A stretch of 60,122 nucleotides of DNA from contig DATJAY010000010.1 of the NCBI GenBank assembly GCA_035515795.1, positions 1 to 60,122 of the forward strand, written 5' to 3'. How positions within the stretch are numbered: the first letter of the stretch is position 1; the number at the start of each line of letters is the position of its first letter. Positions 1-60,122 of this stretch are shown here, piece after piece. The notes under the pieces were generated by a model that worked only from the letters and a program-made list of their open reading frames with translations, was not told the origin of the DNA and searched no databases. The position numbers were made by a program, and so were the translations under genes. The stretch comes from Candidatus Acidiferrales bacterium (GTDB lineage: Bacteria; Bacteroidota; Ignavibacteria; Kryptoniales; JAKASW01).

Positions 1-173
1 TCCACAATTTTTTGGATCACAGGATCGGCAGGCCCGACCACGCTCAGGCTAGTGCGCAGAAACAATCCTTCTTTTAATGTATCGGGCTGATTATTCTGAG
101 CGTACACATTTGCCGCTATGGTAGAAATGGCAAGAATGACAACATCAATCATCCTTTTCAAATTATTTTTCAT
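1..173 (-). CDS. Secreted protein of unknown function, 5' end only
   Basis: This is the first 57 codons of a gene that runs off the left edge. The ATG at 173 has an AGGAG ribosome-binding site at 184-188, ten bases upstream. The product starts with MKNNLKRMIDVV and has a typical signal peptide ending in ANVYAQ near residue 24, followed by polar sequence. It is 35 bases downstream of the GH92 stop codon, so it is probably the next gene of the same minus-strand operon and exported. Too little is visible to name a family. Confidence 0.6.
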   Translation of the reverse strand, partial: MKNNLKRMIDVVILAISTIAANVYAQNNQPDTLKEGLFLRTSLSVVGPADPVIQKIV

Positions 174-208
174 CTTTACTATTCTCCTTAATATCAGAAC
201 GCACCTTT

Positions 209-3190
209 CTATTGAATTTTGACCTCATCGACAAAGAGCCACGCCTTTCCGCCGGCACCGACGTGCCATGGTGGACATACACCGATGTTCTTGGCAACGA
301 CCCTCAAGTACCGCGCTTTGATTCCGTCCAGCACTACAGTGAAATGTTTCACAAGGAGGCTCTGTTTCTGCGGATCCACATCGTTTTTAATCTCAGAAAT
401 CTTCTTGAAATCTTTTCCATCCTGAGACACATAGTACTCCACATACTCAGGAAGAAATATCCACACGCCCGTATCTTGGAGGAATCCGGTTGATACCTCG
501 TCGATCTTCTTTTCTTGTTCCAAATCAATTACTACATCCAAATCTGTCCCTTCAAATCCCTGCCATTCGCCGGTCTGGTAATTTGTCGTGCCTTCCCTGC
601 CATCGGTCAGAGCCATCGGCCCGCCGCCAGTGTATTTTGCGGCGAACGGATATCGGTAAGTCGCGGGCGGGTAGAATGATTTAACAAATTTAGCTTCGCT
701 TGTCATGCTTTGGTCTGAGTTCTCACTGAATGCCGCAGCTTTGAGAGTGCACGGTTTGTGAATCGTAACCGGTGCAACATAGATAGGCGATTGTGAATCG
801 GGCTCGTCCCCGTCTAGTGTGTAGCGAATCCGCGAACCCGCTTCGCTGGAATTCAATGAGACCACAGTGGAATCATAGAAAACGCCGCCGGTTGATTCTA
901 TCTCCGGCATGGGAATGATGTTGTGGTTTGGTGCCATAATAAAAAGGCCCGAGTCACTCAGCCCCCATTGCTCGTCCGGCACATTTGACATCACCAGAGC
1001 CAGAGTTCCTCCCTTCATTATGTCTGAGTGCGTGAGATAAGGCATATCGTAAGGTTTGCCGTCCAGAGTTGATGATTGGATATACATGTTTTCATCAGAA
1101 GCGTTCTCCGCACTGATCATGAATGTTTTCCCCTTACCGAGTTCGATGGTTATCTTTCTAAAAAGCGGGGATCCAATCACGTAAGTGTTCTGACCCGGTG
1201 TGACCGGATAGAAACCCATTGCGCTGAAGACGTACCATGCCGACATCTGACCGCAGTCGTCATTCCCACAAAGGCCGTCGACCTTGTCGGTGTACCACTT
1301 TGATATAATCTCCCTGACAACTCGCTGGGTTTTCCACGGCTCACCAGCATAGTCATACAGATACGGGACGTGATGGCTCGGCTCATTTCCCTGAGCGTCC
1401 TGGCCAACCATTCCGCTAATGTCCGGCTGATACCTGCCGGTGACCTGGCTCGATTCGCTGAACAACGAATCGAGCTTACTCGCAAATTTTTCTTTTCCTC
1501 CATATAAGTTGATCAATCCGCCAATGTCTTGTGGGACAAAAAAACTGTACTGCCATGCATTCGCCTCTGTATAATTTCCAGACACCGAATAAGGGTCGAA
1601 TGGGGTGTACCATTTGCCGTTGGACAACTTTCCTCGCATGAACCCAGCGGAGCTGTCAAAAACATTTCGATAGAAAAGGGAACGCTGGTTATATTGCCGG
1701 TAAACATCCCTTTTACCAAGTCGCTTCGCAAGTTGTGCGATGCACCAATCATCATAGGCATACTCCAGCGTCTTCGACACGGACTCGTTTTCCTTGTCGG
1801 CGGGAATGAATCCACGTTCCTTGTAATATTTCAGGCCCTGCCAGTCCATTTCCGCGCTGTGCTCCATCGCGGACAATGCAGTGTCAAGATTGATACCTCT
1901 TTGTTGGTTTGAGACAAGTCCTTTCTCGTATGCATCAAAAATTAACGGGACTGATGGGTAGCCGATCATAGTGTAAGTCTCATTGCCTGCAAGTTCCCAC
2001 ACAGGCAAGAGTCGCGCCTCCCTGTATTTTTCAACGAGTGTTTTGACAAAATCAGCGTCGAGATTCGGATCAATTATCGTCATCAGAGGATGAAAGGCGC
2101 GAAATGTGTCCCACAATGAAAACACAGTGTAGTTGACGAAATTTTTCGCCGTATGAATCTTCTGATCCATCCCATAATACCTCCCGTCGACGTCCTGAAA
2201 CACATTGGGATGCATCATGGAATGATAGAGTGCAGTGTAGAATGTTCTTTCCTCTGATTCTGTGCCACCTTCGACGCGTATCTTGCCCAGCGCCTTGTTC
2301 CAAATCTCTTGAGCGCTCATCCGGTATTTCGTGAAATCAAAATCCGGCATCTCTGCTGCAAGATTTTTCCTCGCACCGTCGAGGCTCACGGCCGAAATTC
2401 CGACTCTCACCAGAACCACCTCATCCTTAGTCGTGGAGAATGTCACAAATGCTTTTACATTGTCGCCATCTTGCTTTCTATTGCCGCTACTTACAGTATC
2501 TCCATTTGCTGTTCCAAATCTCCTGAATGGTTTCGAGAATTGAGCAACGAAGTAAATGCACCGATCATTTGCCCAACCGTGAGACCTCCTCATCCCTTCC
2601 ACCCATTTGTCTCCGACAATCTTTATCCATGACCCCGTGCAAGTGTTCCCGATTCCATGCTGAAGATCAATTACAATATTTGAGCTGTCCGATCTTGGGA
2701 AAGAATATTCGTGCAGGCCGCAGCGATAAGTCACCGTAAGCTTGACTCTGACACCATATCTGTCGAGAAAAACGCTGTAGTAGCCGGGGGACGCCTTCTC
2801 TGTCGAATGGCTGAATGATGATCGATATCCTGAATCCGGATTTTCGTCGGTCCCCGGGACAACCCTTACCTTTCCAACCGTCGGCATGAAAAGAATGTCC
2901 CCGTAATCCATTGCGCCCGTGCCGCTGAGATGCGTATGGCTGAATCCCATTATTGTCTTTGAAGAATAGTTGTACCCGGAACACCAATCCCATCCATTTA
3001 CTTCTTCGTCGGGACTCAATTGAACCATCCCGAACGGCAAGGTCGCACCTGGAAAAACATGCCCGTGGGCAGCGGTACCGATGAAGGGATCAACAAGTGC
3101 GTCAGGATTTTTTTCCTGGGCGTTTGCTAATGCCCCAGCGGCAAATAACGCAGCCACAGAAATGCAAGCTAAAGTCCTCACTCTCCTCAT
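209..3190 (-). CDS. GH92 family alpha-mannosidase, secreted
   Basis: Exo-acting calcium-dependent alpha-mannosidase of family GH92, probably periplasmic or surface exposed. Signal peptide at residues 1-24 (cleavage after ANA). The N-terminal sandwich opens with VDPFIGT (33-39) and FPGATLPFGMVQLSPD (46-61), the family hallmark. The catalytic barrel holds GNEPSHH (601-607; the Glu is the expected acid) and GNDDCGQMSAW (642-652; acidic pair D644/D645). Two accessory domains follow: a chitobiase-type C-terminal domain (about 770-840) and an F5/8 type C carbohydrate-binding domain (about 845-993). There is no T9SS tail. A mannosidase is not needed for pectin backbone cleavage, so it may trim plant glycoproteins or mixed cell-wall glycans. 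It is preceded by a 477-bp gap after kdgK and followed closely by another secreted protein gene. Confidence 0.93.
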   Translation of the reverse strand: MRRVRTLACISVAALFAAGALANAQEKNPDALVDPFIGTAAHGHVFPGATLPFGMVQLSPDEEVNGWDWCSGYNYSSKTIMGFSHTHLSGTGAMDYGDILFMPTVGKVRVVPGTDENPDSGYRSSFSHSTEKASPGYYSVFLDRYGVRVKLTVTYRCGLHEYSFPRSDSSNIVIDLQHGIGNTCTGSWIKIVGDKWVEGMRRSHGWANDRCIYFVAQFSKPFRRFGTANGDTVSSGNRKQDGDNVKAFVTFSTTKDEVVLVRVGISAVSLDGARKNLAAEMPDFDFTKYRMSAQEIWNKALGKIRVEGGTESEERTFYTALYHSMMHPNVFQDVDGRYYGMDQKIHTAKNFVNYTVFSLWDTFRAFHPLMTIIDPNLDADFVKTLVEKYREARLLPVWELAGNETYTMIGYPSVPLIFDAYEKGLVSNQQRGINLDTALSAMEHSAEMDWQGLKYYKERGFIPADKENESVSKTLEYAYDDWCIAQLAKRLGKRDVYRQYNQRSLFYRNVFDSSAGFMRGKLSNGKWYTPFDPYSVSGNYTEANAWQYSFFVPQDIGGLINLYGGKEKFASKLDSLFSESSQVTGRYQPDISGMVGQDAQGNEPSHHVPYLYDYAGEPWKTQRVVREIISKWYTDKVDGLCGNDDCGQMSAWYVFSAMGFYPVTPGQNTYVIGSPLFRKITIELGKGKTFMISAENASDENMYIQSSTLDGKPYDMPYLTHSDIMKGGTLALVMSNVPDEQWGLSDSGLFIMAPNHNIIPMPEIESTGGVFYDSTVVSLNSSEAGSRIRYTLDGDEPDSQSPIYVAPVTIHKPCTLKAAAFSENSDQSMTSEAKFVKSFYPPATYRYPFAAKYTGGGPMALTDGREGTTNYQTGEWQGFEGTDLDVVIDLEQEKKIDEVSTGFLQDTGVWIFLPEYVEYYVSQDGKDFKKISEIKNDVDPQKQSLLVKHFTVVLDGIKARYLRVVAKNIGVCPPWHVGAGGKAWLFVDEVKIQ

Positions 3191-3667
3191 CTCCTTTTAA
3201 GACGGAACGAATTCTCTCAGCGGTAATTATAATAAACGAGAAGTATATTTCAAATAAAAATATTCTACAAGGTTACGTTCCGTCCTCTTTGCTTTCGCTC
3301 AATCCTAGACGCCAAGAATCTCCAAAACAACCAATAAAAACTTAAATGAGATGAGAATGCGCATGCTTCAAGGAACCAAAAGCGTGCATGTTTCTTTGAA
3401 TGGAAAATTTTGACTTCTTCAAAAATTACCAGGTGGGTCGAATTATTTTAGTTATGTGAGATTCTGCCCGCGGGATGTCAGACTTTTTGGTTTTCTCAAG
3501 AACTCCGACTTGCTTCCCCTCGAGAACAATTGAACGGCATATCCAATGAATGAACAAAAATTGTCACTAATGCCTTCGGCATTCAGTCGTCCAAGCCACT
3601 CTACACCTCTCACCGGCCTGATGAGGCCGACGAGGAAAATCATGTCTTGCTTCCGAATTTGATTCTT
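3191..3667. other. Intergenic region between GH92 and kdgK, with one hairpin
   Basis: No convincing gene is seen in these 477 bases. The only clear structure is an inverted repeat, 3356-3368 against 3380-3392 with an 11-base loop. As plus-strand RNA twelve of thirteen positions pair (several as G-U); as minus-strand RNA many of these become A-C mismatches. The gap is large enough to hold a promoter for GH92, but no clear -35/-10 pair was found. A 63-codon minus-strand open frame at 3452-3643 has no recognisable features and is not called. Confidence 0.4.
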
Positions 3668-4750
3668 TTATCTCTGAATCCGGGCCGAGCCACCCTTAGC
3701 AAAAGTGCGCACCTGCTCGACCGTTGCCATTGTTGTGTCACCGGGGAAGGTCGTCAGGAGTGCTCCATGGGCCCAGCCAAGCTTCACAGCCTCTTCAGGT
3801 GTTTCTCCTGATATGAGACCATAGAAGAAGCCGCTCGCAAAGCCATCGCCACCGCCGACGCGATCTAAGACATTGAGTTCACAAGTTGGGGATGTATATG
3901 TTTTTCCGTTCACCCATGCGACGGCTCCCCAACTATGATGGTTCGACGAATAAACTTCACGAAGAGTGGTCGCAACTACTTTGACCTGCGGATACTTCTC
4001 AACGACTTTGTTGATCATTCCGAAGAAAGTTCCGGGATCCAGCTTTGATTTCGCTGCAACCTCTGGTCCGGGAATACCCAGGCCTTTTTGTAAGTCTTCT
4101 TCGTTGCCGACGAGCACATCGACATTCTTCACAATTCTTGCGACGACCTCTTCGGCTTTCTTCTGCCCCCCCCATAAATTCCAGAGCTTCTCTCGAAAGT
4201 TCAGGTCAAAGCTGATAATAGCTCCTGCTTTCTTGGCGGCTTTCATCCCCTCAATGATGACTTCGCCGGTCGTCTCGGAAAGCGCAGCGAAAATTCCGCC
4301 ACTGTGAAACCACTTAACACCACCGGCAAGAATTTCGTCCCATTTGAAATCTCCCGATTTCAACTGCGCCGCCGCCTCATTCGAGCGATTATAGAACACG
4401 ACCGGCGGCCGAATGCCATGCCCTGTATCACTATATACAGTCGCCATATTGGGACCTGTCACGCCGTTGTGCTTGAAATGCTTGTAAAAAGGCTTCACCC
4501 CCATCGCTCTTACCCGTTCTGCGATAAGGTCGCCTATCGGATAATCGACCATGGCAGTGGCAATGCCCGTGTTCAAGCGGAAACAATCCGCCAAGTTCGC
4601 CGCAACGTTGAACTCACCGCCGCTGACGTGAATCCTGCATTCAGTCGCCTTCCTGAAAGGGATGATTCCCGGGTCAAGACGGTGCACCAATGCACCCAAC
4701 GAAACAAAATCCAACACACCCTTTGATGGTACATTTAAATCGTTACTCAT
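3668..4750 (-). CDS. kdgK: PfkB-family sugar kinase, probable 2-keto-3-deoxygluconate kinase
   Basis: Predicted cytoplasmic ATP-dependent kinase that phosphorylates 2-keto-3-deoxygluconate (KDG) to KDPG, the step after KduI and KduD in unsaturated uronate breakdown. It is 360 residues, normal for this branch. PfkB signature 1 is GGEFNVAANLADC (44-56); signature 2 is DRVGGGDGFASGFF (296-309) with catalytic D302. DLNFREKLW (182-190) resembles the substrate or lid segment of KDG kinases. GGGD replaces the more common GAGD. Substrate assignment rests on family style and on the kduI-kduD-GH105 neighbours; a gluconate or other aldonate kinase is the main alternative. A KDPG aldolase is not in the window. 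The 269-bp gap upstream may hold its own promoter. Confidence 0.75.
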   Translation of the reverse strand: MSNDLNVPSKGVLDFVSLGALVHRLDPGIIPFRKATECRIHVSGGEFNVAANLADCFRLNTGIATAMVDYPIGDLIAERVRAMGVKPFYKHFKHNGVTGPNMATVYSDTGHGIRPPVVFYNRSNEAAAQLKSGDFKWDEILAGGVKWFHSGGIFAALSETTGEVIIEGMKAAKKAGAIISFDLNFREKLWNLWGGQKKAEEVVARIVKNVDVLVGNEEDLQKGLGIPGPEVAAKSKLDPGTFFGMINKVVEKYPQVKVVATTLREVYSSNHHSWGAVAWVNGKTYTSPTCELNVLDRVGGGDGFASGFFYGLISGETPEEAVKLGWAHGALLTTFPGDTTMATVEQVRTFAKGGSARIQR

Positions 4751-5019
4751 TTTTATTTCCCTAGTTAATTAATTTTCAATACGAATTGCATCTATTTTAC
4801 AGGCTTGGAAATTCTTGAAGTGTGGACATTTATAGAGTGAGTTCTACCTGTTTTCTTTAAATATCAGGTTTTCCGAGCAATAAGTAAATGCCCCGTCGTC
4901 AGGACGTATCCAGCATGTAATATGCAGGATTTGAGTCTGCTGCCTGATTACCGCCGTCCTCTTGAAGTAAATCCCAAACTATTCTGAAAATCTGCTAAGA
5001 AGTGCGAACTCGCTATACG

Positions 5020-6324
5020 TTATTTCTCTGCCTTCTCCGACGATTCAATTTGGAGGGCGGCAAGAATAAACGGCCCGACTCCTCTGAAATCGTTTTCCTC
5101 TTTCGGGACACCGACATAGTACTCATAGCTGCCGTCTCTGTATGGGTTTCCCCCAAGCCCGACAGTTCCGGAGGTATTCTCAAGTATGAATTCAAATTGC
5201 GGCGCGCTCGCGGAGTCAATGGTGATTTGTTTTATCTTTACAGAATAATTCACGAGGCCATCAAAAGTCCTTGCTGCGATATCAGAAAACTCATGGTCCA
5301 GATATTTCTCCTTTGCTCCCTTAGCAAAGGAATACGCAAACATAGCTGACGCAGAAGATTCCAGGAAGTTCCCCGACGATCCTGGTCGGTCGACGATCTG
5401 GTACCACAGGTGCGTTTTCTTATCCTGATACTTGAGAACCGATGTGCACAAATCTCGAAATATAGAAATCAACTTTTGCCTTTGAGGATGATCTACAGGA
5501 AAATAGTCAAGCGCATCGGCGAGCCCCATCATGTACCAGCCTATGGATCTCCCCCAAAAGCATGGTGAATCACCCGTTTGCGAATTTGACCACTTTTCTT
5601 TTTTTGCGAAATCCCATCCATGATACATGAGGCCCGACGCCGGATCCAAAGCGTGCTCTGCCATGAGTACGAATTGTCTCGCGATGTCGTCGAAATCATC
5701 GGGCTCATTGAACATTTTCGCATACTGCGCATAAAAAGGCTCCGACATATAGAGTCCGTCGAGCCACATTTGATTTGGATAAATCTTCTTGTGCCAGAAA
5801 CCGCCTTCCGGAGTGCGGGGCTGCCTGGTCAGCTGCTCGCGCAAAATAGCCGCCGCCTTCTTGTACTTTGCCTCTCCGCTCAATTTGTACAGGTCAAGGA
5901 TTACTCGTCCCATCAGAATGTCGTCGAGCCGAAAATCATCTTGCACATAAGTTTTTATTCCGCTGGTATCGGGTAAATAAAAAGCGACGCTCTCCTTGAC
6001 ATAATCAAAATATTTTTGATCGTGCGTTTCCAACCAAACATTCCAGATTGCATAAAGGATCAGTCCTTGCGGATAGTTCCACGCAAGCGACGGTGTATCA
6101 TAGTTGACATAGTGCGGGTGAATCCGCAGCACCTCGTCCGCTGCAAGGTCCGACCATGACTTTCCGGCGATTACATTTGGAAATGACATCTTTTGATTTC
6201 CGGCCTGAGGTACTGCGGAACCAAAAGAGCATAGCAGCATAATGAGAACATACATTAGAAGATCAGGAGCTAAAAAGATTCGAAACAGCGAATGCCCAGA
6301 AAGAATCCGTCTTTTCGTTCTCAT
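5020..6324 (-). CDS. GH105 unsaturated rhamnogalacturonyl/galacturonyl hydrolase
   Basis: Removes the 4,5-unsaturated uronic acid from the non-reducing end of oligosaccharides made by pectin or rhamnogalacturonan lyases. The (alpha/alpha)6 barrel is recognisable from MWLDGLYMSEPFY, whose Asp matches the YteR catalytic Asp, from FWGRSIGWYMMGLADAL and from GNFLESSASAMFAYS. The frame is open to an ATG at 6372, but that start has only a weak ribosome-binding site. The ATG at 6324 has AGGAG at 6336-6340 and gives a better N-terminus, with a hydrophobic export segment (LLMYVLIMLLCSFGSAV), so it is preferred. Probably periplasmic or membrane anchored; no T9SS tail. It lies directly downstream of the DUF4861 gene. 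Confidence 0.9.
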   Translation of the reverse strand: MRTKRRILSGHSLFRIFLAPDLLMYVLIMLLCSFGSAVPQAGNQKMSFPNVIAGKSWSDLAADEVLRIHPHYVNYDTPSLAWNYPQGLILYAIWNVWLETHDQKYFDYVKESVAFYLPDTSGIKTYVQDDFRLDDILMGRVILDLYKLSGEAKYKKAAAILREQLTRQPRTPEGGFWHKKIYPNQMWLDGLYMSEPFYAQYAKMFNEPDDFDDIARQFVLMAEHALDPASGLMYHGWDFAKKEKWSNSQTGDSPCFWGRSIGWYMMGLADALDYFPVDHPQRQKLISIFRDLCTSVLKYQDKKTHLWYQIVDRPGSSGNFLESSASAMFAYSFAKGAKEKYLDHEFSDIAARTFDGLVNYSVKIKQITIDSASAPQFEFILENTSGTVGLGGNPYRDGSYEYYVGVPKEENDFRGVGPFILAALQIESSEKAEK

Positions 6325-6406
6325 TTTTAAAAGCGCTCCTGCAGTGACCACATCTCGATTCCTAATTTCCATTTACGTCTCTTTACCTTCTTTCTATTAC
6401 TTGCTC

Positions 6407-7702
6407 TCAGAAATCAATTTGTATCGGATCGTTCAGACTCGTGACTGTATCCTCCAAATATTTCTTGAATCCCTCTTCATTCTTAATCCCACCCGGTTCA
6501 TCCTCCCACGCGGCACCAAAGTAATACATAACCTGCCCCGCAATCGGACGGAACACCACGATCTCACTTACGCCGTCTTCGGTAAGCTTAGCTCCATCTT
6601 CTTTCCTGTAAAAAATGGCGATCCCCAAATTGTCTCCGGAAAGACTCTGTTTTCCGTACAGTGCCAAATATCTCCATTTCCCATCCGAAGATTCGGGGGA
6701 TTTTATCAGATCGCAGCCCACATGTTTTGCGAGGCCAGTACAGAGTTGAACACTGTCACTATTCACCGATGCGCAAACTTTCGTCAACCTGCTTCCTGCC
6801 GAAATAGATAAATCTGCAAACAGATCGTATAGCTTTCCGGCAACTTTCCAGCCAAAATATTTTGTAGATACCCCTGACCTTATCGGTCCATTTAGGATCT
6901 TGCACTCGACCCGTTCGACGTTGCTGACTGTTGCGACTTCTGTATCGTGGTACATCGCAATCGAACCGATGCCCAGAGACTCTCCAACCTTAAATATGTC
7001 CATCCCCCAATCGAGCATATTCGTATAAGATTCTTTGCTGTCCGACACGAGATCGTTTGCACCGATCTGCTCGAGAACGAGTTGATGCGTTCTCTTCCCA
7101 AAAATGTCATTCCTGTTTCGTGAATCCAAATAAAATCTGTAAACTATCCTGTCCGACTCCCATCCAGGGCCTTCGATCCTGTAAAGCGCATCGTGGGCGA
7201 AATGGTCGGATGGAACGCTCGTCGAATCGACATCGACAAATCTGCCTCCTGTATAATAACCATTGACTTTCCTGTAATCTGTCTTGACACCTAGAGCTGC
7301 CCGGGTCATTGGGGGATATGTATGCTCTTCAACAGTATCCGTTGTCCATCTTATGATGAATTCTTTCTTCTCCAGGGGAGCGAAGGAGGAAACAAAAATC
7401 ATCATTGATGAATTTCCAGACGTGCTGTTCTCGCACGATCCTCGTGCACCTAGCAATTGGCTCGCAATTTCATTCTTGTCGTAAGTCACGAAGAAAGCCT
7501 TCTCGTTGAAAGAGGGAAACTTTGATTTGATCTTTTCCAGGTCGAGCGCAATCACTTCATAGGCGCGGGAAACATTCGTCGGATTCATTGCCGTTACCAG
7601 AAATGAATCTTGGGCGCTTGGAACACTATGACTGACTTGTCCGGGACTCGTTACGTATAGAAAAGGGAGAACGACCAGAGCTATAAGCGCAATATGTTTC
7701 AT
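6407..7702 (-). CDS. DUF4861 family secreted protein
   Basis: 431 residues with a signal peptide (MKHIALIALVVLPFLYVTSPGQ). The body looks like a mostly beta-strand protein of the DUF4861 group, which recurs beside GH105 and pectin or other uronate-polymer genes. Segments such as GYYTGGRFVDVDS, GPGWESDRIVYRFYLD and RPIAGQVMYYFGAAWE have the aromatic and acidic character of a carbohydrate-active site, but no catalytic residues can be assigned. It lies between kduD (18 bases upstream) and GH105, so co-transcription is very likely. A lyase or hydrolase acting on unsaturated or substituted uronides would fit the context; this is inference. Confidence 0.75.
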   Translation of the reverse strand: MKHIALIALVVLPFLYVTSPGQVSHSVPSAQDSFLVTAMNPTNVSRAYEVIALDLEKIKSKFPSFNEKAFFVTYDKNEIASQLLGARGSCENSTSGNSSMMIFVSSFAPLEKKEFIIRWTTDTVEEHTYPPMTRAALGVKTDYRKVNGYYTGGRFVDVDSTSVPSDHFAHDALYRIEGPGWESDRIVYRFYLDSRNRNDIFGKRTHQLVLEQIGANDLVSDSKESYTNMLDWGMDIFKVGESLGIGSIAMYHDTEVATVSNVERVECKILNGPIRSGVSTKYFGWKVAGKLYDLFADLSISAGSRLTKVCASVNSDSVQLCTGLAKHVGCDLIKSPESSDGKWRYLALYGKQSLSGDNLGIAIFYRKEDGAKLTEDGVSEIVVFRPIAGQVMYYFGAAWEDEPGGIKNEEGFKKYLEDTVTSLNDPIQIDF

Positions 7703-7720
7703 AAGTCACCTGCCAAGTGG

Positions 7721-8482
7721 TTATCTGCCCATCCAACCGCCGTCGACCGTGACAACGCTGCCATTCAGATAGTTGGACGCGTCGGAGCACAGGAATACCA
7801 CAGTTCCCATTAGGTCTTCAGGGGTTCCCCATCTTCCTGCCGGTATTCTTTCCAATATTGATTGATTCCGTCCCGGATCATCTCGCAAGGCTTTAGTATT
7901 GTCGGTTGCAATATAACCTGGGGCTATCGCGTTGACCGTTACTCCGCTCGAAGCCCATTCATTCGAGAAAGCCATCGTGAGCTGCTTGACGCCGCCCTTT
8001 GATGCGGAATATCCCGGGACAAGTATTCCACCTTGGAAAGCCAGCAGTGAAGCAATAAAAACAATCTTCCCGTATCCTCTGGTCACCATGCTCTTTCCGA
8101 TTTCGCGTGTCAGCACGAACTGCGAAGAGAGATTCACCTCGATAACTCTGTCCCAGTACTCATCCGGGTGTTCGGAGATTGGTTTTCGCATAATCGTCCC
8201 GGCATTGTTGACCAGTATGTCAATTTTTGGGAAGTCGGTTTTTACGTTCCTGATAAAACCATAAAGCGATTTTCGATCCGAAAAGTCGCTCGTGTAAGAC
8301 TTGAACCTCCGCCCTCGCTCCTTTATCTCTTTTTCAATCGCAGCGAAATCTTTGACAAAAGAAACGCTGATGATGTCGGCTCCCGCTTCGGCCAATGCGA
8401 TCGCGTAAGCCATTCCGATTCCCTGGTTAGAACCTGTCACGATAGCTACCTTATTGTCCAGCCTAAACTTGTCAAGTATCAT
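7721..8482 (-). CDS. kduD: 2-dehydro-3-deoxy-D-gluconate 5-dehydrogenase (SDR family)
   Basis: NAD(H)-dependent short-chain dehydrogenase interconverting 3-deoxy-D-glycero-2,5-hexodiulosonate (DKII) and KDG. It is 253 residues, the usual length. The nucleotide-binding motif is TGSNQGIG (16-23), NNAG is at 92-95, and the catalytic triad is S145, Y158 and K162 (YSASKGG). The protein ends in VDGGWMGR, typical of KduD. It is the middle step between KduI (upstream, 93-bp gap) and KdgK (downstream). Gluconate 5-dehydrogenases are close relatives, but kduI next door settles the call. Confidence 0.9.
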   Translation of the reverse strand: MILDKFRLDNKVAIVTGSNQGIGMAYAIALAEAGADIISVSFVKDFAAIEKEIKERGRRFKSYTSDFSDRKSLYGFIRNVKTDFPKIDILVNNAGTIMRKPISEHPDEYWDRVIEVNLSSQFVLTREIGKSMVTRGYGKIVFIASLLAFQGGILVPGYSASKGGVKQLTMAFSNEWASSGVTVNAIAPGYIATDNTKALRDDPGRNQSILERIPAGRWGTPEDLMGTVVFLCSDASNYLNGSVVTVDGGWMGR

Positions 8483-8529
8483 TTTAAAACTCGTTTCTGT
8501 GTTCCATGAAGATATCGTTTTCGCAAATA

Positions 8530-8544
8530 GACTATATATTAGTC
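8530..8544. promoter_or_regulatory. Interrupted palindrome upstream of kduD
   Basis: In the 93-bp kduI-kduD gap there is a GACTA-N5-TAGTC palindrome with an AT-only centre. A TTGACA hexamer on the minus strand (8565-8570) lies 20 bases upstream of it, but no matching -10 lies at 16-18 bp. It may be an operator or an internal promoter; no second copy was found in the window. Confidence 0.25.
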
Positions 8545-8575
8545 CAGCGTTCCATTATCCTTCCTGTCAACATTC

Positions 8576-9409
8576 TCACTTCAGATCCAACATCTTGACA
8601 GCGTCCATATCTTCGTAGTCCTGGTTTTCACCTCCCATCGCCCATATAAACGAGTAGCTTTTTGTTCCCACCCCGGTGTGAACAGACCAGCTAGGTGAAA
8701 TCACAGCCTGCTTGTCACGGACGATCAAGTGCCTCGTTTCATCAGGCTCACCCATCATGTGAAAAACCACCGAATCACCGTCAAGTCCGAAGTATAAATA
8801 TATCTCGGTTCTTCTCCTATGGGTATGTGCAGGCATCGTATTCCAGACACTTCCTTCACTCAGATCCGTCAGACCCATAACGAGCTGCGAACTCTTGATG
8901 CCGTCCGCGTGGATGCACCTATTGATCGTTCTTTCGTTAGCATCGAGCTTGTTTCCGGTCCTGGTCGAATAAATCTTTCCAAACTTAATGAACGCAGATG
9001 GATAGGAAGAATGAGCCGGATAACTGACAAAATAAAATCTCGCAGGTTTCTTATGGTGACTGCTGGAGAACGAGACTTCCCTGGCACCTCTTCCGACATA
9101 GACGGCATCTTTAAATTCAAGCAAGAATTCTTTACCGTCGACCTTGACTTTTCCCGAACCTCCGATATTAAATATCCCGATTTCTCTTCGCTCTGCAAAA
9201 TATTGAGAGGCCATCTCTTGTTTGCTGCTTAGAAGCGGCAGCGATTTTTTCAGCGGAACGGCGCCGCCGACGATGGCACGGTCGAGATCAAAATATAGTG
9301 TTTGTATACTCCCATCTTGAAAGAGGTTTTCCATCAGGAACGCATTCCTGAGTTCTTCTGTGCTTAACTTCTTGTAACTCTTTACATCTGGAGCGTATCG
9401 TACCTCCAT
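8576..9409 (-). CDS. kduI: 5-keto 4-deoxyuronate isomerase
   Basis: Zinc cupin isomerase converting 5-keto-4-deoxyuronate (DKI), released from unsaturated galacturonate, to DKII. The frame opens at 9424, but the ATG at 9409 aligns with the E. coli N-terminus (M-[DE]-V-R) and has its own AAGGTG ribosome-binding site, so it is chosen; this gives 277 residues against 278 in E. coli. From that start the metal ligands are H195, H197, E202 (PAHTHRRRTE) and H244 (SWSVHTG), one position off the E. coli numbering. It is the first gene after the terminator at 9474-9509 and probably leads the kduI-kduD-DUF4861-GH105 operon. Confidence 0.94.
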   Translation of the reverse strand: MEVRYAPDVKSYKKLSTEELRNAFLMENLFQDGSIQTLYFDLDRAIVGGAVPLKKSLPLLSSKQEMASQYFAERREIGIFNIGGSGKVKVDGKEFLLEFKDAVYVGRGAREVSFSSSHHKKPARFYFVSYPAHSSYPSAFIKFGKIYSTRTGNKLDANERTINRCIHADGIKSSQLVMGLTDLSEGSVWNTMPAHTHRRRTEIYLYFGLDGDSVVFHMMGEPDETRHLIVRDKQAVISPSWSVHTGVGTKSYSFIWAMGGENQDYEDMDAVKMLDLK

Positions 9410-9473
9410 CGTTTCACCTTTCATTTGTTTCTACCCTGCGAATAAAACTGCGGCTCACGTTGGGTCCGCAGAC

Positions 9474-9509
9474 AAAAAAGCAAGAGGCGAGGCATTGCCG
9501 CCTCGCCTC
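9474..9509 (-). terminator. Intrinsic terminator after the T9SS beta-helix gene
   Basis: Read on the minus strand, a perfect 10-bp stem (GAGGCGAGGC type, 9500-9509 against 9484-9493, six-base loop) is followed by a run of six T (9479-9474). It starts 12 bases past the stop codon of the gene at 9521-11569 and separates that transcript from kduI. Confidence 0.88.
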
Positions 9510-9520
9510 AAACGTGAATC

Positions 9521-11569
9521 TTACTTCAGCAGTAACATCTTCTTTGTCTGCACAAAAGTACCAGCAATTAGTCTATAGAAGTAGACTCCGCTTGCGTATC
9601 TTGCACCGTCAAATTCTACTTCGTAATAATTGGCTGCCTGCTTCGAATCCACAAGCGTGGCAACTTCTTTACCAAGAACGTCATAAACCTTGAGCGTCAC
9701 TTTTACATCTTTTGGTAAATCATACTTGATCTTGGTGGACGGGTTAAAAGGATTGGGATAGTTATCATGCAGCGCGAAAACTTTGGGGAGAGCCGGTTGA
9801 TCTTTGACTCCGACCAGACGCTTCCCTACCCCGCTGACAGACACGGTATCCATAGCCGTCGGAGCATTGTCATAGAACACGACCGATGCTGACTTACTAC
9901 CGAGAGATGCCGGCGCAAACGTAATGGCAAACTTCTGACTGCCACCGATGGGAATACTTGCACTTGCAGGCGAGACGGTGAACTCAGCAGACGAAGACTT
10001 CACAGAATCGACTACGAGGGCCGTATTTCCGCTGGGATTGCTGACCACTACGGTATCAGATTTTGTCAGAGTCAACATTACACTATCAAAATCAACAGTC
10101 TTCGGCGTCACGCTAAACGTCAGCACAGGGATCAAAGTAAATGACCACCTAGTGTCGCCTATGATTTGGCCATCAGTGCCCGCCATAGAAAGATCAGTGG
10201 TAGATGTGTAAGAACAATTCAGTGAGTCAAAATAATACTCCAGGTGGTGACGATGGAAATCGTATGTCCAGTTCCAGATTGAACTCGTGTTAAGAGTAGG
10301 TTTGTTCTTGTCGTCTAAGCTTTTGTTCAAAACCCACCTTATCAGTTCCGTCATCAAACCGGGAGCGTTTGTAAATTTTACATTCGTGACCGGTATGAAC
10401 GTATGCACTGTGTCTTTGCCTTGAGATGCCAGAAGAGTATTCATGTTCCAAGTCAGGTACGGCGGACCTTGCTTATGGTAAAAAGGACCCGCGTAAATAG
10501 TATCGTTTGGCGGACCTAGCGCGAGTATCGCTGCACCCGAATCCGAGGAAGCATAGTAGTTTTTCTGGATATTCCAAACTGCCGCGTTATTTTTGTTTGT
10601 AAGGACCCATGTCATTCTCCATGTCCCGTTTACCGTATCTTTTTCACCCGGATCGCTGAACTCCACCTGACGGATGGCAGCAGTATCTTCACCAAGTGCA
10701 AAGTGATCAACTAACAGGTTGTTGGTGATTTGCAACGTGCCGGTCCCGGTAGAATCAACCTTGCCTAAGGAGAGGAATCCGTGGTACGACATGGAATTGA
10801 CAACGGTATTATGGTCGAAGATGAAATTCTCAATGGGAAACGTGGATTGATAGTGTCGAACAACCCTATCATACAGGTTTACGAGCGTGCAATTTTGAAT
10901 AATCATCGTATCGATTTCTACGTTCCTTGCGTCGATGAACTTACCCGCACCGAAATTAGAAGTCGGATGTCCCATGTCCGCAAAGATAGAATGAGTAATC
11001 TGAATTAATGCCGCTGGTCCTTCCGTTCTTATGATTTGCCCTGCAATCGTTTTCATTACGCAACTATCGATGATGATGCGATTGTTGGTGCCGGTGGAAA
11101 GTGTGCGAAGTATCATGGTGTTTGAATACTGCAGAAGGGTATCGTTAGGAAGCTGATCTTCCCGGTATCCTGAGACCATGATGTGTGTCATGGACAGTGT
11201 GGAATTGCCGCTCAAGTTTATGAACTGTCCCGGAGGAGCGCCCGTTCCCGCCGTCGTCGGAGCCAGATAAACTATCGGATCATAGTGAAATCCGGGATAG
11301 GTGTATTCCGAGCCCGCCTTAAATGTAATAGTGCTCCCACCAGCAAAAGTAAGGGCCGCATTAACAAGATAAATTCCGTTCCTGTGCAAAACATAGACGC
11401 GAGTACCTGCCTTAAAAGCGGCACTGCTCGTATCCGCCAGGATTACAGTATTCAGGTACTGCCCGGCACCGGTGCCGGAAGTGGAATAGTAATCTTCGAT
11501 TACTAAATCTTGGCACAACGCTGTCACAGGAAAAAGCAACAACAGCGCGAACCACATTTTACTTCTCAT
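9521..11569 (-). CDS. T9SS-exported parallel beta-helix protein (pectate lyase-like fold)
   Basis: 682 residues with signal peptide MRSKMWFALLLLFPVTALC. Residues about 20-470 form short repeated strands with N- and V-rich turns, the look of a right-handed beta-helix as in pectate lyase-like or chondroitinase B-like proteins; no catalytic motif was identified. Residues about 475-595 are a HYDIN/choice-of-anchor-D Ig-like domain (VTPKTVDFDSV to VSVSGVG). The last about 85 residues are a T9SS type A sorting domain (NYPNPFNPSTKIKY, then VYDVLGKEV and SGVYFYRL). It lies 109 bases downstream of the TonB receptor, in the place where many Bacteroidota have susD. It may be the surface binding or lyase partner of that receptor. 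Confidence 0.78.
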   Translation of the reverse strand: MRSKMWFALLLLFPVTALCQDLVIEDYYSTSGTGAGQYLNTVILADTSSAAFKAGTRVYVLHRNGIYLVNAALTFAGGSTITFKAGSEYTYPGFHYDPIVYLAPTTAGTGAPPGQFINLSGNSTLSMTHIMVSGYREDQLPNDTLLQYSNTMILRTLSTGTNNRIIIDSCVMKTIAGQIIRTEGPAALIQITHSIFADMGHPTSNFGAGKFIDARNVEIDTMIIQNCTLVNLYDRVVRHYQSTFPIENFIFDHNTVVNSMSYHGFLSLGKVDSTGTGTLQITNNLLVDHFALGEDTAAIRQVEFSDPGEKDTVNGTWRMTWVLTNKNNAAVWNIQKNYYASSDSGAAILALGPPNDTIYAGPFYHKQGPPYLTWNMNTLLASQGKDTVHTFIPVTNVKFTNAPGLMTELIRWVLNKSLDDKNKPTLNTSSIWNWTYDFHRHHLEYYFDSLNCSYTSTTDLSMAGTDGQIIGDTRWSFTLIPVLTFSVTPKTVDFDSVMLTLTKSDTVVVSNPSGNTALVVDSVKSSSAEFTVSPASASIPIGGSQKFAITFAPASLGSKSASVVFYDNAPTAMDTVSVSGVGKRLVGVKDQPALPKVFALHDNYPNPFNPSTKIKYDLPKDVKVTLKVYDVLGKEVATLVDSKQAANYYEVEFDGARYASGVYFYRLIAGTFVQTKKMLLLK

Positions 11570-11678
11570 GTTCTTCTCCTTTTTGTTTTTGTTGAGTTAC
11601 TGATTAACCATAAATGAGATCGTCACAATAAATCATTCTATCTATTTGACAATAACTGTGAGGCACAATAATCTAGGT

Positions 11679-14600
11679 TCACAGAGTTATCCTCAGACCT
11701 AATTCCGCGGATGTTCCATACAATTCCCTCGTGCTATTCAGGAACCAATTATTGACCGTGTTCACTTGAGAAGTGGTCTCCTGAGTGTTTGTCAAGTTGT
11801 CAACGTTGAAAAAGAGCGAAAAAGCTTTCGTGAGTTGCTGCCTGAGAGCAAGATCCAGCTTGACAAAACCATTGACGCGAATATCCTGGGTGCCGTCGGC
11901 AGAGTATGACTGTACATACTGGCTTTGAAAGAAAACAGAGACTCTAGCTGAGAATCCTCCGATGTCATATCCCAGAGCGGCGTTGCCATAAAACACGGGT
12001 TGATTCTCCGAATTCCTCTTGGCATTAACGGCGATGTTATGTCCCGGACCTGGTCCCCAGGTGGTGTCTCCGCGGACAACGTGCGCGACCGAATCAGGTA
12101 CCAGTTCCCTTGTGATGATGTAAGTTTGAGAATGAGTTATAGAAAAATTATAGGACAAGGAGGTATTGGCAAGAAAGCCGGGCAGAAAGAGGAAATTCAT
12201 TTGGTGCTCAAACTCGAGTCCCCAGACATACGTGGGTTGTGTTGCATTATACGGCACCGTAAAGAGAAAACTGCTCTTTGAACCCAACTGTTTGAAATAG
12301 TTCGTGTTTTGCCAGGTCACGCCAATGGCGTTCAACACAGAATCATAACCGGTGCTGATGCCAACGGCGTCCATTTGGTGGTACAGATCATCTATCCTCT
12401 TGAAGAATGCCGAGACAGAGATGAGTCCGATGGTGCTGCTGTATATTTGAGGATTGATCTCGAAATTCCACGCCTTCGGATCTTTCAGATTAGGATTTCC
12501 CATTATGACGGGAGTACCTTGAGAGTTGTTGTTTATGATGAACTGCGGGAGACGCAGATTATAATCAGGTCTGGCCAGCGCGCGGTATGCAGCGAAGCGA
12601 ATGCTGAAAAAATCAGTAGGCCTGAGAATCAACTGCGCGTTTGGAAGCCAGATCGTCTCCGCGTATTTAGTGGTTGAATCTTTAATCTCAGTCCCCGGCG
12701 AAGGTGTGACAACGATGCCAATTGTCTGCAGACCGCCCGTTGCAAACCTGGCACCATAATTGTCGTTTTCGTTCTCAACACGCACACCCATCATCAAAGT
12801 GGCCAGGTATCCGAAATCAAAAGTGTTCATGATGTATCCGGCCGAAACACCCTCATTGATACTGTAGTCGTTCAAAGATGCTCCTGCACTTGGAACGTAC
12901 TCCAAACCCGCAGTAGACAAGCCGTTCTTGTTAAGCTGATACCATAGTTTCATGGCATCCACACTTATAAGCGGTGTCATTCTGTACAGGTTAAGGAGAT
13001 TGCGCGAAGGCACAGGCTGGTCAATGAAATCAGACAAATCCGGTGGACCCCCGGCTCGGTTTTCACGATAATCTTGAAAACGGGTACCCATCAAATTTAT
13101 TGAGTCGCCCGTGACGGTTTTGTTGTACGAATTGAACTGGTATAAGTATGTGTTGTTATCGAGCTCGCTCTGATCCATCCATCTTGATCTGTCCCTGTAT
13201 TTACCTCCCATTTTCAGATCACCTGATATGAGACTTCCCACCGAGTACTTTCTTGAGATGTTCAATGCGGCTGATCTTTGCCTCTCGAAATTTTGTTCCT
13301 GATAATAGACTGCGCTACTGCAAGCCGCATCATTATAAAGATTTGCCGCATAAGGTATGATGTTTAGTTCGGGATGGTCTCTTCCTGAAGGAACCGACTC
13401 GCCGGATATTACACCCGGAACTTCGGTGAATTTCATCTCATAGTCAAATGGGTTTTTTATTCTGGAGTCAGCGTAAGAACCAAGCCAATCGACCTCAAAT
13501 CCGGAAAGAAAATTCTTACCCTGCAGTGAGACGTTCGAAGTGCTCATGTTCGTCTGAGTATATCGATAGTCGTAATCCCAGACCACACCCGGCTGACCGC
13601 CGGGGTAAACCCTGCTATGGACGAGTATGTTCCTAATCGTGCCGTTATAGAAACCACTCAGCTTCACAGAACCGCTGTCGGGAGTATTGACGTCAAAGAT
13701 CGCCTGGCCGCCCTGTCTCTTTCTGGTCTCATCCGTGAACGCGACGGTGAACTGCCCCATTTTGTAATCGTTCCAAGTATAGCCCGAGGGATTAGGCGGC
13801 AAATCAGGATTAGGAACGTATTGATATCCCGTAGAGGTATTCTCTTTGCTTCGAATCTTTTGTTCTGCATTCGCTTGAAGTTGAACGCCAAGAATGCCGT
13901 TGAAAAATCGCTCACCGTATCGACCAGAGAAATCATATTGCCCTGCCGAATTCATGAGTCGATTGTAATCTCCCTTGAGATCAAAACGGATCAATCTCTC
14001 GGAAGGAGCTTTTCTTGTAACCAAATTTATCGTACCTGCTATTGCGTCTCCATCCTGATCCGGCAAGAGCGCCTTGTATAATTCAATACCTGCCAACGAG
14101 CCTTGAGAAATCATGCTGAGGTCGACGTCCCGGCTTGTCGAATCGGTACCGGGTATCGTCACACCGTCGACCGTGATGTTGCTGAACTTTGAGCTAAGCC
14201 CTCTAAGGACAACTTTACTTGCCTCGCCTCCGTTTCGAATTATTGATACACCGGGTAGCCGCCCGATCGCCTCTGCGGCATTGGCATCCGGCAGCTCTTG
14301 GATTTTTTCTTCGGAAACAACATTCATGATTGTTGCTGCCCTGACCTGCTGATTGATCGCGGCGAGCTGTCCCTTCGCCTGTGAAACAACTATAACTTCC
14401 TTGCCCCTCACCTCCTGCGGAGGTAACAGGAAACTCTCAATCGTCATCTCCTTGCCTTTGACCGTCACATCTATTGTCTTACTTCCGTATCCTATGTAAG
14501 ACACCTGAACCTTGTACTGCCCTTCCGGTATGGCCGTAACTCTGAAATGTCCGTCCAGGTCCGTGCTGGCACCCAAGCTCGTGCCAACAAAAAGGACATT

Positions 14601-14729
14601 AGCGCCAGGGAGCGGATCTTTAGATAAGGAATCCAGCACATATCCTTGCAGAATTCCCTGGGCAAAGACATGATTTGATAGAACGACGACAAAGAAAGAA
14701 AAGCAAATGAACTCGTAACGCCATTTCAT
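11679..14729 (-). CDS. TonB-dependent receptor with carboxypeptidase-regulatory-like domain
   Basis: Outer-membrane importer of 1016 residues. Signal peptide (to VFAQG), then a CarboxypepD_reg-like beta-sandwich (about 25-110, ILQGYVLDSLSKDPLPGANV), a plug domain (about 130-260, with ELPDANAAEAIGRLPGVSI and VVLRGLSSKFSNITVDG), then a 22-strand barrel ending in the terminal strand AELGLRITL. The plug wording is that of large substrate-import receptors rather than siderophore receptors. Position in the pectin block makes oligogalacturonides the likely cargo (inference). No SusD-like lipoprotein is adjacent; a T9SS beta-helix protein follows instead. The start is supported by AGGTAGGA just upstream. 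Confidence 0.93.
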   Translation of the reverse strand: MKWRYEFICFSFFVVVLSNHVFAQGILQGYVLDSLSKDPLPGANVLFVGTSLGASTDLDGHFRVTAIPEGQYKVQVSYIGYGSKTIDVTVKGKEMTIESFLLPPQEVRGKEVIVVSQAKGQLAAINQQVRAATIMNVVSEEKIQELPDANAAEAIGRLPGVSIIRNGGEASKVVLRGLSSKFSNITVDGVTIPGTDSTSRDVDLSMISQGSLAGIELYKALLPDQDGDAIAGTINLVTRKAPSERLIRFDLKGDYNRLMNSAGQYDFSGRYGERFFNGILGVQLQANAEQKIRSKENTSTGYQYVPNPDLPPNPSGYTWNDYKMGQFTVAFTDETRKRQGGQAIFDVNTPDSGSVKLSGFYNGTIRNILVHSRVYPGGQPGVVWDYDYRYTQTNMSTSNVSLQGKNFLSGFEVDWLGSYADSRIKNPFDYEMKFTEVPGVISGESVPSGRDHPELNIIPYAANLYNDAACSSAVYYQEQNFERQRSAALNISRKYSVGSLISGDLKMGGKYRDRSRWMDQSELDNNTYLYQFNSYNKTVTGDSINLMGTRFQDYRENRAGGPPDLSDFIDQPVPSRNLLNLYRMTPLISVDAMKLWYQLNKNGLSTAGLEYVPSAGASLNDYSINEGVSAGYIMNTFDFGYLATLMMGVRVENENDNYGARFATGGLQTIGIVVTPSPGTEIKDSTTKYAETIWLPNAQLILRPTDFFSIRFAAYRALARPDYNLRLPQFIINNNSQGTPVIMGNPNLKDPKAWNFEINPQIYSSTIGLISVSAFFKRIDDLYHQMDAVGISTGYDSVLNAIGVTWQNTNYFKQLGSKSSFLFTVPYNATQPTYVWGLEFEHQMNFLFLPGFLANTSLSYNFSITHSQTYIITRELVPDSVAHVVRGDTTWGPGPGHNIAVNAKRNSENQPVFYGNAALGYDIGGFSARVSVFFQSQYVQSYSADGTQDIRVNGFVKLDLALRQQLTKAFSLFFNVDNLTNTQETTSQVNTVNNWFLNSTRELYGTSAELGLRITL

Positions 14730-15257
14730 GTTCCTACCTCATAGCTTTTAAAAAGGTTAATAGCTTTTGACTTTCATTTGATAATAGATGCGCGCCGACC
14801 TGTCTGCTCTTTTGATCCGTAACATTTATGATTATTTGTAAAACGGAGCCAAATTGATTCGCGCTCAATTAGGCCGGCAACTTCATAAGAGAGAGACGCG
14901 TCATGAGCAAACACGAACGCGCAGCCTCCAAACTTAAAAAGAACCTTAAGCGATCACTTTATCGTTAACTGCAACGACAAAAAAATTACGACAAGGGCAA
15001 ACCACCGGGTCATCAGACAAAACAAGAAACTCTTTCCGTGCCCTTTTATTCTATGACAACGTTTTTCGAGAACAACCAATTAAATCGCATCTTACTCTCA
15101 ATGCGCGCGGGCCCGATAGCATTGATGTCTTCGACGGAGCGAACTCCACGTCGTCGACTTGAAAGGAACCTGGCCAAACGATAACGAACCAAACACTTCA
15201 CCCGGCGATGAATGAGTTATAACGTCACATGTCATACATGCTAGCACAAATGCGGAT
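14730..15257. promoter_or_regulatory. Regulatory intergenic region upstream of the TonB receptor
   Basis: This 528-bp gap separates the GntR regulator gene from the TonB receptor gene and should carry the receptor promoter. No open frame stands out. The motif ATGTCATACAT (15229-15239) matches 9 of 11 bases of the core of the GntR palindrome at 16010-16028 and is itself a dyad (CATGT-CAT-ACATG), so it could be a second binding site, although it lies about 500 bp from the receptor start. Several minus-strand TTGTC hexamers occur around 14980-15000, but none has a well-spaced -10. Confidence 0.4.
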
Positions 15258-16007
15258 TCAGTTTTTTTCAACTTTTTGGTTTCCAGATTTCACGGTCAAC
15301 TTCACATGCTCCTCGGCCACATTCAAATGAATTGTCATGGCCCGCCTTGCACCTTCAGCATCCCGCTTCAAGATTGCCGAAAGAACCTTCCCATGTTTTT
15401 CCACCGCGGAATCTTTGGAATTCCGAACGGCGTTATAAACGGAGATCTTTATCGCCGGCATCAACCGATGGATAGGCTCGATCATCAGAGGGATGATGAT
15501 GTTATGGGTCGCCCTCGCTATGTCAAGGTGGAACAGCAAGTCAAGTCTCGCCAGCTCGGAGTGGTCGTTTGGCGGACAATTCTTGAGTTCCTCCCAATCA
15601 CTCTGAAGTTTTGATGCATCCTCACTCGTGTGTCTGAGGGCTGCAACATAAGCAATTGCGGGCTCAATTATCTGCCTCGCGTGAATAACGTCGAGTGCAT
15701 AATCCTTTTGAATCGAGAACCTGAGATAAGAATGGAGCGGCTCAACTACGCTTTCAGCAGAATAACCCTTGACGAAAACGCCCTTTCCCTTTTTAATGGC
15801 AACTATCCCTCGGGCACTAAGCGTCCTGAGGGCTTCTCTGATCACGGTCCTGCTGACATCAAATTGCGCTGCCAAGTCAAACTCCGGTGCGAGACGATCG
15901 CCGCTCTTTAGAACTCGAGCATGAATCGCGTCTTCGATCTTCTGAGCAACCGTTTTGCTCAAAAGCTCTCGATTCCCAATCGTCGTAAAGGTAGCTCGTT
16001 CGCTCAT
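15258..16007 (-). CDS. FadR-subfamily GntR transcriptional regulator (FCD domain)
   Basis: Likely sugar-acid-responsive repressor of the pectin/uronate genes. The winged helix-turn-helix covers about residues 15-82 (LAAQFDVSRTVIREALRTL). The all-helical FCD ligand domain (about 105-235) keeps the metal-ligand set D156, H160, H205 and H227, so a metal-bound hexuronate or aldonate effector is plausible. A perfect 19-bp palindrome lies three bases upstream of the start codon, pointing to autoregulation. As I recall, in Thermotoga maritima an FCD regulator (TM0439) sits between gnd and uxaE, a close parallel to this neighbourhood. 249 residues, normal length. Confidence 0.92.
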   Translation of the reverse strand: MSERATFTTIGNRELLSKTVAQKIEDAIHARVLKSGDRLAPEFDLAAQFDVSRTVIREALRTLSARGIVAIKKGKGVFVKGYSAESVVEPLHSYLRFSIQKDYALDVIHARQIIEPAIAYVAALRHTSEDASKLQSDWEELKNCPPNDHSELARLDLLFHLDIARATHNIIIPLMIEPIHRLMPAIKISVYNAVRNSKDSAVEKHGKVLSAILKRDAEGARRAMTIHLNVAEEHVKLTVKSGNQKVEKN

Positions 16008-16009
16008 AG

Positions 16010-16028
16010 TAAGATGTCTGACATCTTA
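16010..16028. promoter_or_regulatory. GntR/FadR-type operator, perfect 19-bp palindrome
   Basis: TAAGATGTC-T-GACATCTTA is a perfect nine-plus-nine inverted repeat around one base. It carries the TGTCTGACA core of FadR-subfamily operators and lies 3-21 bases before the GntR start codon. Binding there would block its transcript or translation start, so autoregulation is likely. It lies within the 106-bp gap after gnd. Confidence 0.8.
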
Positions 16029-16113
16029 TAATACAAAAAGAAGCCGGCTTTGTCAAGTCCTTCTGAATCATCTGAGTCCCTGTTTTCTCAAAATTATCGA
16101 TGTTCTAACCTTT

Positions 16114-17568
16114 TCACACTAAGTATGTCGACGATGCTGTCTCCCCGCCCCGGCCAGTCCAATTGGTGTGGAAGAATTCTCCGCGAGGTTTGTCGACTCT
16201 TTCATACTGATGCGCTCCGAAATAGTCGCGCTGTGCCTGGAGCAAGTTCGCCGGCAGTCGGGCGTTTCTGTAGCCGTCAAAATAATTCAATGCAGTGGAG
16301 AACGCCGGTACCCAGATGCCGTTCAAGACCGCGGTAGAGATAACCCTTCGCCATGAGTCTTGAGCTGAGTCAATTTTGTTTTTGAAGAAGGGATCAAGAA
16401 GCAGATTGCTGAGATCGGGATTCTTGTCAAACGCCTCTTTGATCTTCCCGAGAAAAACGCTTCGGATGATGCAACCACCTCTCCACAACAGCGCGATGCC
16501 GCCATAGTTTAAGTCCCATTTATATTCCTCAGCCGCCGAGCGCAGCATGGTGAAACCCTGGGCATACGAGACGATCTTCGAAGCATATAAAGCTTTCTCA
16601 AGGTCGTTCAAGAATGCCTGCTTGTCTCCTGCGAATTTTGATTTAGGTCCCGCCAACACTTTTGACGCCGCTACCCTTTCTTCCTTCATCGCTGAAAGAC
16701 ATCTGCCAAAGACGGCTTCGCTGATAAGCGTGAGAGGAATCCCGAGATCAAGGGAAGTCACACTTGTCCATTTTCCTGTCCCTTTCTGTCCTGCTGTATC
16801 AAGAATCCTATCCACAAGCGGCTGACCGTCACCGTCTTTGTACGCGAGAATGTCTCTTGAAATTTCGATCAGGTAGCTGTTCAGATCTCCCGTGTTCCAT
16901 TTCCTGAACACTTCATGCATTTCGAGTGCGTTCATACCCAATAGCTCTCTCATAATCTGATATGCTTCGCTGATTAACTGCATGTCGCCGTATTCGATTC
17001 CGTTGTGTACCATCTTAACGAAATGACCGGCACCGTCGCTCCCGACCCAGTCACAGCATGGTGTGCCATCTTCGACTTTTGCAGCAATCGCCTGAAATAT
17101 CGGTTTCACGTGCGGCCAGGCCGCAGGCGAGCCGCCCGGCATGATCGAGGGACCTCGCAGCGCTCCCTCTTCTCCGCCGGAGACTCCGGTCCCTATGAAC
17201 ATTAGCTCCTTGCTCTCGAGGTGCTTTGTCCTTCGGATTGTATCCGGATAATGCGAGTTACCGCCGTCAATGATGATGTCGCCCTTCTCCAAATGAGGAA
17301 TAAGCATCTCGATGAATTCATCGACAGGCTTTCCGGCCTTCACCATCAACATTATTTTTCTCGGGGTCTTAAGTGAAGAAACTAATTCCTCGATGTTATG
17401 AGTCCCGACAATTTTCTTTCCCTTGGCACGACCGTTGACAAAATTCGTCACTTTTTCAACAGTGCGATTAAAAACGGCGACTGTAAATCCCCTGCTCTCG
17501 ATATTGAGCACAAGATTTTCTCCCATCACCGCTAATCCAATTAAACCGATATCTGCTTTCGATGACAT
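16114..17568 (-). CDS. gnd: 6-phosphogluconate dehydrogenase, decarboxylating
   Basis: Oxidises 6-phosphogluconate to ribulose-5-phosphate and CO2 in the cytoplasm. 484 residues, full length. The Rossmann motif is GLAVMG (11-16), VSGGEEGA is at 129-136, and the catalytic region [18 protein letters not shown] has K185, H188, N189 and E192. The C-terminal tail [10 protein letters not shown] is the family standard. Its place among uronate genes, next to the GntR regulator and two genes from uxaE, suggests a dedicated role for aldonate flux rather than the general pentose phosphate pathway; the T. maritima uxaE locus also carries gnd, as I recall. The gluconokinase that would feed it is not in the window. 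Confidence 0.95.
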
Positions 17569-17659
17569 ATTCTTATTTGTTCCTTCTTGATTTAGATATT
17601 TTTGATTTCAAATTTATGTCCCGCAACTCTTCCCCCTGGAAAGGGTCAGGCCGAGACGA

Positions 17660-19003
17660 CTAATCCTCGTTAAATCTTCCTTTATATGCCCATAAGCCGA
17701 GGGCTGGGTTTGAGATGTAAAAAATTTCTTCTCCATTCGGCAGCTTATTAAGACCGTCTTTTAGCTTGTGGGGGTCATACCGCTTCATCATATCATTTAT
17801 GTCCGAGTATTTGAGATATGCGCTCTCGATTTCTTTCCTGGAAATATGTGCAGGACAATACACAATTGAGAATCTGCCCTCAGAGGAACCATGGATCAGG
17901 TGTGCAGCTGCGCCTAAATTATCTCGGAGCTCGGCGTTACGTTTTACAAGGTCGAGAATCTTCGGCGTACCTGCGTAACCATACTTGCGAATGATCGCAT
18001 CGTTTCCCGGGTCTTCTCCAAATTCTTTCAAGCCCGGGGCAAGTATGATAAGTTCACCGCCGTCCGAGATTGCCATCCGGGTGCGATAAATTGCCTTGTT
18101 ACCAAGCCATGTACTTTTGAACTCAGTCGGATCGAGGTAAACCACAACCTTCTCCAGCGGTTTCTCCAGCATGAAGAAATTGACGTTAAGAGAAAGGGCG
18201 GCCGCAAGATTAAAACACTCGATATCATCACCGATAAATAAACCTCTCACAGCGAACCCGCCTCCATTCGCGGAAGCCTCTCGTGAAGCCAGGTCAGCCT
18301 CATCATCCTGGCGCTGGAACTCCGGGACGTAGGCGACCTTATCAACTACCGTCAGCACGTAGATGATCGGCATATTATTCGCAAAATGTTCGCAAGCATA
18401 ATTCAACACGCGCTTTACCGGTGTATCGGCTCGTCCCATTATTCTCTCGAGACCGTACGCCGCTCCGAGAAAGTGGGTCTTGTTTATTCCTTCCCGTCCT
18501 CCAGTCCCGATGAAAATATTTTTGTTATGATTTGCCATACCTACAACTTCATGCGGAACGACCTGGCCGATCGACAGGATCAAATCGTGTCCTCCTTCGA
18601 TCAAGAGCTTGTCAACCTGAATCGGTATCGGATAATCGACCGCGCCGTGCGAAACATTCCTCACGAAATCTGACGGCACCTCGCCCATAGTCGTAAAACC
18701 GTTTCTCCAATCGTGAACGCGGAACAGATTCCTGGGAGTATTCCCATACATTGCTCCGATTTCATCATCACTCATAGGATAATGCGTGCCGATTGACGGA
18801 AGAACATCTCCGAGCTTTTCGCGGTAATATTCCCAAACCAATTCCGTCAGCACACCTGCCTGAGAGTGGTACCTTGTAATGTCCGGAGGAATGGCGATCA
18901 CTTTCCGCCTCGGGCCGAGTTTATCCAATGCCTGATACAATCCTTCCCTCAGATCGTCAAGCGAAAGGTTTGCATCGACTGAGCCTTTACTATACAACAA
19001 CAT
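17660..19003 (-). CDS. LarA-superfamily nickel-dependent racemase/epimerase homologue
   Basis: 447 residues with the two-domain LarA/DUF2088 fold. Key positions are kept: D41-I-T-R44 (LarA DxTR), H74 in GTHYPMSDDE (LarA H108), and H151, K161, H177, which reproduce exactly the spacing of LarA H174, K184 and H200 (10 and 16 residues), that is the base, the cofactor-bound Lys and the nickel ligand. The loop before the Lys reads NHNK instead of the lactate-racemase SGGRK, so the substrate is probably not lactate. The superfamily includes malate racemases and a D-gluconate 2-epimerase. Between gnd and a hexuronate transporter, an aldonate such as mannonate or gluconate is a reasonable guess. Activity would need LarB, LarC and LarE, which are not in the window. 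Confidence 0.82.
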   Translation of the reverse strand: MLLYSKGSVDANLSLDDLREGLYQALDKLGPRRKVIAIPPDITRYHSQAGVLTELVWEYYREKLGDVLPSIGTHYPMSDDEIGAMYGNTPRNLFRVHDWRNGFTTMGEVPSDFVRNVSHGAVDYPIPIQVDKLLIEGGHDLILSIGQVVPHEVVGMANHNKNIFIGTGGREGINKTHFLGAAYGLERIMGRADTPVKRVLNYACEHFANNMPIIYVLTVVDKVAYVPEFQRQDDEADLASREASANGGGFAVRGLFIGDDIECFNLAAALSLNVNFFMLEKPLEKVVVYLDPTEFKSTWLGNKAIYRTRMAISDGGELIILAPGLKEFGEDPGNDAIIRKYGYAGTPKILDLVKRNAELRDNLGAAAHLIHGSSEGRFSIVYCPAHISRKEIESAYLKYSDINDMMKRYDPHKLKDGLNKLPNGEEIFYISNPALGLWAYKGRFNED

Positions 19004-19083
19004 GGATCAACAAAGAGCCTTAAATCTTGAATTTTGAATCGCTGCTACACAACGCTTCGAAATTTGGATTTCATTTCTCATTT

Positions 19084-20460
19084 TTACAAATCAGTAATTG
19101 GCTCGTGCCGCGGCACAAGCCCCTTTATGATCGCCCAAGCTATCAGGTAACTCAACGCACAGATGACGAACATGATGAAGTAGGCGGTCTGCGGGTGTCC
19201 TGCGAAAGTGTCGGTGAGCCGTCCTGCAAGCAATTGCACAATGACGCCCCCGATGCCGCCGGCGGTTGTGCCGATGCCGGTGACGGAGGCAACTGCCTTT
19301 CTGGGAAACATGTCCGAAACAGTCGTGAAGAGATTCGCCGACCACGCCTGGTGCGCCGTCGTGCCGACGCAGATCATGGCAACGGCAAGGGTGACAGCCA
19401 GGCTGCCAAACCTTGCCACATCACCGAAATACTGCGTGGCAAGAACAGCCAGCGGGAAAACCGCAATAACGAACATCGTGGTCATGCGCGCCTTATAGAC
19501 CGGCATGCCGCGGTTGATGAGCGTCCGTGGAATGCTCCCGCCATAAACGCTACCGACAATTGCCACGCCATAAACGATGAAGGTCGGCATTATGACTTGC
19601 CCGGTTGTCATGTGAAATTGCTTTATCAAATAGTCCGGCAACCAGAAGAGATAGAACCACCATATGCCGTCGGTCATGAACTTGCCCGCAAAAAATGCCC
19701 ACAGTTGTCTGTAGCTGAACAGCTTCCACCACGAAAGTTTCTCTGCTCCCGAGCTGGTTTGCTCCTTGGCCACGACATCGTCATCAATGCGGAGGTAATC
19801 GAATTCTGGCTTCGTGAGCCGCTTCTGCTTTGCGGGCGTTTCGTAGAACCAGAACCAGAAGATCAGCCAGAGAAATCCGATTGCGCCGGTCAAAATGAAC
19901 GCCAGTTTCCAACCTTGCTGTTCCCCGAAATAAATCAAGCACCATGGCACAAATAGTGCGGCGATCATTGCGCCGAAATTCGAACCGGCGTTGAAAATGG
20001 CCGTTGACAAGGCACGCTCGCGTTTCGGGAACCACTCGGCGACACTTTTGATTGAAGCCGGAAAGTTGCCGGACTCGCTGACTGCGAACAGACTTCGGAT
20101 GGCGATGTGCATCGAAACCAGGCTCCCCACAAAAGCGTTGAGGATTCCAAAAATTGACCACGCGATTAGAGAAATCGCTAACCCAATTTTGGTCCCGATT
20201 TTATCAATAAACCATCCGGCAAAGATGGTTGCCGCCGCGTATATACCGGTGAAGAAAGAAGTCAGATAAGCAAATTGCGAGTTCGTCCAGCCAAACCCTC
20301 CGAGGTCGGACGGCTTACAATAAAATTCCTTCAGATAACTGATAACTTGCCGATCCATGTAGTTGACGGTTGTGGCAAAAAAGAGGAGCCCACAAATCAC
20401 CCAACGATAGTTGCCGATTTTTACCTGGTTGCCGGCGGATGCTTCAGACGAGATTTCCAT
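19084..20460 (-). CDS. MFS transporter, hexuronate (ExuT-like) anion:cation symporter family
   Basis: About 458 residues and 12 predicted membrane segments. It has the family motif TTVNYMDRQVIS in the first segment, the ACS-family style AVSESGNFPASIKSVAEWFPKRERA, and a charged central loop (about 215-235). The likely role is proton-coupled uptake of galacturonate, glucuronate or unsaturated uronates from periplasm to cytoplasm. The frame opens at 20472, but AGGAG directly abuts that ATG (no spacer); the ATG at 20460 lies 12 bases from it and is preferred. It lies between uxaE and the LarA-like gene, all in one orientation. Confidence 0.88.
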   Translation of the reverse strand: MEISSEASAGNQVKIGNYRWVICGLLFFATTVNYMDRQVISYLKEFYCKPSDLGGFGWTNSQFAYLTSFFTGIYAAATIFAGWFIDKIGTKIGLAISLIAWSIFGILNAFVGSLVSMHIAIRSLFAVSESGNFPASIKSVAEWFPKRERALSTAIFNAGSNFGAMIAALFVPWCLIYFGEQQGWKLAFILTGAIGFLWLIFWFWFYETPAKQKRLTKPEFDYLRIDDDVVAKEQTSSGAEKLSWWKLFSYRQLWAFFAGKFMTDGIWWFYLFWLPDYLIKQFHMTTGQVIMPTFIVYGVAIVGSVYGGSIPRTLINRGMPVYKARMTTMFVIAVFPLAVLATQYFGDVARFGSLAVTLAVAMICVGTTAHQAWSANLFTTVSDMFPRKAVASVTGIGTTAGGIGGVIVQLLAGRLTDTFAGHPQTAYFIMFVICALSYLIAWAIIKGLVPRHEPITDL

Positions 20461-20588
20461 ATTTGCCAACATCTCCTTTGAGTTGATATTTTCGTCTTCT
20501 ATTATGAATAATTCGCTTTGCCAAGAGAATCATTCGTGACTTGCCGCGCAATGCAATTTGCGCTGGTCCTTACTTCGTTGATCAGAAT

Positions 20589-22187
20589 TCATTTCCATTT
20601 CTTGAACGGTTTGAGATGGCGATCAAAATGCTTCACCAGCAAATCATAGTGGAGCGCTTCGTTATTATTCAAGCACTCATAAATCCGGTCTCTGAAAATA
20701 TATTGACCCTTCTCATTCCTGTCTGTCAGCACTCTGCCGTAAGTAACGTGAAGAGCTTGCCTGACATCGTTAGAGTCAAACAGTCCTGCAAGCTCGTTAT
20801 CTTTATATTGTGCGCCAGGTCTGATTTTTTTCATATCTGCCGAAACAAAATAACTCTTTCTTTCGGTGTCAAACAAGCTTAAGGCATAATCAAGTATCTC
20901 TCTAAACAGCTTTGGGTCCTTCATCGCGACAACCTTCAACGCTTCCAGGTAGCTCGTGCCCGCAGTCTTCACGTGAATGCGGGTCTGCTTCATTGCGCCG
21001 ACGGCTTCATAGATCCTGAACTTGTCGCTGCCTGAATGAAAACTGATCTTGTAGAATCCAAAATATTCGGCTATGGCAGCATGCTGGAGGTAATGCTCCT
21101 TGAAAAGCTCTATGTCTCCTTTATACTCGATTCCTTTTTCAAAATCTCCGACAAATCTCGGTGCAAGGCTTACGAAACCAACTCCCATCCTCTTCAGCTC
21201 ATTCACGATGAAGAAGTGCTCAAAAGGCGTGGTCACGGTATCGGTCTCATCAATTGACACTTCGATTTCGCAATCATGGTCGGCGTGTTTGGTCTTCAGG
21301 TGATTATGAATTCTCTTGACATTGATGATAGCTGCCATATACTTCAGGCACGCCTCGAGGACGCTCCTTTTTGTGGAAGTGATCGAATACCCGCCGCGCA
21401 ACTTCGTCGATTTACTTTCGTACCTTGCGAGGAGATTTTCATACGAATCGCCGAAATCGCTCCATGGCAACCCGGCAACTCTTCTCAGCAGATCCGGTTC
21501 ACTTATCTCTGCCACACCGTTGACGACGTGGTCGCTTGGATCGATTGTAAACATCGTAAATCCTGCCTTCATGAGGCGGTCTACATCGTCAGTGGTTTTG
21601 AGGTGATCGGCGTCAGCACCGAAACCGTCTTTGTATCCCTCCTGAAATGCTGCCCATACTGCAGCGTCCATAACCTCCTCAGGTGTTCTTTGTGTTCTCG
21701 TCAGCTCACGAATTGATTGTTGTGCAAGAACAGGCATGAACTTGTATCCTTTTAACGCCCTGAGGTGACCGGGATTTGCCAGACCGAGTCGGTCACCGAA
21801 GCCGTAGGAGTTTTTCAAGCCTATAGTTACCGGTTTAGTAAACGGGCAAATTTTTTGAAGAGCTTCGGCATTGTGGTGATTCACCGGACATTTCTTCATG
21901 ACCTCACCACCGGTGGCTCTGATCACTTCTCCTTCGAATCCCTTGAACGCAGATTCGTCGTCGCTGTCCGAAACCGCATAGAGAAATTTCCCTTTCTTTT
22001 CGCGAGCCATGAACACTTTTGTGCCATGATACTCGTTGATTGAATTGGGATATACGGAGATTCCCAGTTCCTTCTCAAGTTTCGGAATCGATCCTTTTCT
22101 TTGCGCCTTTCTGGTGACCCGCGTCTTCCCGTTTCTCCGGGTCTTCCTGATTTTCTGCGTCCTTCTCGTTTTTGCATGTACTGTCAT
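20589..22187 (-). CDS. uxaE: Tagaturonate epimerase (D-tagaturonate/D-fructuronate)
   Basis: Converts D-tagaturonate to D-fructuronate, linking galacturonate to the mannonate/KDG branch without UxaA and UxaB. Family blocks are GFGDRLGLANPGHLRALK (129-146), QEGYKDGFGADADHLK (182-197), TMFTIDPSDHV, a VSIDETDTVTTP segment and SFHSGSDKF. They match the Thermotoga UxaE type. It is 532 residues, longer than usual: the first 33 are a basic tail with 14 Lys/Arg that other members do not need. The start is supported by AGGA six bases upstream of the ATG, so the tail appears to be translated. The uronate isomerase uxaC that supplies its substrate is not in the window. Confidence 0.9.
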   Translation of the reverse strand: MTVHAKTRRTQKIRKTRRNGKTRVTRKAQRKGSIPKLEKELGISVYPNSINEYHGTKVFMAREKKGKFLYAVSDSDDESAFKGFEGEVIRATGGEVMKKCPVNHHNAEALQKICPFTKPVTIGLKNSYGFGDRLGLANPGHLRALKGYKFMPVLAQQSIRELTRTQRTPEEVMDAAVWAAFQEGYKDGFGADADHLKTTDDVDRLMKAGFTMFTIDPSDHVVNGVAEISEPDLLRRVAGLPWSDFGDSYENLLARYESKSTKLRGGYSITSTKRSVLEACLKYMAAIINVKRIHNHLKTKHADHDCEIEVSIDETDTVTTPFEHFFIVNELKRMGVGFVSLAPRFVGDFEKGIEYKGDIELFKEHYLQHAAIAEYFGFYKISFHSGSDKFRIYEAVGAMKQTRIHVKTAGTSYLEALKVVAMKDPKLFREILDYALSLFDTERKSYFVSADMKKIRPGAQYKDNELAGLFDSNDVRQALHVTYGRVLTDRNEKGQYIFRDRIYECLNNNEALHYDLLVKHFDRHLKPFKKWK

Positions 22188-22218
22188 TTTAGATCCTATT
22201 CTTAATTGGTTTGAGATT

Positions 22219-24768
22219 TTATTTAACCAGCAGCAACTTCCTAGTTTTCACAAAATTCCCTGCGTTAAGTCGATAGAAATAAACGCCGCTTGCGAGACGC
22301 GAACCGTCAAACGTGACGAAATGCGTACCGGCATTTTGTCTTTCATTCACCAAGGTTGCGACTTCTCTTCCGAGCAGATCATAAACTTTCAGTGTAGCCC
22401 GACCGCCCGCTGACAATTGGTATCTGATGACAGTCGACGGATTGAACGGGTTTGGATAATTTTGGTAAAGCTCAAATTCATAAGGTGTACCACCATCCCT
22501 CGGTTCCACAGAAGTCAGAGTAAAATCTCCCACTCCAAAAGAACCAAGCGTTTTTATTCCACTGCGAGAAACCCAGAACGGCTGAGTTGACAGCTGAGTT
22601 GTATAGCTACCCGTTCCAGCTTCCATCGTATCGGTGGAGTCGCTCAAGTAGAATATCCTTGCCTCCGCCGCTCTAATCGCAGAGAATGTGGTATCTTCCG
22701 CTGACGCCATCCAGCCTAATTGGATCGTGCAATTGCCCTTGCCTGGTGAGTTTTCACTCAGCTTCCATCTTAGATTCACGCGACCACGCCCCGACATAGT
22801 CGACCCGCTCCCCGTATCTACAGATACGCTGAAGGTGTCTGCGGTACCTGCATTCTTAATCCACACAGGTGCATAGACCGAATCTGTACCTACTGGAAAA
22901 ATCTTTTGAGTCAGGACGATTCCCGGTATCTTCAGAACACCTGACCCATTGGTAAGTATATAGTGGGTCGGAGACCCTCCGCTGATAGAACCCGCGAGAA
23001 GGTTTTTCTGACCAAGAATAAACTTCCCGTTGATGTTCAGCGTCCCGTTAACGGTGAGATTTGCTCCCGCAGTTGTACCATCATGCATGATAGTCACATT
23101 TCCAAAGGTCGAATCATATCCTGATGATCCTAAAATACTGTCGGCGTTCATCGTCTGTACATAATTGCTGGCACCGCCTATATCATATAAAGAAGCAGGC
23201 GGGAACGAAGGATATCCTGCGCAATTGTTGTAGTAGTTCCCATTGTCGTGGAGTGCGAAGGTATCCTTGACGGAAAACTGTGCAAGTTCATTCAAAATAC
23301 CCCCGTAACTGATCGCAAGGCTGCCGCATTGCAACGCCTGATCAACAACGATCGAGTCCCCGTTCACCACCGCGGCGTAATCTGCGGAATCAGGGACGAC
23401 ATTGCCCAACCATGTCGACGGGGAATTCCAATTTCCTCCACCCGTTCCGTTAGATAACAGGACGGGATTAATTGATCCGTTGACCTGGTAGATGACAGAC
23501 GGAGGAGTTGTGGCACTTATCGTCGCGTTGCTCGTGTATACTGTTGCGTTTCGGACTTCCAATCCATATTTGCCGGAAATGTTGACGTTCTCCAGGAAGA
23601 TGTCTTTCATCGGAGTTTCGGGAACACCGACAATGACACAGCCCGGGTTCGATGTAGATCCGCCGGTCGCGGTCAAGCTGTCGACAACGATGTTATGAAA
23701 ATACGGAGTGAGCGAGTTTACGGCCTGTGCCGGATCCGTTTGCGCAGGGATGCTCGGATAATATTCCGAGAAATAAATGGGATACTTCACGTTCGTCATC
23801 GTAATATTCTTGTAAGTCACGTTTCTGACGTTTCCTCCTGCGCCACGATATGATTTGATGCGCAGTCCGTTGTCGGTTCCGTTGAATGTGCAATTGGTAA
23901 CAACCATGGTATCGACGCCGCCGTTCGTCTCGCTTCCGATAGAACACCCATGGCCGTGCAAAAAGGTGCAGCCGGAAACGAAGATGTTCGACGTTCCGGC
24001 GTTGGGATCTGCCGGATCGTTATTTCCCGATTTCACCGCGACGTTATCATCTCCATTGTCAATTTTGCAGTTGAGAATTTGCACAAAGTGACAGGTGGCA
24101 GGATCGATTCCGTCCGTGTTAGGCGAATTCGATGGAGCGAGGATCGTAACGTTCCTAACCACGACGTTTAAGCAATACTGCAATGAGACGTGGAACTGGG
24201 GAGAATTCTGCAAAGTCACATTTTCTATAAGGATATTCTGTGCGTGACTCAACTGGATCAGCCTTGGCCGGGGATAGTTATTGTTCGCATTGTAGGCGTT
24301 CCACCATGGCAGACCCTGACCGTCAATCACTCCATTCCCGGTAATGGTAATGTTGGCCGAATTTTTTGCGCACGCTATCAAAGGCTGCAGTGAGCCAGGC
24401 ATCGACTGCGTAGTGTCATAACCCACCGGGTAGTATGCCTTGACATAGGTGGTGCCGTATATGACCGCAGAACTGTCAACCTGAAATATCACGCTGCTCT
24501 TCAATGTGATCGGTCCGGTAATGAATTTCCCGTTCATGAACTCAACTGTTCCCCCACCGGCGTTGTAACAACTGTCGATCGCAGCCTGGATTGCCTTCGT
24601 ATTGTCCGTAGTACTGTCGCCGACGATTCCATTGCCCGTCGAATCAATTGCAATAACAACTTTTGGTTTATCGTATCTGCCTCTCTCTCCGGCAATTAAC
24701 AGGTGCGGACATAATATCATCGATACAAGAACTAACTTTTTTGTATTCAACTTCATAAAATCTCTCAT
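22219..24768 (-). CDS. GH28 polygalacturonase with solenoid module and T9SS tail
   Basis: Cell-surface or secreted polygalacturonase. Signal peptide (to about 27), then a GH28 beta-helix (about 35-430) with NTDGID (D219), NGDDNVAVKSG (D240, D241), HGHG (H273) and RIK (303-305), the complete active site. From about residue 439 there is a GTGGGNWNSPSTW module and solenoid region, then a FPVGT-to-GVGDFTLTSV domain shared with neighbouring proteins, and a T9SS tail (NYPNPFNPSTVIRYQL). The start overlaps the stop codon of the PL9 gene by four bases (ATGA), so the two are translationally coupled; an ATG four codons on is an alternative start. Confidence 0.92.
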   Translation of the reverse strand: MRDFMKLNTKKLVLVSMILCPHLLIAGERGRYDKPKVVIAIDSTGNGIVGDSTTDNTKAIQAAIDSCYNAGGGTVEFMNGKFITGPITLKSSVIFQVDSSAVIYGTTYVKAYYPVGYDTTQSMPGSLQPLIACAKNSANITITGNGVIDGQGLPWWNAYNANNNYPRPRLIQLSHAQNILIENVTLQNSPQFHVSLQYCLNVVVRNVTILAPSNSPNTDGIDPATCHFVQILNCKIDNGDDNVAVKSGNNDPADPNAGTSNIFVSGCTFLHGHGCSIGSETNGGVDTMVVTNCTFNGTDNGLRIKSYRGAGGNVRNVTYKNITMTNVKYPIYFSEYYPSIPAQTDPAQAVNSLTPYFHNIVVDSLTATGGSTSNPGCVIVGVPETPMKDIFLENVNISGKYGLEVRNATVYTSNATISATTPPSVIYQVNGSINPVLLSNGTGGGNWNSPSTWLGNVVPDSADYAAVVNGDSIVVDQALQCGSLAISYGGILNELAQFSVKDTFALHDNGNYYNNCAGYPSFPPASLYDIGGASNYVQTMNADSILGSSGYDSTFGNVTIMHDGTTAGANLTVNGTLNINGKFILGQKNLLAGSISGGSPTHYILTNGSGVLKIPGIVLTQKIFPVGTDSVYAPVWIKNAGTADTFSVSVDTGSGSTMSGRGRVNLRWKLSENSPGKGNCTIQLGWMASAEDTTFSAIRAAEARIFYLSDSTDTMEAGTGSYTTQLSTQPFWVSRSGIKTLGSFGVGDFTLTSVEPRDGGTPYEFELYQNYPNPFNPSTVIRYQLSAGGRATLKVYDLLGREVATLVNERQNAGTHFVTFDGSRLASGVYFYRLNAGNFVKTRKLLLVK

Positions 24769-27700
24769 TTAACTAACAACATTTTGCGAAGCTGCATTTC
24801 TCTGCCGCTCCTAAGTACGCTGAAATAAACTCCGGAAGACAAACCGGATGCACCAAACTGAATGGAATATTTTTTCCCGGATTCGGCATTTCCTTCGAAC
24901 AGCGTTGCCACCGCCTGTCCAAGGATATTGTAGACCTTCAACGTGGTAAAACCCTTTTGAGCTACGGTGAATTCGATCATGGTTGAAGGGTTGAATGGGT
25001 TCGGATAATTCTGATACAATGCAAACTCCGCCGGAATCTTATCAAGATGCTTCACTCCGGTGATAACCCCGAAGGCGCCGACACCGAATGGACCGAGCTT
25101 CGTAATGCCGCCCCGCCACACCGTGTACGGCTGTCCGGCCGATGGAGAAAAATTCCAGGCATAGCTTCCCGATCCCGCATTCGAATCAGGAGTTGAAAGA
25201 GAAAATATTCCCGCGTCTTTACTTCGGTTTGCAGCAAAGGCGGAATCCTCTTCGGCACTGACCCAACCGAATTGCAGCGAACAGTCGGGTGTTTCGCTTG
25301 AGGATTCGCTAATATCCCATCTGACATTTACTCTTCCGCCGTCTCCGTTCTTATATTCGGGAATAGACGAATCAACCATGGCAGCGACCGTGAATGCGTC
25401 CGCCGTATTCTTGTTCGCTATCCATAAAGGAGCGTATCCCGCAGCTGTCCCCACCGGGAACATCGCGGAATCAAGATTGAGGATACTTAACGCTCCGCCG
25501 AGACTGTCAGTTCTGACGTAAGCCGTCGACGATCCGCCGGCAACCGATGCAGCATTGATCTTCCTTCCGTTTAGGATTAGCTGTCCGATCGAAACGGAGA
25601 GTCTGCCTTTGACTGAAATGCTATTTGTCAAAGAAACTCCAGCACCGTTGACAACGGTTAGATTATTTACACTATCGGGGAAGGCGCTTCCTGTAATCTG
25701 AGAATTTAACCCGTTGAAAACATAGTTGGCACTTTTGCTGAAATAGCGCGCCCCTGTTACGTGAATACACCCGCTGGAATCGAGCCCGCTTTGGTCAGCA
25801 AGTGCGAGAGTTCCACCACCATTGAGAACGAAACCCTGGCCTCCTTTTATAGTGTCGTGAGCAGCAAGGCTCAGTACTCCATTCACCACAAAAGTTCCTT
25901 GTGTCCTTACCCACCATGAGGTCGAGTCGCTGCTAAATGCTAACGATGAATTTGCCCCGACCGTGTCAAAGACCGCAGCTTGAAAAGATGATGAAGAGTC
26001 GAATAGCGGCCGGGCGAGTGTAGCCGACTGAGATCCGTTTCCAACAAAATTCAATGCAAACGCTCCGTCAGAATTCGCAGCGACCTCGGCAGATTTCTCG
26101 ATCAGGAAATTTCCCTTGAGATTTGCGATCCCAATTTCTGTCGTAGAAGTCGAGTTTGGATTATTTCCCATCTGGAGCCACGCACCATTGAGGATATTCA
26201 GGTTTCCGCTGATATTAAAGATACCTGTCCTGGTCCCTGCAGTACCAACGTTAGAAAAAGGTTCCAGGCCTGCAAAACTCGGAGCAGAGGAATCACCCAC
26301 CGACACATTTCCGTCGATGTTCCAGACTCCTAATACGGTGGCAGTCCCGTTGGAATCCACCGCCGACATCTGTCCGCTCTTGACATAGACATTTCCATGT
26401 ACTACGTGTGTCAAACTCGAAGTCCTTGCACCTGCAAATGTCCCGACAGTATCCCCCGTTTCTATTGTCAGGTCTCCGTTGATCAGCAGATCATTCCCTG
26501 CAGTTGTGCCTCCCCTTTGCACGATTACATTTCCAAAAGTCGAGTCGTACCCGGATGCTCCGAGGGTATTCCCCGCCGCTTTGGTATGAACATAGTAGCT
26601 GCCGCTGCTGATATAATATGACAGCGCAAGCGGAAAGGATGGAAGCAGCGAGTAGCTATTATAAAAAAAAGCACCTGGCTGGAGTGATAGTGAGCCGCTC
26701 ACGCTCAGCAGTGCAGCATCATTTAGTTTAGCACGCGGCTGGATTACGATGTTCTTACATTTCGCCGCCTGAGTCGCAGTGACTACTACCGAGTCACCGC
26801 TTGTGATCAGGACATCGGTAGTATCGTCCGGTATGATATTGTTCTTCCATGCCGAAGGTGAATTCCAATCTCCTCCACCGGTTCCATTTGAGGCAACATA
26901 TGAGACACCGATTCCGCTCTCGAACGCCCCGATATCAGGAGCCGCACCTGCGTAAGGGATCCCGACATACGCGCCTGAATCAATCAGACCGCTTGATGGA
27001 GCCAAGTGGAGAAAGTCAGTAGATGGAAGCGTACCGTCAGGAAGGCGGGCGACTCGAGCGAGCGAAGTATCGAGGCTCAGAAAATCGGATTGTGAAACCG
27101 TGTGGCCGGGCCAGCTGTTGTTCGATTGGACAACATCGGAGTTCAATTTGTAATCTCCCTGGCCGCCCTCAAAAGACAAATCGTTCCTCAGAGTGTCCTG
27201 ACCGTTTCCGGTATCAGGGGCAGTCGGGAATGAAAAATTATAAGTTCCGTTTCGATACCCGGTGCAATTGTAGAGAGTAACTCCTGCCGTGTTGTTGTTT
27301 TGATCAAACCCTTTAACGACATTATCGAACGAGACACAATTCGTTACGATATGCGGCCCTGGCACATAATTACCGCCGAGCTTGAAACCGTTTCCGTTCC
27401 CCGTGAAGCCGGAGATATTCCACAAGTTGTATCCGTTATGAAAGGCCCAGCAGCTGTCGAACACAACCTGATAAGACGTCTCATAGCAATCGTACCCGTC
27501 ATCCGAATTATCATAGACGCGGCAGCCTCTGAAAACATTTCCCGGACCGGCGCCCAATTTTGCATCTATTCCGTCCGCATTCTGTCCCTGAGTGGCCGGG
27601 TCATTGTTTCCAAAGGAATCACAATTGTGGATGTAGTTGTAGCTTCCGCCGTTGCTTATCTGTATGCCGGTATCTTTGTTATTTGATATTTGGCAGTTCT

Positions 27701-28115
27701 CCACAATGTTGTATGAACCCGATATGTAGATCCCATTGTCGCCCGCGTTTTTGATCACCAATCCTTTCAAGTACCAATAGTTTTTCTTGAGCTCGATACC
27801 GCGTGAAGAAGATGAATAAGATTCTCCCGAGAAGTCAAGGACCGGAGTCTCGCCTGGGTACGCCCATAGGTTGATGTAATTACCCGCTGAACCGCTGACT
27901 CCGGCGCCCAAAGTGGAGGATATGTTATATGTGCCGCCCCTCAGGTAAATCGTCGTCCCTGCAGCTGCCATCGACATGGCTTTCGAGATCGTCAGATACG
28001 GTTGACCGATCGTCCCGGGATTGGAGTCGCTGCCGGTGGGCGAGACATAAATTTGAGCAAAAGAAGCCGCGCTCAAAAGAAGCACTAGAAAAAATATTTG
28101 TTTTATCTTTGACAT
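24765..28115 (-). CDS. PL9 pectate lyase with solenoid module and T9SS tail
   Basis: Calcium-dependent pectate lyase for extracellular polygalacturonan. Signal peptide (to SFA, residue 20). The catalytic beta-helix (about 20-402) starts YVSPTGSDSNPGT. Calcium ligands D181, D205, D206, D209 and base K245 (NGFKLGG) keep the exact spacing of Dickeya Pel9A (D209, D233, D234, D237, K273), so activity is very likely. From about 408 to 1030 runs a GTGGGDWNSPSAW solenoid module, very similar to the C-terminal half of the 1296-residue protein at 39544-43434. It ends in a T9SS tail (NYPNPFNPSTMIEFTV). Translationally coupled to the downstream GH28. Confidence 0.92.
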   Translation of the reverse strand: MSKIKQIFFLVLLLSAASFAQIYVSPTGSDSNPGTIGQPYLTISKAMSMAAAGTTIYLRGGTYNISSTLGAGVSGSAGNYINLWAYPGETPVLDFSGESYSSSSRGIELKKNYWYLKGLVIKNAGDNGIYISGSYNIVENCQISNNKDTGIQISNGGSYNYIHNCDSFGNNDPATQGQNADGIDAKLGAGPGNVFRGCRVYDNSDDGYDCYETSYQVVFDSCWAFHNGYNLWNISGFTGNGNGFKLGGNYVPGPHIVTNCVSFDNVVKGFDQNNNTAGVTLYNCTGYRNGTYNFSFPTAPDTGNGQDTLRNDLSFEGGQGDYKLNSDVVQSNNSWPGHTVSQSDFLSLDTSLARVARLPDGTLPSTDFLHLAPSSGLIDSGAYVGIPYAGAAPDIGAFESGIGVSYVASNGTGGGDWNSPSAWKNNIIPDDTTDVLITSGDSVVVTATQAAKCKNIVIQPRAKLNDAALLSVSGSLSLQPGAFFYNSYSLLPSFPLALSYYISSGSYYVHTKAAGNTLGASGYDSTFGNVIVQRGGTTAGNDLLINGDLTIETGDTVGTFAGARTSSLTHVVHGNVYVKSGQMSAVDSNGTATVLGVWNIDGNVSVGDSSAPSFAGLEPFSNVGTAGTRTGIFNISGNLNILNGAWLQMGNNPNSTSTTEIGIANLKGNFLIEKSAEVAANSDGAFALNFVGNGSQSATLARPLFDSSSSFQAAVFDTVGANSSLAFSSDSTSWWVRTQGTFVVNGVLSLAAHDTIKGGQGFVLNGGGTLALADQSGLDSSGCIHVTGARYFSKSANYVFNGLNSQITGSAFPDSVNNLTVVNGAGVSLTNSISVKGRLSVSIGQLILNGRKINAASVAGGSSTAYVRTDSLGGALSILNLDSAMFPVGTAAGYAPLWIANKNTADAFTVAAMVDSSIPEYKNGDGGRVNVRWDISESSSETPDCSLQFGWVSAEEDSAFAANRSKDAGIFSLSTPDSNAGSGSYAWNFSPSAGQPYTVWRGGITKLGPFGVGAFGVITGVKHLDKIPAEFALYQNYPNPFNPSTMIEFTVAQKGFTTLKVYNILGQAVATLFEGNAESGKKYSIQFGASGLSSGVYFSVLRSGREMQLRKMLLVK

Positions 28116-28152
28116 TTCGTTTATCTAATTGAAGAAGAACTTAATAAAGAAT

Positions 28153-29637
28153 TTATTTCTGCGAATCATCTTCATCATGGACGGGGCTGCCGTTGACATA
28201 AACTTTTTCGAGCCTCACACCGATTGCATTTACGATGCTGTCTCCTTTTGAGACTCCATCGAATTTGCAGTCTTTGATCGAGACGTTTTCAATTTTTGAT
28301 TCCGGAAGCCCATCGAAGTACAATCCATATTCACTTTTCTGACTCACAACATTTTCTGCGAAAATATTTTTCATAACCGGGAAATACTTGTAACCTTCCG
28401 CTTCGGGAGGATCATAGTTCATCGTTATTCTGACGATCGATTCCCTGACCTGGCCGATTTTCAGATTCCGGACATATATGCCGGTCAGCGCGCCGCCGCG
28501 CTTTGCATTTGATTTTATCCGAATGCCCTGATCAAGGTGCGGGCTATCGAAACTGCAATCCTCGACAAAAATATTCGAGCAGCCGCCGCTGATCTCACTT
28601 CCGATTGAAACTGCCCCATGTCCCTCCTTCATGGCACAGTCGCGAATGATAATATTTTCTACCGGAACGTTTACTCGCCTGCCGTCTTCATTGCGTCCGG
28701 ACTTGATCGCAATGCAGTCGTCGCCGTCATTGAACACGCAGTTCTCGATGAGCACGCCCGAACATGACTCCGGGTCGCAGCCGTCGGTGTTAGGGCCGTC
28801 GCTGTCGGTTTTGATTCCATCTATGGTGACGTTCCTGCACAGCGTCGGATGGAGAAACCAAAACGGAGCATTCTCTAAAGTTACTCCCTGTATGAGCACG
28901 CTCTCGCAATTATAGAATTCCACAAAGGTCGGTCTCAGGAAATGGTGGTCGCCGAATATTCTGTCCTTCACGGGTACATCGTTGTCGCCCATTCTCATCA
29001 GCAGCGGGCGGCAAGTGCTATCCAGCTGGCTCTGCATTCCCTGTTTCCAGCCGAACTCCTTTCCCCCTTTCCATGGCCACCAGTGCTCATTATCAGCCTG
29101 GCCATTGAGAATTCCTCTCCCGGTCACGGCAACATTTCTCTTGCCGAAGGCATATATGAGCGGGGAATAATTCATCAACTCCACGCCCTCCCAGCGGGTG
29201 TAGACAACCGGTAGATAATCGGCGGGATTTGTGGAGAACTCGAGCATGGCACTGTCCGACACGTAAAGGTCGACGTCATCTTCAAGATGGATCGCGCCGG
29301 TTAGAAAAATTCCTTTCGGCACAACAACCCTGCCGCCGCCTGACCTTGAACATTCTTCAACCGCCTTGTTGATCGATTCGGTGCAGAGAGTCTTTCCATC
29401 GCCGACTGCGCCGTAGTCTGTTATCTTGAAATCACGATCTGGAAAAGCGGGCGGGATAATTTGTTTGAGTATTTCCGGGACCTTGCTCCATCCCGATTCC
29501 TCATCGACCGTTTTGCCGCCGCCGGAATTGGAAAAGTGGGAGCCGGCACTTAACAAAAACAACCATGCTAAAATGAAAACTGAAATTACATGGTGATAAT
29601 TTATTTTCTTTGAAACTCTTTTGAACTTGAAAAGCAT
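28153..29637 (-). CDS. GH28 exo-type polygalacturonase, probably periplasmic
   Basis: 494 residues, with a hydrophobic export segment near the N-terminus (VISVFILAWLFLLSAGS) and no T9SS tail. The beta-helix carries GPNTDGCD (D285), NDGDDCIAIKSG (D306, D307), EGHG (H340) and RIK (373-375), the full GH28 active site. The inserted segments and the domain layout resemble exo-acting bacterial polygalacturonases (inference), which would suit trimming of imported oligomers. It lies 37 bases upstream of the PL9 gene and 29 bases downstream of another GH28 gene, so this is a tight operon. Confidence 0.92.
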   Translation of the reverse strand: MLFKFKRVSKKINYHHVISVFILAWLFLLSAGSHFSNSGGGKTVDEESGWSKVPEILKQIIPPAFPDRDFKITDYGAVGDGKTLCTESINKAVEECSRSGGGRVVVPKGIFLTGAIHLEDDVDLYVSDSAMLEFSTNPADYLPVVYTRWEGVELMNYSPLIYAFGKRNVAVTGRGILNGQADNEHWWPWKGGKEFGWKQGMQSQLDSTCRPLLMRMGDNDVPVKDRIFGDHHFLRPTFVEFYNCESVLIQGVTLENAPFWFLHPTLCRNVTIDGIKTDSDGPNTDGCDPESCSGVLIENCVFNDGDDCIAIKSGRNEDGRRVNVPVENIIIRDCAMKEGHGAVSIGSEISGGCSNIFVEDCSFDSPHLDQGIRIKSNAKRGGALTGIYVRNLKIGQVRESIVRITMNYDPPEAEGYKYFPVMKNIFAENVVSQKSEYGLYFDGLPESKIENVSIKDCKFDGVSKGDSIVNAIGVRLEKVYVNGSPVHDEDDSQK

Positions 29638-29666
29638 CTTAACCTTCTAGAAAACGTTAACGAACT

Positions 29667-31343
29667 TTATTGTCGGACGACGGCGCTGGTGTCAGCATCA
29701 GCCCCGTATTTTACCGGGATCTTTGCCGAAGAAATGTCGGTGCCGATGAGCCTTATGTTCGACGAATTCTTCCCGCTGACATACAGAAAAACATCCGCAG
29801 TTTTCGGACAAAAACCTTTATCTATTACAAAATCCTTGCTTTCGGAAAGCGAGAAGACATTTCCTTTCCTGGGGAGAATCTCGTCGTTCTTCAAAGTGAA
29901 GCCCGATGCAAAGTTCGACTCAAAGCCTTTATCGGCAGCTATGTACGAATCAGAAATCGTGATGTCATGGACCGGCATTTCAGGCAGGCCGGCCACGCGG
30001 ATGGCCTGTTTCGCACCGTCGCAGTAAACGCTGTCGATATAAAAATTCTGAAAGATCGGTGTCCTGTCATTGACAGGCTGGGGACTGAAATTCTTTGGCG
30101 GCGCGCCTTCACCGGGAGCGTTCCCTTCATAATACGTGTCGAATAGTATCGCCTCGTCTACGATGTCCTTCATGTAAATGTGATCGACATAGACATTCTT
30201 CACCAGCGCGCCTCTTCCCCTGGAACTCTTAAATCTCAAACCTATATCGGTGCCGACATAATCGCAATTCTTCACCGAGATATTTTCCATCCCTCCGTCG
30301 GTATTGCTCCCGATGACAAAGCCGCCGTGGGCATGGTACACGACGCAATCTGCAATGACGACGTTCTTCAGCGATGGACTGCTTACGTTTTTTCTCAAAC
30401 TTGATTTCATGCAGATGCCGTCGTCGCCGGCAGTCACCGTGCATTTATAAACGAGCACATTTCTGCATGCGCTTATGTCGATTGCGTCGCTGTTCTGCGC
30501 CCAGTATTCGTTGTTAATTTTCACGTTTCTGACAACTACATCTTCACACCAGTTGGGATACAGTGCATATGATGGAGAATCTTCGAAAGTCGTGCCGTCG
30601 AACAGAACTTTCCTGCAATCTATAAACAGAACGAGAACCGGACGCAAGAAATCTCTGGCGGGTAGAAAATCCCGAGCCGCCAATTCGTCCTTGCTCTTCG
30701 TCGTCCTGAGATTCTTCAGGTATTGTTCACCGTTCTCAGCTTCCTGGGACGGCCACCACATGGAGCCGTCTTGAGTGACCACGCCGCCGAATTTCAATAA
30801 TTCTTTCCAGAGTGTGGGCGAAACCTTGTTGCTCTTCACAGGCCTCCACGTGATACCGTTCCCGTCCACGAGACCGGATCCGGTGATGGCCACATTTTCA
30901 AGACCTATTCCAAATATCGGAGACTCGACAACCCATCCCCGCCCTGGTACGCTCACGATCGGATAATCCTCATGGTTACGGCTGAATTCGACAACGGCTC
31001 CTCTATTGAGATGCAGATTGACGTTGCTCTTCATTTGAATAGGTCCGGTCAGCCATAACCCCGCCGGGATTACAACTGTGCCGCCACCGGCCGAGGAGCA
31101 TGAGTCGATAGATTTCTGAATCGCGGCGGTATTCATCGAATGCCCGTCGCCGACTGCGCCATAGTCCTTTACGTTGAATATCTTGTTCGGAAAGTCGGGC
31201 AATTGTATTGCAGGCATCTCAAAAGGAAGATTTGAAGTGTATTTCTCGACTTCATCTCTGATCTCTTGAGCTGTTGCCGCAGAAACCGAAATCAGAACTG
31301 CAGCTAAAGCGAGAAAGACAAAAACATGCCGAGAATTTTTCAT
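29667..31343 (-). CDS. GH28 family glycoside hydrolase, variant active site
   Basis: About 558 residues, with signal peptide MKNSRHVFVFLALAAVLISVSAATAQ and no T9SS tail. The GH28 helix has NSDAID in place of NTDGxD (D292, numbering from the upstream TTG at 31361), AGDDGICMKSS (D313, D314), HAHGG (H345) and RFK (376-378). All three acids are kept, but the surrounding residues differ from the two other GH28s here, so specificity may differ, for example toward rhamnogalacturonan or xylogalacturonan. The frame can start at TTG 31361, which has GGGAG four bases before it; ATG 31343 gives the cleaner signal peptide and is used. Confidence 0.88.
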   Translation of the reverse strand: MKNSRHVFVFLALAAVLISVSAATAQEIRDEVEKYTSNLPFEMPAIQLPDFPNKIFNVKDYGAVGDGHSMNTAAIQKSIDSCSSAGGGTVVIPAGLWLTGPIQMKSNVNLHLNRGAVVEFSRNHEDYPIVSVPGRGWVVESPIFGIGLENVAITGSGLVDGNGITWRPVKSNKVSPTLWKELLKFGGVVTQDGSMWWPSQEAENGEQYLKNLRTTKSKDELAARDFLPARDFLRPVLVLFIDCRKVLFDGTTFEDSPSYALYPNWCEDVVVRNVKINNEYWAQNSDAIDISACRNVLVYKCTVTAGDDGICMKSSLRKNVSSPSLKNVVIADCVVYHAHGGFVIGSNTDGGMENISVKNCDYVGTDIGLRFKSSRGRGALVKNVYVDHIYMKDIVDEAILFDTYYEGNAPGEGAPPKNFSPQPVNDRTPIFQNFYIDSVYCDGAKQAIRVAGLPEMPVHDITISDSYIAADKGFESNFASGFTLKNDEILPRKGNVFSLSESKDFVIDKGFCPKTADVFLYVSGKNSSNIRLIGTDISSAKIPVKYGADADTSAVVRQ

Positions 31344-31388
31344 ACCATTACTATTGAACAAGGTTCTCCCGATTTTGATGGTACACCG

Positions 31389-31423
31389 TCATCCCCCTCT
31401 CTTTTGGAAAGAGAGGGGGATGA
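31389..31423. repeat. REP-like palindrome, copy 1
   Basis: A perfect 16-bp stem (31389-31404 and 31408-31423) with a three-base TGG loop and core CCCCCTCTCTTTTGGAAAG. It lies in the 136-bp gap between a T9SS gene and a GH28 gene. A related copy is at 34118-34142. Without a T-run it is a poor terminator, and the repetition suggests a dispersed intergenic palindrome family. Confidence 0.8.
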
Positions 31424-31497
31424 TGAAGTGGTTTAGTTTGTTACTTCAGCATCAATCCCGCCAATAGAAGGCGGATTTCTGAAAATATGTTTTTGAA

Positions 31498-33810
31498 TCA
31501 TTTAATCATCAACATTTTGCCTACTATCACCTGATTGCCGACGCTCAATCTCGCGAAATAAACTCCACTGGAGTAAGTGGAACCGTCGAAGAGTTCCTCA
31601 TAGTAGCCGGCTTTCAGGTTCTGGTCGACAATGGTAGCGACCTTCTGCCCTAAATCGTTGTAGATCGTCAACGCCACATGTGCATTCTTCGGCACCGCGA
31701 TTTGTATGGTGGTCGTTGGGTTGAACGGGTTCGGATAGTTTCCGATCGCTATCTTCGTCGGAATGCCGCTCGGCTTCTCATGTAATCCGACTATCGTACC
31801 GAATCCCGCTCCGTAAATTCCGTAGGCAGTCACTCCCGATTCAGTCACATAGTTTCCGGAATCTGCAGAAGCATGAGATTGAGTGGCATTCAACGCAGCC
31901 CATGGATCACTAAGTGCCGGTTTTCCGATGAGCGTAACGGGACTGTTAACAGCCAGAGCTTCCTTCGCGTAGACCGTAAGGTCGAAGGTGCCGGTAGGAG
32001 TTCCGCTCGCATTAACTGTCCAATAGCCGCCGTTCCAATAGCCGGTTATCCCGCTCGGGAAAACCGAACCGCCCGGATCGGAAGCTGTAAATGAAGCCGT
32101 CAGGTCAGACGAAGCTGAAGGGGCCGTTGTGAAATCGAGAGCAACGCCATGGTACGCCGACTGGTCTCCAATTGGGAACAGGTAAGAACCCGTTGCACTA
32201 TCCGCACGGGTCAGAGAGCCGATGACATACGACGCGCTGTCCCCGACCACGGCATTAGCTTTCTTGTTTGTCAAGGTAAGCGTCTGGGAGCCCGGTTCGA
32301 GTTTGCCGCCCGTGTTCAGCGTCAAAGTTCCCGTTACTGTCTCATTCGCGCCCAGCACGACAACAGCGGAGTCGCTGACGGTTAAATCATTCATCGTCGG
32401 AGGAAGAGCAGCTCCGGCCGCCTGTGTGGCAGTGCCGCTCCCGTTGTAAGCATAGCTTCCCGTGGTGGGGAGTGATTTTGTGCCGGATACCTGGATGCTT
32501 CCGATCGTGGTATCAATTCCGTTCACGTTTGCAGTACCAAGCGTTCCGCCCGGTTCGAGAACAAAATTCTGCAAACCCTTCAACGTATCCGACGGTCCGA
32601 ATAAAAGTTTTCCGTAGACAACGAAGGCTCCGTTCCCGCTCGGTGCGCTTGGACAGTTAAAATTCCATGACTTGCCGCCGGTGAACTGCACGGTCGAATT
32701 CGGACCGACGGTATCGCACAGAGTAATCAGATGAGTCGAGGAAGAGAACGAAACTGATTTACCAAGCGAAACAGTCTGAGGCCCGTTTCCGACAAAATTG
32801 ATCGCAAAAGTTTCTCCATTGGAGTTTGTGGCAAAGGCAGCGTTGGTGTCCACGCTAAAGTTTCCGCCGATATTTATAATGCCTGTGTTAGCCGAGTTAT
32901 TGCTTGTGCTGTTTCCGGCATGGAGTCTTCCTCCGTTAACAAGAGAAAGATTCCCACCAATGTTGAACTCACCAAAATTAGGAACTCCCTGGTCGTCGCT
33001 TGAGAAAGGTCCGAATCTTCCCTGCGGCGTCGAGTTTGAATAATCGCCGACGGTTACGTTCCCGTCAATGTTAAAGATACAGCCTATAGGATTTGAGCTG
33101 GCAGTGGTAAACTTTCCGTCAACTGCGGAAAGAATTCCGAAGATGACACGGACGTTTCCCATGACATGGTGGGTCAGAAGACTTTCGCCCGTATTATCCC
33201 TCACTGACGGGCTGATCCCGCGGATTGCATTGCTGGTCGTGTTATCACTAATGATCAAGTCGCCCTTGATTGTCAGGTTCGCGCTGAAACTCAAACCGGG
33301 GGTTCTCGCTAAAATATAAACGTTCCCAAAAGTCGAATCCGCGCTTTGAGAACCTAACGTAGCAGCGCTGGCTCCCATTACCGCAAAGTTGCTTGCAGCA
33401 TCGATCGTGTACGATGTCGCATTGTCCGGCCAGGCTTTCAACGAATCGTTGTCATAGAACCAGGCATTCGCCCCTATGGAGAAGTCTCCGGTCATGGTAA
33501 GTTTGCCGACGTTTAAAGCTAATTTCGCGCCTGGTTGGATAGTGAGGCTCGCGCAGCTGACCGGGCCGCTGGTATAAACCGAATCGCCCGTGACTATGGT
33601 GACGTCGTTGCCGGGACCCGGCGCCGGGCTCCCTCCCGCCCAGGTTGAGCTGCTGCCCCATGCTCCGCCGCCCGTTCCATTACTGCTTATCGGCTGTGCC
33701 ATGATGGAGCCGGCTTGAAAAAGAAGCACCAAAGCCGACAGCTGGAAGATAACAAAAAATCTTTCTAACGCTCCCTCACTCATTGTAAAATGTTTCTCTG
33801 CTCTTTTCAT
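31498..33810 (-). CDS. T9SS-exported beta-solenoid protein with GTGGG module
   Basis: About 770 residues, no catalytic domain recognised. Signal peptide ends near SIMAQ; then SSNGTGGGAWGSSSTW opens the module shared by five proteins of this locus, followed by repeated short strands such as GNFSVDTNAAF and GDLIISDNT, typical of a parallel beta-solenoid. T9SS tail: NYPNPFNPTTTIQIAV to VIVGKMLMIK. The frame opens at 33840, but the ATG at 33810 has AGGAG at 33819-33823, eight bases away, and gives the normal signal peptide. Likely a surface adhesin or binding scaffold for pectin or cell wall; function not established. Confidence 0.8.
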   Translation of the reverse strand: MKRAEKHFTMSEGALERFFVIFQLSALVLLFQAGSIMAQPISSNGTGGGAWGSSSTWAGGSPAPGPGNDVTIVTGDSVYTSGPVSCASLTIQPGAKLALNVGKLTMTGDFSIGANAWFYDNDSLKAWPDNATSYTIDAASNFAVMGASAATLGSQSADSTFGNVYILARTPGLSFSANLTIKGDLIISDNTTSNAIRGISPSVRDNTGESLLTHHVMGNVRVIFGILSAVDGKFTTASSNPIGCIFNIDGNVTVGDYSNSTPQGRFGPFSSDDQGVPNFGEFNIGGNLSLVNGGRLHAGNSTSNNSANTGIINIGGNFSVDTNAAFATNSNGETFAINFVGNGPQTVSLGKSVSFSSSTHLITLCDTVGPNSTVQFTGGKSWNFNCPSAPSGNGAFVVYGKLLFGPSDTLKGLQNFVLEPGGTLGTANVNGIDTTIGSIQVSGTKSLPTTGSYAYNGSGTATQAAGAALPPTMNDLTVSDSAVVVLGANETVTGTLTLNTGGKLEPGSQTLTLTNKKANAVVGDSASYVIGSLTRADSATGSYLFPIGDQSAYHGVALDFTTAPSASSDLTASFTASDPGGSVFPSGITGYWNGGYWTVNASGTPTGTFDLTVYAKEALAVNSPVTLIGKPALSDPWAALNATQSHASADSGNYVTESGVTAYGIYGAGFGTIVGLHEKPSGIPTKIAIGNYPNPFNPTTTIQIAVPKNAHVALTIYNDLGQKVATIVDQNLKAGYYEELFDGSTYSSGVYFARLSVGNQVIVGKMLMIK

Positions 33811-33852
33811 TGTCATTTCTCCTTTCATAATGTGCCTCAACGCCTCTCGCGA

Positions 33853-34059
33853 TCAAGTTCTCATCCTGCGAAGCTTTTCGGCAGCATCTATCGGACTAAC
33901 TGATTTTCCTGGTAAGGCACGAACGCGAATGTGCCGACCACAATTCAAACTCCTGTATGTTCTGCAAGCGATCGATTCGCTTGCCTGTCCTTTCGCCGGA
34001 CAAATTCCTTCAGAGTATATCTCCTCGGTCCCGCAAACGGGACATTCCTCGACTGACAT
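33853..34059 (-). CDS. Small cysteine-rich (zinc ribbon-like) protein
   Basis: A 68-residue open frame with a perfect AGGAGG ribosome-binding site ten bases before the ATG at 34059. The N-terminus reads MSVEECPVCGTEEIYSEG: a CPxC pair, then three more Cys (in ICPAK, IACRT and LNCGR) and a basic C-terminus (AAEKLRRMRT). The Cys pattern suggests a small metal-binding protein. It has no signal peptide, unlike its neighbours. It ends 42 bases before the next T9SS gene, so it could be co-transcribed. No family was recognised; regulatory or nucleic-acid binding roles are possible. Confidence 0.55.
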   Translation of the reverse strand: MSVEECPVCGTEEIYSEGICPAKGQASESIACRTYRSLNCGRHIRVRALPGKSVSPIDAAEKLRRMRT

Positions 34060-34117
34060 TTTGCTGCTCCCTCCTGCCGAATCCATCGGCAGGATCTTAC
34101 CTTAACTTATCCCCCGA

Positions 34118-34142
34118 CCCCCTCTCTTGGAAAGAGAGGGGG
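34118..34142. repeat. REP-like palindrome, copy 2
   Basis: An 11-bp perfect stem (34118-34128 and 34132-34142) with loop GGA, core CCCCCTCTCTTGGAAAG, closely related to the copy at 31389-31423. Outer arms CTTAAC (34101-34106) and GTTAAG (34151-34156) extend the dyad. It lies directly after the stop codon of the gene at 34165. Confidence 0.78.
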
Positions 34143-34164
34143 AACCGAGGGTTAAGTCAATTTC

Positions 34165-36153
34165 TTATTTCACCAGGACGAGTCTCTTTGTCGAAGTATA
34201 ATTTCCAGCCGTCATCCTGTAGAAATAAATTCCGCTCGCGAGGCGGCTGCCGTCGAACGATACGGTGTACTCGCCTGCAGCCTTCGTCTCGTTCACAAGC
34301 TCCGCCACCTTTTGTCCGAGCATATCATAGACATCGATGCTCACGCTGCTCGTCGACTTTACGTCGTAAGTAATAGTTGTAGACGGGTTGAACGGGTTCG
34401 GATAATTCTGCAGCAAAGCGAACTTGGTCGGATTAGAAACCGCGACATCCACTTCGCCGTAGTTCTTCACCGCTCCGGTTGCGGAGACAGTCTGCAGCTC
34501 ATAGGCATAATTTCCAATGACGCTGGCAGTTTGATCGGTGAAAGAATATGTTCTTCCGGTCGTGCTTGTGCCGAGACCTTTGAGTGCCGGGTTGCTCTGA
34601 TAGGTTGAAAGGAGCGTGAAGTTGGTCTCGCCCGGAGCTCTCCTCAGCAAAATGAAGCCTGCATTGTTCACCTCGCTGCCGGTCTTCCATGTCATGGTGA
34701 CATTGTGGAGATACTGAGTCCCCGCAGCAATGAACGAGGTGACCTGGACGGGAAGAGGATTATCGGTCATGTTGCCGCCAAGATAGAACTGTCCTGTGGT
34801 AGCACCAGGAATGGCAGTACGGTTAGCCACGGTTCCTGAACCAGCAGAATGAGTCCCAACCAGATCGAAGGTCGTGCCGCCGTCACCCGAATGAACAATT
34901 CTCAGAGCACTCGGGGTAGCAATATCGATTTGGCTTCCTCCATCGACACTCAAATTATAGGTACCGGTGGTAAACCCTGGCTGTGAAAGCGTCCAGTATT
35001 GGTCCGATCTTGTTGTAAGTGAATATCCGCCATCATCAAGCGCAGATGGCAAATTAGTACCACCATTATCCGGTATCGTCCTTGACACGCTTAGAGTGCC
35101 AGTAGCCAAAACATCTCCCGAAGGAGCCGTGAGCGTAAAGTTGTCGCCTTGAACAGTCATTGAAACATTAGTGTTCAATGTCAAGCCGCTATTAAAAGTC
35201 ACTCCAGCCATATCACTATCCACGACACTCAGGGTTTGCCCTGCTCCGAAAGCGTTGGGTGAAGCACCGGTGTATTGTTGCCCGCTTGTTCCATTAAGTG
35301 TAAGCGTTTGAACATACCCTGTGCCGCCGGTTGCAGTTTGAATAGTTCCGGTACCGCTGATCACGATGTTTCCCTTCACACTTAGATTCGATGTCCCTGT
35401 ACCGGCGCCCGCAGTCGTGCTGCTTCTGTACTGCACCTCGCTGGGACTACTAACGTTAAGATTGCCGCCAATATTGATAATCGAGGTTCCGTTATGTGGG
35501 CCCGCACTCTCTTGAAGAATTACCCGGTTGCCAGTAGCTGCTCCAGTTAGAGAAACGCTCCCTCCGATATTCCATGTGCAGCTTGCAGTTGTTGACGCGG
35601 TGCTGTTCACGGCGGTAATTCTCGCTGACGTTCCAGTTCCAATAACAACATTTCCTGTCACGTTCACAACGTTGGTCCCGGACGTCGCAGAAATACCTCT
35701 GAACGTGCTTGCCGTAACAGTGAGGTTACCAGCAATGTTCAAAGTAGTATTTGCCGCGGGGCCACCGCTTGAGGTAGTAGAGTAAGTCAAGTTCCCGTAT
35801 GTCATAGCAGTTTGAACAGTCGTCGGCCCGGTAAGTACTACGGTGCTCGAAGACGCCAGATTCCATGACGTACCGGGAATAGACACTGCGGCAGCGTTTA
35901 TGCTCAGCGTTGAGTTGGCGTCCATTTGAAGGAGAGCACACGTTCCGGCTGCAGCCATCGTCACATTGTCGCCGCCAAGAATTTCAACATTGTCTGACGC
36001 TCCTGGAACTCCCGAAGGATTCCAGGTGCTGGCGGTGTTCCAATCTCCGCCTCCGGTGTTGTTGCTCTGCTTTGTTATCTGCGCAGACGCATTTCCCGCA
36101 ACGAGCATCAGGCTAGTCGCCATGACGCTCAAAAGCATTAACCTTCTTACCAT
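34165..36153 (-). CDS. T9SS-exported beta-solenoid protein with GTGGG-like module
   Basis: About 662 residues. Signal peptide MVRRLMLLSVMATSLMLVAGNASAQ, then NNTGGGDWNTASTW opens the shared module, followed by a Ser/Thr/Gly-rich solenoid to about residue 500, a fibronectin III-like segment (VTSFIAAGTQYLHNVTMTW to AYELQTVSATGAVK) and a T9SS tail (NYPNPFNPSTTITYDV to KRLVLVK). The frame is open to 36261, where it would overlap the PL1 stop codon. The ATG at 36153 has GGAGG close by and gives a normal signal peptide; an ATG at 36213 also has AGGAG and is a rival start. No catalytic residues recognised. Confidence 0.8.
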   Translation of the reverse strand: MVRRLMLLSVMATSLMLVAGNASAQITKQSNNTGGGDWNTASTWNPSGVPGASDNVEILGGDNVTMAAAGTCALLQMDANSTLSINAAAVSIPGTSWNLASSSTVVLTGPTTVQTAMTYGNLTYSTTSSGGPAANTTLNIAGNLTVTASTFRGISATSGTNVVNVTGNVVIGTGTSARITAVNSTASTTASCTWNIGGSVSLTGAATGNRVILQESAGPHNGTSIINIGGNLNVSSPSEVQYRSSTTAGAGTGTSNLSVKGNIVISGTGTIQTATGGTGYVQTLTLNGTSGQQYTGASPNAFGAGQTLSVVDSDMAGVTFNSGLTLNTNVSMTVQGDNFTLTAPSGDVLATGTLSVSRTIPDNGGTNLPSALDDGGYSLTTRSDQYWTLSQPGFTTGTYNLSVDGGSQIDIATPSALRIVHSGDGGTTFDLVGTHSAGSGTVANRTAIPGATTGQFYLGGNMTDNPLPVQVTSFIAAGTQYLHNVTMTWKTGSEVNNAGFILLRRAPGETNFTLLSTYQSNPALKGLGTSTTGRTYSFTDQTASVIGNYAYELQTVSATGAVKNYGEVDVAVSNPTKFALLQNYPNPFNPSTTITYDVKSTSSVSIDVYDMLGQKVAELVNETKAAGEYTVSFDGSRLASGIYFYRMTAGNYTSTKRLVLVK

Positions 36154-36257
36154 TTTCCCTCCATCTTTTGTTTTTTGAAAAATTAGTTTTACACTCAATA
36201 TTGCTTCTCCCATGATTCTCTCCTGTTTTTTGTTGAAACTGTTTTCTACATGATCGT

Positions 36258-39200
36258 TCATTTCACGACCATAAACTTTTTCACGTCGACAAATTTCTTC
36301 TCTCCCGCCGCAAGAGATCCTTTCGTAAGACCCAACGGGACGGCGACGATCCGGTAGAAATACACTCCGCTCGGAAGATTGCCCGCATCGAACCTCACTT
36401 CATATGTTCCCGCCTGTTTTGTTCCATCAAACAATGTCCTCACTTCCCTACCGAGCACGTCGTATACCTTCAACGTCACATGACCGGCAACGGGGAGCTG
36501 ATAACCGATGACAGTCGTCGGATTGAACGGGTTCGGATAATTCTGGCCCAGCGCAAATTCGGCCGGCAATTTCTTACCGACCACTTCATCCGGCCCAACA
36601 CCTTTCCCGCTGACGGCAATAGAATCCGGCGAACCTGCCGCGTTGTACGTGAGGATAATGAAGCCCGAATGACCGGATGTATCCTTCGGCGTAAACGTTA
36701 CCACCAGGCGTGCAGTGTCGGAAGGCGCGATGCTGAAAGTTGCGGGTGCGAACGTAAACGCCGAATCTGTCGACGAAATAGCGGTCACTTTCAGCGTATC
36801 TGTTCCTGCATTGGAGATGTTCACGGTGTCTTTCTTCCCCACACCGCCCGGTACAGATCCAAAGTTCAGAGTGCTCACCGATAGATAAAAACCGGGGATC
36901 TTGTCGGGAACAAAAACAGAATCTAGATTTCCGGCACCGGCGCTTTTCATTACGATATTCTTCACCGACTGCGCATCCATCGCAGTGTAATTATAAAAAT
37001 TTTGCGGATCAAAATCATAACCGGTCGTGTTCTCAACGATAGGGCCGGAAGCTACGGAATAATTATTCGACGCTTTCAAGTAGCCGATCGGGTCCCCGCT
37101 GAGTGTCCCGCCTGGATCGTTCACCTGGGAAATCAGCGTCGGAGTCGGCGTGTGATCGAAATAATTTCCTTCGACGAAAACGTGCGCGGCGCATGTGCTT
37201 CCGACGCCGTATCCGCCCGAGTCCGTACCTACAACACCGACATCGGTGTATAGATTGTTTATGATATGCGTCTTCCCGTAACGCACGCGCGGATGGCGGG
37301 AATACGTACCATCAAACCAATTACAATAGTATGTCACCTTCAGAGCGGTGTCGCCGGTCTCGCTGACGGAATGTCCAAGCAGGCAAGTTTTTCTATGATT
37401 CATAAAATGATTGTACGACACGGTTACAAAGTACGACTCTTTCTTGATGTCCAATTCTCCGTCGTGAGTGCTGGCATTCAGGTCGACGCTCGGGCTGTCG
37501 GTGAACGAGCAATGATCGACCCAGACATTGTTGCATCCCTCGACGGACATACCGTCTCCTTCTCCCGCGGTGCAATCTGAGAATGTAATATTCCGAATGA
37601 TGAGGTTACTGCAATCCACGATCTTAAAACCGAAACCCTGGACTTTCGCATTCCTGCTTGTTCCTATGATGGAGACGTTTCCCGTCCGCTTGATATCGAC
37701 TTCGGAATCAAATCCGGTAATTGTTTGCGAGATATAGAGGATGAGAGGAGCGCGCGGATCGCCGGTTTTCTGCCGCGGCGTCATTATGTCTTCCAGCTGC
37801 TGCCCGCTTGTTATAATGATCTCCGTGCCGCCTTTCCCGCCCGTCGTTCCTCCGCCGCAAGATGCGAAACCGAAAGGAATCGAGTCGGGTACGACGATCT
37901 GGTCCACGCCTGTTCCGGTTACCGCGACGTTCGCAGTGGGCGCCCCGCCGCCGTCGTTTGTAATATTCCCGCCGTAACTTACTTTGTCACCAGGCCTAAA
38001 TCTTACGTATATGGTCTGTGAACTTAACGTTCCGCCGGTGTAAGGGATCGTCAACGACGAATCGAAGCCCGTTCCGGTTGTAGTGGAAATTTGAAAACTT
38101 GACGGTGAGGTCAAAGTGATGTTCCCGGATGCCGGCGTCAAAAATAACCCGGACAGCAAATATGTTCTTTCACCCGATATCGAATCTACGATGACACTGC
38201 CGAACGATAAACTCGCGGGAGCAACAGAAAGCCCCGGAGCTTCGAGCGTAGTTGCATTCCCGACTCCAGGAGAGGTCGTATTGTAGTTTTGAGAATTGCC
38301 GCTGACGACATTGTATTCGTACACTGCAAAGTAATACGTTGAGGCAACGGCCAGGCCAACCACAGTCACACCCGAGTTGCTCCCGTCGTACACAATTTTA
38401 TTTCCATTACCCTGATCGAGCGCCGCGGAGAAGTTGCTGTCTGCTCCGCCGATGGCGTTTCCGTCAACCGGCATCCAAGTCACCGCGCCACCATCGCGAG
38501 CAACAACAATTCGTCTGCTCCCGCTTCCGCCCGACATGCTGACGACGATAGAGTTACCCGTGATCGTCCCGAAAGTCAGCGATGATTGCGCCGCCGGTTC
38601 GGCAGCGAGAGAAGTTCCCGATACTGCGACATTTTTTGTAGCGGCTCCGCTGCTTGTGTGTGTAATTACGCCGTTCATCGAACCGCTTGCAGATGATGGG
38701 GCAAATTCCGTGTAGACATTTGTGCTTGAAATCGTTCCGCCCGATGGAGAAATATTGATCGAGTTTGCAAAGAGGATGCTGTCTTTGCTCACTTTGAAAC
38801 CTGCAGGAGCGGTGACGACAATGTCTGAGACAAGGTTACTCCCGGAGACGGAGTAGGTCACGCCGACAATCGAATCACCAACAGCCGCCTTTCCGAAATC
38901 AGGAAGTCCGGTCGTCGAAACAAAAACGGTCGGCACCGTGCTGTTCAGAGTGGTTCCTGAGATAGTAACCGAATTCGCAATGACATACTTGCTGGTGGTT
39001 GAACCTGTGTACCATGGATACACACGCACGTAAAACGTCTGTCCCGATCTAACGGTATCAATATTTCCGGAAACGGAAACGTTCGGAGACGAAGGTGCAG
39101 AGCTCGAGAGCGTAAATGTGCTGCCGATCTGAGTCCTTGCGGCAAATGTCGAGTCGGCGGAATAATAAACGTTTGCTCTCATTCCGCTTCCGCTGTTAAC

Positions 39201-39518
39201 GTAAAGATAGAGCGAAACAGACGTGACCGTAAAATCAAAGGCCGGCGTTGGAGAAACAGCGAATTGCATATACCGGCTGCTGTTTTCGGAGGACTCGCCT
39301 GGCCATGTCCCCGCCGTTCCCGACGGACTGCTTCTCTGCGCGCCGCTGCTATATGATACCTGCATATTGCTCAATGCCTGATCCGCCGCACTTACGTTGC
39401 CTGTGACGACGGCAGACTGATTCGATGTCAGCGACCATATACTGTTAGAAGAAGTCTGGCCCATCACATCGGCAACACAAACAACGGCGAAGGCGAATAA
39501 CAGAAAAGCTTTTCTCAT
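36258..39518 (-). CDS. PL1 pectate lyase with multi-domain N-terminus and T9SS tail
   Basis: Large secreted pectate lyase (about 1086 residues from the ATG at 39518; a TTG at 39530 is also possible; numbering here is from the TTG). Signal peptide to VMGQ. Residues about 26-200 are a beta-sandwich, 200-310 and 432-545 are Ig-like choice-of-anchor repeats, and 310-430 are fibronectin III-like. The PL1 helix spans about 550-870: WVDH (670-673), DGELDIKK (690-697, calcium Asp), and RHPRVR (745-750), the RxPxxR motif with catalytic Arg745. A HYDIN-type Ig domain and a T9SS tail (NYPNPFNPTTVIGYQL) follow. Endo-acting depolymerisation of homogalacturonan outside the cell is the likely role. Confidence 0.93.
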   Translation of the reverse strand: MRKAFLLFAFAVVCVADVMGQTSSNSIWSLTSNQSAVVTGNVSAADQALSNMQVSYSSGAQRSSPSGTAGTWPGESSENSSRYMQFAVSPTPAFDFTVTSVSLYLYVNSGSGMRANVYYSADSTFAARTQIGSTFTLSSSAPSSPNVSVSGNIDTVRSGQTFYVRVYPWYTGSTTSKYVIANSVTISGTTLNSTVPTVFVSTTGLPDFGKAAVGDSIVGVTYSVSGSNLVSDIVVTAPAGFKVSKDSILFANSINISPSGGTISSTNVYTEFAPSSASGSMNGVITHTSSGAATKNVAVSGTSLAAEPAAQSSLTFGTITGNSIVVSMSGGSGSRRIVVARDGGAVTWMPVDGNAIGGADSNFSAALDQGNGNKIVYDGSNSGVTVVGLAVASTYYFAVYEYNVVSGNSQNYNTTSPGVGNATTLEAPGLSVAPASLSFGSVIVDSISGERTYLLSGLFLTPASGNITLTSPSSFQISTTTGTGFDSSLTIPYTGGTLSSQTIYVRFRPGDKVSYGGNITNDGGGAPTANVAVTGTGVDQIVVPDSIPFGFASCGGGTTGGKGGTEIIITSGQQLEDIMTPRQKTGDPRAPLILYISQTITGFDSEVDIKRTGNVSIIGTSRNAKVQGFGFKIVDCSNLIIRNITFSDCTAGEGDGMSVEGCNNVWVDHCSFTDSPSVDLNASTHDGELDIKKESYFVTVSYNHFMNHRKTCLLGHSVSETGDTALKVTYYCNWFDGTYSRHPRVRYGKTHIINNLYTDVGVVGTDSGGYGVGSTCAAHVFVEGNYFDHTPTPTLISQVNDPGGTLSGDPIGYLKASNNYSVASGPIVENTTGYDFDPQNFYNYTAMDAQSVKNIVMKSAGAGNLDSVFVPDKIPGFYLSVSTLNFGSVPGGVGKKDTVNISNAGTDTLKVTAISSTDSAFTFAPATFSIAPSDTARLVVTFTPKDTSGHSGFIILTYNAAGSPDSIAVSGKGVGPDEVVGKKLPAEFALGQNYPNPFNPTTVIGYQLPVAGHVTLKVYDVLGREVRTLFDGTKQAGTYEVRFDAGNLPSGVYFYRIVAVPLGLTKGSLAAGEKKFVDVKKFMVVK

Positions 39519-39543
39519 GAGAACTCTCAAACTCCGGTTGACA

Positions 39544-42500
39544 CTACTTCAACAATACCATTTTGTGTATCTCTCTCTGCCCGGCGCTTTCGAGCACGCT
39601 GAAATAAGTTCCTGATGAAAGCATGCTGCCGTCAAATCGCTCCACATATTTCTTGCCGGGCTGGGCATCGCTGTCGAACAGCGTCGCTACCTGCTGACCG
39701 AGGACGTTATAAAGCCTGAGGGTCGTACGAGCCGCCTTCGCGACCGTAAACTCTATCGTGGTCGACGGGTTGAACGGGTTCGGATAGTTCTGGAAAAGTC
39801 TGAACACTATCGGAACGGTTTCCTGGTTTTCAACACCGGTCAAAGTGAAATGGCCGACGCCAAACGTGCCGAACGTTGTGATCCCTCTGCGCGAGATCGT
39901 GTAAGGCTGTTGAGTGAATTGTGTAGAATAGGCTCCAACGCCGGCCTCTGCCGTAGAATCTTTGTATAGCAGATAAATCGCCGGATAGTCCGAATGATGC
40001 TTTGCAAAAACGGTGTCTTCCTGTGCACTCATCCATCCAAACTGGAGGACGCAATTGCCTCCGGCGGGCCCGGCGACCTGCCAATCCACATCGACTCTTC
40101 CGAGTCCGTTAGTAGTTAACGCCGTGTCAGGAAAAGCCGAGACAAAGAACGCACCGGCGGTTCCCGAGTTAGCGATCCAGACCGGATCGTACGCCGTTTC
40201 CGTGCCGACAGGGAACAACACCTTGGTCGGGCCAACGCCGTTTATCTTCAATGCGCCGAGGCTGTCTGTGACGATGTAGTTAATGTTTGAAGTTCCAATC
40301 ATCCCTGGCATCGTTAGAGTATCGGCCCTGAGATGGAGCACGCCGCTCGGAATGCGGAGAGAATCGGTAAGAGTCAAATTCTTGCTCAACGTAACGCCGG
40401 CGTAGTTCACGATTGTCAACCTGTTTATCGTCGACGGAAGATCGCTTCCTGTGACCTGAGCAAGTGTCGTGGCATCATAAACAAAGTTTGCTTTCGTGCT
40501 GTATGACTTCGCGCCCGTTACCTGTATGCTGCCGGTTGGAGAAACTCCGTTAGGATTCCCGGTGGAGAAGGTTGCGCCGCTGTCGAGCACAAAAGATTGC
40601 AATCCTTTTATCGTGTCGGCAGCACCGAGAGACAGGATTCCATTCACGACAAATGCCCCGTCGCCGTTTGCGGCCCCCGGTGAAGTGGACGCCCACGATT
40701 TGCTTCCGGATAAAATAAGGTTCGAAGTCGCGGCAACTGTGTCGTCCAGGGTCAACGGCATCGATGGCGAGGAGAACAACAGCGGTTTCCCTAATGACAC
40801 GAGTTGATTCCCGTTTCCGACGAAGTTCATGGCGAGTGAGCCTTTGGAATTTGTACCAAAGGTGACGGTGCTGTCGACGACGGTGAAGCCGCCCGAGATA
40901 TTGATTATGCCGGTCTCAGTGGTCAGAGTTGAACTGCTGCTGGTTCCGGCGTCGAGCTGCGCTCCATGTTCGAGCAGCAAAATATTTTTGATGTTGAATA
41001 TGCCGGCTCTGTTCCCCGCAGTACCTGCGCTGGAGAAAGGAGCAATTGTACCTCCCGACACTACCACACTGCTGTCGACGTTCCACACACCTGTGATCGT
41101 GTTGGAACCATTGGTGTCGACGCACGACCATACTCCGCCGACCACATAGACATTCCCGTGGACATGGTGGACGAACGAATTCAGGCCGGCACCGCTCAAT
41201 GTGCCCGGCGTTTGCACTGTCAAGCTCCCGTTGATTGACAGATTTGCTCCCGCGACGGTTCCTCCGCGAGAGACAATCACGTTACCAAAAGTAGAATCGT
41301 AACCCGCCCATCCGAACGAAGTGCCTGCCAAACTTGTGTGAACATAATAGCTAGACGTGTCGATGCTGTACGAAGCGGCCAGCGGAAATGAGGGGAGACT
41401 CGAGTTGCTGTTATAGAACCACGCGTTCGGCTGAGTCGTGAGCGCAGCTTTTATCATCAGCGGAGCTGTCACATTGAGCTTGGCTCTCGATTGAATAGTC
41501 AGACCTTTGCAGATCGCAGGCAAGGTCGATGTAACGACGACAGAGTCGTTCGAGGCAATCATAACATCGTTTGTTGAATCAGGGATAATTCCGCCGCTCC
41601 ATGTTGCAGCGTTGTTCCAATCTCCTCCGCCGGTACCGTTGCTTGCTATCAGGCCGAGAATCGGATTGTCATTCGCTATGGTGGCAAGGGCGAAAAAGGT
41701 ACTTGTTGTGAGATCAGTGAACGCCGTGGCGGTAGTGATCGAATCCAGTCCCGAGCCTCCCGTCCCGCTTCCCGTTCCACCGAGGTCGATCCAGGTGCCC
41801 AATCCGCTCGGACCCTGCGCGACTCTCAAGTCGGCCGGAGTTTGAACCTGATCATCCGAGCCGTAATAAGCTTTCAGAGATCCGCCCGTGAACGCGGACC
41901 CGCCTGAGGTTTTGATGTTATAAAATCTGACTTTCGAAACATGAGAGAACGCTTCAGGCGTCGACCATCCCGCATTTCCCAGCGACATCGCACTTGAGTC
42001 AAATTCCGTCGCCGAGTAAATAGAGAGCGTCGCCGCTGTCTGCGTCAGGCTCAAGGCTACGGGACGATAGACTGCGCTGCTGCCAATCGGAAAACTCTTT
42101 GTGACAGCAGATGCACTGGCCACCAGAACTCCCAGTGTGCCGTCGACATATGACGAACTTGTATTCTCGATCGTGCCGGAATAAAGTGCCGTGCCAGTAT
42201 ACCATCCGGACATCAAAGGAGCATTGCGCGAAATTATTGTTCCGTTGATAAGTCTGAGATAAATCACGTAAGAGGTATCGACCATGCTTACCCGTGCACC
42301 GTTTATCACGTCGAAGTCAAGTCCATAAGTTGAAGTGCAGGTGGTAGGTTTAATCTTCGCATACTGCACTCCGCTCTTCGCAAAAACAAATCTCGAATCG
42401 AGATAGTATGGGTAGGTATTATTCTGACTGTTCGAATTTCCCAGGTTGCCGGTATTTGTTGAAGTAGTCGCGATCGTGACACTGTCACCATAGAAATACC

Positions 42501-43434
42501 ACACGACACCGGAATGGTCATTTCCTCCGCCATGGCTTCCGCGGTCTACAGCGAATCCGCCGGTGCCGCCCGGTGTAGCTTTCAAATTACCCATGACATA
42601 CACGGTGTCAAACGTTGCACTGCTGCCAGTTCCCGATCCGGTAACATATCCTCCGGTGACGATCAAGTTACCGTTGATGCGAACGCTACCGGATGATCCG
42701 CCGAAAAACTGCAGACGACCGGCAGTGGTTCCATTGTTGGTTGCTGATACCATAAAATTACCGCTCACGACATTTCCGATTCCAAAGCCCCATCCCAAAT
42801 TACCGGTGTAGGCTCCTGTGACATTGTAGTTAATGTTTCCGAAATTCTGTGCACCGCCTGCACCCCAGCCAGTGGCGGTTACTCCTCCTATGGAGTTAAT
42901 GTTCAAAGTTGAACCTGCTGCCCAAACCGCAGCAGGCAAAAAACCTTTTGTTGAACTAGTCGTTGAAGTGTCGTTGATATTGACTACGCCAGTGCCGCCG
43001 ACGTGCAATGAATCTTTGCCGTAAGTGATCCCGTATGGAGAAGCGGTCTGCGTCACAAAGCCGGCAATCGTAAGAGTGCCGTTTACCGTTATGCCGGGCT
43101 TCACAATGCGGAGAGTCACCGGATTTCCGCCAGAAGTAAGCGAGTCGATGAGAGTACCGCCGGGGGCAATAACCACGTTGCGCAGAGTGTCGGTCGCCTT
43201 GAAAGTTACCGTGTTACCTGAAAGGATAGTTATGACACAGGTATCGGGGACATTCGTGGAATCGGGTATCACAGACGCCGCCACCCACGAAGTACCATTA
43301 TACACTTGCCAGGTGGCCAGACTGTTCCAGTTGCCCGATCCTGCAGACTGATAGTCACCGACGTTCTGCGCCAGCAGTATGCCACCATGAGAAATGCACA
43401 CTGCAATACTCAAAATCATTAAACTTTTCCTCAC
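39544..43434 (-). CDS. Giant T9SS-exported solenoid protein with two GTGGG-type modules
   Basis: About 1296 residues. The frame opens at 43491, overlapping the pectinesterase stop codon by four bases, but the GTG at 43434 has GGAGG four bases before it and gives a signal peptide (VRKSLMILSIAVCISHGGILLAQ). Residues about 45-610 (numbered from 43491) are a first module and solenoid starting GSGNWNSLATW. Residues about 616-1230 are a second, GTGGGDWNNAATW, nearly the same in layout as the C-terminal part of the PL9 lyase (SSLPSFPLAASY, SSYYVHT, GYDSTFGNVIVSRGG). T9SS tail: NYPNPFNPSTTIEFTV. No active site was found, so it may be a binding scaffold. Confidence 0.8.
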   Translation of the reverse strand: MRKSLMILSIAVCISHGGILLAQNVGDYQSAGSGNWNSLATWQVYNGTSWVAASVIPDSTNVPDTCVITILSGNTVTFKATDTLRNVVIAPGGTLIDSLTSGGNPVTLRIVKPGITVNGTLTIAGFVTQTASPYGITYGKDSLHVGGTGVVNINDTSTTSSTKGFLPAAVWAAGSTLNINSIGGVTATGWGAGGAQNFGNINYNVTGAYTGNLGWGFGIGNVVSGNFMVSATNNGTTAGRLQFFGGSSGSVRINGNLIVTGGYVTGSGTGSSATFDTVYVMGNLKATPGGTGGFAVDRGSHGGGNDHSGVVWYFYGDSVTIATTSTNTGNLGNSNSQNNTYPYYLDSRFVFAKSGVQYAKIKPTTCTSTYGLDFDVINGARVSMVDTSYVIYLRLINGTIISRNAPLMSGWYTGTALYSGTIENTSSSYVDGTLGVLVASASAVTKSFPIGSSAVYRPVALSLTQTAATLSIYSATEFDSSAMSLGNAGWSTPEAFSHVSKVRFYNIKTSGGSAFTGGSLKAYYGSDDQVQTPADLRVAQGPSGLGTWIDLGGTGSGTGGSGLDSITTATAFTDLTTSTFFALATIANDNPILGLIASNGTGGGDWNNAATWSGGIIPDSTNDVMIASNDSVVVTSTLPAICKGLTIQSRAKLNVTAPLMIKAALTTQPNAWFYNSNSSLPSFPLAASYSIDTSSYYVHTSLAGTSFGWAGYDSTFGNVIVSRGGTVAGANLSINGSLTVQTPGTLSGAGLNSFVHHVHGNVYVVGGVWSCVDTNGSNTITGVWNVDSSVVVSGGTIAPFSSAGTAGNRAGIFNIKNILLLEHGAQLDAGTSSSSTLTTETGIINISGGFTVVDSTVTFGTNSKGSLAMNFVGNGNQLVSLGKPLLFSSPSMPLTLDDTVAATSNLILSGSKSWASTSPGAANGDGAFVVNGILSLGAADTIKGLQSFVLDSGATFSTGNPNGVSPTGSIQVTGAKSYSTKANFVYDATTLAQVTGSDLPSTINRLTIVNYAGVTLSKNLTLTDSLRIPSGVLHLRADTLTMPGMIGTSNINYIVTDSLGALKINGVGPTKVLFPVGTETAYDPVWIANSGTAGAFFVSAFPDTALTTNGLGRVDVDWQVAGPAGGNCVLQFGWMSAQEDTVFAKHHSDYPAIYLLYKDSTAEAGVGAYSTQFTQQPYTISRRGITTFGTFGVGHFTLTGVENQETVPIVFRLFQNYPNPFNPSTTIEFTVAKAARTTLRLYNVLGQQVATLFDSDAQPGKKYVERFDGSMLSSGTYFSVLESAGQREIHKMVLLK

Positions 43435-43487
43435 AGTACCTCCAACTTTTTGAAATTTCCTAAATGAGTCCGGATGTATCGCAACGT

Positions 43488-44801
43488 TCACTTACTTGGA
43501 TTCTCGCGGAACACTGCTTTACGTTCGTGAACGCTCGCGATTGTTCCTCCAATATCTGAATTGTTTACAATTTGTAAATCACTGAAATCGACATCCATCA
43601 GTTTCTTGTCGGAATCAAATCTCAGCGTAACTGTTCCGCCACCGGAATTGTATCTCAATTCCGTTCCATCTTTCAATTTTAAGATCGGTGTTCCGACAAC
43701 TGTCACCGGTTCCGAAAAAGTGAAAAGCACACGACAATCATCGACTTCCTGCTTCACGACGGTCGGACCGCCGGCCGATTCCGGATCCCATTTTCCGCCG
43801 AACGTCCATGACGGTGTTATGTCCTCCGGAGCAGGATTTCCCTCTGAATTTTTCAGGTTATCCGCCAGCCACGGATAATCGCCGCCGTCCTTATGACAAT
43901 TATAAAAATAATCTCTTTCTCCCCAGTTGAAAGGCCTGCTCTGATTTGCGGCGGAGTCGCTGTAGACCACGCGATATATCGGAGTGTCCGACATTGTTTT
44001 AGAGAACGTGCAGTTCAAAAGATAAAACTGTGCTTCGAGATGATGCCTGCCCAGATCAAATCCCTCGACTCCGTCGAACGAGCAGTTCTCCAGTACCAAT
44101 TTCTGATTTCTGTCAAAACTTCCGGCGTGCCATATTGATGCGCTTCCCTTCTTCTCCTCATAAAATTTCGAGTTCTTGACGAGGCACCATCCTCGCGGAC
44201 ATACGAAATCAACGGAGCCGCTGAAGCTGCAATCCGCCATATAATACATTCCTGACTTGTAATTCCATGGTGAAACCGTATCAGCCCCTTTGCTCAAAAT
44301 ATTGCAGTCGACCATGATAGTCCTTGTGCCGTCATCATATACCGCGAATGCATGGGGACCGATCTCAGGCTGGGTATTCTTGATCGTAAGATTCCGAAGG
44401 ATGTCGTCGTCGCCATGGATGTTCACGACGGCGGGCCCGATCGGATCTCTATGAGCAATCCAATCTGTCCTCAACTGAGGGTACTCGATGATGGTGCTGT
44501 CCTTGTTCTCTCCCTCGAGAGTGATGTAGTCCTGATCGATTCTGATCTTTTCGTGATACACGCCGTTCTTAATGACTATCGTGATACGTTCATAATTAAA
44601 CATCGGAAGCGAGTCGACGGCTTCCGTTATCGATCTGAATTGGCCGCTGCCATCCTTGGCAACTATGATACGGTGCGAGTTAAAGGAGGAAGCGGTCCCG
44701 GCAACGACCAGAAGGAAGAAGACAGACGTCTCCACCTGTCTGTGAAGTTTATTTAGATTAAATGCCTCCTTAGAAAACATTAAAAATGCTCGAGACCGCA
44801 T
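43488..44801 (-). CDS. CE8 pectin methylesterase with C-terminal Ig-like domain
   Basis: Removes methyl esters from homogalacturonan so that PL1, PL9 and GH28 enzymes can act. Beta-helix of about 40-340: KNGVYHEKIRI (78-88, GxYxE motif), ADTV (D174, in place of QDT), GSVDFV (D198, the GxVDF motif) and LGRHH (R252, in place of LGRPW). The catalytic Asp pair and the Arg appear kept, but the flanking residues diverge. The last about 90 residues (VVKQEVDDCRVLFTFSEPV to HERKAVF) look like an Ig-type adhesion domain. N-terminal export segment VFFLLVVAGTASSF; no T9SS tail. AGAGG lies six bases before the ATG. First gene after the promoter at 44942-44970. Confidence 0.88.
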   Translation of the reverse strand: MRSRAFLMFSKEAFNLNKLHRQVETSVFFLLVVAGTASSFNSHRIIVAKDGSGQFRSITEAVDSLPMFNYERITIVIKNGVYHEKIRIDQDYITLEGENKDSTIIEYPQLRTDWIAHRDPIGPAVVNIHGDDDILRNLTIKNTQPEIGPHAFAVYDDGTRTIMVDCNILSKGADTVSPWNYKSGMYYMADCSFSGSVDFVCPRGWCLVKNSKFYEEKKGSASIWHAGSFDRNQKLVLENCSFDGVEGFDLGRHHLEAQFYLLNCTFSKTMSDTPIYRVVYSDSAANQSRPFNWGERDYFYNCHKDGGDYPWLADNLKNSEGNPAPEDITPSWTFGGKWDPESAGGPTVVKQEVDDCRVLFTFSEPVTVVGTPILKLKDGTELRYNSGGGTVTLRFDSDKKLMDVDFSDLQIVNNSDIGGTIASVHERKAVFRENPSK

Positions 44802-44941
44802 TCCTTTCCTCTGCTTAAGGGAGAAGCAAAATTCTGTACCATGTTGCTAAACCGGCGGAAGTCATCCTCGCTGACTGCCTCAAATCGTCACATTTTCGCT
44901 CACTTCAACGCTAACTTAACCGATAACTTTGACGGCAGAAA

Positions 44942-44970
44942 AGTTTACTACTGTCGTAATTAAATGTCAA
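44942..44970 (-). promoter_or_regulatory. Sigma70-like promoter driving the pectin operon
   Basis: On the minus strand, TTGACA (44970-44965) and TAAACT (44947-44942) are separated by exactly 17 bases. Initiation near 44935 would give a leader of about 130 bases before the pectinesterase ATG. This is the best promoter seen ahead of the minus-strand pectin genes. Confidence 0.7.
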
Positions 44971-45297
44971 GCCCATTCTTTGAAAATGTGTCGCAACTCT
45001 CATCTGCTGCGATAGACCGGCTCGATACCCACCCACGATGTGTGCTGAGACGACGAAGCCACGCGTAAGTCAACACGGATCTTCAGATAATTCGGAATTC
45101 TGCGAATCATGACAAACGTCGATGCGGCACCCGATGGAATCTGAGATCGCTCTCATTCTGAAATCCCTGTAACGATTTCTTCCCGCTCGAAATCCGCAAT
45201 TTATGTTTGGCAGAAAGTCTGCCGTCGCTGAATTTGAATCATATTCGAGAAGTAGTCACTAACTCTCTTTTCCCTTCCGGCTGATCTATTTTGAAAA

Positions 45298-45325
45298 AGT
45301 AACAAAGTATTACAGTTTTGTTACT
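45298..45325. promoter_or_regulatory. Inverted repeat, possible operator
   Basis: AGTAACAAA (45298-45306) and TTTGTTACT (45317-45325) form a perfect nine-base dyad with a ten-base spacer, so the half-sites lie about two helical turns apart (19 bp centre to centre). It lies about 285 bases before the first DUF4402 start. A dimeric regulator site or a weak hairpin are both possible. Confidence 0.4.
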
Positions 45326-45609
45326 GCAACAAACTCAAACTTCAACCAAAGGTTACAAAACGCCGAAAATATTGCGGGCGAGTTTCGGCACAAGCGTTGC
45401 TAAATATAGAGCGGACGCTCTCCACCGCACGCGGCGGCCGCCAAACGGCGGTTTGTGTGGTTGAAGAACTCCTCGGAGAGTTGGAGAGAGAAACACAAAC
45501 TGTTGTTACTGTTATCATCCTTGAGTTAGATTACGTGCACCAGAGAGCGTTGGAGATAACGAGTTTCTATAAAATCGTTCAATAACTGAAAAACTCTTCG
45601 GAGGAATAT

Positions 45610-46092
45610 ATGAAAAAATTCTTAGCTATTGCTGTGCTCCTTACAGCATTTGCCGCGAGCGAATCGTTCGCACAAGCCACAGCTGTTGTAAATCTTACTG
45701 TCAATAATGCCATTTCGTTAACCAAAACTCGAGATATATCTTTTGGTATAGTCCCTCAAGGAGTAACTACCGTGACAATCAATCCAGTTACGGGCGCTGG
45801 CGCCACCGGGACATTCACTCTTGGTGCGTCTGCAAGCACTCAGATGAACGTGAGCTGGAGTTCAACTGATTTGGCAAGCGGCGGAAACACGATCGGTTTC
45901 GCGGGCGCTGGTACGGCTTCTGGCAACACCGTTAATGTCCAAGGGACTTCGCTCCCACTGACAAATCCCGGCATTTTCACCACAAGTGGTACGGGAGCTT
46001 ACTTCTTCTGGGCAGGCGGAACTGCGACGCTAACACCAACTCAAGCAACGGGTTCTTACACTGGCACCTATACCCTGACGGTCACTTACTAA
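45610..46092 (+). CDS. DUF4402 domain secreted protein
   Basis: 160 residues with a clear signal peptide (MKKFLAIAVLLTAFAASESFAQ) and strong GGAGG five bases before the ATG. The mature part is an all-beta DUF4402 domain: the conserved start ISLTKTRDISFGIVPQG, a PVTGAGATGTFTLGAS block, and the closing TGTYTLTVTY strand. Such proteins are small exported or surface proteins of unknown role, sometimes fimbria-like in fold. It has its own terminator and a paralogue directly downstream, so each may be separately expressed. Confidence 0.88.
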   Translation: MKKFLAIAVLLTAFAASESFAQATAVVNLTVNNAISLTKTRDISFGIVPQGVTTVTINPVTGAGATGTFTLGASASTQMNVSWSSTDLASGGNTIGFAGAGTASGNTVNVQGTSLPLTNPGIFTTSGTGAYFFWAGGTATLTPTQATGSYTGTYTLTVTY

Positions 46093-46114
46093 ATGTGATT
46101 CCTTTTTGTAATTC

Positions 46115-46146
46115 AGGCAGGCGATTTCTTCTCGCCTGCCTTTTTT
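46115..46146 (+). terminator. Intrinsic terminator after the first DUF4402 gene
   Basis: GGCAGGCGA (46116-46124) and TCGCCTGCC (46132-46140) form a nine-bp perfect stem with a seven-base loop followed by six T (46141-46146). It starts 23 bases past the stop codon. A textbook terminator. Confidence 0.95.
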
Positions 46147-46215
46147 ATTTCTGATAAAAACACCTGTTTCGTGCTTCCAGGGGGCGGCACAAGTCTTGCA
46201 TTATTTGTGCATGAG

Positions 46216-46704
46216 ATGCGGGAAAAAATATTGACAACCCTTGTACTCTTGTGTACAATTGCAGCGACGGAATCATTTGCCCAGCCTTCGACCACGACGG
46301 CAAATGTCACTATCAAAATCAACGGAGCGATGACTCTGACGAAGCTCCGCGACATGGATATGGGATTCGTCATGCAAGGAGTTATGTCGATCAGCGTGGA
46401 CCCGATTACCGGCGGCGCACAGACCGCCTATTTCACTTTTGACGCGGGCCCTAATGCCTCCGCCACCGTTTCGTTCTCTTCAACCAATCTGACAAGCGGC
46501 GCGGACAACATGCCTTTCACTTGCTCACTTGCTGGCGGCAATTCTCCAAACCAAAACAACGCCTCAATAGTCTCAAGCGGGGATGCTGTCACCACCAGTT
46601 CAACCGGCACTTATTATTTCTGGGCCGGCGGCACGGCTGACCTCTCACCGACGCAGCCTCTCGGCACTTATTCCGGCGACTTCATACTCTCGGTAGCATA
46701 CTGA
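46216..46704 (+). CDS. DUF4402 domain secreted protein, paralogue
   Basis: 162 residues. Signal peptide MREKILTTLVLLCTIAATESFAQ, then MTLTKLRDMDMGFVMQG, YFTFDAGPNASATVSF and the last strand YSGDFILSVAY, the same layout as the protein before it (45610-46092); likely a tandem duplication with considerable divergence. The frame extends to a GTG at 46171, but only the ATG at 46216 gives a proper signal peptide. It has no visible ribosome-binding site, unlike its paralogue, and sits after the terminator, so a weak or separate promoter is expected. Cellular role unknown. Confidence 0.85.
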   Translation: MREKILTTLVLLCTIAATESFAQPSTTTANVTIKINGAMTLTKLRDMDMGFVMQGVMSISVDPITGGAQTAYFTFDAGPNASATVSFSSTNLTSGADNMPFTCSLAGGNSPNQNNASIVSSGDAVTTSSTGTYYFWAGGTADLSPTQPLGTYSGDFILSVAY

Positions 46705-46842
46705 AGAAATTTTGAAATCTAGATTTCGAATCAAATTCAAGCTCCCGTGATGGGTTTTTGAGGCAACATTCGAATCTCATGATTCCAATTTCACCTCTTC
46801 TCTAAGACAAAAATCAAAATTCGCTGCGGCTTCGCAGATAAA

Positions 46843-46871
46843 TTGAAAATATGCGCATTTTTGCCTATAAT
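46843..46871 (+). promoter_or_regulatory. Consensus sigma70 promoter of plsY, apparently leaderless
   Basis: TTGAAA (46843-46848), a 17-base spacer, then a perfect TATAAT (46866-46871). The plsY GTG starts only five bases later, at 46877, where transcription itself would begin. No ribosome-binding site lies between them. Confidence 0.72.
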
Positions 46872-46876
46872 AATTA

Positions 46877-47488
46877 GTGTTCAATCTAGCCCTAGCAGTT
46901 GTTGCCTACTTAATCGGGTCTTTTCCGACGGCTTATGTGGTTGGAAAGCAGGCAAGAGGCATAGACATTTTGAGAAACGGGACCGGAAATGTAGGCGCTA
47001 TGAACGCCTATGATGTTACCGGCTCGAAACTGATCGGTGTCACGGTTGGAACAATTGACATACTCAAGGGGATCGCCGTGACCATGATAGCACAACATAT
47101 CTTCGGGCTGACCGGCTCGACGATAGTCTCAGAAGGCGACGGCCGCTTAGGTCTGTGTGTCATGGCCGGTTTTTTCGCCGTTCTCGGTCACAACTACTCA
47201 GTTTTCATAAAGTTCAAAGGAGGACGAGGACTCGCAACTGCGGCAGGCGCGCTTTTGATTGTCCAGCCGCTTTCCGTCGCAATCTATCTTGCGATCTATA
47301 TTTCGCTCAGAGCGGCAAAATTAAAACTATATCTCTCAAGCGTTTTTGGAATTCTAATTGCTTCGATACCGCTCCTTGCAAAATTTGCAGCCGCGCCGAT
47401 TGTTGAAGTATTCGCGGCGCTACTTTTGATCGTCGTTCTATCAAAACATATGATTCCCTTAAAAGATGAATTACAGAATGGAATATAG
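46877..47488 (+). CDS. plsY: Glycerol-3-phosphate acyltransferase PlsY
   Basis: Inner-membrane enzyme using acyl phosphate to make lysophosphatidate in phospholipid synthesis. 203 residues, with several hydrophobic segments. Family motifs: SFPTAYVVGK at the N-terminus, GTGNVGAMNAYDVTG (first conserved loop), GHNYSVFIKFKGGRGLAT (second loop, with GGRG) and the closing segment LSKHMIPLK. The GTG start fits the family N-terminus exactly and lies at the transcription start of the promoter just upstream. It overlaps the protease gene by 23 bases. Confidence 0.94.
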   Translation: MFNLALAVVAYLIGSFPTAYVVGKQARGIDILRNGTGNVGAMNAYDVTGSKLIGVTVGTIDILKGIAVTMIAQHIFGLTGSTIVSEGDGRLGLCVMAGFFAVLGHNYSVFIKFKGGRGLATAAGALLIVQPLSVAIYLAIYISLRAAKLKLYLSSVFGILIASIPLLAKFAAAPIVEVFAALLLIVVLSKHMIPLKDELQNGI

Positions 47489-48659
47489 CAGGCCGTCCGG
47501 ATGCGTCACGGGGACTCTCAGACTCTTACTTTTGGTATTGTTTCTATCCTCCCCATCAATTTCCACTGTCATGGCACAATCCGTGCGAGCCGAGGAAAAC
47601 GATCTGACTTCTTCGCGGGAAAATGCGATCACAAAATCCGTTCAAAGAATCAGCCCGGCAGTCGTCGGCATAAATGTCACCGCACAGGAGCAGCAAATGA
47701 GTCCTTTTGCCGCTGATCCGTTCTTTCGTGAGTTTTTTCAGGACAATCCATTCTTCCAACAGTTCATGCAAAGACAAAAATTTGAGATACGAAGTCTGGG
47801 CTCCGGGTTTCTGATTTCGGCGGATGGATATATCATAACCAACGAACATGTCGTCCATAATGCGACGAGGGTTCTCATAACGATGACAGACGGCACGAGA
47901 AGACCTGCCAAGATAATCGGCCACGATCTGAATAGCGACGTTGCCTTGTTGAAAATCGACGGAGACAGCTTGCCGTATTGCAGGCTCGGGGACAGCGACA
48001 GCATCCTTGTTGGGGAGTGGGCAATAGCCTTTGGAAATCCCTTCGGGCTGTTTGACATCAACAACAAACCGACCGTGACGGTCGGAGTCATAAGCTCGCT
48101 GGGTATGAACTTAAAAGTCGACGACCAAATGGGCGGCGTAAAAAATTACAGCAGCATGATCGAGACGGACGCGGCGATTAACCCGGGAAATTCCGGCGGC
48201 CCGCTCGTCGACCAGAACGGAAGAGTCATAGGCATGAATACTATGATTTACACCGGCGGTGTAAGTCAATCATACATCGGCTACGGATTCGCCATCCCGG
48301 TAAACAGAGTAAGAGCCATCGTGGAACAATTGAAAAAATACGGCAAAGTGGTACACGTAAGCTGGATCGGATTGAAGCTGCAGACTGTCGATGAAAACAT
48401 CGCAAAGTCTCTCAACATGAGCGAATTTTCGGGCGCGATGGTGAATACCGTGGAACCCGGAAGCCCGGCAGACAAGGCGGGACTTCATCCGGGTGACATA
48501 ATACTAAAATATCAGGATGATCCCGTGCGGGATGCCGACGCACTTCTTTCGCAGCTCCACGATTTACCGCCGGGGAGCAAAGCGAAATTCGAGATTCTCC
48601 GCAACAACAACTTATTGTCCCTGACTCTCGAGGTTGGAACAAAGGAAACCAGCAAATGA
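47466..48659 (+). CDS. DegP/HtrA-type serine protease with one PDZ domain
   Basis: 397 residues. N-terminal signal or anchor segment (LRLLLLVLFLSSPSISTVMAQ). The trypsin-like domain has H128 (ITNEHVVHN), D158 (NSDVALLK) and S243 (INPGNSGGPL), a complete triad, followed by a single PDZ domain (about 300-390, PADKAGLHPGDIILKY). The likely role is periplasmic protein quality control. Domain count is like DegS, but it is called DegP-like because the N-terminus could be cleaved. It overlaps plsY by 23 bases and purB by four, so it is translated from the same mRNA. Confidence 0.93.
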   Translation: MNYRMEYSRPSGCVTGTLRLLLLVLFLSSPSISTVMAQSVRAEENDLTSSRENAITKSVQRISPAVVGINVTAQEQQMSPFAADPFFREFFQDNPFFQQFMQRQKFEIRSLGSGFLISADGYIITNEHVVHNATRVLITMTDGTRRPAKIIGHDLNSDVALLKIDGDSLPYCRLGDSDSILVGEWAIAFGNPFGLFDINNKPTVTVGVISSLGMNLKVDDQMGGVKNYSSMIETDAAINPGNSGGPLVDQNGRVIGMNTMIYTGGVSQSYIGYGFAIPVNRVRAIVEQLKKYGKVVHVSWIGLKLQTVDENIAKSLNMSEFSGAMVNTVEPGSPADKAGLHPGDIILKYQDDPVRDADALLSQLHDLPPGSKAKFEILRNNNLLSLTLEVGTKETSK

Positions 48660-49954
48660 TAAAACGCTATTCACCTGCCGAATTGAGTGCCGTTTGGAGC
48701 GAAGAAAATAAATTCCGTATCTGGCTCGATGTAGAAATTGCGGCGATGGAATGCCAGGCACAGCTGGGAAGAATTCCGACGGAGGCGGTTTCCGAAGTCA
48801 AAGCGAAAGCGAAATTCGACGTCGCAAGAATAGATGAAATTGAGAGAACAGTCAAGCACGACGTTATCGCTTTCCTGACGAATGTCAGCGAGAATGTTGG
48901 ACCACCGGCAAGGTTTGTCCACCTCGGCATGACATCTTCGGATGTTCTCGATACGGCATCGGCAATTCAATTGAAACAGGCCGGCGAAATCATCCTCAAA
49001 CACCTTCTTGACATCCAAAAAATCATAGGCGAGTTAAGCCTGAAATATAAGGATGTCCCCGAGATCGGCCGTACGCACGGGATACACGCCGAGCCGATCA
49101 CGTTCGGCCTAAAAATCGCGGTGTGGTACGATGAACTCGGAAGAGACATCGTGCGGCTCAAGAGCGCCATTCAGGAAATCGCAGTCGCAAAAATTTCCGG
49201 CGCCGTAGGAACTTATTCGCACATTTCACCCGAGGTCGAAAAATATGTTGCGAAGAAATTCGGGCTGCAGCCTTCGATTGCCTCCACGCAGGTCATCCAG
49301 CGCGATCGGCACGCGCAATTCATGACTGTGCTAGCCGTAATTGCGGGCACGTTCGAGAAGATGGCGCTTGAGGTCCGGCACATGCAGAGAACGGAAGTCC
49401 TCGAGGCCGAAGAGCCGTTCACAAAGGGTCAAAAAGGTTCTTCTGCAATGCCGCACAAAAGGAATCCGGTGAATGCGGAAAGAATCTGCGGCATGGCAAG
49501 GTTGGTGCGATCGTATGCCATGGCCGCTCTCGAAAACCAGGCGCTGTGGCATGAAAGGGATATTTCCCACTCGTCCGTCGAGCGCGTGATATTTCCGGAT
49601 GCGACGCTGGGACTGGACTTCATGATTCTCGAATCTCAGAAAATCTTCAAGAATTTTGTCGTCTACCCGGAAAATATGAAGAGGAATCTCCAGATCACTC
49701 ACGGGCTCTTTTTCTCTGAAGACATTTTGCTGAAGCTTGTTGAAAGAGGAATGACGAGAGAACAGGCTTACGCTATCGTCCAGAGAAATGCCATGCAATG
49801 CTGGGAAACAGGTGAGGATTTCCTCTCGGCGCTGGGCAAAGATCGTGAAGTCGCTGAGAAAATCTCACCCGAAGAGCTAGCCGGGATTTTCAGCTTAGAT
49901 GCACTTTTGAAAAATGTTGACTACATTTATAAAACACTGGGATTAAAAGGATGA
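48656..49954 (+). CDS. purB: Adenylosuccinate lyase
   Basis: Cytoplasmic purine enzyme, cleaving SAICAR and adenylosuccinate. 432 residues, normal for the short bacterial form. The fumarase/ASL superfamily signature is GSSAMPHKRNP (261-271, with the catalytic Ser loop); TSSD is at 93-96 and H141 lies in RTHGIHAEP. The start overlaps the protease stop codon by ATGA and its own stop overlaps the next gene, which means tight translational coupling. Confidence 0.96.
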   Translation: MIKRYSPAELSAVWSEENKFRIWLDVEIAAMECQAQLGRIPTEAVSEVKAKAKFDVARIDEIERTVKHDVIAFLTNVSENVGPPARFVHLGMTSSDVLDTASAIQLKQAGEIILKHLLDIQKIIGELSLKYKDVPEIGRTHGIHAEPITFGLKIAVWYDELGRDIVRLKSAIQEIAVAKISGAVGTYSHISPEVEKYVAKKFGLQPSIASTQVIQRDRHAQFMTVLAVIAGTFEKMALEVRHMQRTEVLEAEEPFTKGQKGSSAMPHKRNPVNAERICGMARLVRSYAMAALENQALWHERDISHSSVERVIFPDATLGLDFMILESQKIFKNFVVYPENMKRNLQITHGLFFSEDILLKLVERGMTREQAYAIVQRNAMQCWETGEDFLSALGKDREVAEKISPEELAGIFSLDALLKNVDYIYKTLGLKG

Positions 49955-50262
49955 AGCTGCTTTTTCAGAGCAAGTCATTTTTAATCTGGCTCGGCGGATT
50001 CTACGGGCTGCTGGCAGGATTAACGATTGCCATGGCAGCGCAGATAACTTTCTTGAAGTTTTCGCTCGGTCCGATAAAATCGATAACTCTTATTGCGCTT
50101 GCCGGAGGCTCATCCGCCGCCGGCTCTCATCTCGTCAGCAAGCATCTCTTTCGAGAAGACGAACCTATCTTGAACCGCCCCTTGCACTACATTTTGTTCT
50201 TCTCTCTGCTTCCGGTCTTGATACTTATCCTTGCAATTATTCTATTCTTCAACCCGGATTAG
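49951..50262 (+). CDS. Small membrane protein of unknown function
   Basis: 103 residues with three predicted hydrophobic segments: FLIWLGGFYGLLAGLTIAMA, a middle segment around SITLIALAGGSSAAGSHL, and LHYILFFSLLPVLILILAII. A short basic/acidic loop (SKHLFREDEPILNRP) separates the last two. Start coupled to purB by a four-base overlap. No family recognised; last gene of the plsY-protease-purB transcript. Confidence 0.72.
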   Translation: MKLLFQSKSFLIWLGGFYGLLAGLTIAMAAQITFLKFSLGPIKSITLIALAGGSSAAGSHLVSKHLFREDEPILNRPLHYILFFSLLPVLILILAIILFFNPD

Positions 50263-50307
50263 AGATGATGATTTCAAATCGGAAAGACTAGCTGAAGGAA
50301 GATTTCT

Positions 50308-50361
50308 ATGGGAAGACATTTGAGATACAAAACTCAGAAAGCGAAGTTCCCAAAGGGTTGA
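50308..50361 (+). CDS. Possible 17-residue leader peptide upstream of lat
   Basis: A short frame, MGRHLRYKTQKAKFPKG, with AAGGA eight bases before its ATG, ending three bases before the lat ATG. It is Lys/Arg rich (six of 17). Placement suggests translational coupling or attenuation of the lysine aminotransferase gene; it may also be chance. Confidence 0.25.
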   Translation: MGRHLRYKTQKAKFPKG

Positions 50362-50364
50362 ATC

Positions 50365-51765
50365 ATGCCGGCAAAAAAGATTAAGAAAACAAAAAATAAA
50401 ATTACTACTGCCGATAACGACATTTACTCGCCAGGCATAAGCCCCGAACATGTGGCTGACGTTCTCCGCAAACATATGCTGGTGGACGGGTTCGATATCG
50501 TATTCGACCTCAAGCGAAGCAGCGGCTCCTACGCGTACGATGCAAAGAGCAAAGAAAAGTTCCTGGATTTTTTCACATTCTTCGGTTCGAATCCGGTTGG
50601 GTTCAACCATCCAAAGATGACGACGCCGGAGTTTCTTGAGAAATTAGCTTATGTCTCGGTACAAAAACCGTCATGTTCGGACTCGTATACGGTCGAGATG
50701 GCGGAATTCATAGATACATTCTCGCGAACTGCGATCCCGGATTACCTTCCTCACGTTTTCCTGATCGAGGGAGGAGGACTCGCGGTTGAGAATGCCCTGA
50801 AAGCCGCTTTCGATTTCAGAATGCAACGAAATCTCAGCTCCGGTTTTTACAGATCGACCGAAGATGAGAACAGGCTGAAGGTCATTCACTTCAGGAGAGC
50901 GTTTCACGGCCGCACCGGTTATACGCTTTCGCTGACAAATACCGATCCAGTCAAGACAAGGTATTTCCCGAAATTCAACTGGCCGCGAATACACAATCCG
51001 GCCATCAGCTTCCCCCTGAATGAAGAGAATCTCAAACTGGTAAAACAGGAAGAAGAAATATCGCTCAACCAGATCAAGCAGGCAATAGTAGAATTTGGAA
51101 AGGACATCGCCGCACTAATTATCGAGCCGATACAGGCAGAGGGCGGCGATAACCATTTCAGAAAAGAGTTCTTCATTCGGCTTCGGGACATCTGTACGGA
51201 CAACGACATCATCATGATTGTTGATGAAGTGCAAACCGGGATTGGCCTCACGGGTAAGATGTGGGCGCACCAGCATTTCGTCGAGCCCGACGTCGTTTCG
51301 TTCGGAAAAAAGACACAGGTCTGCGGCATTCTCGCCGGGACTATGTTTAACGAGGTAATCGAAAATGTCTTCAATACCTCCGGAAGGCTCAACAGCACTT
51401 GGGGAGGGAACCTTACCGACATGGTACGCTTCACTCGGCAGCTTCAGATCATTCAGGAAGAAAAACTTGTCGACAACGCCGCCAGGATCGGCGAACTCCT
51501 TCTTACGAGGCTGAGAGATCTGGAATCGGATTTCCCGCAGTTTGTACGGAATACGCGAGGCCGCGGACTCTTCTGTGCGTTTGATATGCCTTCTCCGCGG
51601 AAGAGGCTGGAACTCCGCCAGAGAACCTTCAACAGAAATCTTTTGATTATAGGATGCGGCGAACGAACCATTCGTTTCAGACCCCCGTTGAACGTCACCG
51701 CATCCGAGATAGAAAAAGGGATCGATATTATCCGCGCATCGCTTGCAGAAATGGAATCGGATTAA
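50365..51765 (+). CDS. lat: L-lysine 6-transaminase
   Basis: PLP-dependent class III aminotransferase that moves the epsilon-amino group of lysine to 2-oxoglutarate, first step of lysine breakdown through 2-aminoadipate. 466 residues. FTFFGSNPVGFNHPKM near the N-terminus, IEGGGLAVENALKAA, HGRTGYTLSLTNT, D287 in VDEVQTGIG, and the PLP Lys (K315) in SFGKKTQVCG are those of the LAT group rather than acetylornithine or GABA aminotransferases. The basic tail (MPAKKIKKTKNK) is not part of the fold. Convergent with obgE. Confidence 0.9.
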   Translation: MPAKKIKKTKNKITTADNDIYSPGISPEHVADVLRKHMLVDGFDIVFDLKRSSGSYAYDAKSKEKFLDFFTFFGSNPVGFNHPKMTTPEFLEKLAYVSVQKPSCSDSYTVEMAEFIDTFSRTAIPDYLPHVFLIEGGGLAVENALKAAFDFRMQRNLSSGFYRSTEDENRLKVIHFRRAFHGRTGYTLSLTNTDPVKTRYFPKFNWPRIHNPAISFPLNEENLKLVKQEEEISLNQIKQAIVEFGKDIAALIIEPIQAEGGDNHFRKEFFIRLRDICTDNDIIMIVDEVQTGIGLTGKMWAHQHFVEPDVVSFGKKTQVCGILAGTMFNEVIENVFNTSGRLNSTWGGNLTDMVRFTRQLQIIQEEKLVDNAARIGELLLTRLRDLESDFPQFVRNTRGRGLFCAFDMPSPRKRLELRQRTFNRNLLIIGCGERTIRFRPPLNVTASEIEKGIDIIRASLAEMESD

Positions 51766-51870
51766 CCGCAAAACCTCGAACTGACAAAATGAGGTGACGT
51801 TTGAAGGCAGGGGTTCGGGTGCAAATACAACGTTTGTCTTAACCTGTATCCCGATAAGGTGCCTTCGCGA

Positions 51871-52875
<1,005 letters not shown>

Positions 52876-53011
52876 TTACATCGACTTTCCAGATTCCAAT
52901 AATTTCAAGCAACAAAAAAATAAACCCGGAATCTATAGGGTCTACCGGCTTTTGATTTTAGGATTTCGATATTTTTTGAAGCTTCAGAAATGGATCTTGG
53001 AATTTCGTGGA

Positions 53012-54208
53012 TCAGGTGCTCGCATCGTGGTTAAATTTTTTACTAATTGCATCGGTGAATGCAACCGCATATTTGGAAAATGGGTTGATTCCACGATCAA
53101 TGAATATCCCTTCAACGATTTTTGACGCGCCCTTCCAGTCTGCGCTTTCATCTAACTTATGAATTGCAATATGGTACAGCGACTTGCTCCCTCCGAATAC
53201 TTTCTTGACAATTTTCGCTTCATTCTTTGCGCTCAACAAAGTCCTCACGGAAGGTGTTTTCTGTAGTGCATCGGCGACCTGTGGAGGCTCTGCCTGCGAT
53301 TGGGGATTCGACCCCGAACTGTATTCTCCGGCCTCCTTTTTATCATCCGCACCTTTCATCTCGGTTTTCTCATGCTGACGTTCCGCCCTCCTTTCAAATG
53401 ACTCCCAGTCTTTTGAAGATTCTATTTGCGGCTTGAGCAGGTCCACCGTCTGCGTCATATCCCTCGCCGGAGCCTGCAGAAGCGACTCGACGTCGCGGGA
53501 GTTGAGCGATTGAAACCCTTTTACTTCCTTCGCGAACTCTATGCGGTCCACGATCTCGTCCGCAGATTTATCTCTAAAGAAAAGAACCAGGGCGTCTACC
53601 GGAATCTTCGGATACCCGGCTGCGAACTCGAACAACTCCAGGAGAGGATTGGTAAGAGATTCGGCATTTGACGGCAGCGAGCTCAGAAGATGCTCGTCAA
53701 TTTTCGAGTGGAGCTTCCTCCAACTGTCAACGTCGATAGAGTCCTTGGTCTGGAACTCCATGTATTCACTTATTCCCTTCGAGTAATACTGGTAATCGCT
53801 GAGGAATCTCTCTGCCCGGTAAAAATTCGCTTTAGAAATATCACGCAGTCCTTTGAACAGGAATTTCTCCAGCGTCCATCGCGGACGAATGATATAATTG
53901 AACAGGAACTTTGAAGATTTGTCGGTCAGGTCGAGAAAATCGTCTCGGGAAAACTCGAAAGAGCTTTTGACGGAATGGCGGATTTCCTTGAAGAGTGTCT
54001 GTATCTCCGCGGGAGACATATCCACTTTGCCGGTTTTGCTCTTCCCGAATTCCTCATCGTCGATTATTTCATCCACCTCAGCCTCGGCAAACCTCTTAAA
54101 ATTAGCCGGCAGCTCCGAATCCGATTGAAGCGTGCGGAGCGGTATCCTCTCGCCGGTGTAACGCTTCGCTATATTGAACGCGAAACTTGAAATTTCCTTT
54201 TCAAACAT
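53012..54208 (-). CDS. Conserved-looking protein of unknown function
   Basis: 398 residues, mostly helical and charged, with no signal peptide or membrane segment. The first 270 residues look like a folded helical domain (for example NYIIRPRWTLEKFLFKGL). A low-complexity charged linker follows (about 275-315, RAERQHEKTEMKGADDKK), then a compact C-terminal region (about 320-395) with VKKVFGGSKSLYHIAIHKLD. It lies 63 bases after the TPR gene and 154 bases before obgE on the same strand, so it may be expressed with them. No family recognised. Confidence 0.75.
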   Translation of the reverse strand: MFEKEISSFAFNIAKRYTGERIPLRTLQSDSELPANFKRFAEAEVDEIIDDEEFGKSKTGKVDMSPAEIQTLFKEIRHSVKSSFEFSRDDFLDLTDKSSKFLFNYIIRPRWTLEKFLFKGLRDISKANFYRAERFLSDYQYYSKGISEYMEFQTKDSIDVDSWRKLHSKIDEHLLSSLPSNAESLTNPLLELFEFAAGYPKIPVDALVLFFRDKSADEIVDRIEFAKEVKGFQSLNSRDVESLLQAPARDMTQTVDLLKPQIESSKDWESFERRAERQHEKTEMKGADDKKEAGEYSSGSNPQSQAEPPQVADALQKTPSVRTLLSAKNEAKIVKKVFGGSKSLYHIAIHKLDESADWKGASKIVEGIFIDRGINPFSKYAVAFTDAISKKFNHDAST

Positions 54209-54270
54209 CGATCAGTTCCCCGAATCCATTTTTCTGATTCCGCTTTTCGCCATTCTCTTTCAATTCTTCA

Positions 54271-57200
54271 CTACTTTAGCAATGCCTTCACTCTGTCTAT
54301 TTCCCTCTGTGCGCCGTCGACAAATTGCTTGTCGGTATGAGGCTTATCTATAATTTTCTGATACATAGCAATTGCATCATTAGGCTTGTTCATTTGCTCG
54401 TAACACTTTCCAGCCATGTAATATGACTGTGCCGCCCAATCGATCACGGCGCCCTTTGAAACTAAATAAGGAACCTTGAGAAACTCCAATATGGCATTTG
54501 CGTAATCGCCCTTGTCGTTGTAGATCGCACCCATATAATAATGAAGTTCCGCCTGATAATCACGCCCCGCCTCTTTGGCAAGATTCTGAAAAGTGAGGAG
54601 CGCCTGATCGAAATATTTCAATTCCTCATAAAGTATGCCCACTTTGATCTTCATATCCATGATGGACTCGTCGTCGGGATACTTCGATATGAATTTCCTC
54701 GCGACATCGAGTGCGCCGTCATACTGTCCCGCGCTTTCATACGAACTGATGAGCCTGCTCATTGCATCACGCAGAAGATCTCCATCCGAAAGCGAATCGA
54801 AATAAATTGCCCTGAATATGTTTATTGCATCCTGATATTTCTCCTGGGCGTAATATATGTCACCGAGTTCAAGGCGAGCCGCCGAAGCCGCCCCGCTGTT
54901 TGGAAATTTTTTCAGCAGCTCCGTCAGCTTATCCTGAGCCTTGACAAGATCTCCAAGTTCGACCAAGATTCTGGCGCCATCCAGAATCGAGACAGGGTAC
55001 GCGGCGGTTCCGTCATAATCGCTCCCCACCTTGTCCAGCAGCTTCTGTGCTTCCTCGTATTGTTTGTTCCGGATAAGATATTCGGCCTTGTCGACGAGGA
55101 ATTGCGCCAAATACTTGTCGTCTTTGCCGGGATAGTTTTTCTTGAACTTTGCCGCAGCGGCGTCTGCCGATTTGATCTCGTCGGTCTTATAATCGATCTC
55201 GATCAGCCTCGCCGCCGAAAATGCCCTGAGCGTGTCGACCGCAGTGCTCAGGATTTTTTTATAGAGCTGTGCCGCATTATCATAGTCGCCTAACTTGAGA
55301 TACGTCTCCGCGGCATTCGCGAGTGCCACTATGTCGCCGAACTTTTCGAAGAACGCAGCGCTCATCCGTTTATCGCCAAGCGATTCATAAATTTTCCCGA
55401 GCTGGTAGTATGAGTCCGTCACTTCTCGACGCGCCGAATCATCCAGCGGCGTATTCGCCGAACCCGTCACTACTTCTCCAAAAAGGTCCTTTGCTCCGTT
55501 CAAATTTCCCGATCTCAATTTGCAGTAAGCCATCTTGTAAAGGATATCCGGAGAAATGGTCTGCCATGGTTCATCATCGCCGATAGTCTGATAGGTTGAG
55601 CATGCGGTGTCATACTTCTCCGTTGAGTACAAATAATCCGCAAACTGTAACTTCACTTTTTCCTTGTATGCAGAAGGTTGAAGCTCATCAAGGACCGACA
55701 GATAAGCATCTCCGGCATCCAGATTCATTTTCTTTAAGAGTTCAGCGTAAAGCAATTGTCCTTTCAGTAAATATTTTTTAGGCGGTTGAGAATTGAAAAA
55801 ATTTTCGAGAATCGTTTTCCCGGCATCAAGAGAGTCGATGGCCATCTCCGATCGGGCAATTACAAGCTGGGCATCCGCAAGTGTCCCGTCACCAAAAGGA
55901 TCGCTTTGAACAAGCTCAGCCTGAACGATAGCTTCATGATAATCTGCAGAGCCGTAAAATGTTTTCGCTAGTATACAATTCACTTCGGGAACGTGAACCG
56001 AGTTTGGAAAGCGCTTCAGGAATGAAGCCGCGGAATCCCCGGCTCCGGCTGAATCGCGGGACTCGATCTGCATCTCGATCACTTTGAAGAGAGAATTTTC
56101 CGCGACCGAATCATTCTCGGGAGACAGGGACAGCTTTTCATAAATCGAATACGGCTCCGACTTTTCATCTTCCTTCGCCGTCGAAACTTTTTCCAGTACA
56201 TTCGCGAGGAGGTACTGCGCCGCCCTTTGAGTGTCCCCTGTCGAGATTGAGATGATCCGGCGGAAAATATCTTCCGCCTTCCTGTAATCTTTCAAATCAT
56301 TTTCGAAGAGATCCCCGATTTCAAAAAGGGTGCCTGCATTAGGCGAAATCGCCTGCTCGGAAACGATCGCCGCCAAACCGGCAACTGCATTTTTGTAGTC
56401 GATATTTTTGAAAGTTGAAACGTAATTTGAAGCGCTGTCGGCGGCATCGGCATAATCGGACTCCGGATATGATGTTAGAAGCTTACGATAGTTGTCGATC
56501 GCGTCTTCATAATTGGCGTCGCTTTCATCGAAGCAGGCAGCATAATACAAGAATGCATCCGGCCTGTCTTTGAGAATATTTTGGTATTGATAGAATGTCC
56601 TCCTCGCAAGCTCCGTATCTTTCAAGTATTTCGATTCGATATCTACTAGTTTCACGACATATTTAACGTCCGGTGTTCTCATGCGCTGAATCAAAATCGT
56701 CAGAAGCGAGTCCGCGATCTTCATTCTTTTCGCTTTGAACGCAAGCTCGGCGTAGAGATTCAGAACCCGTTCATTTGTTTCCTTGGAAGGAAAACCTTTG
56801 AGTACCGTCAACCCTTCTGAATACTTCTTCCTAGTCTGTAGGAGATCTGCAATCTTTAGTTTGTACTCCGGGAGAAGCGACTTCAGTTTGCCGGAAATGT
56901 CCTTGAATGCCGCATCGTCTCCCGTCGCGAGCAAGGCATAACTCTTCTCGAATTCAAGCCTGTCTTTTTCATCAGCTGTCAATCCGTCAACATCGATTTG
57001 GTCCGCACTCTTCAGCGCGGAGGAAAAATTTCCGGCGTCCATCTCGAGCTCGATACGTTCCAACAAGGCGTCCGTGCTTTGAGGATTTATGTTCATTCGA
57101 ATCGCGTCGTCAAAATATTTTCCCGCCTGAACTGACATTCCGCGTAATCGGTTCAGTCTGCCGAGTGCGACCAAACCCATGACTCTCACCGAATCATTGT

Positions 57201-57831
57201 CCGAGGAAAGGAGCGCCTTGAATTGGTCCTCAGCTTTAAGCTCCTGGCCGGAGCTGAAATACAGATTACCGAGCTGTAGAGTCGCCTTGAAATAGCCTGG
57301 ACTCGTGGGATATTCCTGCTCGAGGGTCAGAAGCGAAATCTCAGCACGAGACGTGTCTCCGGAGAGCTCGAAATATTTCGCGGCACTGGAGAGACTGCTT
57401 GCTGCGCGGTTATCCTTTGGATAAAAGACCTGCAGGCGCTCATATGATAATGCAGCGTTCGCATAATCTCCGTCCTTCGCGTAGGACTCTCCTGCGTTCA
57501 CCCACGCCGTCGGCGCCAGCGGATCGCTCGAGTATTGCATGGCAAAATTCTGAAAGTTAGAGGATGCTGCCGTGAATTTTTTTTGTTCGAACTGCGACAT
57601 CGCGAGATAATAATGAGCCTGCGAAGCAGACGGAGATGTCGGATATTCCTGCAGAAATTTATTGAATTGCTCCTCGGCGAGATCGTACATCTTGTTCTTG
57701 AACAATTCGAGACCGAACTTCAAGTCGGAATCGACCTGAGTATTTCCGACGACAGGGTTTTCAGTCTGCGCAAATGCTGAAGCGGCAAACGCCGACATGA
57801 ATGCAAGGACAATTATCGATCTTTTTAACAT
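54271..57831 (-). CDS. Large exported tetratricopeptide repeat protein
   Basis: 1186 residues with signal peptide MLKRSIIVLAFMSAFAASAFA. The rest is built of TPR helices in tandem: AEEQFNKFLQEYPTSPSASQA, ALSYERLQVFYPKDNRAA, AEDIFRRIISI, KLLTSYPESDYADAADS, LTELLKKFPNSGAASAARLELG and others, often with the YPxS turn of YfiO/YbgF-like repeats. Such proteins usually scaffold outer-membrane or cell-envelope complexes in the periplasm; partners cannot be read from the sequence. It is the first gene of the minus-strand block with the unknown protein and obgE. Confidence 0.9.
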   Translation of the reverse strand: MLKRSIIVLAFMSAFAASAFAQTENPVVGNTQVDSDLKFGLELFKNKMYDLAEEQFNKFLQEYPTSPSASQAHYYLAMSQFEQKKFTAASSNFQNFAMQYSSDPLAPTAWVNAGESYAKDGDYANAALSYERLQVFYPKDNRAASSLSSAAKYFELSGDTSRAEISLLTLEQEYPTSPGYFKATLQLGNLYFSSGQELKAEDQFKALLSSDNDSVRVMGLVALGRLNRLRGMSVQAGKYFDDAIRMNINPQSTDALLERIELEMDAGNFSSALKSADQIDVDGLTADEKDRLEFEKSYALLATGDDAAFKDISGKLKSLLPEYKLKIADLLQTRKKYSEGLTVLKGFPSKETNERVLNLYAELAFKAKRMKIADSLLTILIQRMRTPDVKYVVKLVDIESKYLKDTELARRTFYQYQNILKDRPDAFLYYAACFDESDANYEDAIDNYRKLLTSYPESDYADAADSASNYVSTFKNIDYKNAVAGLAAIVSEQAISPNAGTLFEIGDLFENDLKDYRKAEDIFRRIISISTGDTQRAAQYLLANVLEKVSTAKEDEKSEPYSIYEKLSLSPENDSVAENSLFKVIEMQIESRDSAGAGDSAASFLKRFPNSVHVPEVNCILAKTFYGSADYHEAIVQAELVQSDPFGDGTLADAQLVIARSEMAIDSLDAGKTILENFFNSQPPKKYLLKGQLLYAELLKKMNLDAGDAYLSVLDELQPSAYKEKVKLQFADYLYSTEKYDTACSTYQTIGDDEPWQTISPDILYKMAYCKLRSGNLNGAKDLFGEVVTGSANTPLDDSARREVTDSYYQLGKIYESLGDKRMSAAFFEKFGDIVALANAAETYLKLGDYDNAAQLYKKILSTAVDTLRAFSAARLIEIDYKTDEIKSADAAAAKFKKNYPGKDDKYLAQFLVDKAEYLIRNKQYEEAQKLLDKVGSDYDGTAAYPVSILDGARILVELGDLVKAQDKLTELLKKFPNSGAASAARLELGDIYYAQEKYQDAINIFRAIYFDSLSDGDLLRDAMSRLISSYESAGQYDGALDVARKFISKYPDDESIMDMKIKVGILYEELKYFDQALLTFQNLAKEAGRDYQAELHYYMGAIYNDKGDYANAILEFLKVPYLVSKGAVIDWAAQSYYMAGKCYEQMNKPNDAIAMYQKIIDKPHTDKQFVDGAQREIDRVKALLK

Positions 57832-58009
57832 AATTAAATATAAAGACTTACGAAGGATTGAGAAAGGGAAAGTTTAAATGAGGGGTAAGAGTAGAGCCTT
57901 AGCGGCCCGAGATGCAAAAATCTCTTCTCAAGTGATCATAATAATAAAGTCGGTACCTTTTGGCCAAATACTTGAGTGTTCAGCTTGAGCCGCTGGCTAG
58001 CCGACTCAC

Positions 58010-58789
58010 TCATACTGTTGCAAGCCATTCGCAAAGGACCGAATACGCCTTGCTACCTGGATCCAAGAAATCCATATGCCCTGTATCGGGTAACTCAACA
58101 AACTCGACACAATCGCCGGACGCTTGCGCCGCAGCAGCGTAACTTCGGGAGAGGTCAATCGGTAGAACTTCGTCGTTGACACCGTGAATAATCAATTGCT
58201 TTACACCGAGGGGCAGCAATTCAATCGGAGACGCAGCTGCATAGCGATCCGGATACTGACCATGCGATCCACCTAAAAATTCATTGACTGCGCCTTTTCC
58301 CGCGTTGAGCTCGTAGGCGCGCGCAAAATCGGTAATCGCTGCCAGACCGGCTGCCGCAACGGGCCGGACGCGAACCGGTGAAGAGATATTTGCGGGTTTG
58401 TTCCGTGCTGCTGTCCATAATGCAAGTTGACCACCTGCAGAATGTCCGGCAACGATGACCCGGTTCAAATCAAGTTCGATCCCGTCGTCCACAAGCGCCG
58501 CAAGGTGATCCACCGCTGAGGCAGCGTCGTGAAGAGTTTCAGGCCAACCTCCTCCCGGAGCGCCCACTCTTCGATATTCAATATTCCAAACTGCATAGCC
58601 CCCGGCCACAAGGTCTTTCGCTATGGCTGAGAGCGCATCTCGACCGTATGGCATCCTCCAAAAACCACCGTGAAGCAGGCACAGAACCTGAGGCCGCAAT
58701 ACATGAGGCAAGTACAAATCGCCCTCCTGGCTGTCTAGCGATCCATAACTATATGTGTGAACTGAATATGGCTGAGATATCTTTTGCAT
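58010..58789 (-). CDS. Alpha/beta hydrolase, esterase or kynurenine formamidase-like
   Basis: 259 residues. Oxyanion-hole motif HGG (40-42), nucleophile S117 in GHSAGG (115-120), D206 in GVNDEVLP and H238 in DTGHMD complete a serine hydrolase triad of the BD-FAE/kynurenine formamidase-like type. Cytoplasmic; no signal peptide. No tryptophan-degradation genes are nearby, so a general carboxylesterase is as likely. It lies next to the attC-bearing cassette; its own downstream flank (57840-58009) shows no attC, so it may be the insertion boundary rather than a cassette. Confidence 0.82.
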   Translation of the reverse strand: MQKISQPYSVHTYSYGSLDSQEGDLYLPHVLRPQVLCLLHGGFWRMPYGRDALSAIAKDLVAGGYAVWNIEYRRVGAPGGGWPETLHDAASAVDHLAALVDDGIELDLNRVIVAGHSAGGQLALWTAARNKPANISSPVRVRPVAAAGLAAITDFARAYELNAGKGAVNEFLGGSHGQYPDRYAAASPIELLPLGVKQLIIHGVNDEVLPIDLSRSYAAAAQASGDCVEFVELPDTGHMDFLDPGSKAYSVLCEWLATV

Positions 58790-58818
58790 GAGTATGAACT
58801 TCTATTTGATTGCACACC

Positions 58819-58879
58819 GTCTAACGGCTGGGCTCAGCGGCAGCGGCCGAGCCGCTGTCCGCTGGAGCCGGTGTTAGCC
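58819..58879 (-). other. Integron attC recombination site
   Basis: A 61-bp imperfect palindrome. In the orientation of the metallophosphoesterase gene it begins GGCTAAC (R'' type, one base off RYYYAAC) and ends GTTAGAC (matches GTTRRRY). The arms CGGCT/AGCCG, CAGCGG/CCGCTG and CAGCGGC/GCCGCTG pair, with unpaired bases between blocks as in attC folds. It starts ten bases past the stop codon of that gene, the normal place for a gene cassette. Confidence 0.82.
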
Positions 58880-58888
58880 TGCATCACT

Positions 58889-59629
58889 TTACTGCATAAA
58901 ACCAGTCTGTAGACCAATTTGCCAATCAAGACGACCATTCTTGAGCGCTTGCGCAGCTGCCTTCTGACACTCGTATGGTACCGCAATCATTTCTGCCTGC
59001 CAGCAACCATTTACAAATTCTAGGATGGCGTAGCGTGCGTGATGTGACCCAGTCTCAATGATGTGATATTCCGGAAACTCATCAGCATATGCTGGTAGCC
59101 CTACGCTGCCCGGATTTACAATTAGGATGTTTTCAGACACTTCAACCAGCCTGGGAACGTGTGTATGACCACAAAGTACTACACGCGCCTTCGTTCCGCC
59201 AAGCCGCTCTATGATTTCTCTCTGAGTTGCCAATCTTGCTCGTCCGTGTTCCACGGTTTCCAGCAGGTAGGTAGTGTCGCTGGACGGTGCACCATGAATC
59301 AAGAGCACTTCCTTCTGAATTTCCATGCTGGCTGGCAAAGCTCTGAGCCAGTCTAGTTCAATGCGATTCAGTTGCTGAAAGGCATAGCTGTTGGAAGAGC
59401 CATGATATTTGGGGTCTTGATGGACTAGTTGCCGATCTTGGTTTCCAGATATTTGGATCCAGTCTTGTTCCATCAGGTATTGGATGGTCTCTTTTGGCCA
59501 AAGGGGCCCTGAGACATGATCGCCGAGATTAAGAACGCCATCTACATGTCTCGACTTGAAGTCATCCACTACTTTCTCGAGAGCGCTGATGTTTCCATGT
59601 ATATCCGAGAGTACGGCTATCTTTTGCAT
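58889..59629 (-). CDS. Calcineurin-like metallophosphoesterase, cassette gene
   Basis: 246 residues, single domain. Metal-binding motifs in order: LSDIHGN (D9, H11), LGDH (D37), SGNQD (N63), IHGAP (H112) and CGHTHVP (154-157). The closest style is the YfcE/MJ0936 type of bacterial phosphodiesterase that acts on small phosphodiesters. The gene is followed directly by an attC site, so it is very likely a mobile integron cassette. Substrate unknown; cassette-borne enzymes of this kind are usually without known partners. Confidence 0.85.
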   Translation of the reverse strand: MQKIAVLSDIHGNISALEKVVDDFKSRHVDGVLNLGDHVSGPLWPKETIQYLMEQDWIQISGNQDRQLVHQDPKYHGSSNSYAFQQLNRIELDWLRALPASMEIQKEVLLIHGAPSSDTTYLLETVEHGRARLATQREIIERLGGTKARVVLCGHTHVPRLVEVSENILIVNPGSVGLPAYADEFPEYHIIETGSHHARYAILEFVNGCWQAEMIAVPYECQKAAAQALKNGRLDWQIGLQTGFMQ

Positions 59630-59866
59630 AGTTCATCCTTTAGGAGTGCAGGCCAACGTACCGGCGCTAAGCTGCGGCACTGCAAACTCTCAACTTGCAC
59701 CGACATCGCGCCGAACCAATATTTAAATTTATTCATAACCATCTTGCGCGGTAAATTGCAGCCAGCTCATGGGGCTTGTCCCGCATTGCATTTACGCGGG
59801 ATCAGCTTGCCTGCCCGCCGTCTTTTTGGCGGGAGCGACTGGTTAAGCCGGCAACCAAACCAAGAA

Positions 59867-60122
59867 TTATTCAGAATCTATCGAACTTTTTGATTTGTCA
59901 AGATTGAACGTCAGTATTCTTTCGTCCCATAAGTATACTTCTGTCCAGCTTGCGATGTGTTGCATCACTTGTGCTTTGCGAAAATCATCGACGTTCTTGG
60001 TTAGGTGAATTACATCTTGACTAACAGTCTTTTCGACGTCGAGATATCCATCTCCGTTGACATCGCGATATTTAATCTGCCCTAACCTACGATCGAAGTT
60101 ATTAGTAGCGCTATCTCGGCTC
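59867..60122 (-). CDS. Unknown protein, C-terminal part only
   Basis: The last 84 codons of a minus-strand gene that begins beyond the right edge. It contains DVNGDGYLDV, a calcium-loop or dockerin/EF-hand-like pattern (D-x-N-x-D-x-x-x-D), followed by a helical stretch (FRKAQVMQHIASW) and VYLWDERILTFNLD. It may be a further cassette gene. The 237 bp between its stop codon and the next gene contain only weak hairpins. Confidence 0.55.
   Translation of the reverse strand, partial: SRDSATNNFDRRLGQIKYRDVNGDGYLDVEKTVSQDVIHLTKNVDDFRKAQVMQHIASWTEVYLWDERILTFNLDKSKSSIDSE

Follow-up and report, generated by a model that had tools for sequence, protein, structure and literature searches.

The locus described here lies at the right edge of a window of 60,122 nucleotides, by which we mean the whole stretch of DNA that was analysed. 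The window belongs to the genome of an uncultured Ignavibacteria-class bacterium (G000), a draft of 39 contigs that is rated 100% complete, and its last base is the end of its contig (C10). The features at this edge, all on the minus strand, are as follows, in order of coordinate:

54271..57831, minus strand: TPR-repeat protein, the flanking host gene.
57977-58002, minus strand: hydrolase cassette attC, remaining R''-L'' half, GGCTAGCCAGCGGCTCAAGCTGAACA (PWM, 20.1 bits).
58010-58789, minus strand: alpha/beta-hydrolase, BD-FAE-like, 259 aa, cassette gene (Pfam PF20434, E=1.1e-19).
58819-58879, minus strand (the gene strand): 61-bp attC of the metallophosphoesterase cassette (covariance model R1, DNA fold).
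58889-59629, minus strand: metallophosphoesterase, YfcE-like, 246 aa, cassette gene (Pfam PF12850, E=2.4e-21).
59651..59848, minus strand, outer limit uncertain: long attC of the first cassette (nhmmer, covariance model R2, PWM).
59867..60122, minus strand: lipoprotein-like gene, C-terminal part (84 aa); the first cassette gene, an open reading frame cut by the contig end.

The site behind the metallophosphoesterase has the anatomy of an attC. It begins 10 nt downstream of the stop codon, which ends at 58889, and its sequence on the minus strand, read from 58879 to 58819, is GGCTAACACCGGCTCCAGCGGACAGCGGCTCGGCCGCTGCCGCTGAGCCCAGCCGTTAGAC. The R' box (GTTAGAC, 58825-58819) is perfect, and the R'' box (GGCTAAC, 58879-58873) has one mismatch to RYYYAAC. 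Six paired bases separate an extra-helical C (58865) from an extra-helical A (58858) in the 5' arm, the same layout as in aadA-type attC sites. All attC calls in this work rest on covariance models, a profile and a PWM that were built for this analysis, and not on IntegronFinder's own model. The covariance model R1 was trained on 12 attC sites, drawn from a class 1 integron and from intI-linked arrays of relatives, with the window excluded. When the window was searched with R1, the site scored 48.5 bits on the minus strand (E=1.7e-9) and 13.5 bits on the plus strand, and it was the top-ranked R1 match genome-wide (E=1.1e-7). Folded as DNA, the recombinogenic (bottom) strand reaches -24.2 kcal/mol, compared with -12.8 (sd 2.0) for shuffles (z=-5.6), and none of the 200 shuffles folded equally well. 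The metallophosphoesterase reading frame is followed, in the same orientation, by R''/R' boxes, an L''/L' helix and extra-helical bases, as expected of a cassette. The first-pass annotation had placed an attC ten bases past this stop codon, with R''/R' boxes, paired arms and extrahelical bases as expected, and had called the unit an integron gene cassette; both position and anatomy are confirmed, the covariance model accepts the site, and the cassette reading is supported by anatomy, model and fold alike.

That the palindrome is instead a transcription terminator or a chance hairpin retains a negligible probability, since it is GC-rich and sits immediately 3' of a stop codon, as such a reading would have it, but lacks a T-run, carries both R boxes and two extra-helical bases, holds in its R' box the point at which the next gene's homology to another genome (G049, described below) starts, and differs enough in score between the two strands that the idea is refuted for practical purposes. 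A scan of all analysed loci under strict attC criteria returned, besides the 61-bp site, a single match in the window, an unrelated hairpin at 34100. This hairpin (34100-34157, CCCCCTCTCTTTCCAAGAGAGGGGG) passed a loose attC filter and was rejected by the covariance model; it is strong and GC-rich, has R-box-like ends by chance, and resembles an intergenic repeat. Neither a DNA search nor a simple R''/R' pattern turned up the 61-bp site a second time in the genome, and Rfam at gathering thresholds gave no match in the window.

The metallophosphoesterase contains the motifs DIHGN, GD..G, GNQD and GHTH and scores just above the cut-off of NCBIfam TIGR00040. Its unit is bounded by core sites, the R' box GTTGGCC (59657-59651) before it and GTTAGAC of the 61-bp site behind it. 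No orthologue of the enzyme turned up in the genus, and the nearest relatives (49% and 40%) come from two other families, both in genomes with IntI elsewhere. A scan of genome contigs gave no relative, and no cassette-borne relative was found. The protein is probably a small phosphodiesterase carried as cargo.

The search for orthologues of the alpha/beta-hydrolase within the genus was likewise negative. The hydrolase does have a relative, 84% identical, in G049, which belongs to the same class but to another family. DNA similarity between the two copies begins a few bases before a shared R' box, GTTAGRC, and stops ~10 nt short of the stop codon, while the sequence preceding the box differs between them. 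The gene is found in another genomic context with homology that runs from a core site, and on these sequence comparisons it is an integron cassette in two genomes. The R' box precedes the G049 copy, but the models accept no attC at that place, and a scan of viral contigs returned no relative of the hydrolase. Behind the hydrolase in the window we recognised the R''-L'' half of an attC with a PWM for attC halves derived from 22 attC sites of G049. Its core is mutated, and it ranks second among the PWM matches in the scanned sequence of G000, the best being an attC on contig C3. No L'-R' half of this site is recognisable.

G049 has IntI and more than 20 attC repeats of ~158 bp on the same contig. 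In the consensus of these repeats R'' pairs with R', both extra-helical bases are present, and four pairs of the L''/L' helix show compensatory changes; because of this and the adjacent IntI we take them to be real attC sites. The integron is large and chromosomal with homogeneous attC sites (contig C7:1-34000; L084, L128), and its array reaches the contig start. The long attC in the window is homologous to these repeats, and a profile built from them matches 59655-59767 (E=1.8e-8, nhmmer). Its L'-R' half (59651-59677) is clear, with a PWM score of 32.8 bits where the next unrelated match has 5.1. The R'' half is diverged and was placed by eye, as GCTTAACCAGTCGCTC...AAGCTGA from 59848 down, with an exact start that is uncertain; R'' is GCTTAAC (59848-59842), and L'' is split by a GC-rich hairpin insertion. 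Covariance model R2 recovers 59784-59652 (20 bits, E=1.2e-4) and puts R'' elsewhere, at 59784. The whole long site folds no better than shuffles (z=-0.39). GC-rich hairpins of the form CCCGCC...GGCGGG lie inside the long attC sites of both genomes (window 59805-59834; G049 L128:9635-9740).

The lipoprotein-like gene in front of the long attC appears to continue on a second contig. In the same genome, contig C20 ends within a lipoprotein-like gene of which it encodes the N-terminal 261 aa. A homologue of 346 aa in G009 matches this stretch first (35%) and, ~3 residues further on, the part at the window edge (42%). As this homologue spans both, the ends of C20 and C10 are most likely the halves of one gene. 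On C20, sdhB lies 1047 bp from the contig end, and the gene fragment starts ~260 bp after sdhB. The most likely order across both contigs is then sdhB, lipoprotein-like gene, long attC, metallophosphoesterase, 61-bp attC, hydrolase, half attC and TPR gene. A candidate attC half behind sdhB on C20 (GCATTCTTACTGCCGGAATGTTATGC, L127 ~4827-4848) received no PWM score and is not claimed.

The limits of the array were compared in ten congeners with contigs that reach far enough. In all ten, sdhB adjoins the TPR gene on its upstream side with 150-905 bp between them, and sdhA and further sdh genes lie beyond sdhB; the sdhB-TPR order was confirmed in eight of the named congener records. The congener sdhB-TPR loci gave no significant attC (best E=0.083). 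Because sdhB directly adjoins the TPR gene in these genomes, we place the insertion of an array of about three genes at this site. Together with the continuation of the cut gene on C20, this puts sdhB at one end of the array and the TPR gene at the other, and no space for intI is seen between them. The assembly gap falls within the first cassette gene, where a larger insertion is conceivable in the strict sense, and the homologue argues for ~3 residues.

To call IntI we used the cut-off of the IntI model TIGR02249, applied to 294 genomes of the class. IntI was above the cut-off in 52 of them, including G004 and G002 from the same genus, and in G000 nothing was, the best matches being split around the IntI-specific insertion. 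The two best candidate recombinases of G000, on contigs C4 and C36, lack the insertion that alignment finds in three true IntIs and were rejected as IntI on that account; their fit to XerA/XerC-type models is about as good as to the IntI model. These XerA/XerC-like proteins are encoded at L010:4618-5862 (C4) and L011:6936-7838 (C36), and the one on C4 has an extra N-terminal stretch of ~140 aa. The array has no intI gene of the kind that makes an integron complete, and since there is none, an attI site is not expected in it. An intI gene might still lie in an unassembled stretch of the draft.

Could a larger, complete integron extend past the contig end, with its integrase and attI there and the cluster as its distal end? 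The contig does end inside the array, contig breaks in draft genomes are known to split integrons, and two congeners (G004 and G002) have IntI. We nevertheless consider this very improbable, because across the break lies C20, on which the gene's N-terminal half sits close to sdhB, and because a draft rated complete has no IntI above the cut-off. The first-pass annotation, which saw no integrase, had left the choice between an array without integrase and the edge of a larger integron. Its proposed extension to the right meets the contig end and, by way of C20, sdhB, so that the array is bounded and the first option stands while the second falls. The single cassette it named holds up and needs correcting in number, as the hydrolase and the edge reading frame are cassettes too, and the further attC sites that it suggested searching for were found in the long attC and the half site. 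It had also allowed that the gene might be syntenic and attC-free in all relatives, which is not the case, as the congeners lack the array genes at the sdhB-TPR site. Its view that chromosomal cassettes are little documented in this group does not hold, given that integrons of Ignavibacteriae have already been reported and that IntI is this common in the class; complete integrons are known in Chlorobi, Ignavibacteriae and Salinibacter.

A cluster of attC sites without an integron integrase is termed a CALIN (PMC9024848). CALINs usually hold few cassettes. The array has clustered attC sites, at 58819-58879 and ~59651-59848, plus the half site at 57977-58002, where at least two are needed; no integrase above the cut-off was found in the genome, and both ends of the array are known. 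Since clustered attC sites lacking an integron integrase are what defines a CALIN, we are confident that the feature is a chromosomal CALIN of three cassettes in this uncultured member of the class Ignavibacteria. Set against the type, it has two attC sites and a half site in one orientation with few cassettes, and nothing essential differs.

How the cassettes arrived can be framed in terms of the usual cassette chemistry. Each cassette is a single gene followed by an attC. An IntI, working at another place or at an earlier time, would fold the attC bottom strand into a hairpin, read the R box and the extra-helical bases, and cut R' between G and TT, such that the cassette could be excised or inserted. 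The cassettes were probably captured via the IntI of integron-bearing relatives, of which G004 and G002 are examples, and were later stranded. A different origin is possible, although we give it the smaller share of our belief: a trans integrase may have inserted single cassettes at an attG site in the sdhB-TPR interval, with no integron remnant involved. That cassettes can enter chromosomes at attG sites is well established. The missing IntI, the small number of cassettes with two attC types, a further small cluster in another part of G000 and a congener sdhB-TPR gap free of cassettes would all agree with this origin; however, several cassettes together with differing attC types also resemble a stepwise integron array, and the intergenic region is too variable among congeners to locate the insertion point. 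For this last reason remnant and attG insertion are not separable. Both are compatible with the CALIN assignment, as the attG origin is a sub-variant of it that differs in how the cluster arose and not in what it is. More tentatively still, and rather doubtfully, we speculate that cassettes spread through the genus by trans-integrase hopping into attG-type sites without a resident integron; scattered clusters of this type are present in several congeners.

The CALIN in the window can be compared with several related systems. With the G049 integron it has in common the attC homology of the long site and the 84% identical hydrolase, whereas its three cassettes, mixed attC types and lack of IntI set it apart. 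G004, a member of the same genus, has attC sites of 59-81 bp that answer to the same model as the 61-bp site, and several of them have the CAGCGGAC arm in common with it; unlike the window, G004 has IntI, and no cassettes were recognised in its sdhB-TPR gap. The class 1 integron cassettes aadA and cmlA1 of plasmid pNDM33-1 have attC sites of 60-70 bp with arms and extra-helical bases laid out alike. The window cassettes differ from these in being chromosomal and from another phylum, with no resistance gene recognised and no integrase.

The array is an ordinary, well-formed case of a known kind and leaves existing knowledge of integrons unchanged. It offers a clean, bounded case of stranded cassettes in an uncultured Ignavibacteria lineage from the environment; the host genes on either side are identified, and ten congeners display the same site without cassettes. 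The hydrolase, at 84% identity in another family, shows cassette flow between families of the class.

Short attC sites are present in the congeners G002, G004, G006 and G007. In G004, contig C4:66000-82000 (L091) has at least four heterogeneous short attC sites and an IntI match that starts only from model position 119, and a second IntI, full-length, is on its contig C7. The second integrase-less attC cluster of G000 lies between ankyrin-repeat genes on contig C3:121372-122808 (L148:7373-8809), and consists of a long attC (122657-122808), a lipoprotein-like ORF of 366 aa and a short attC (121372-121434). Another integrase-less cluster, with NmrA-like and glyoxalase-like cassette genes, is found near a contig end in G007 (contig C12, L149:6612-10828).
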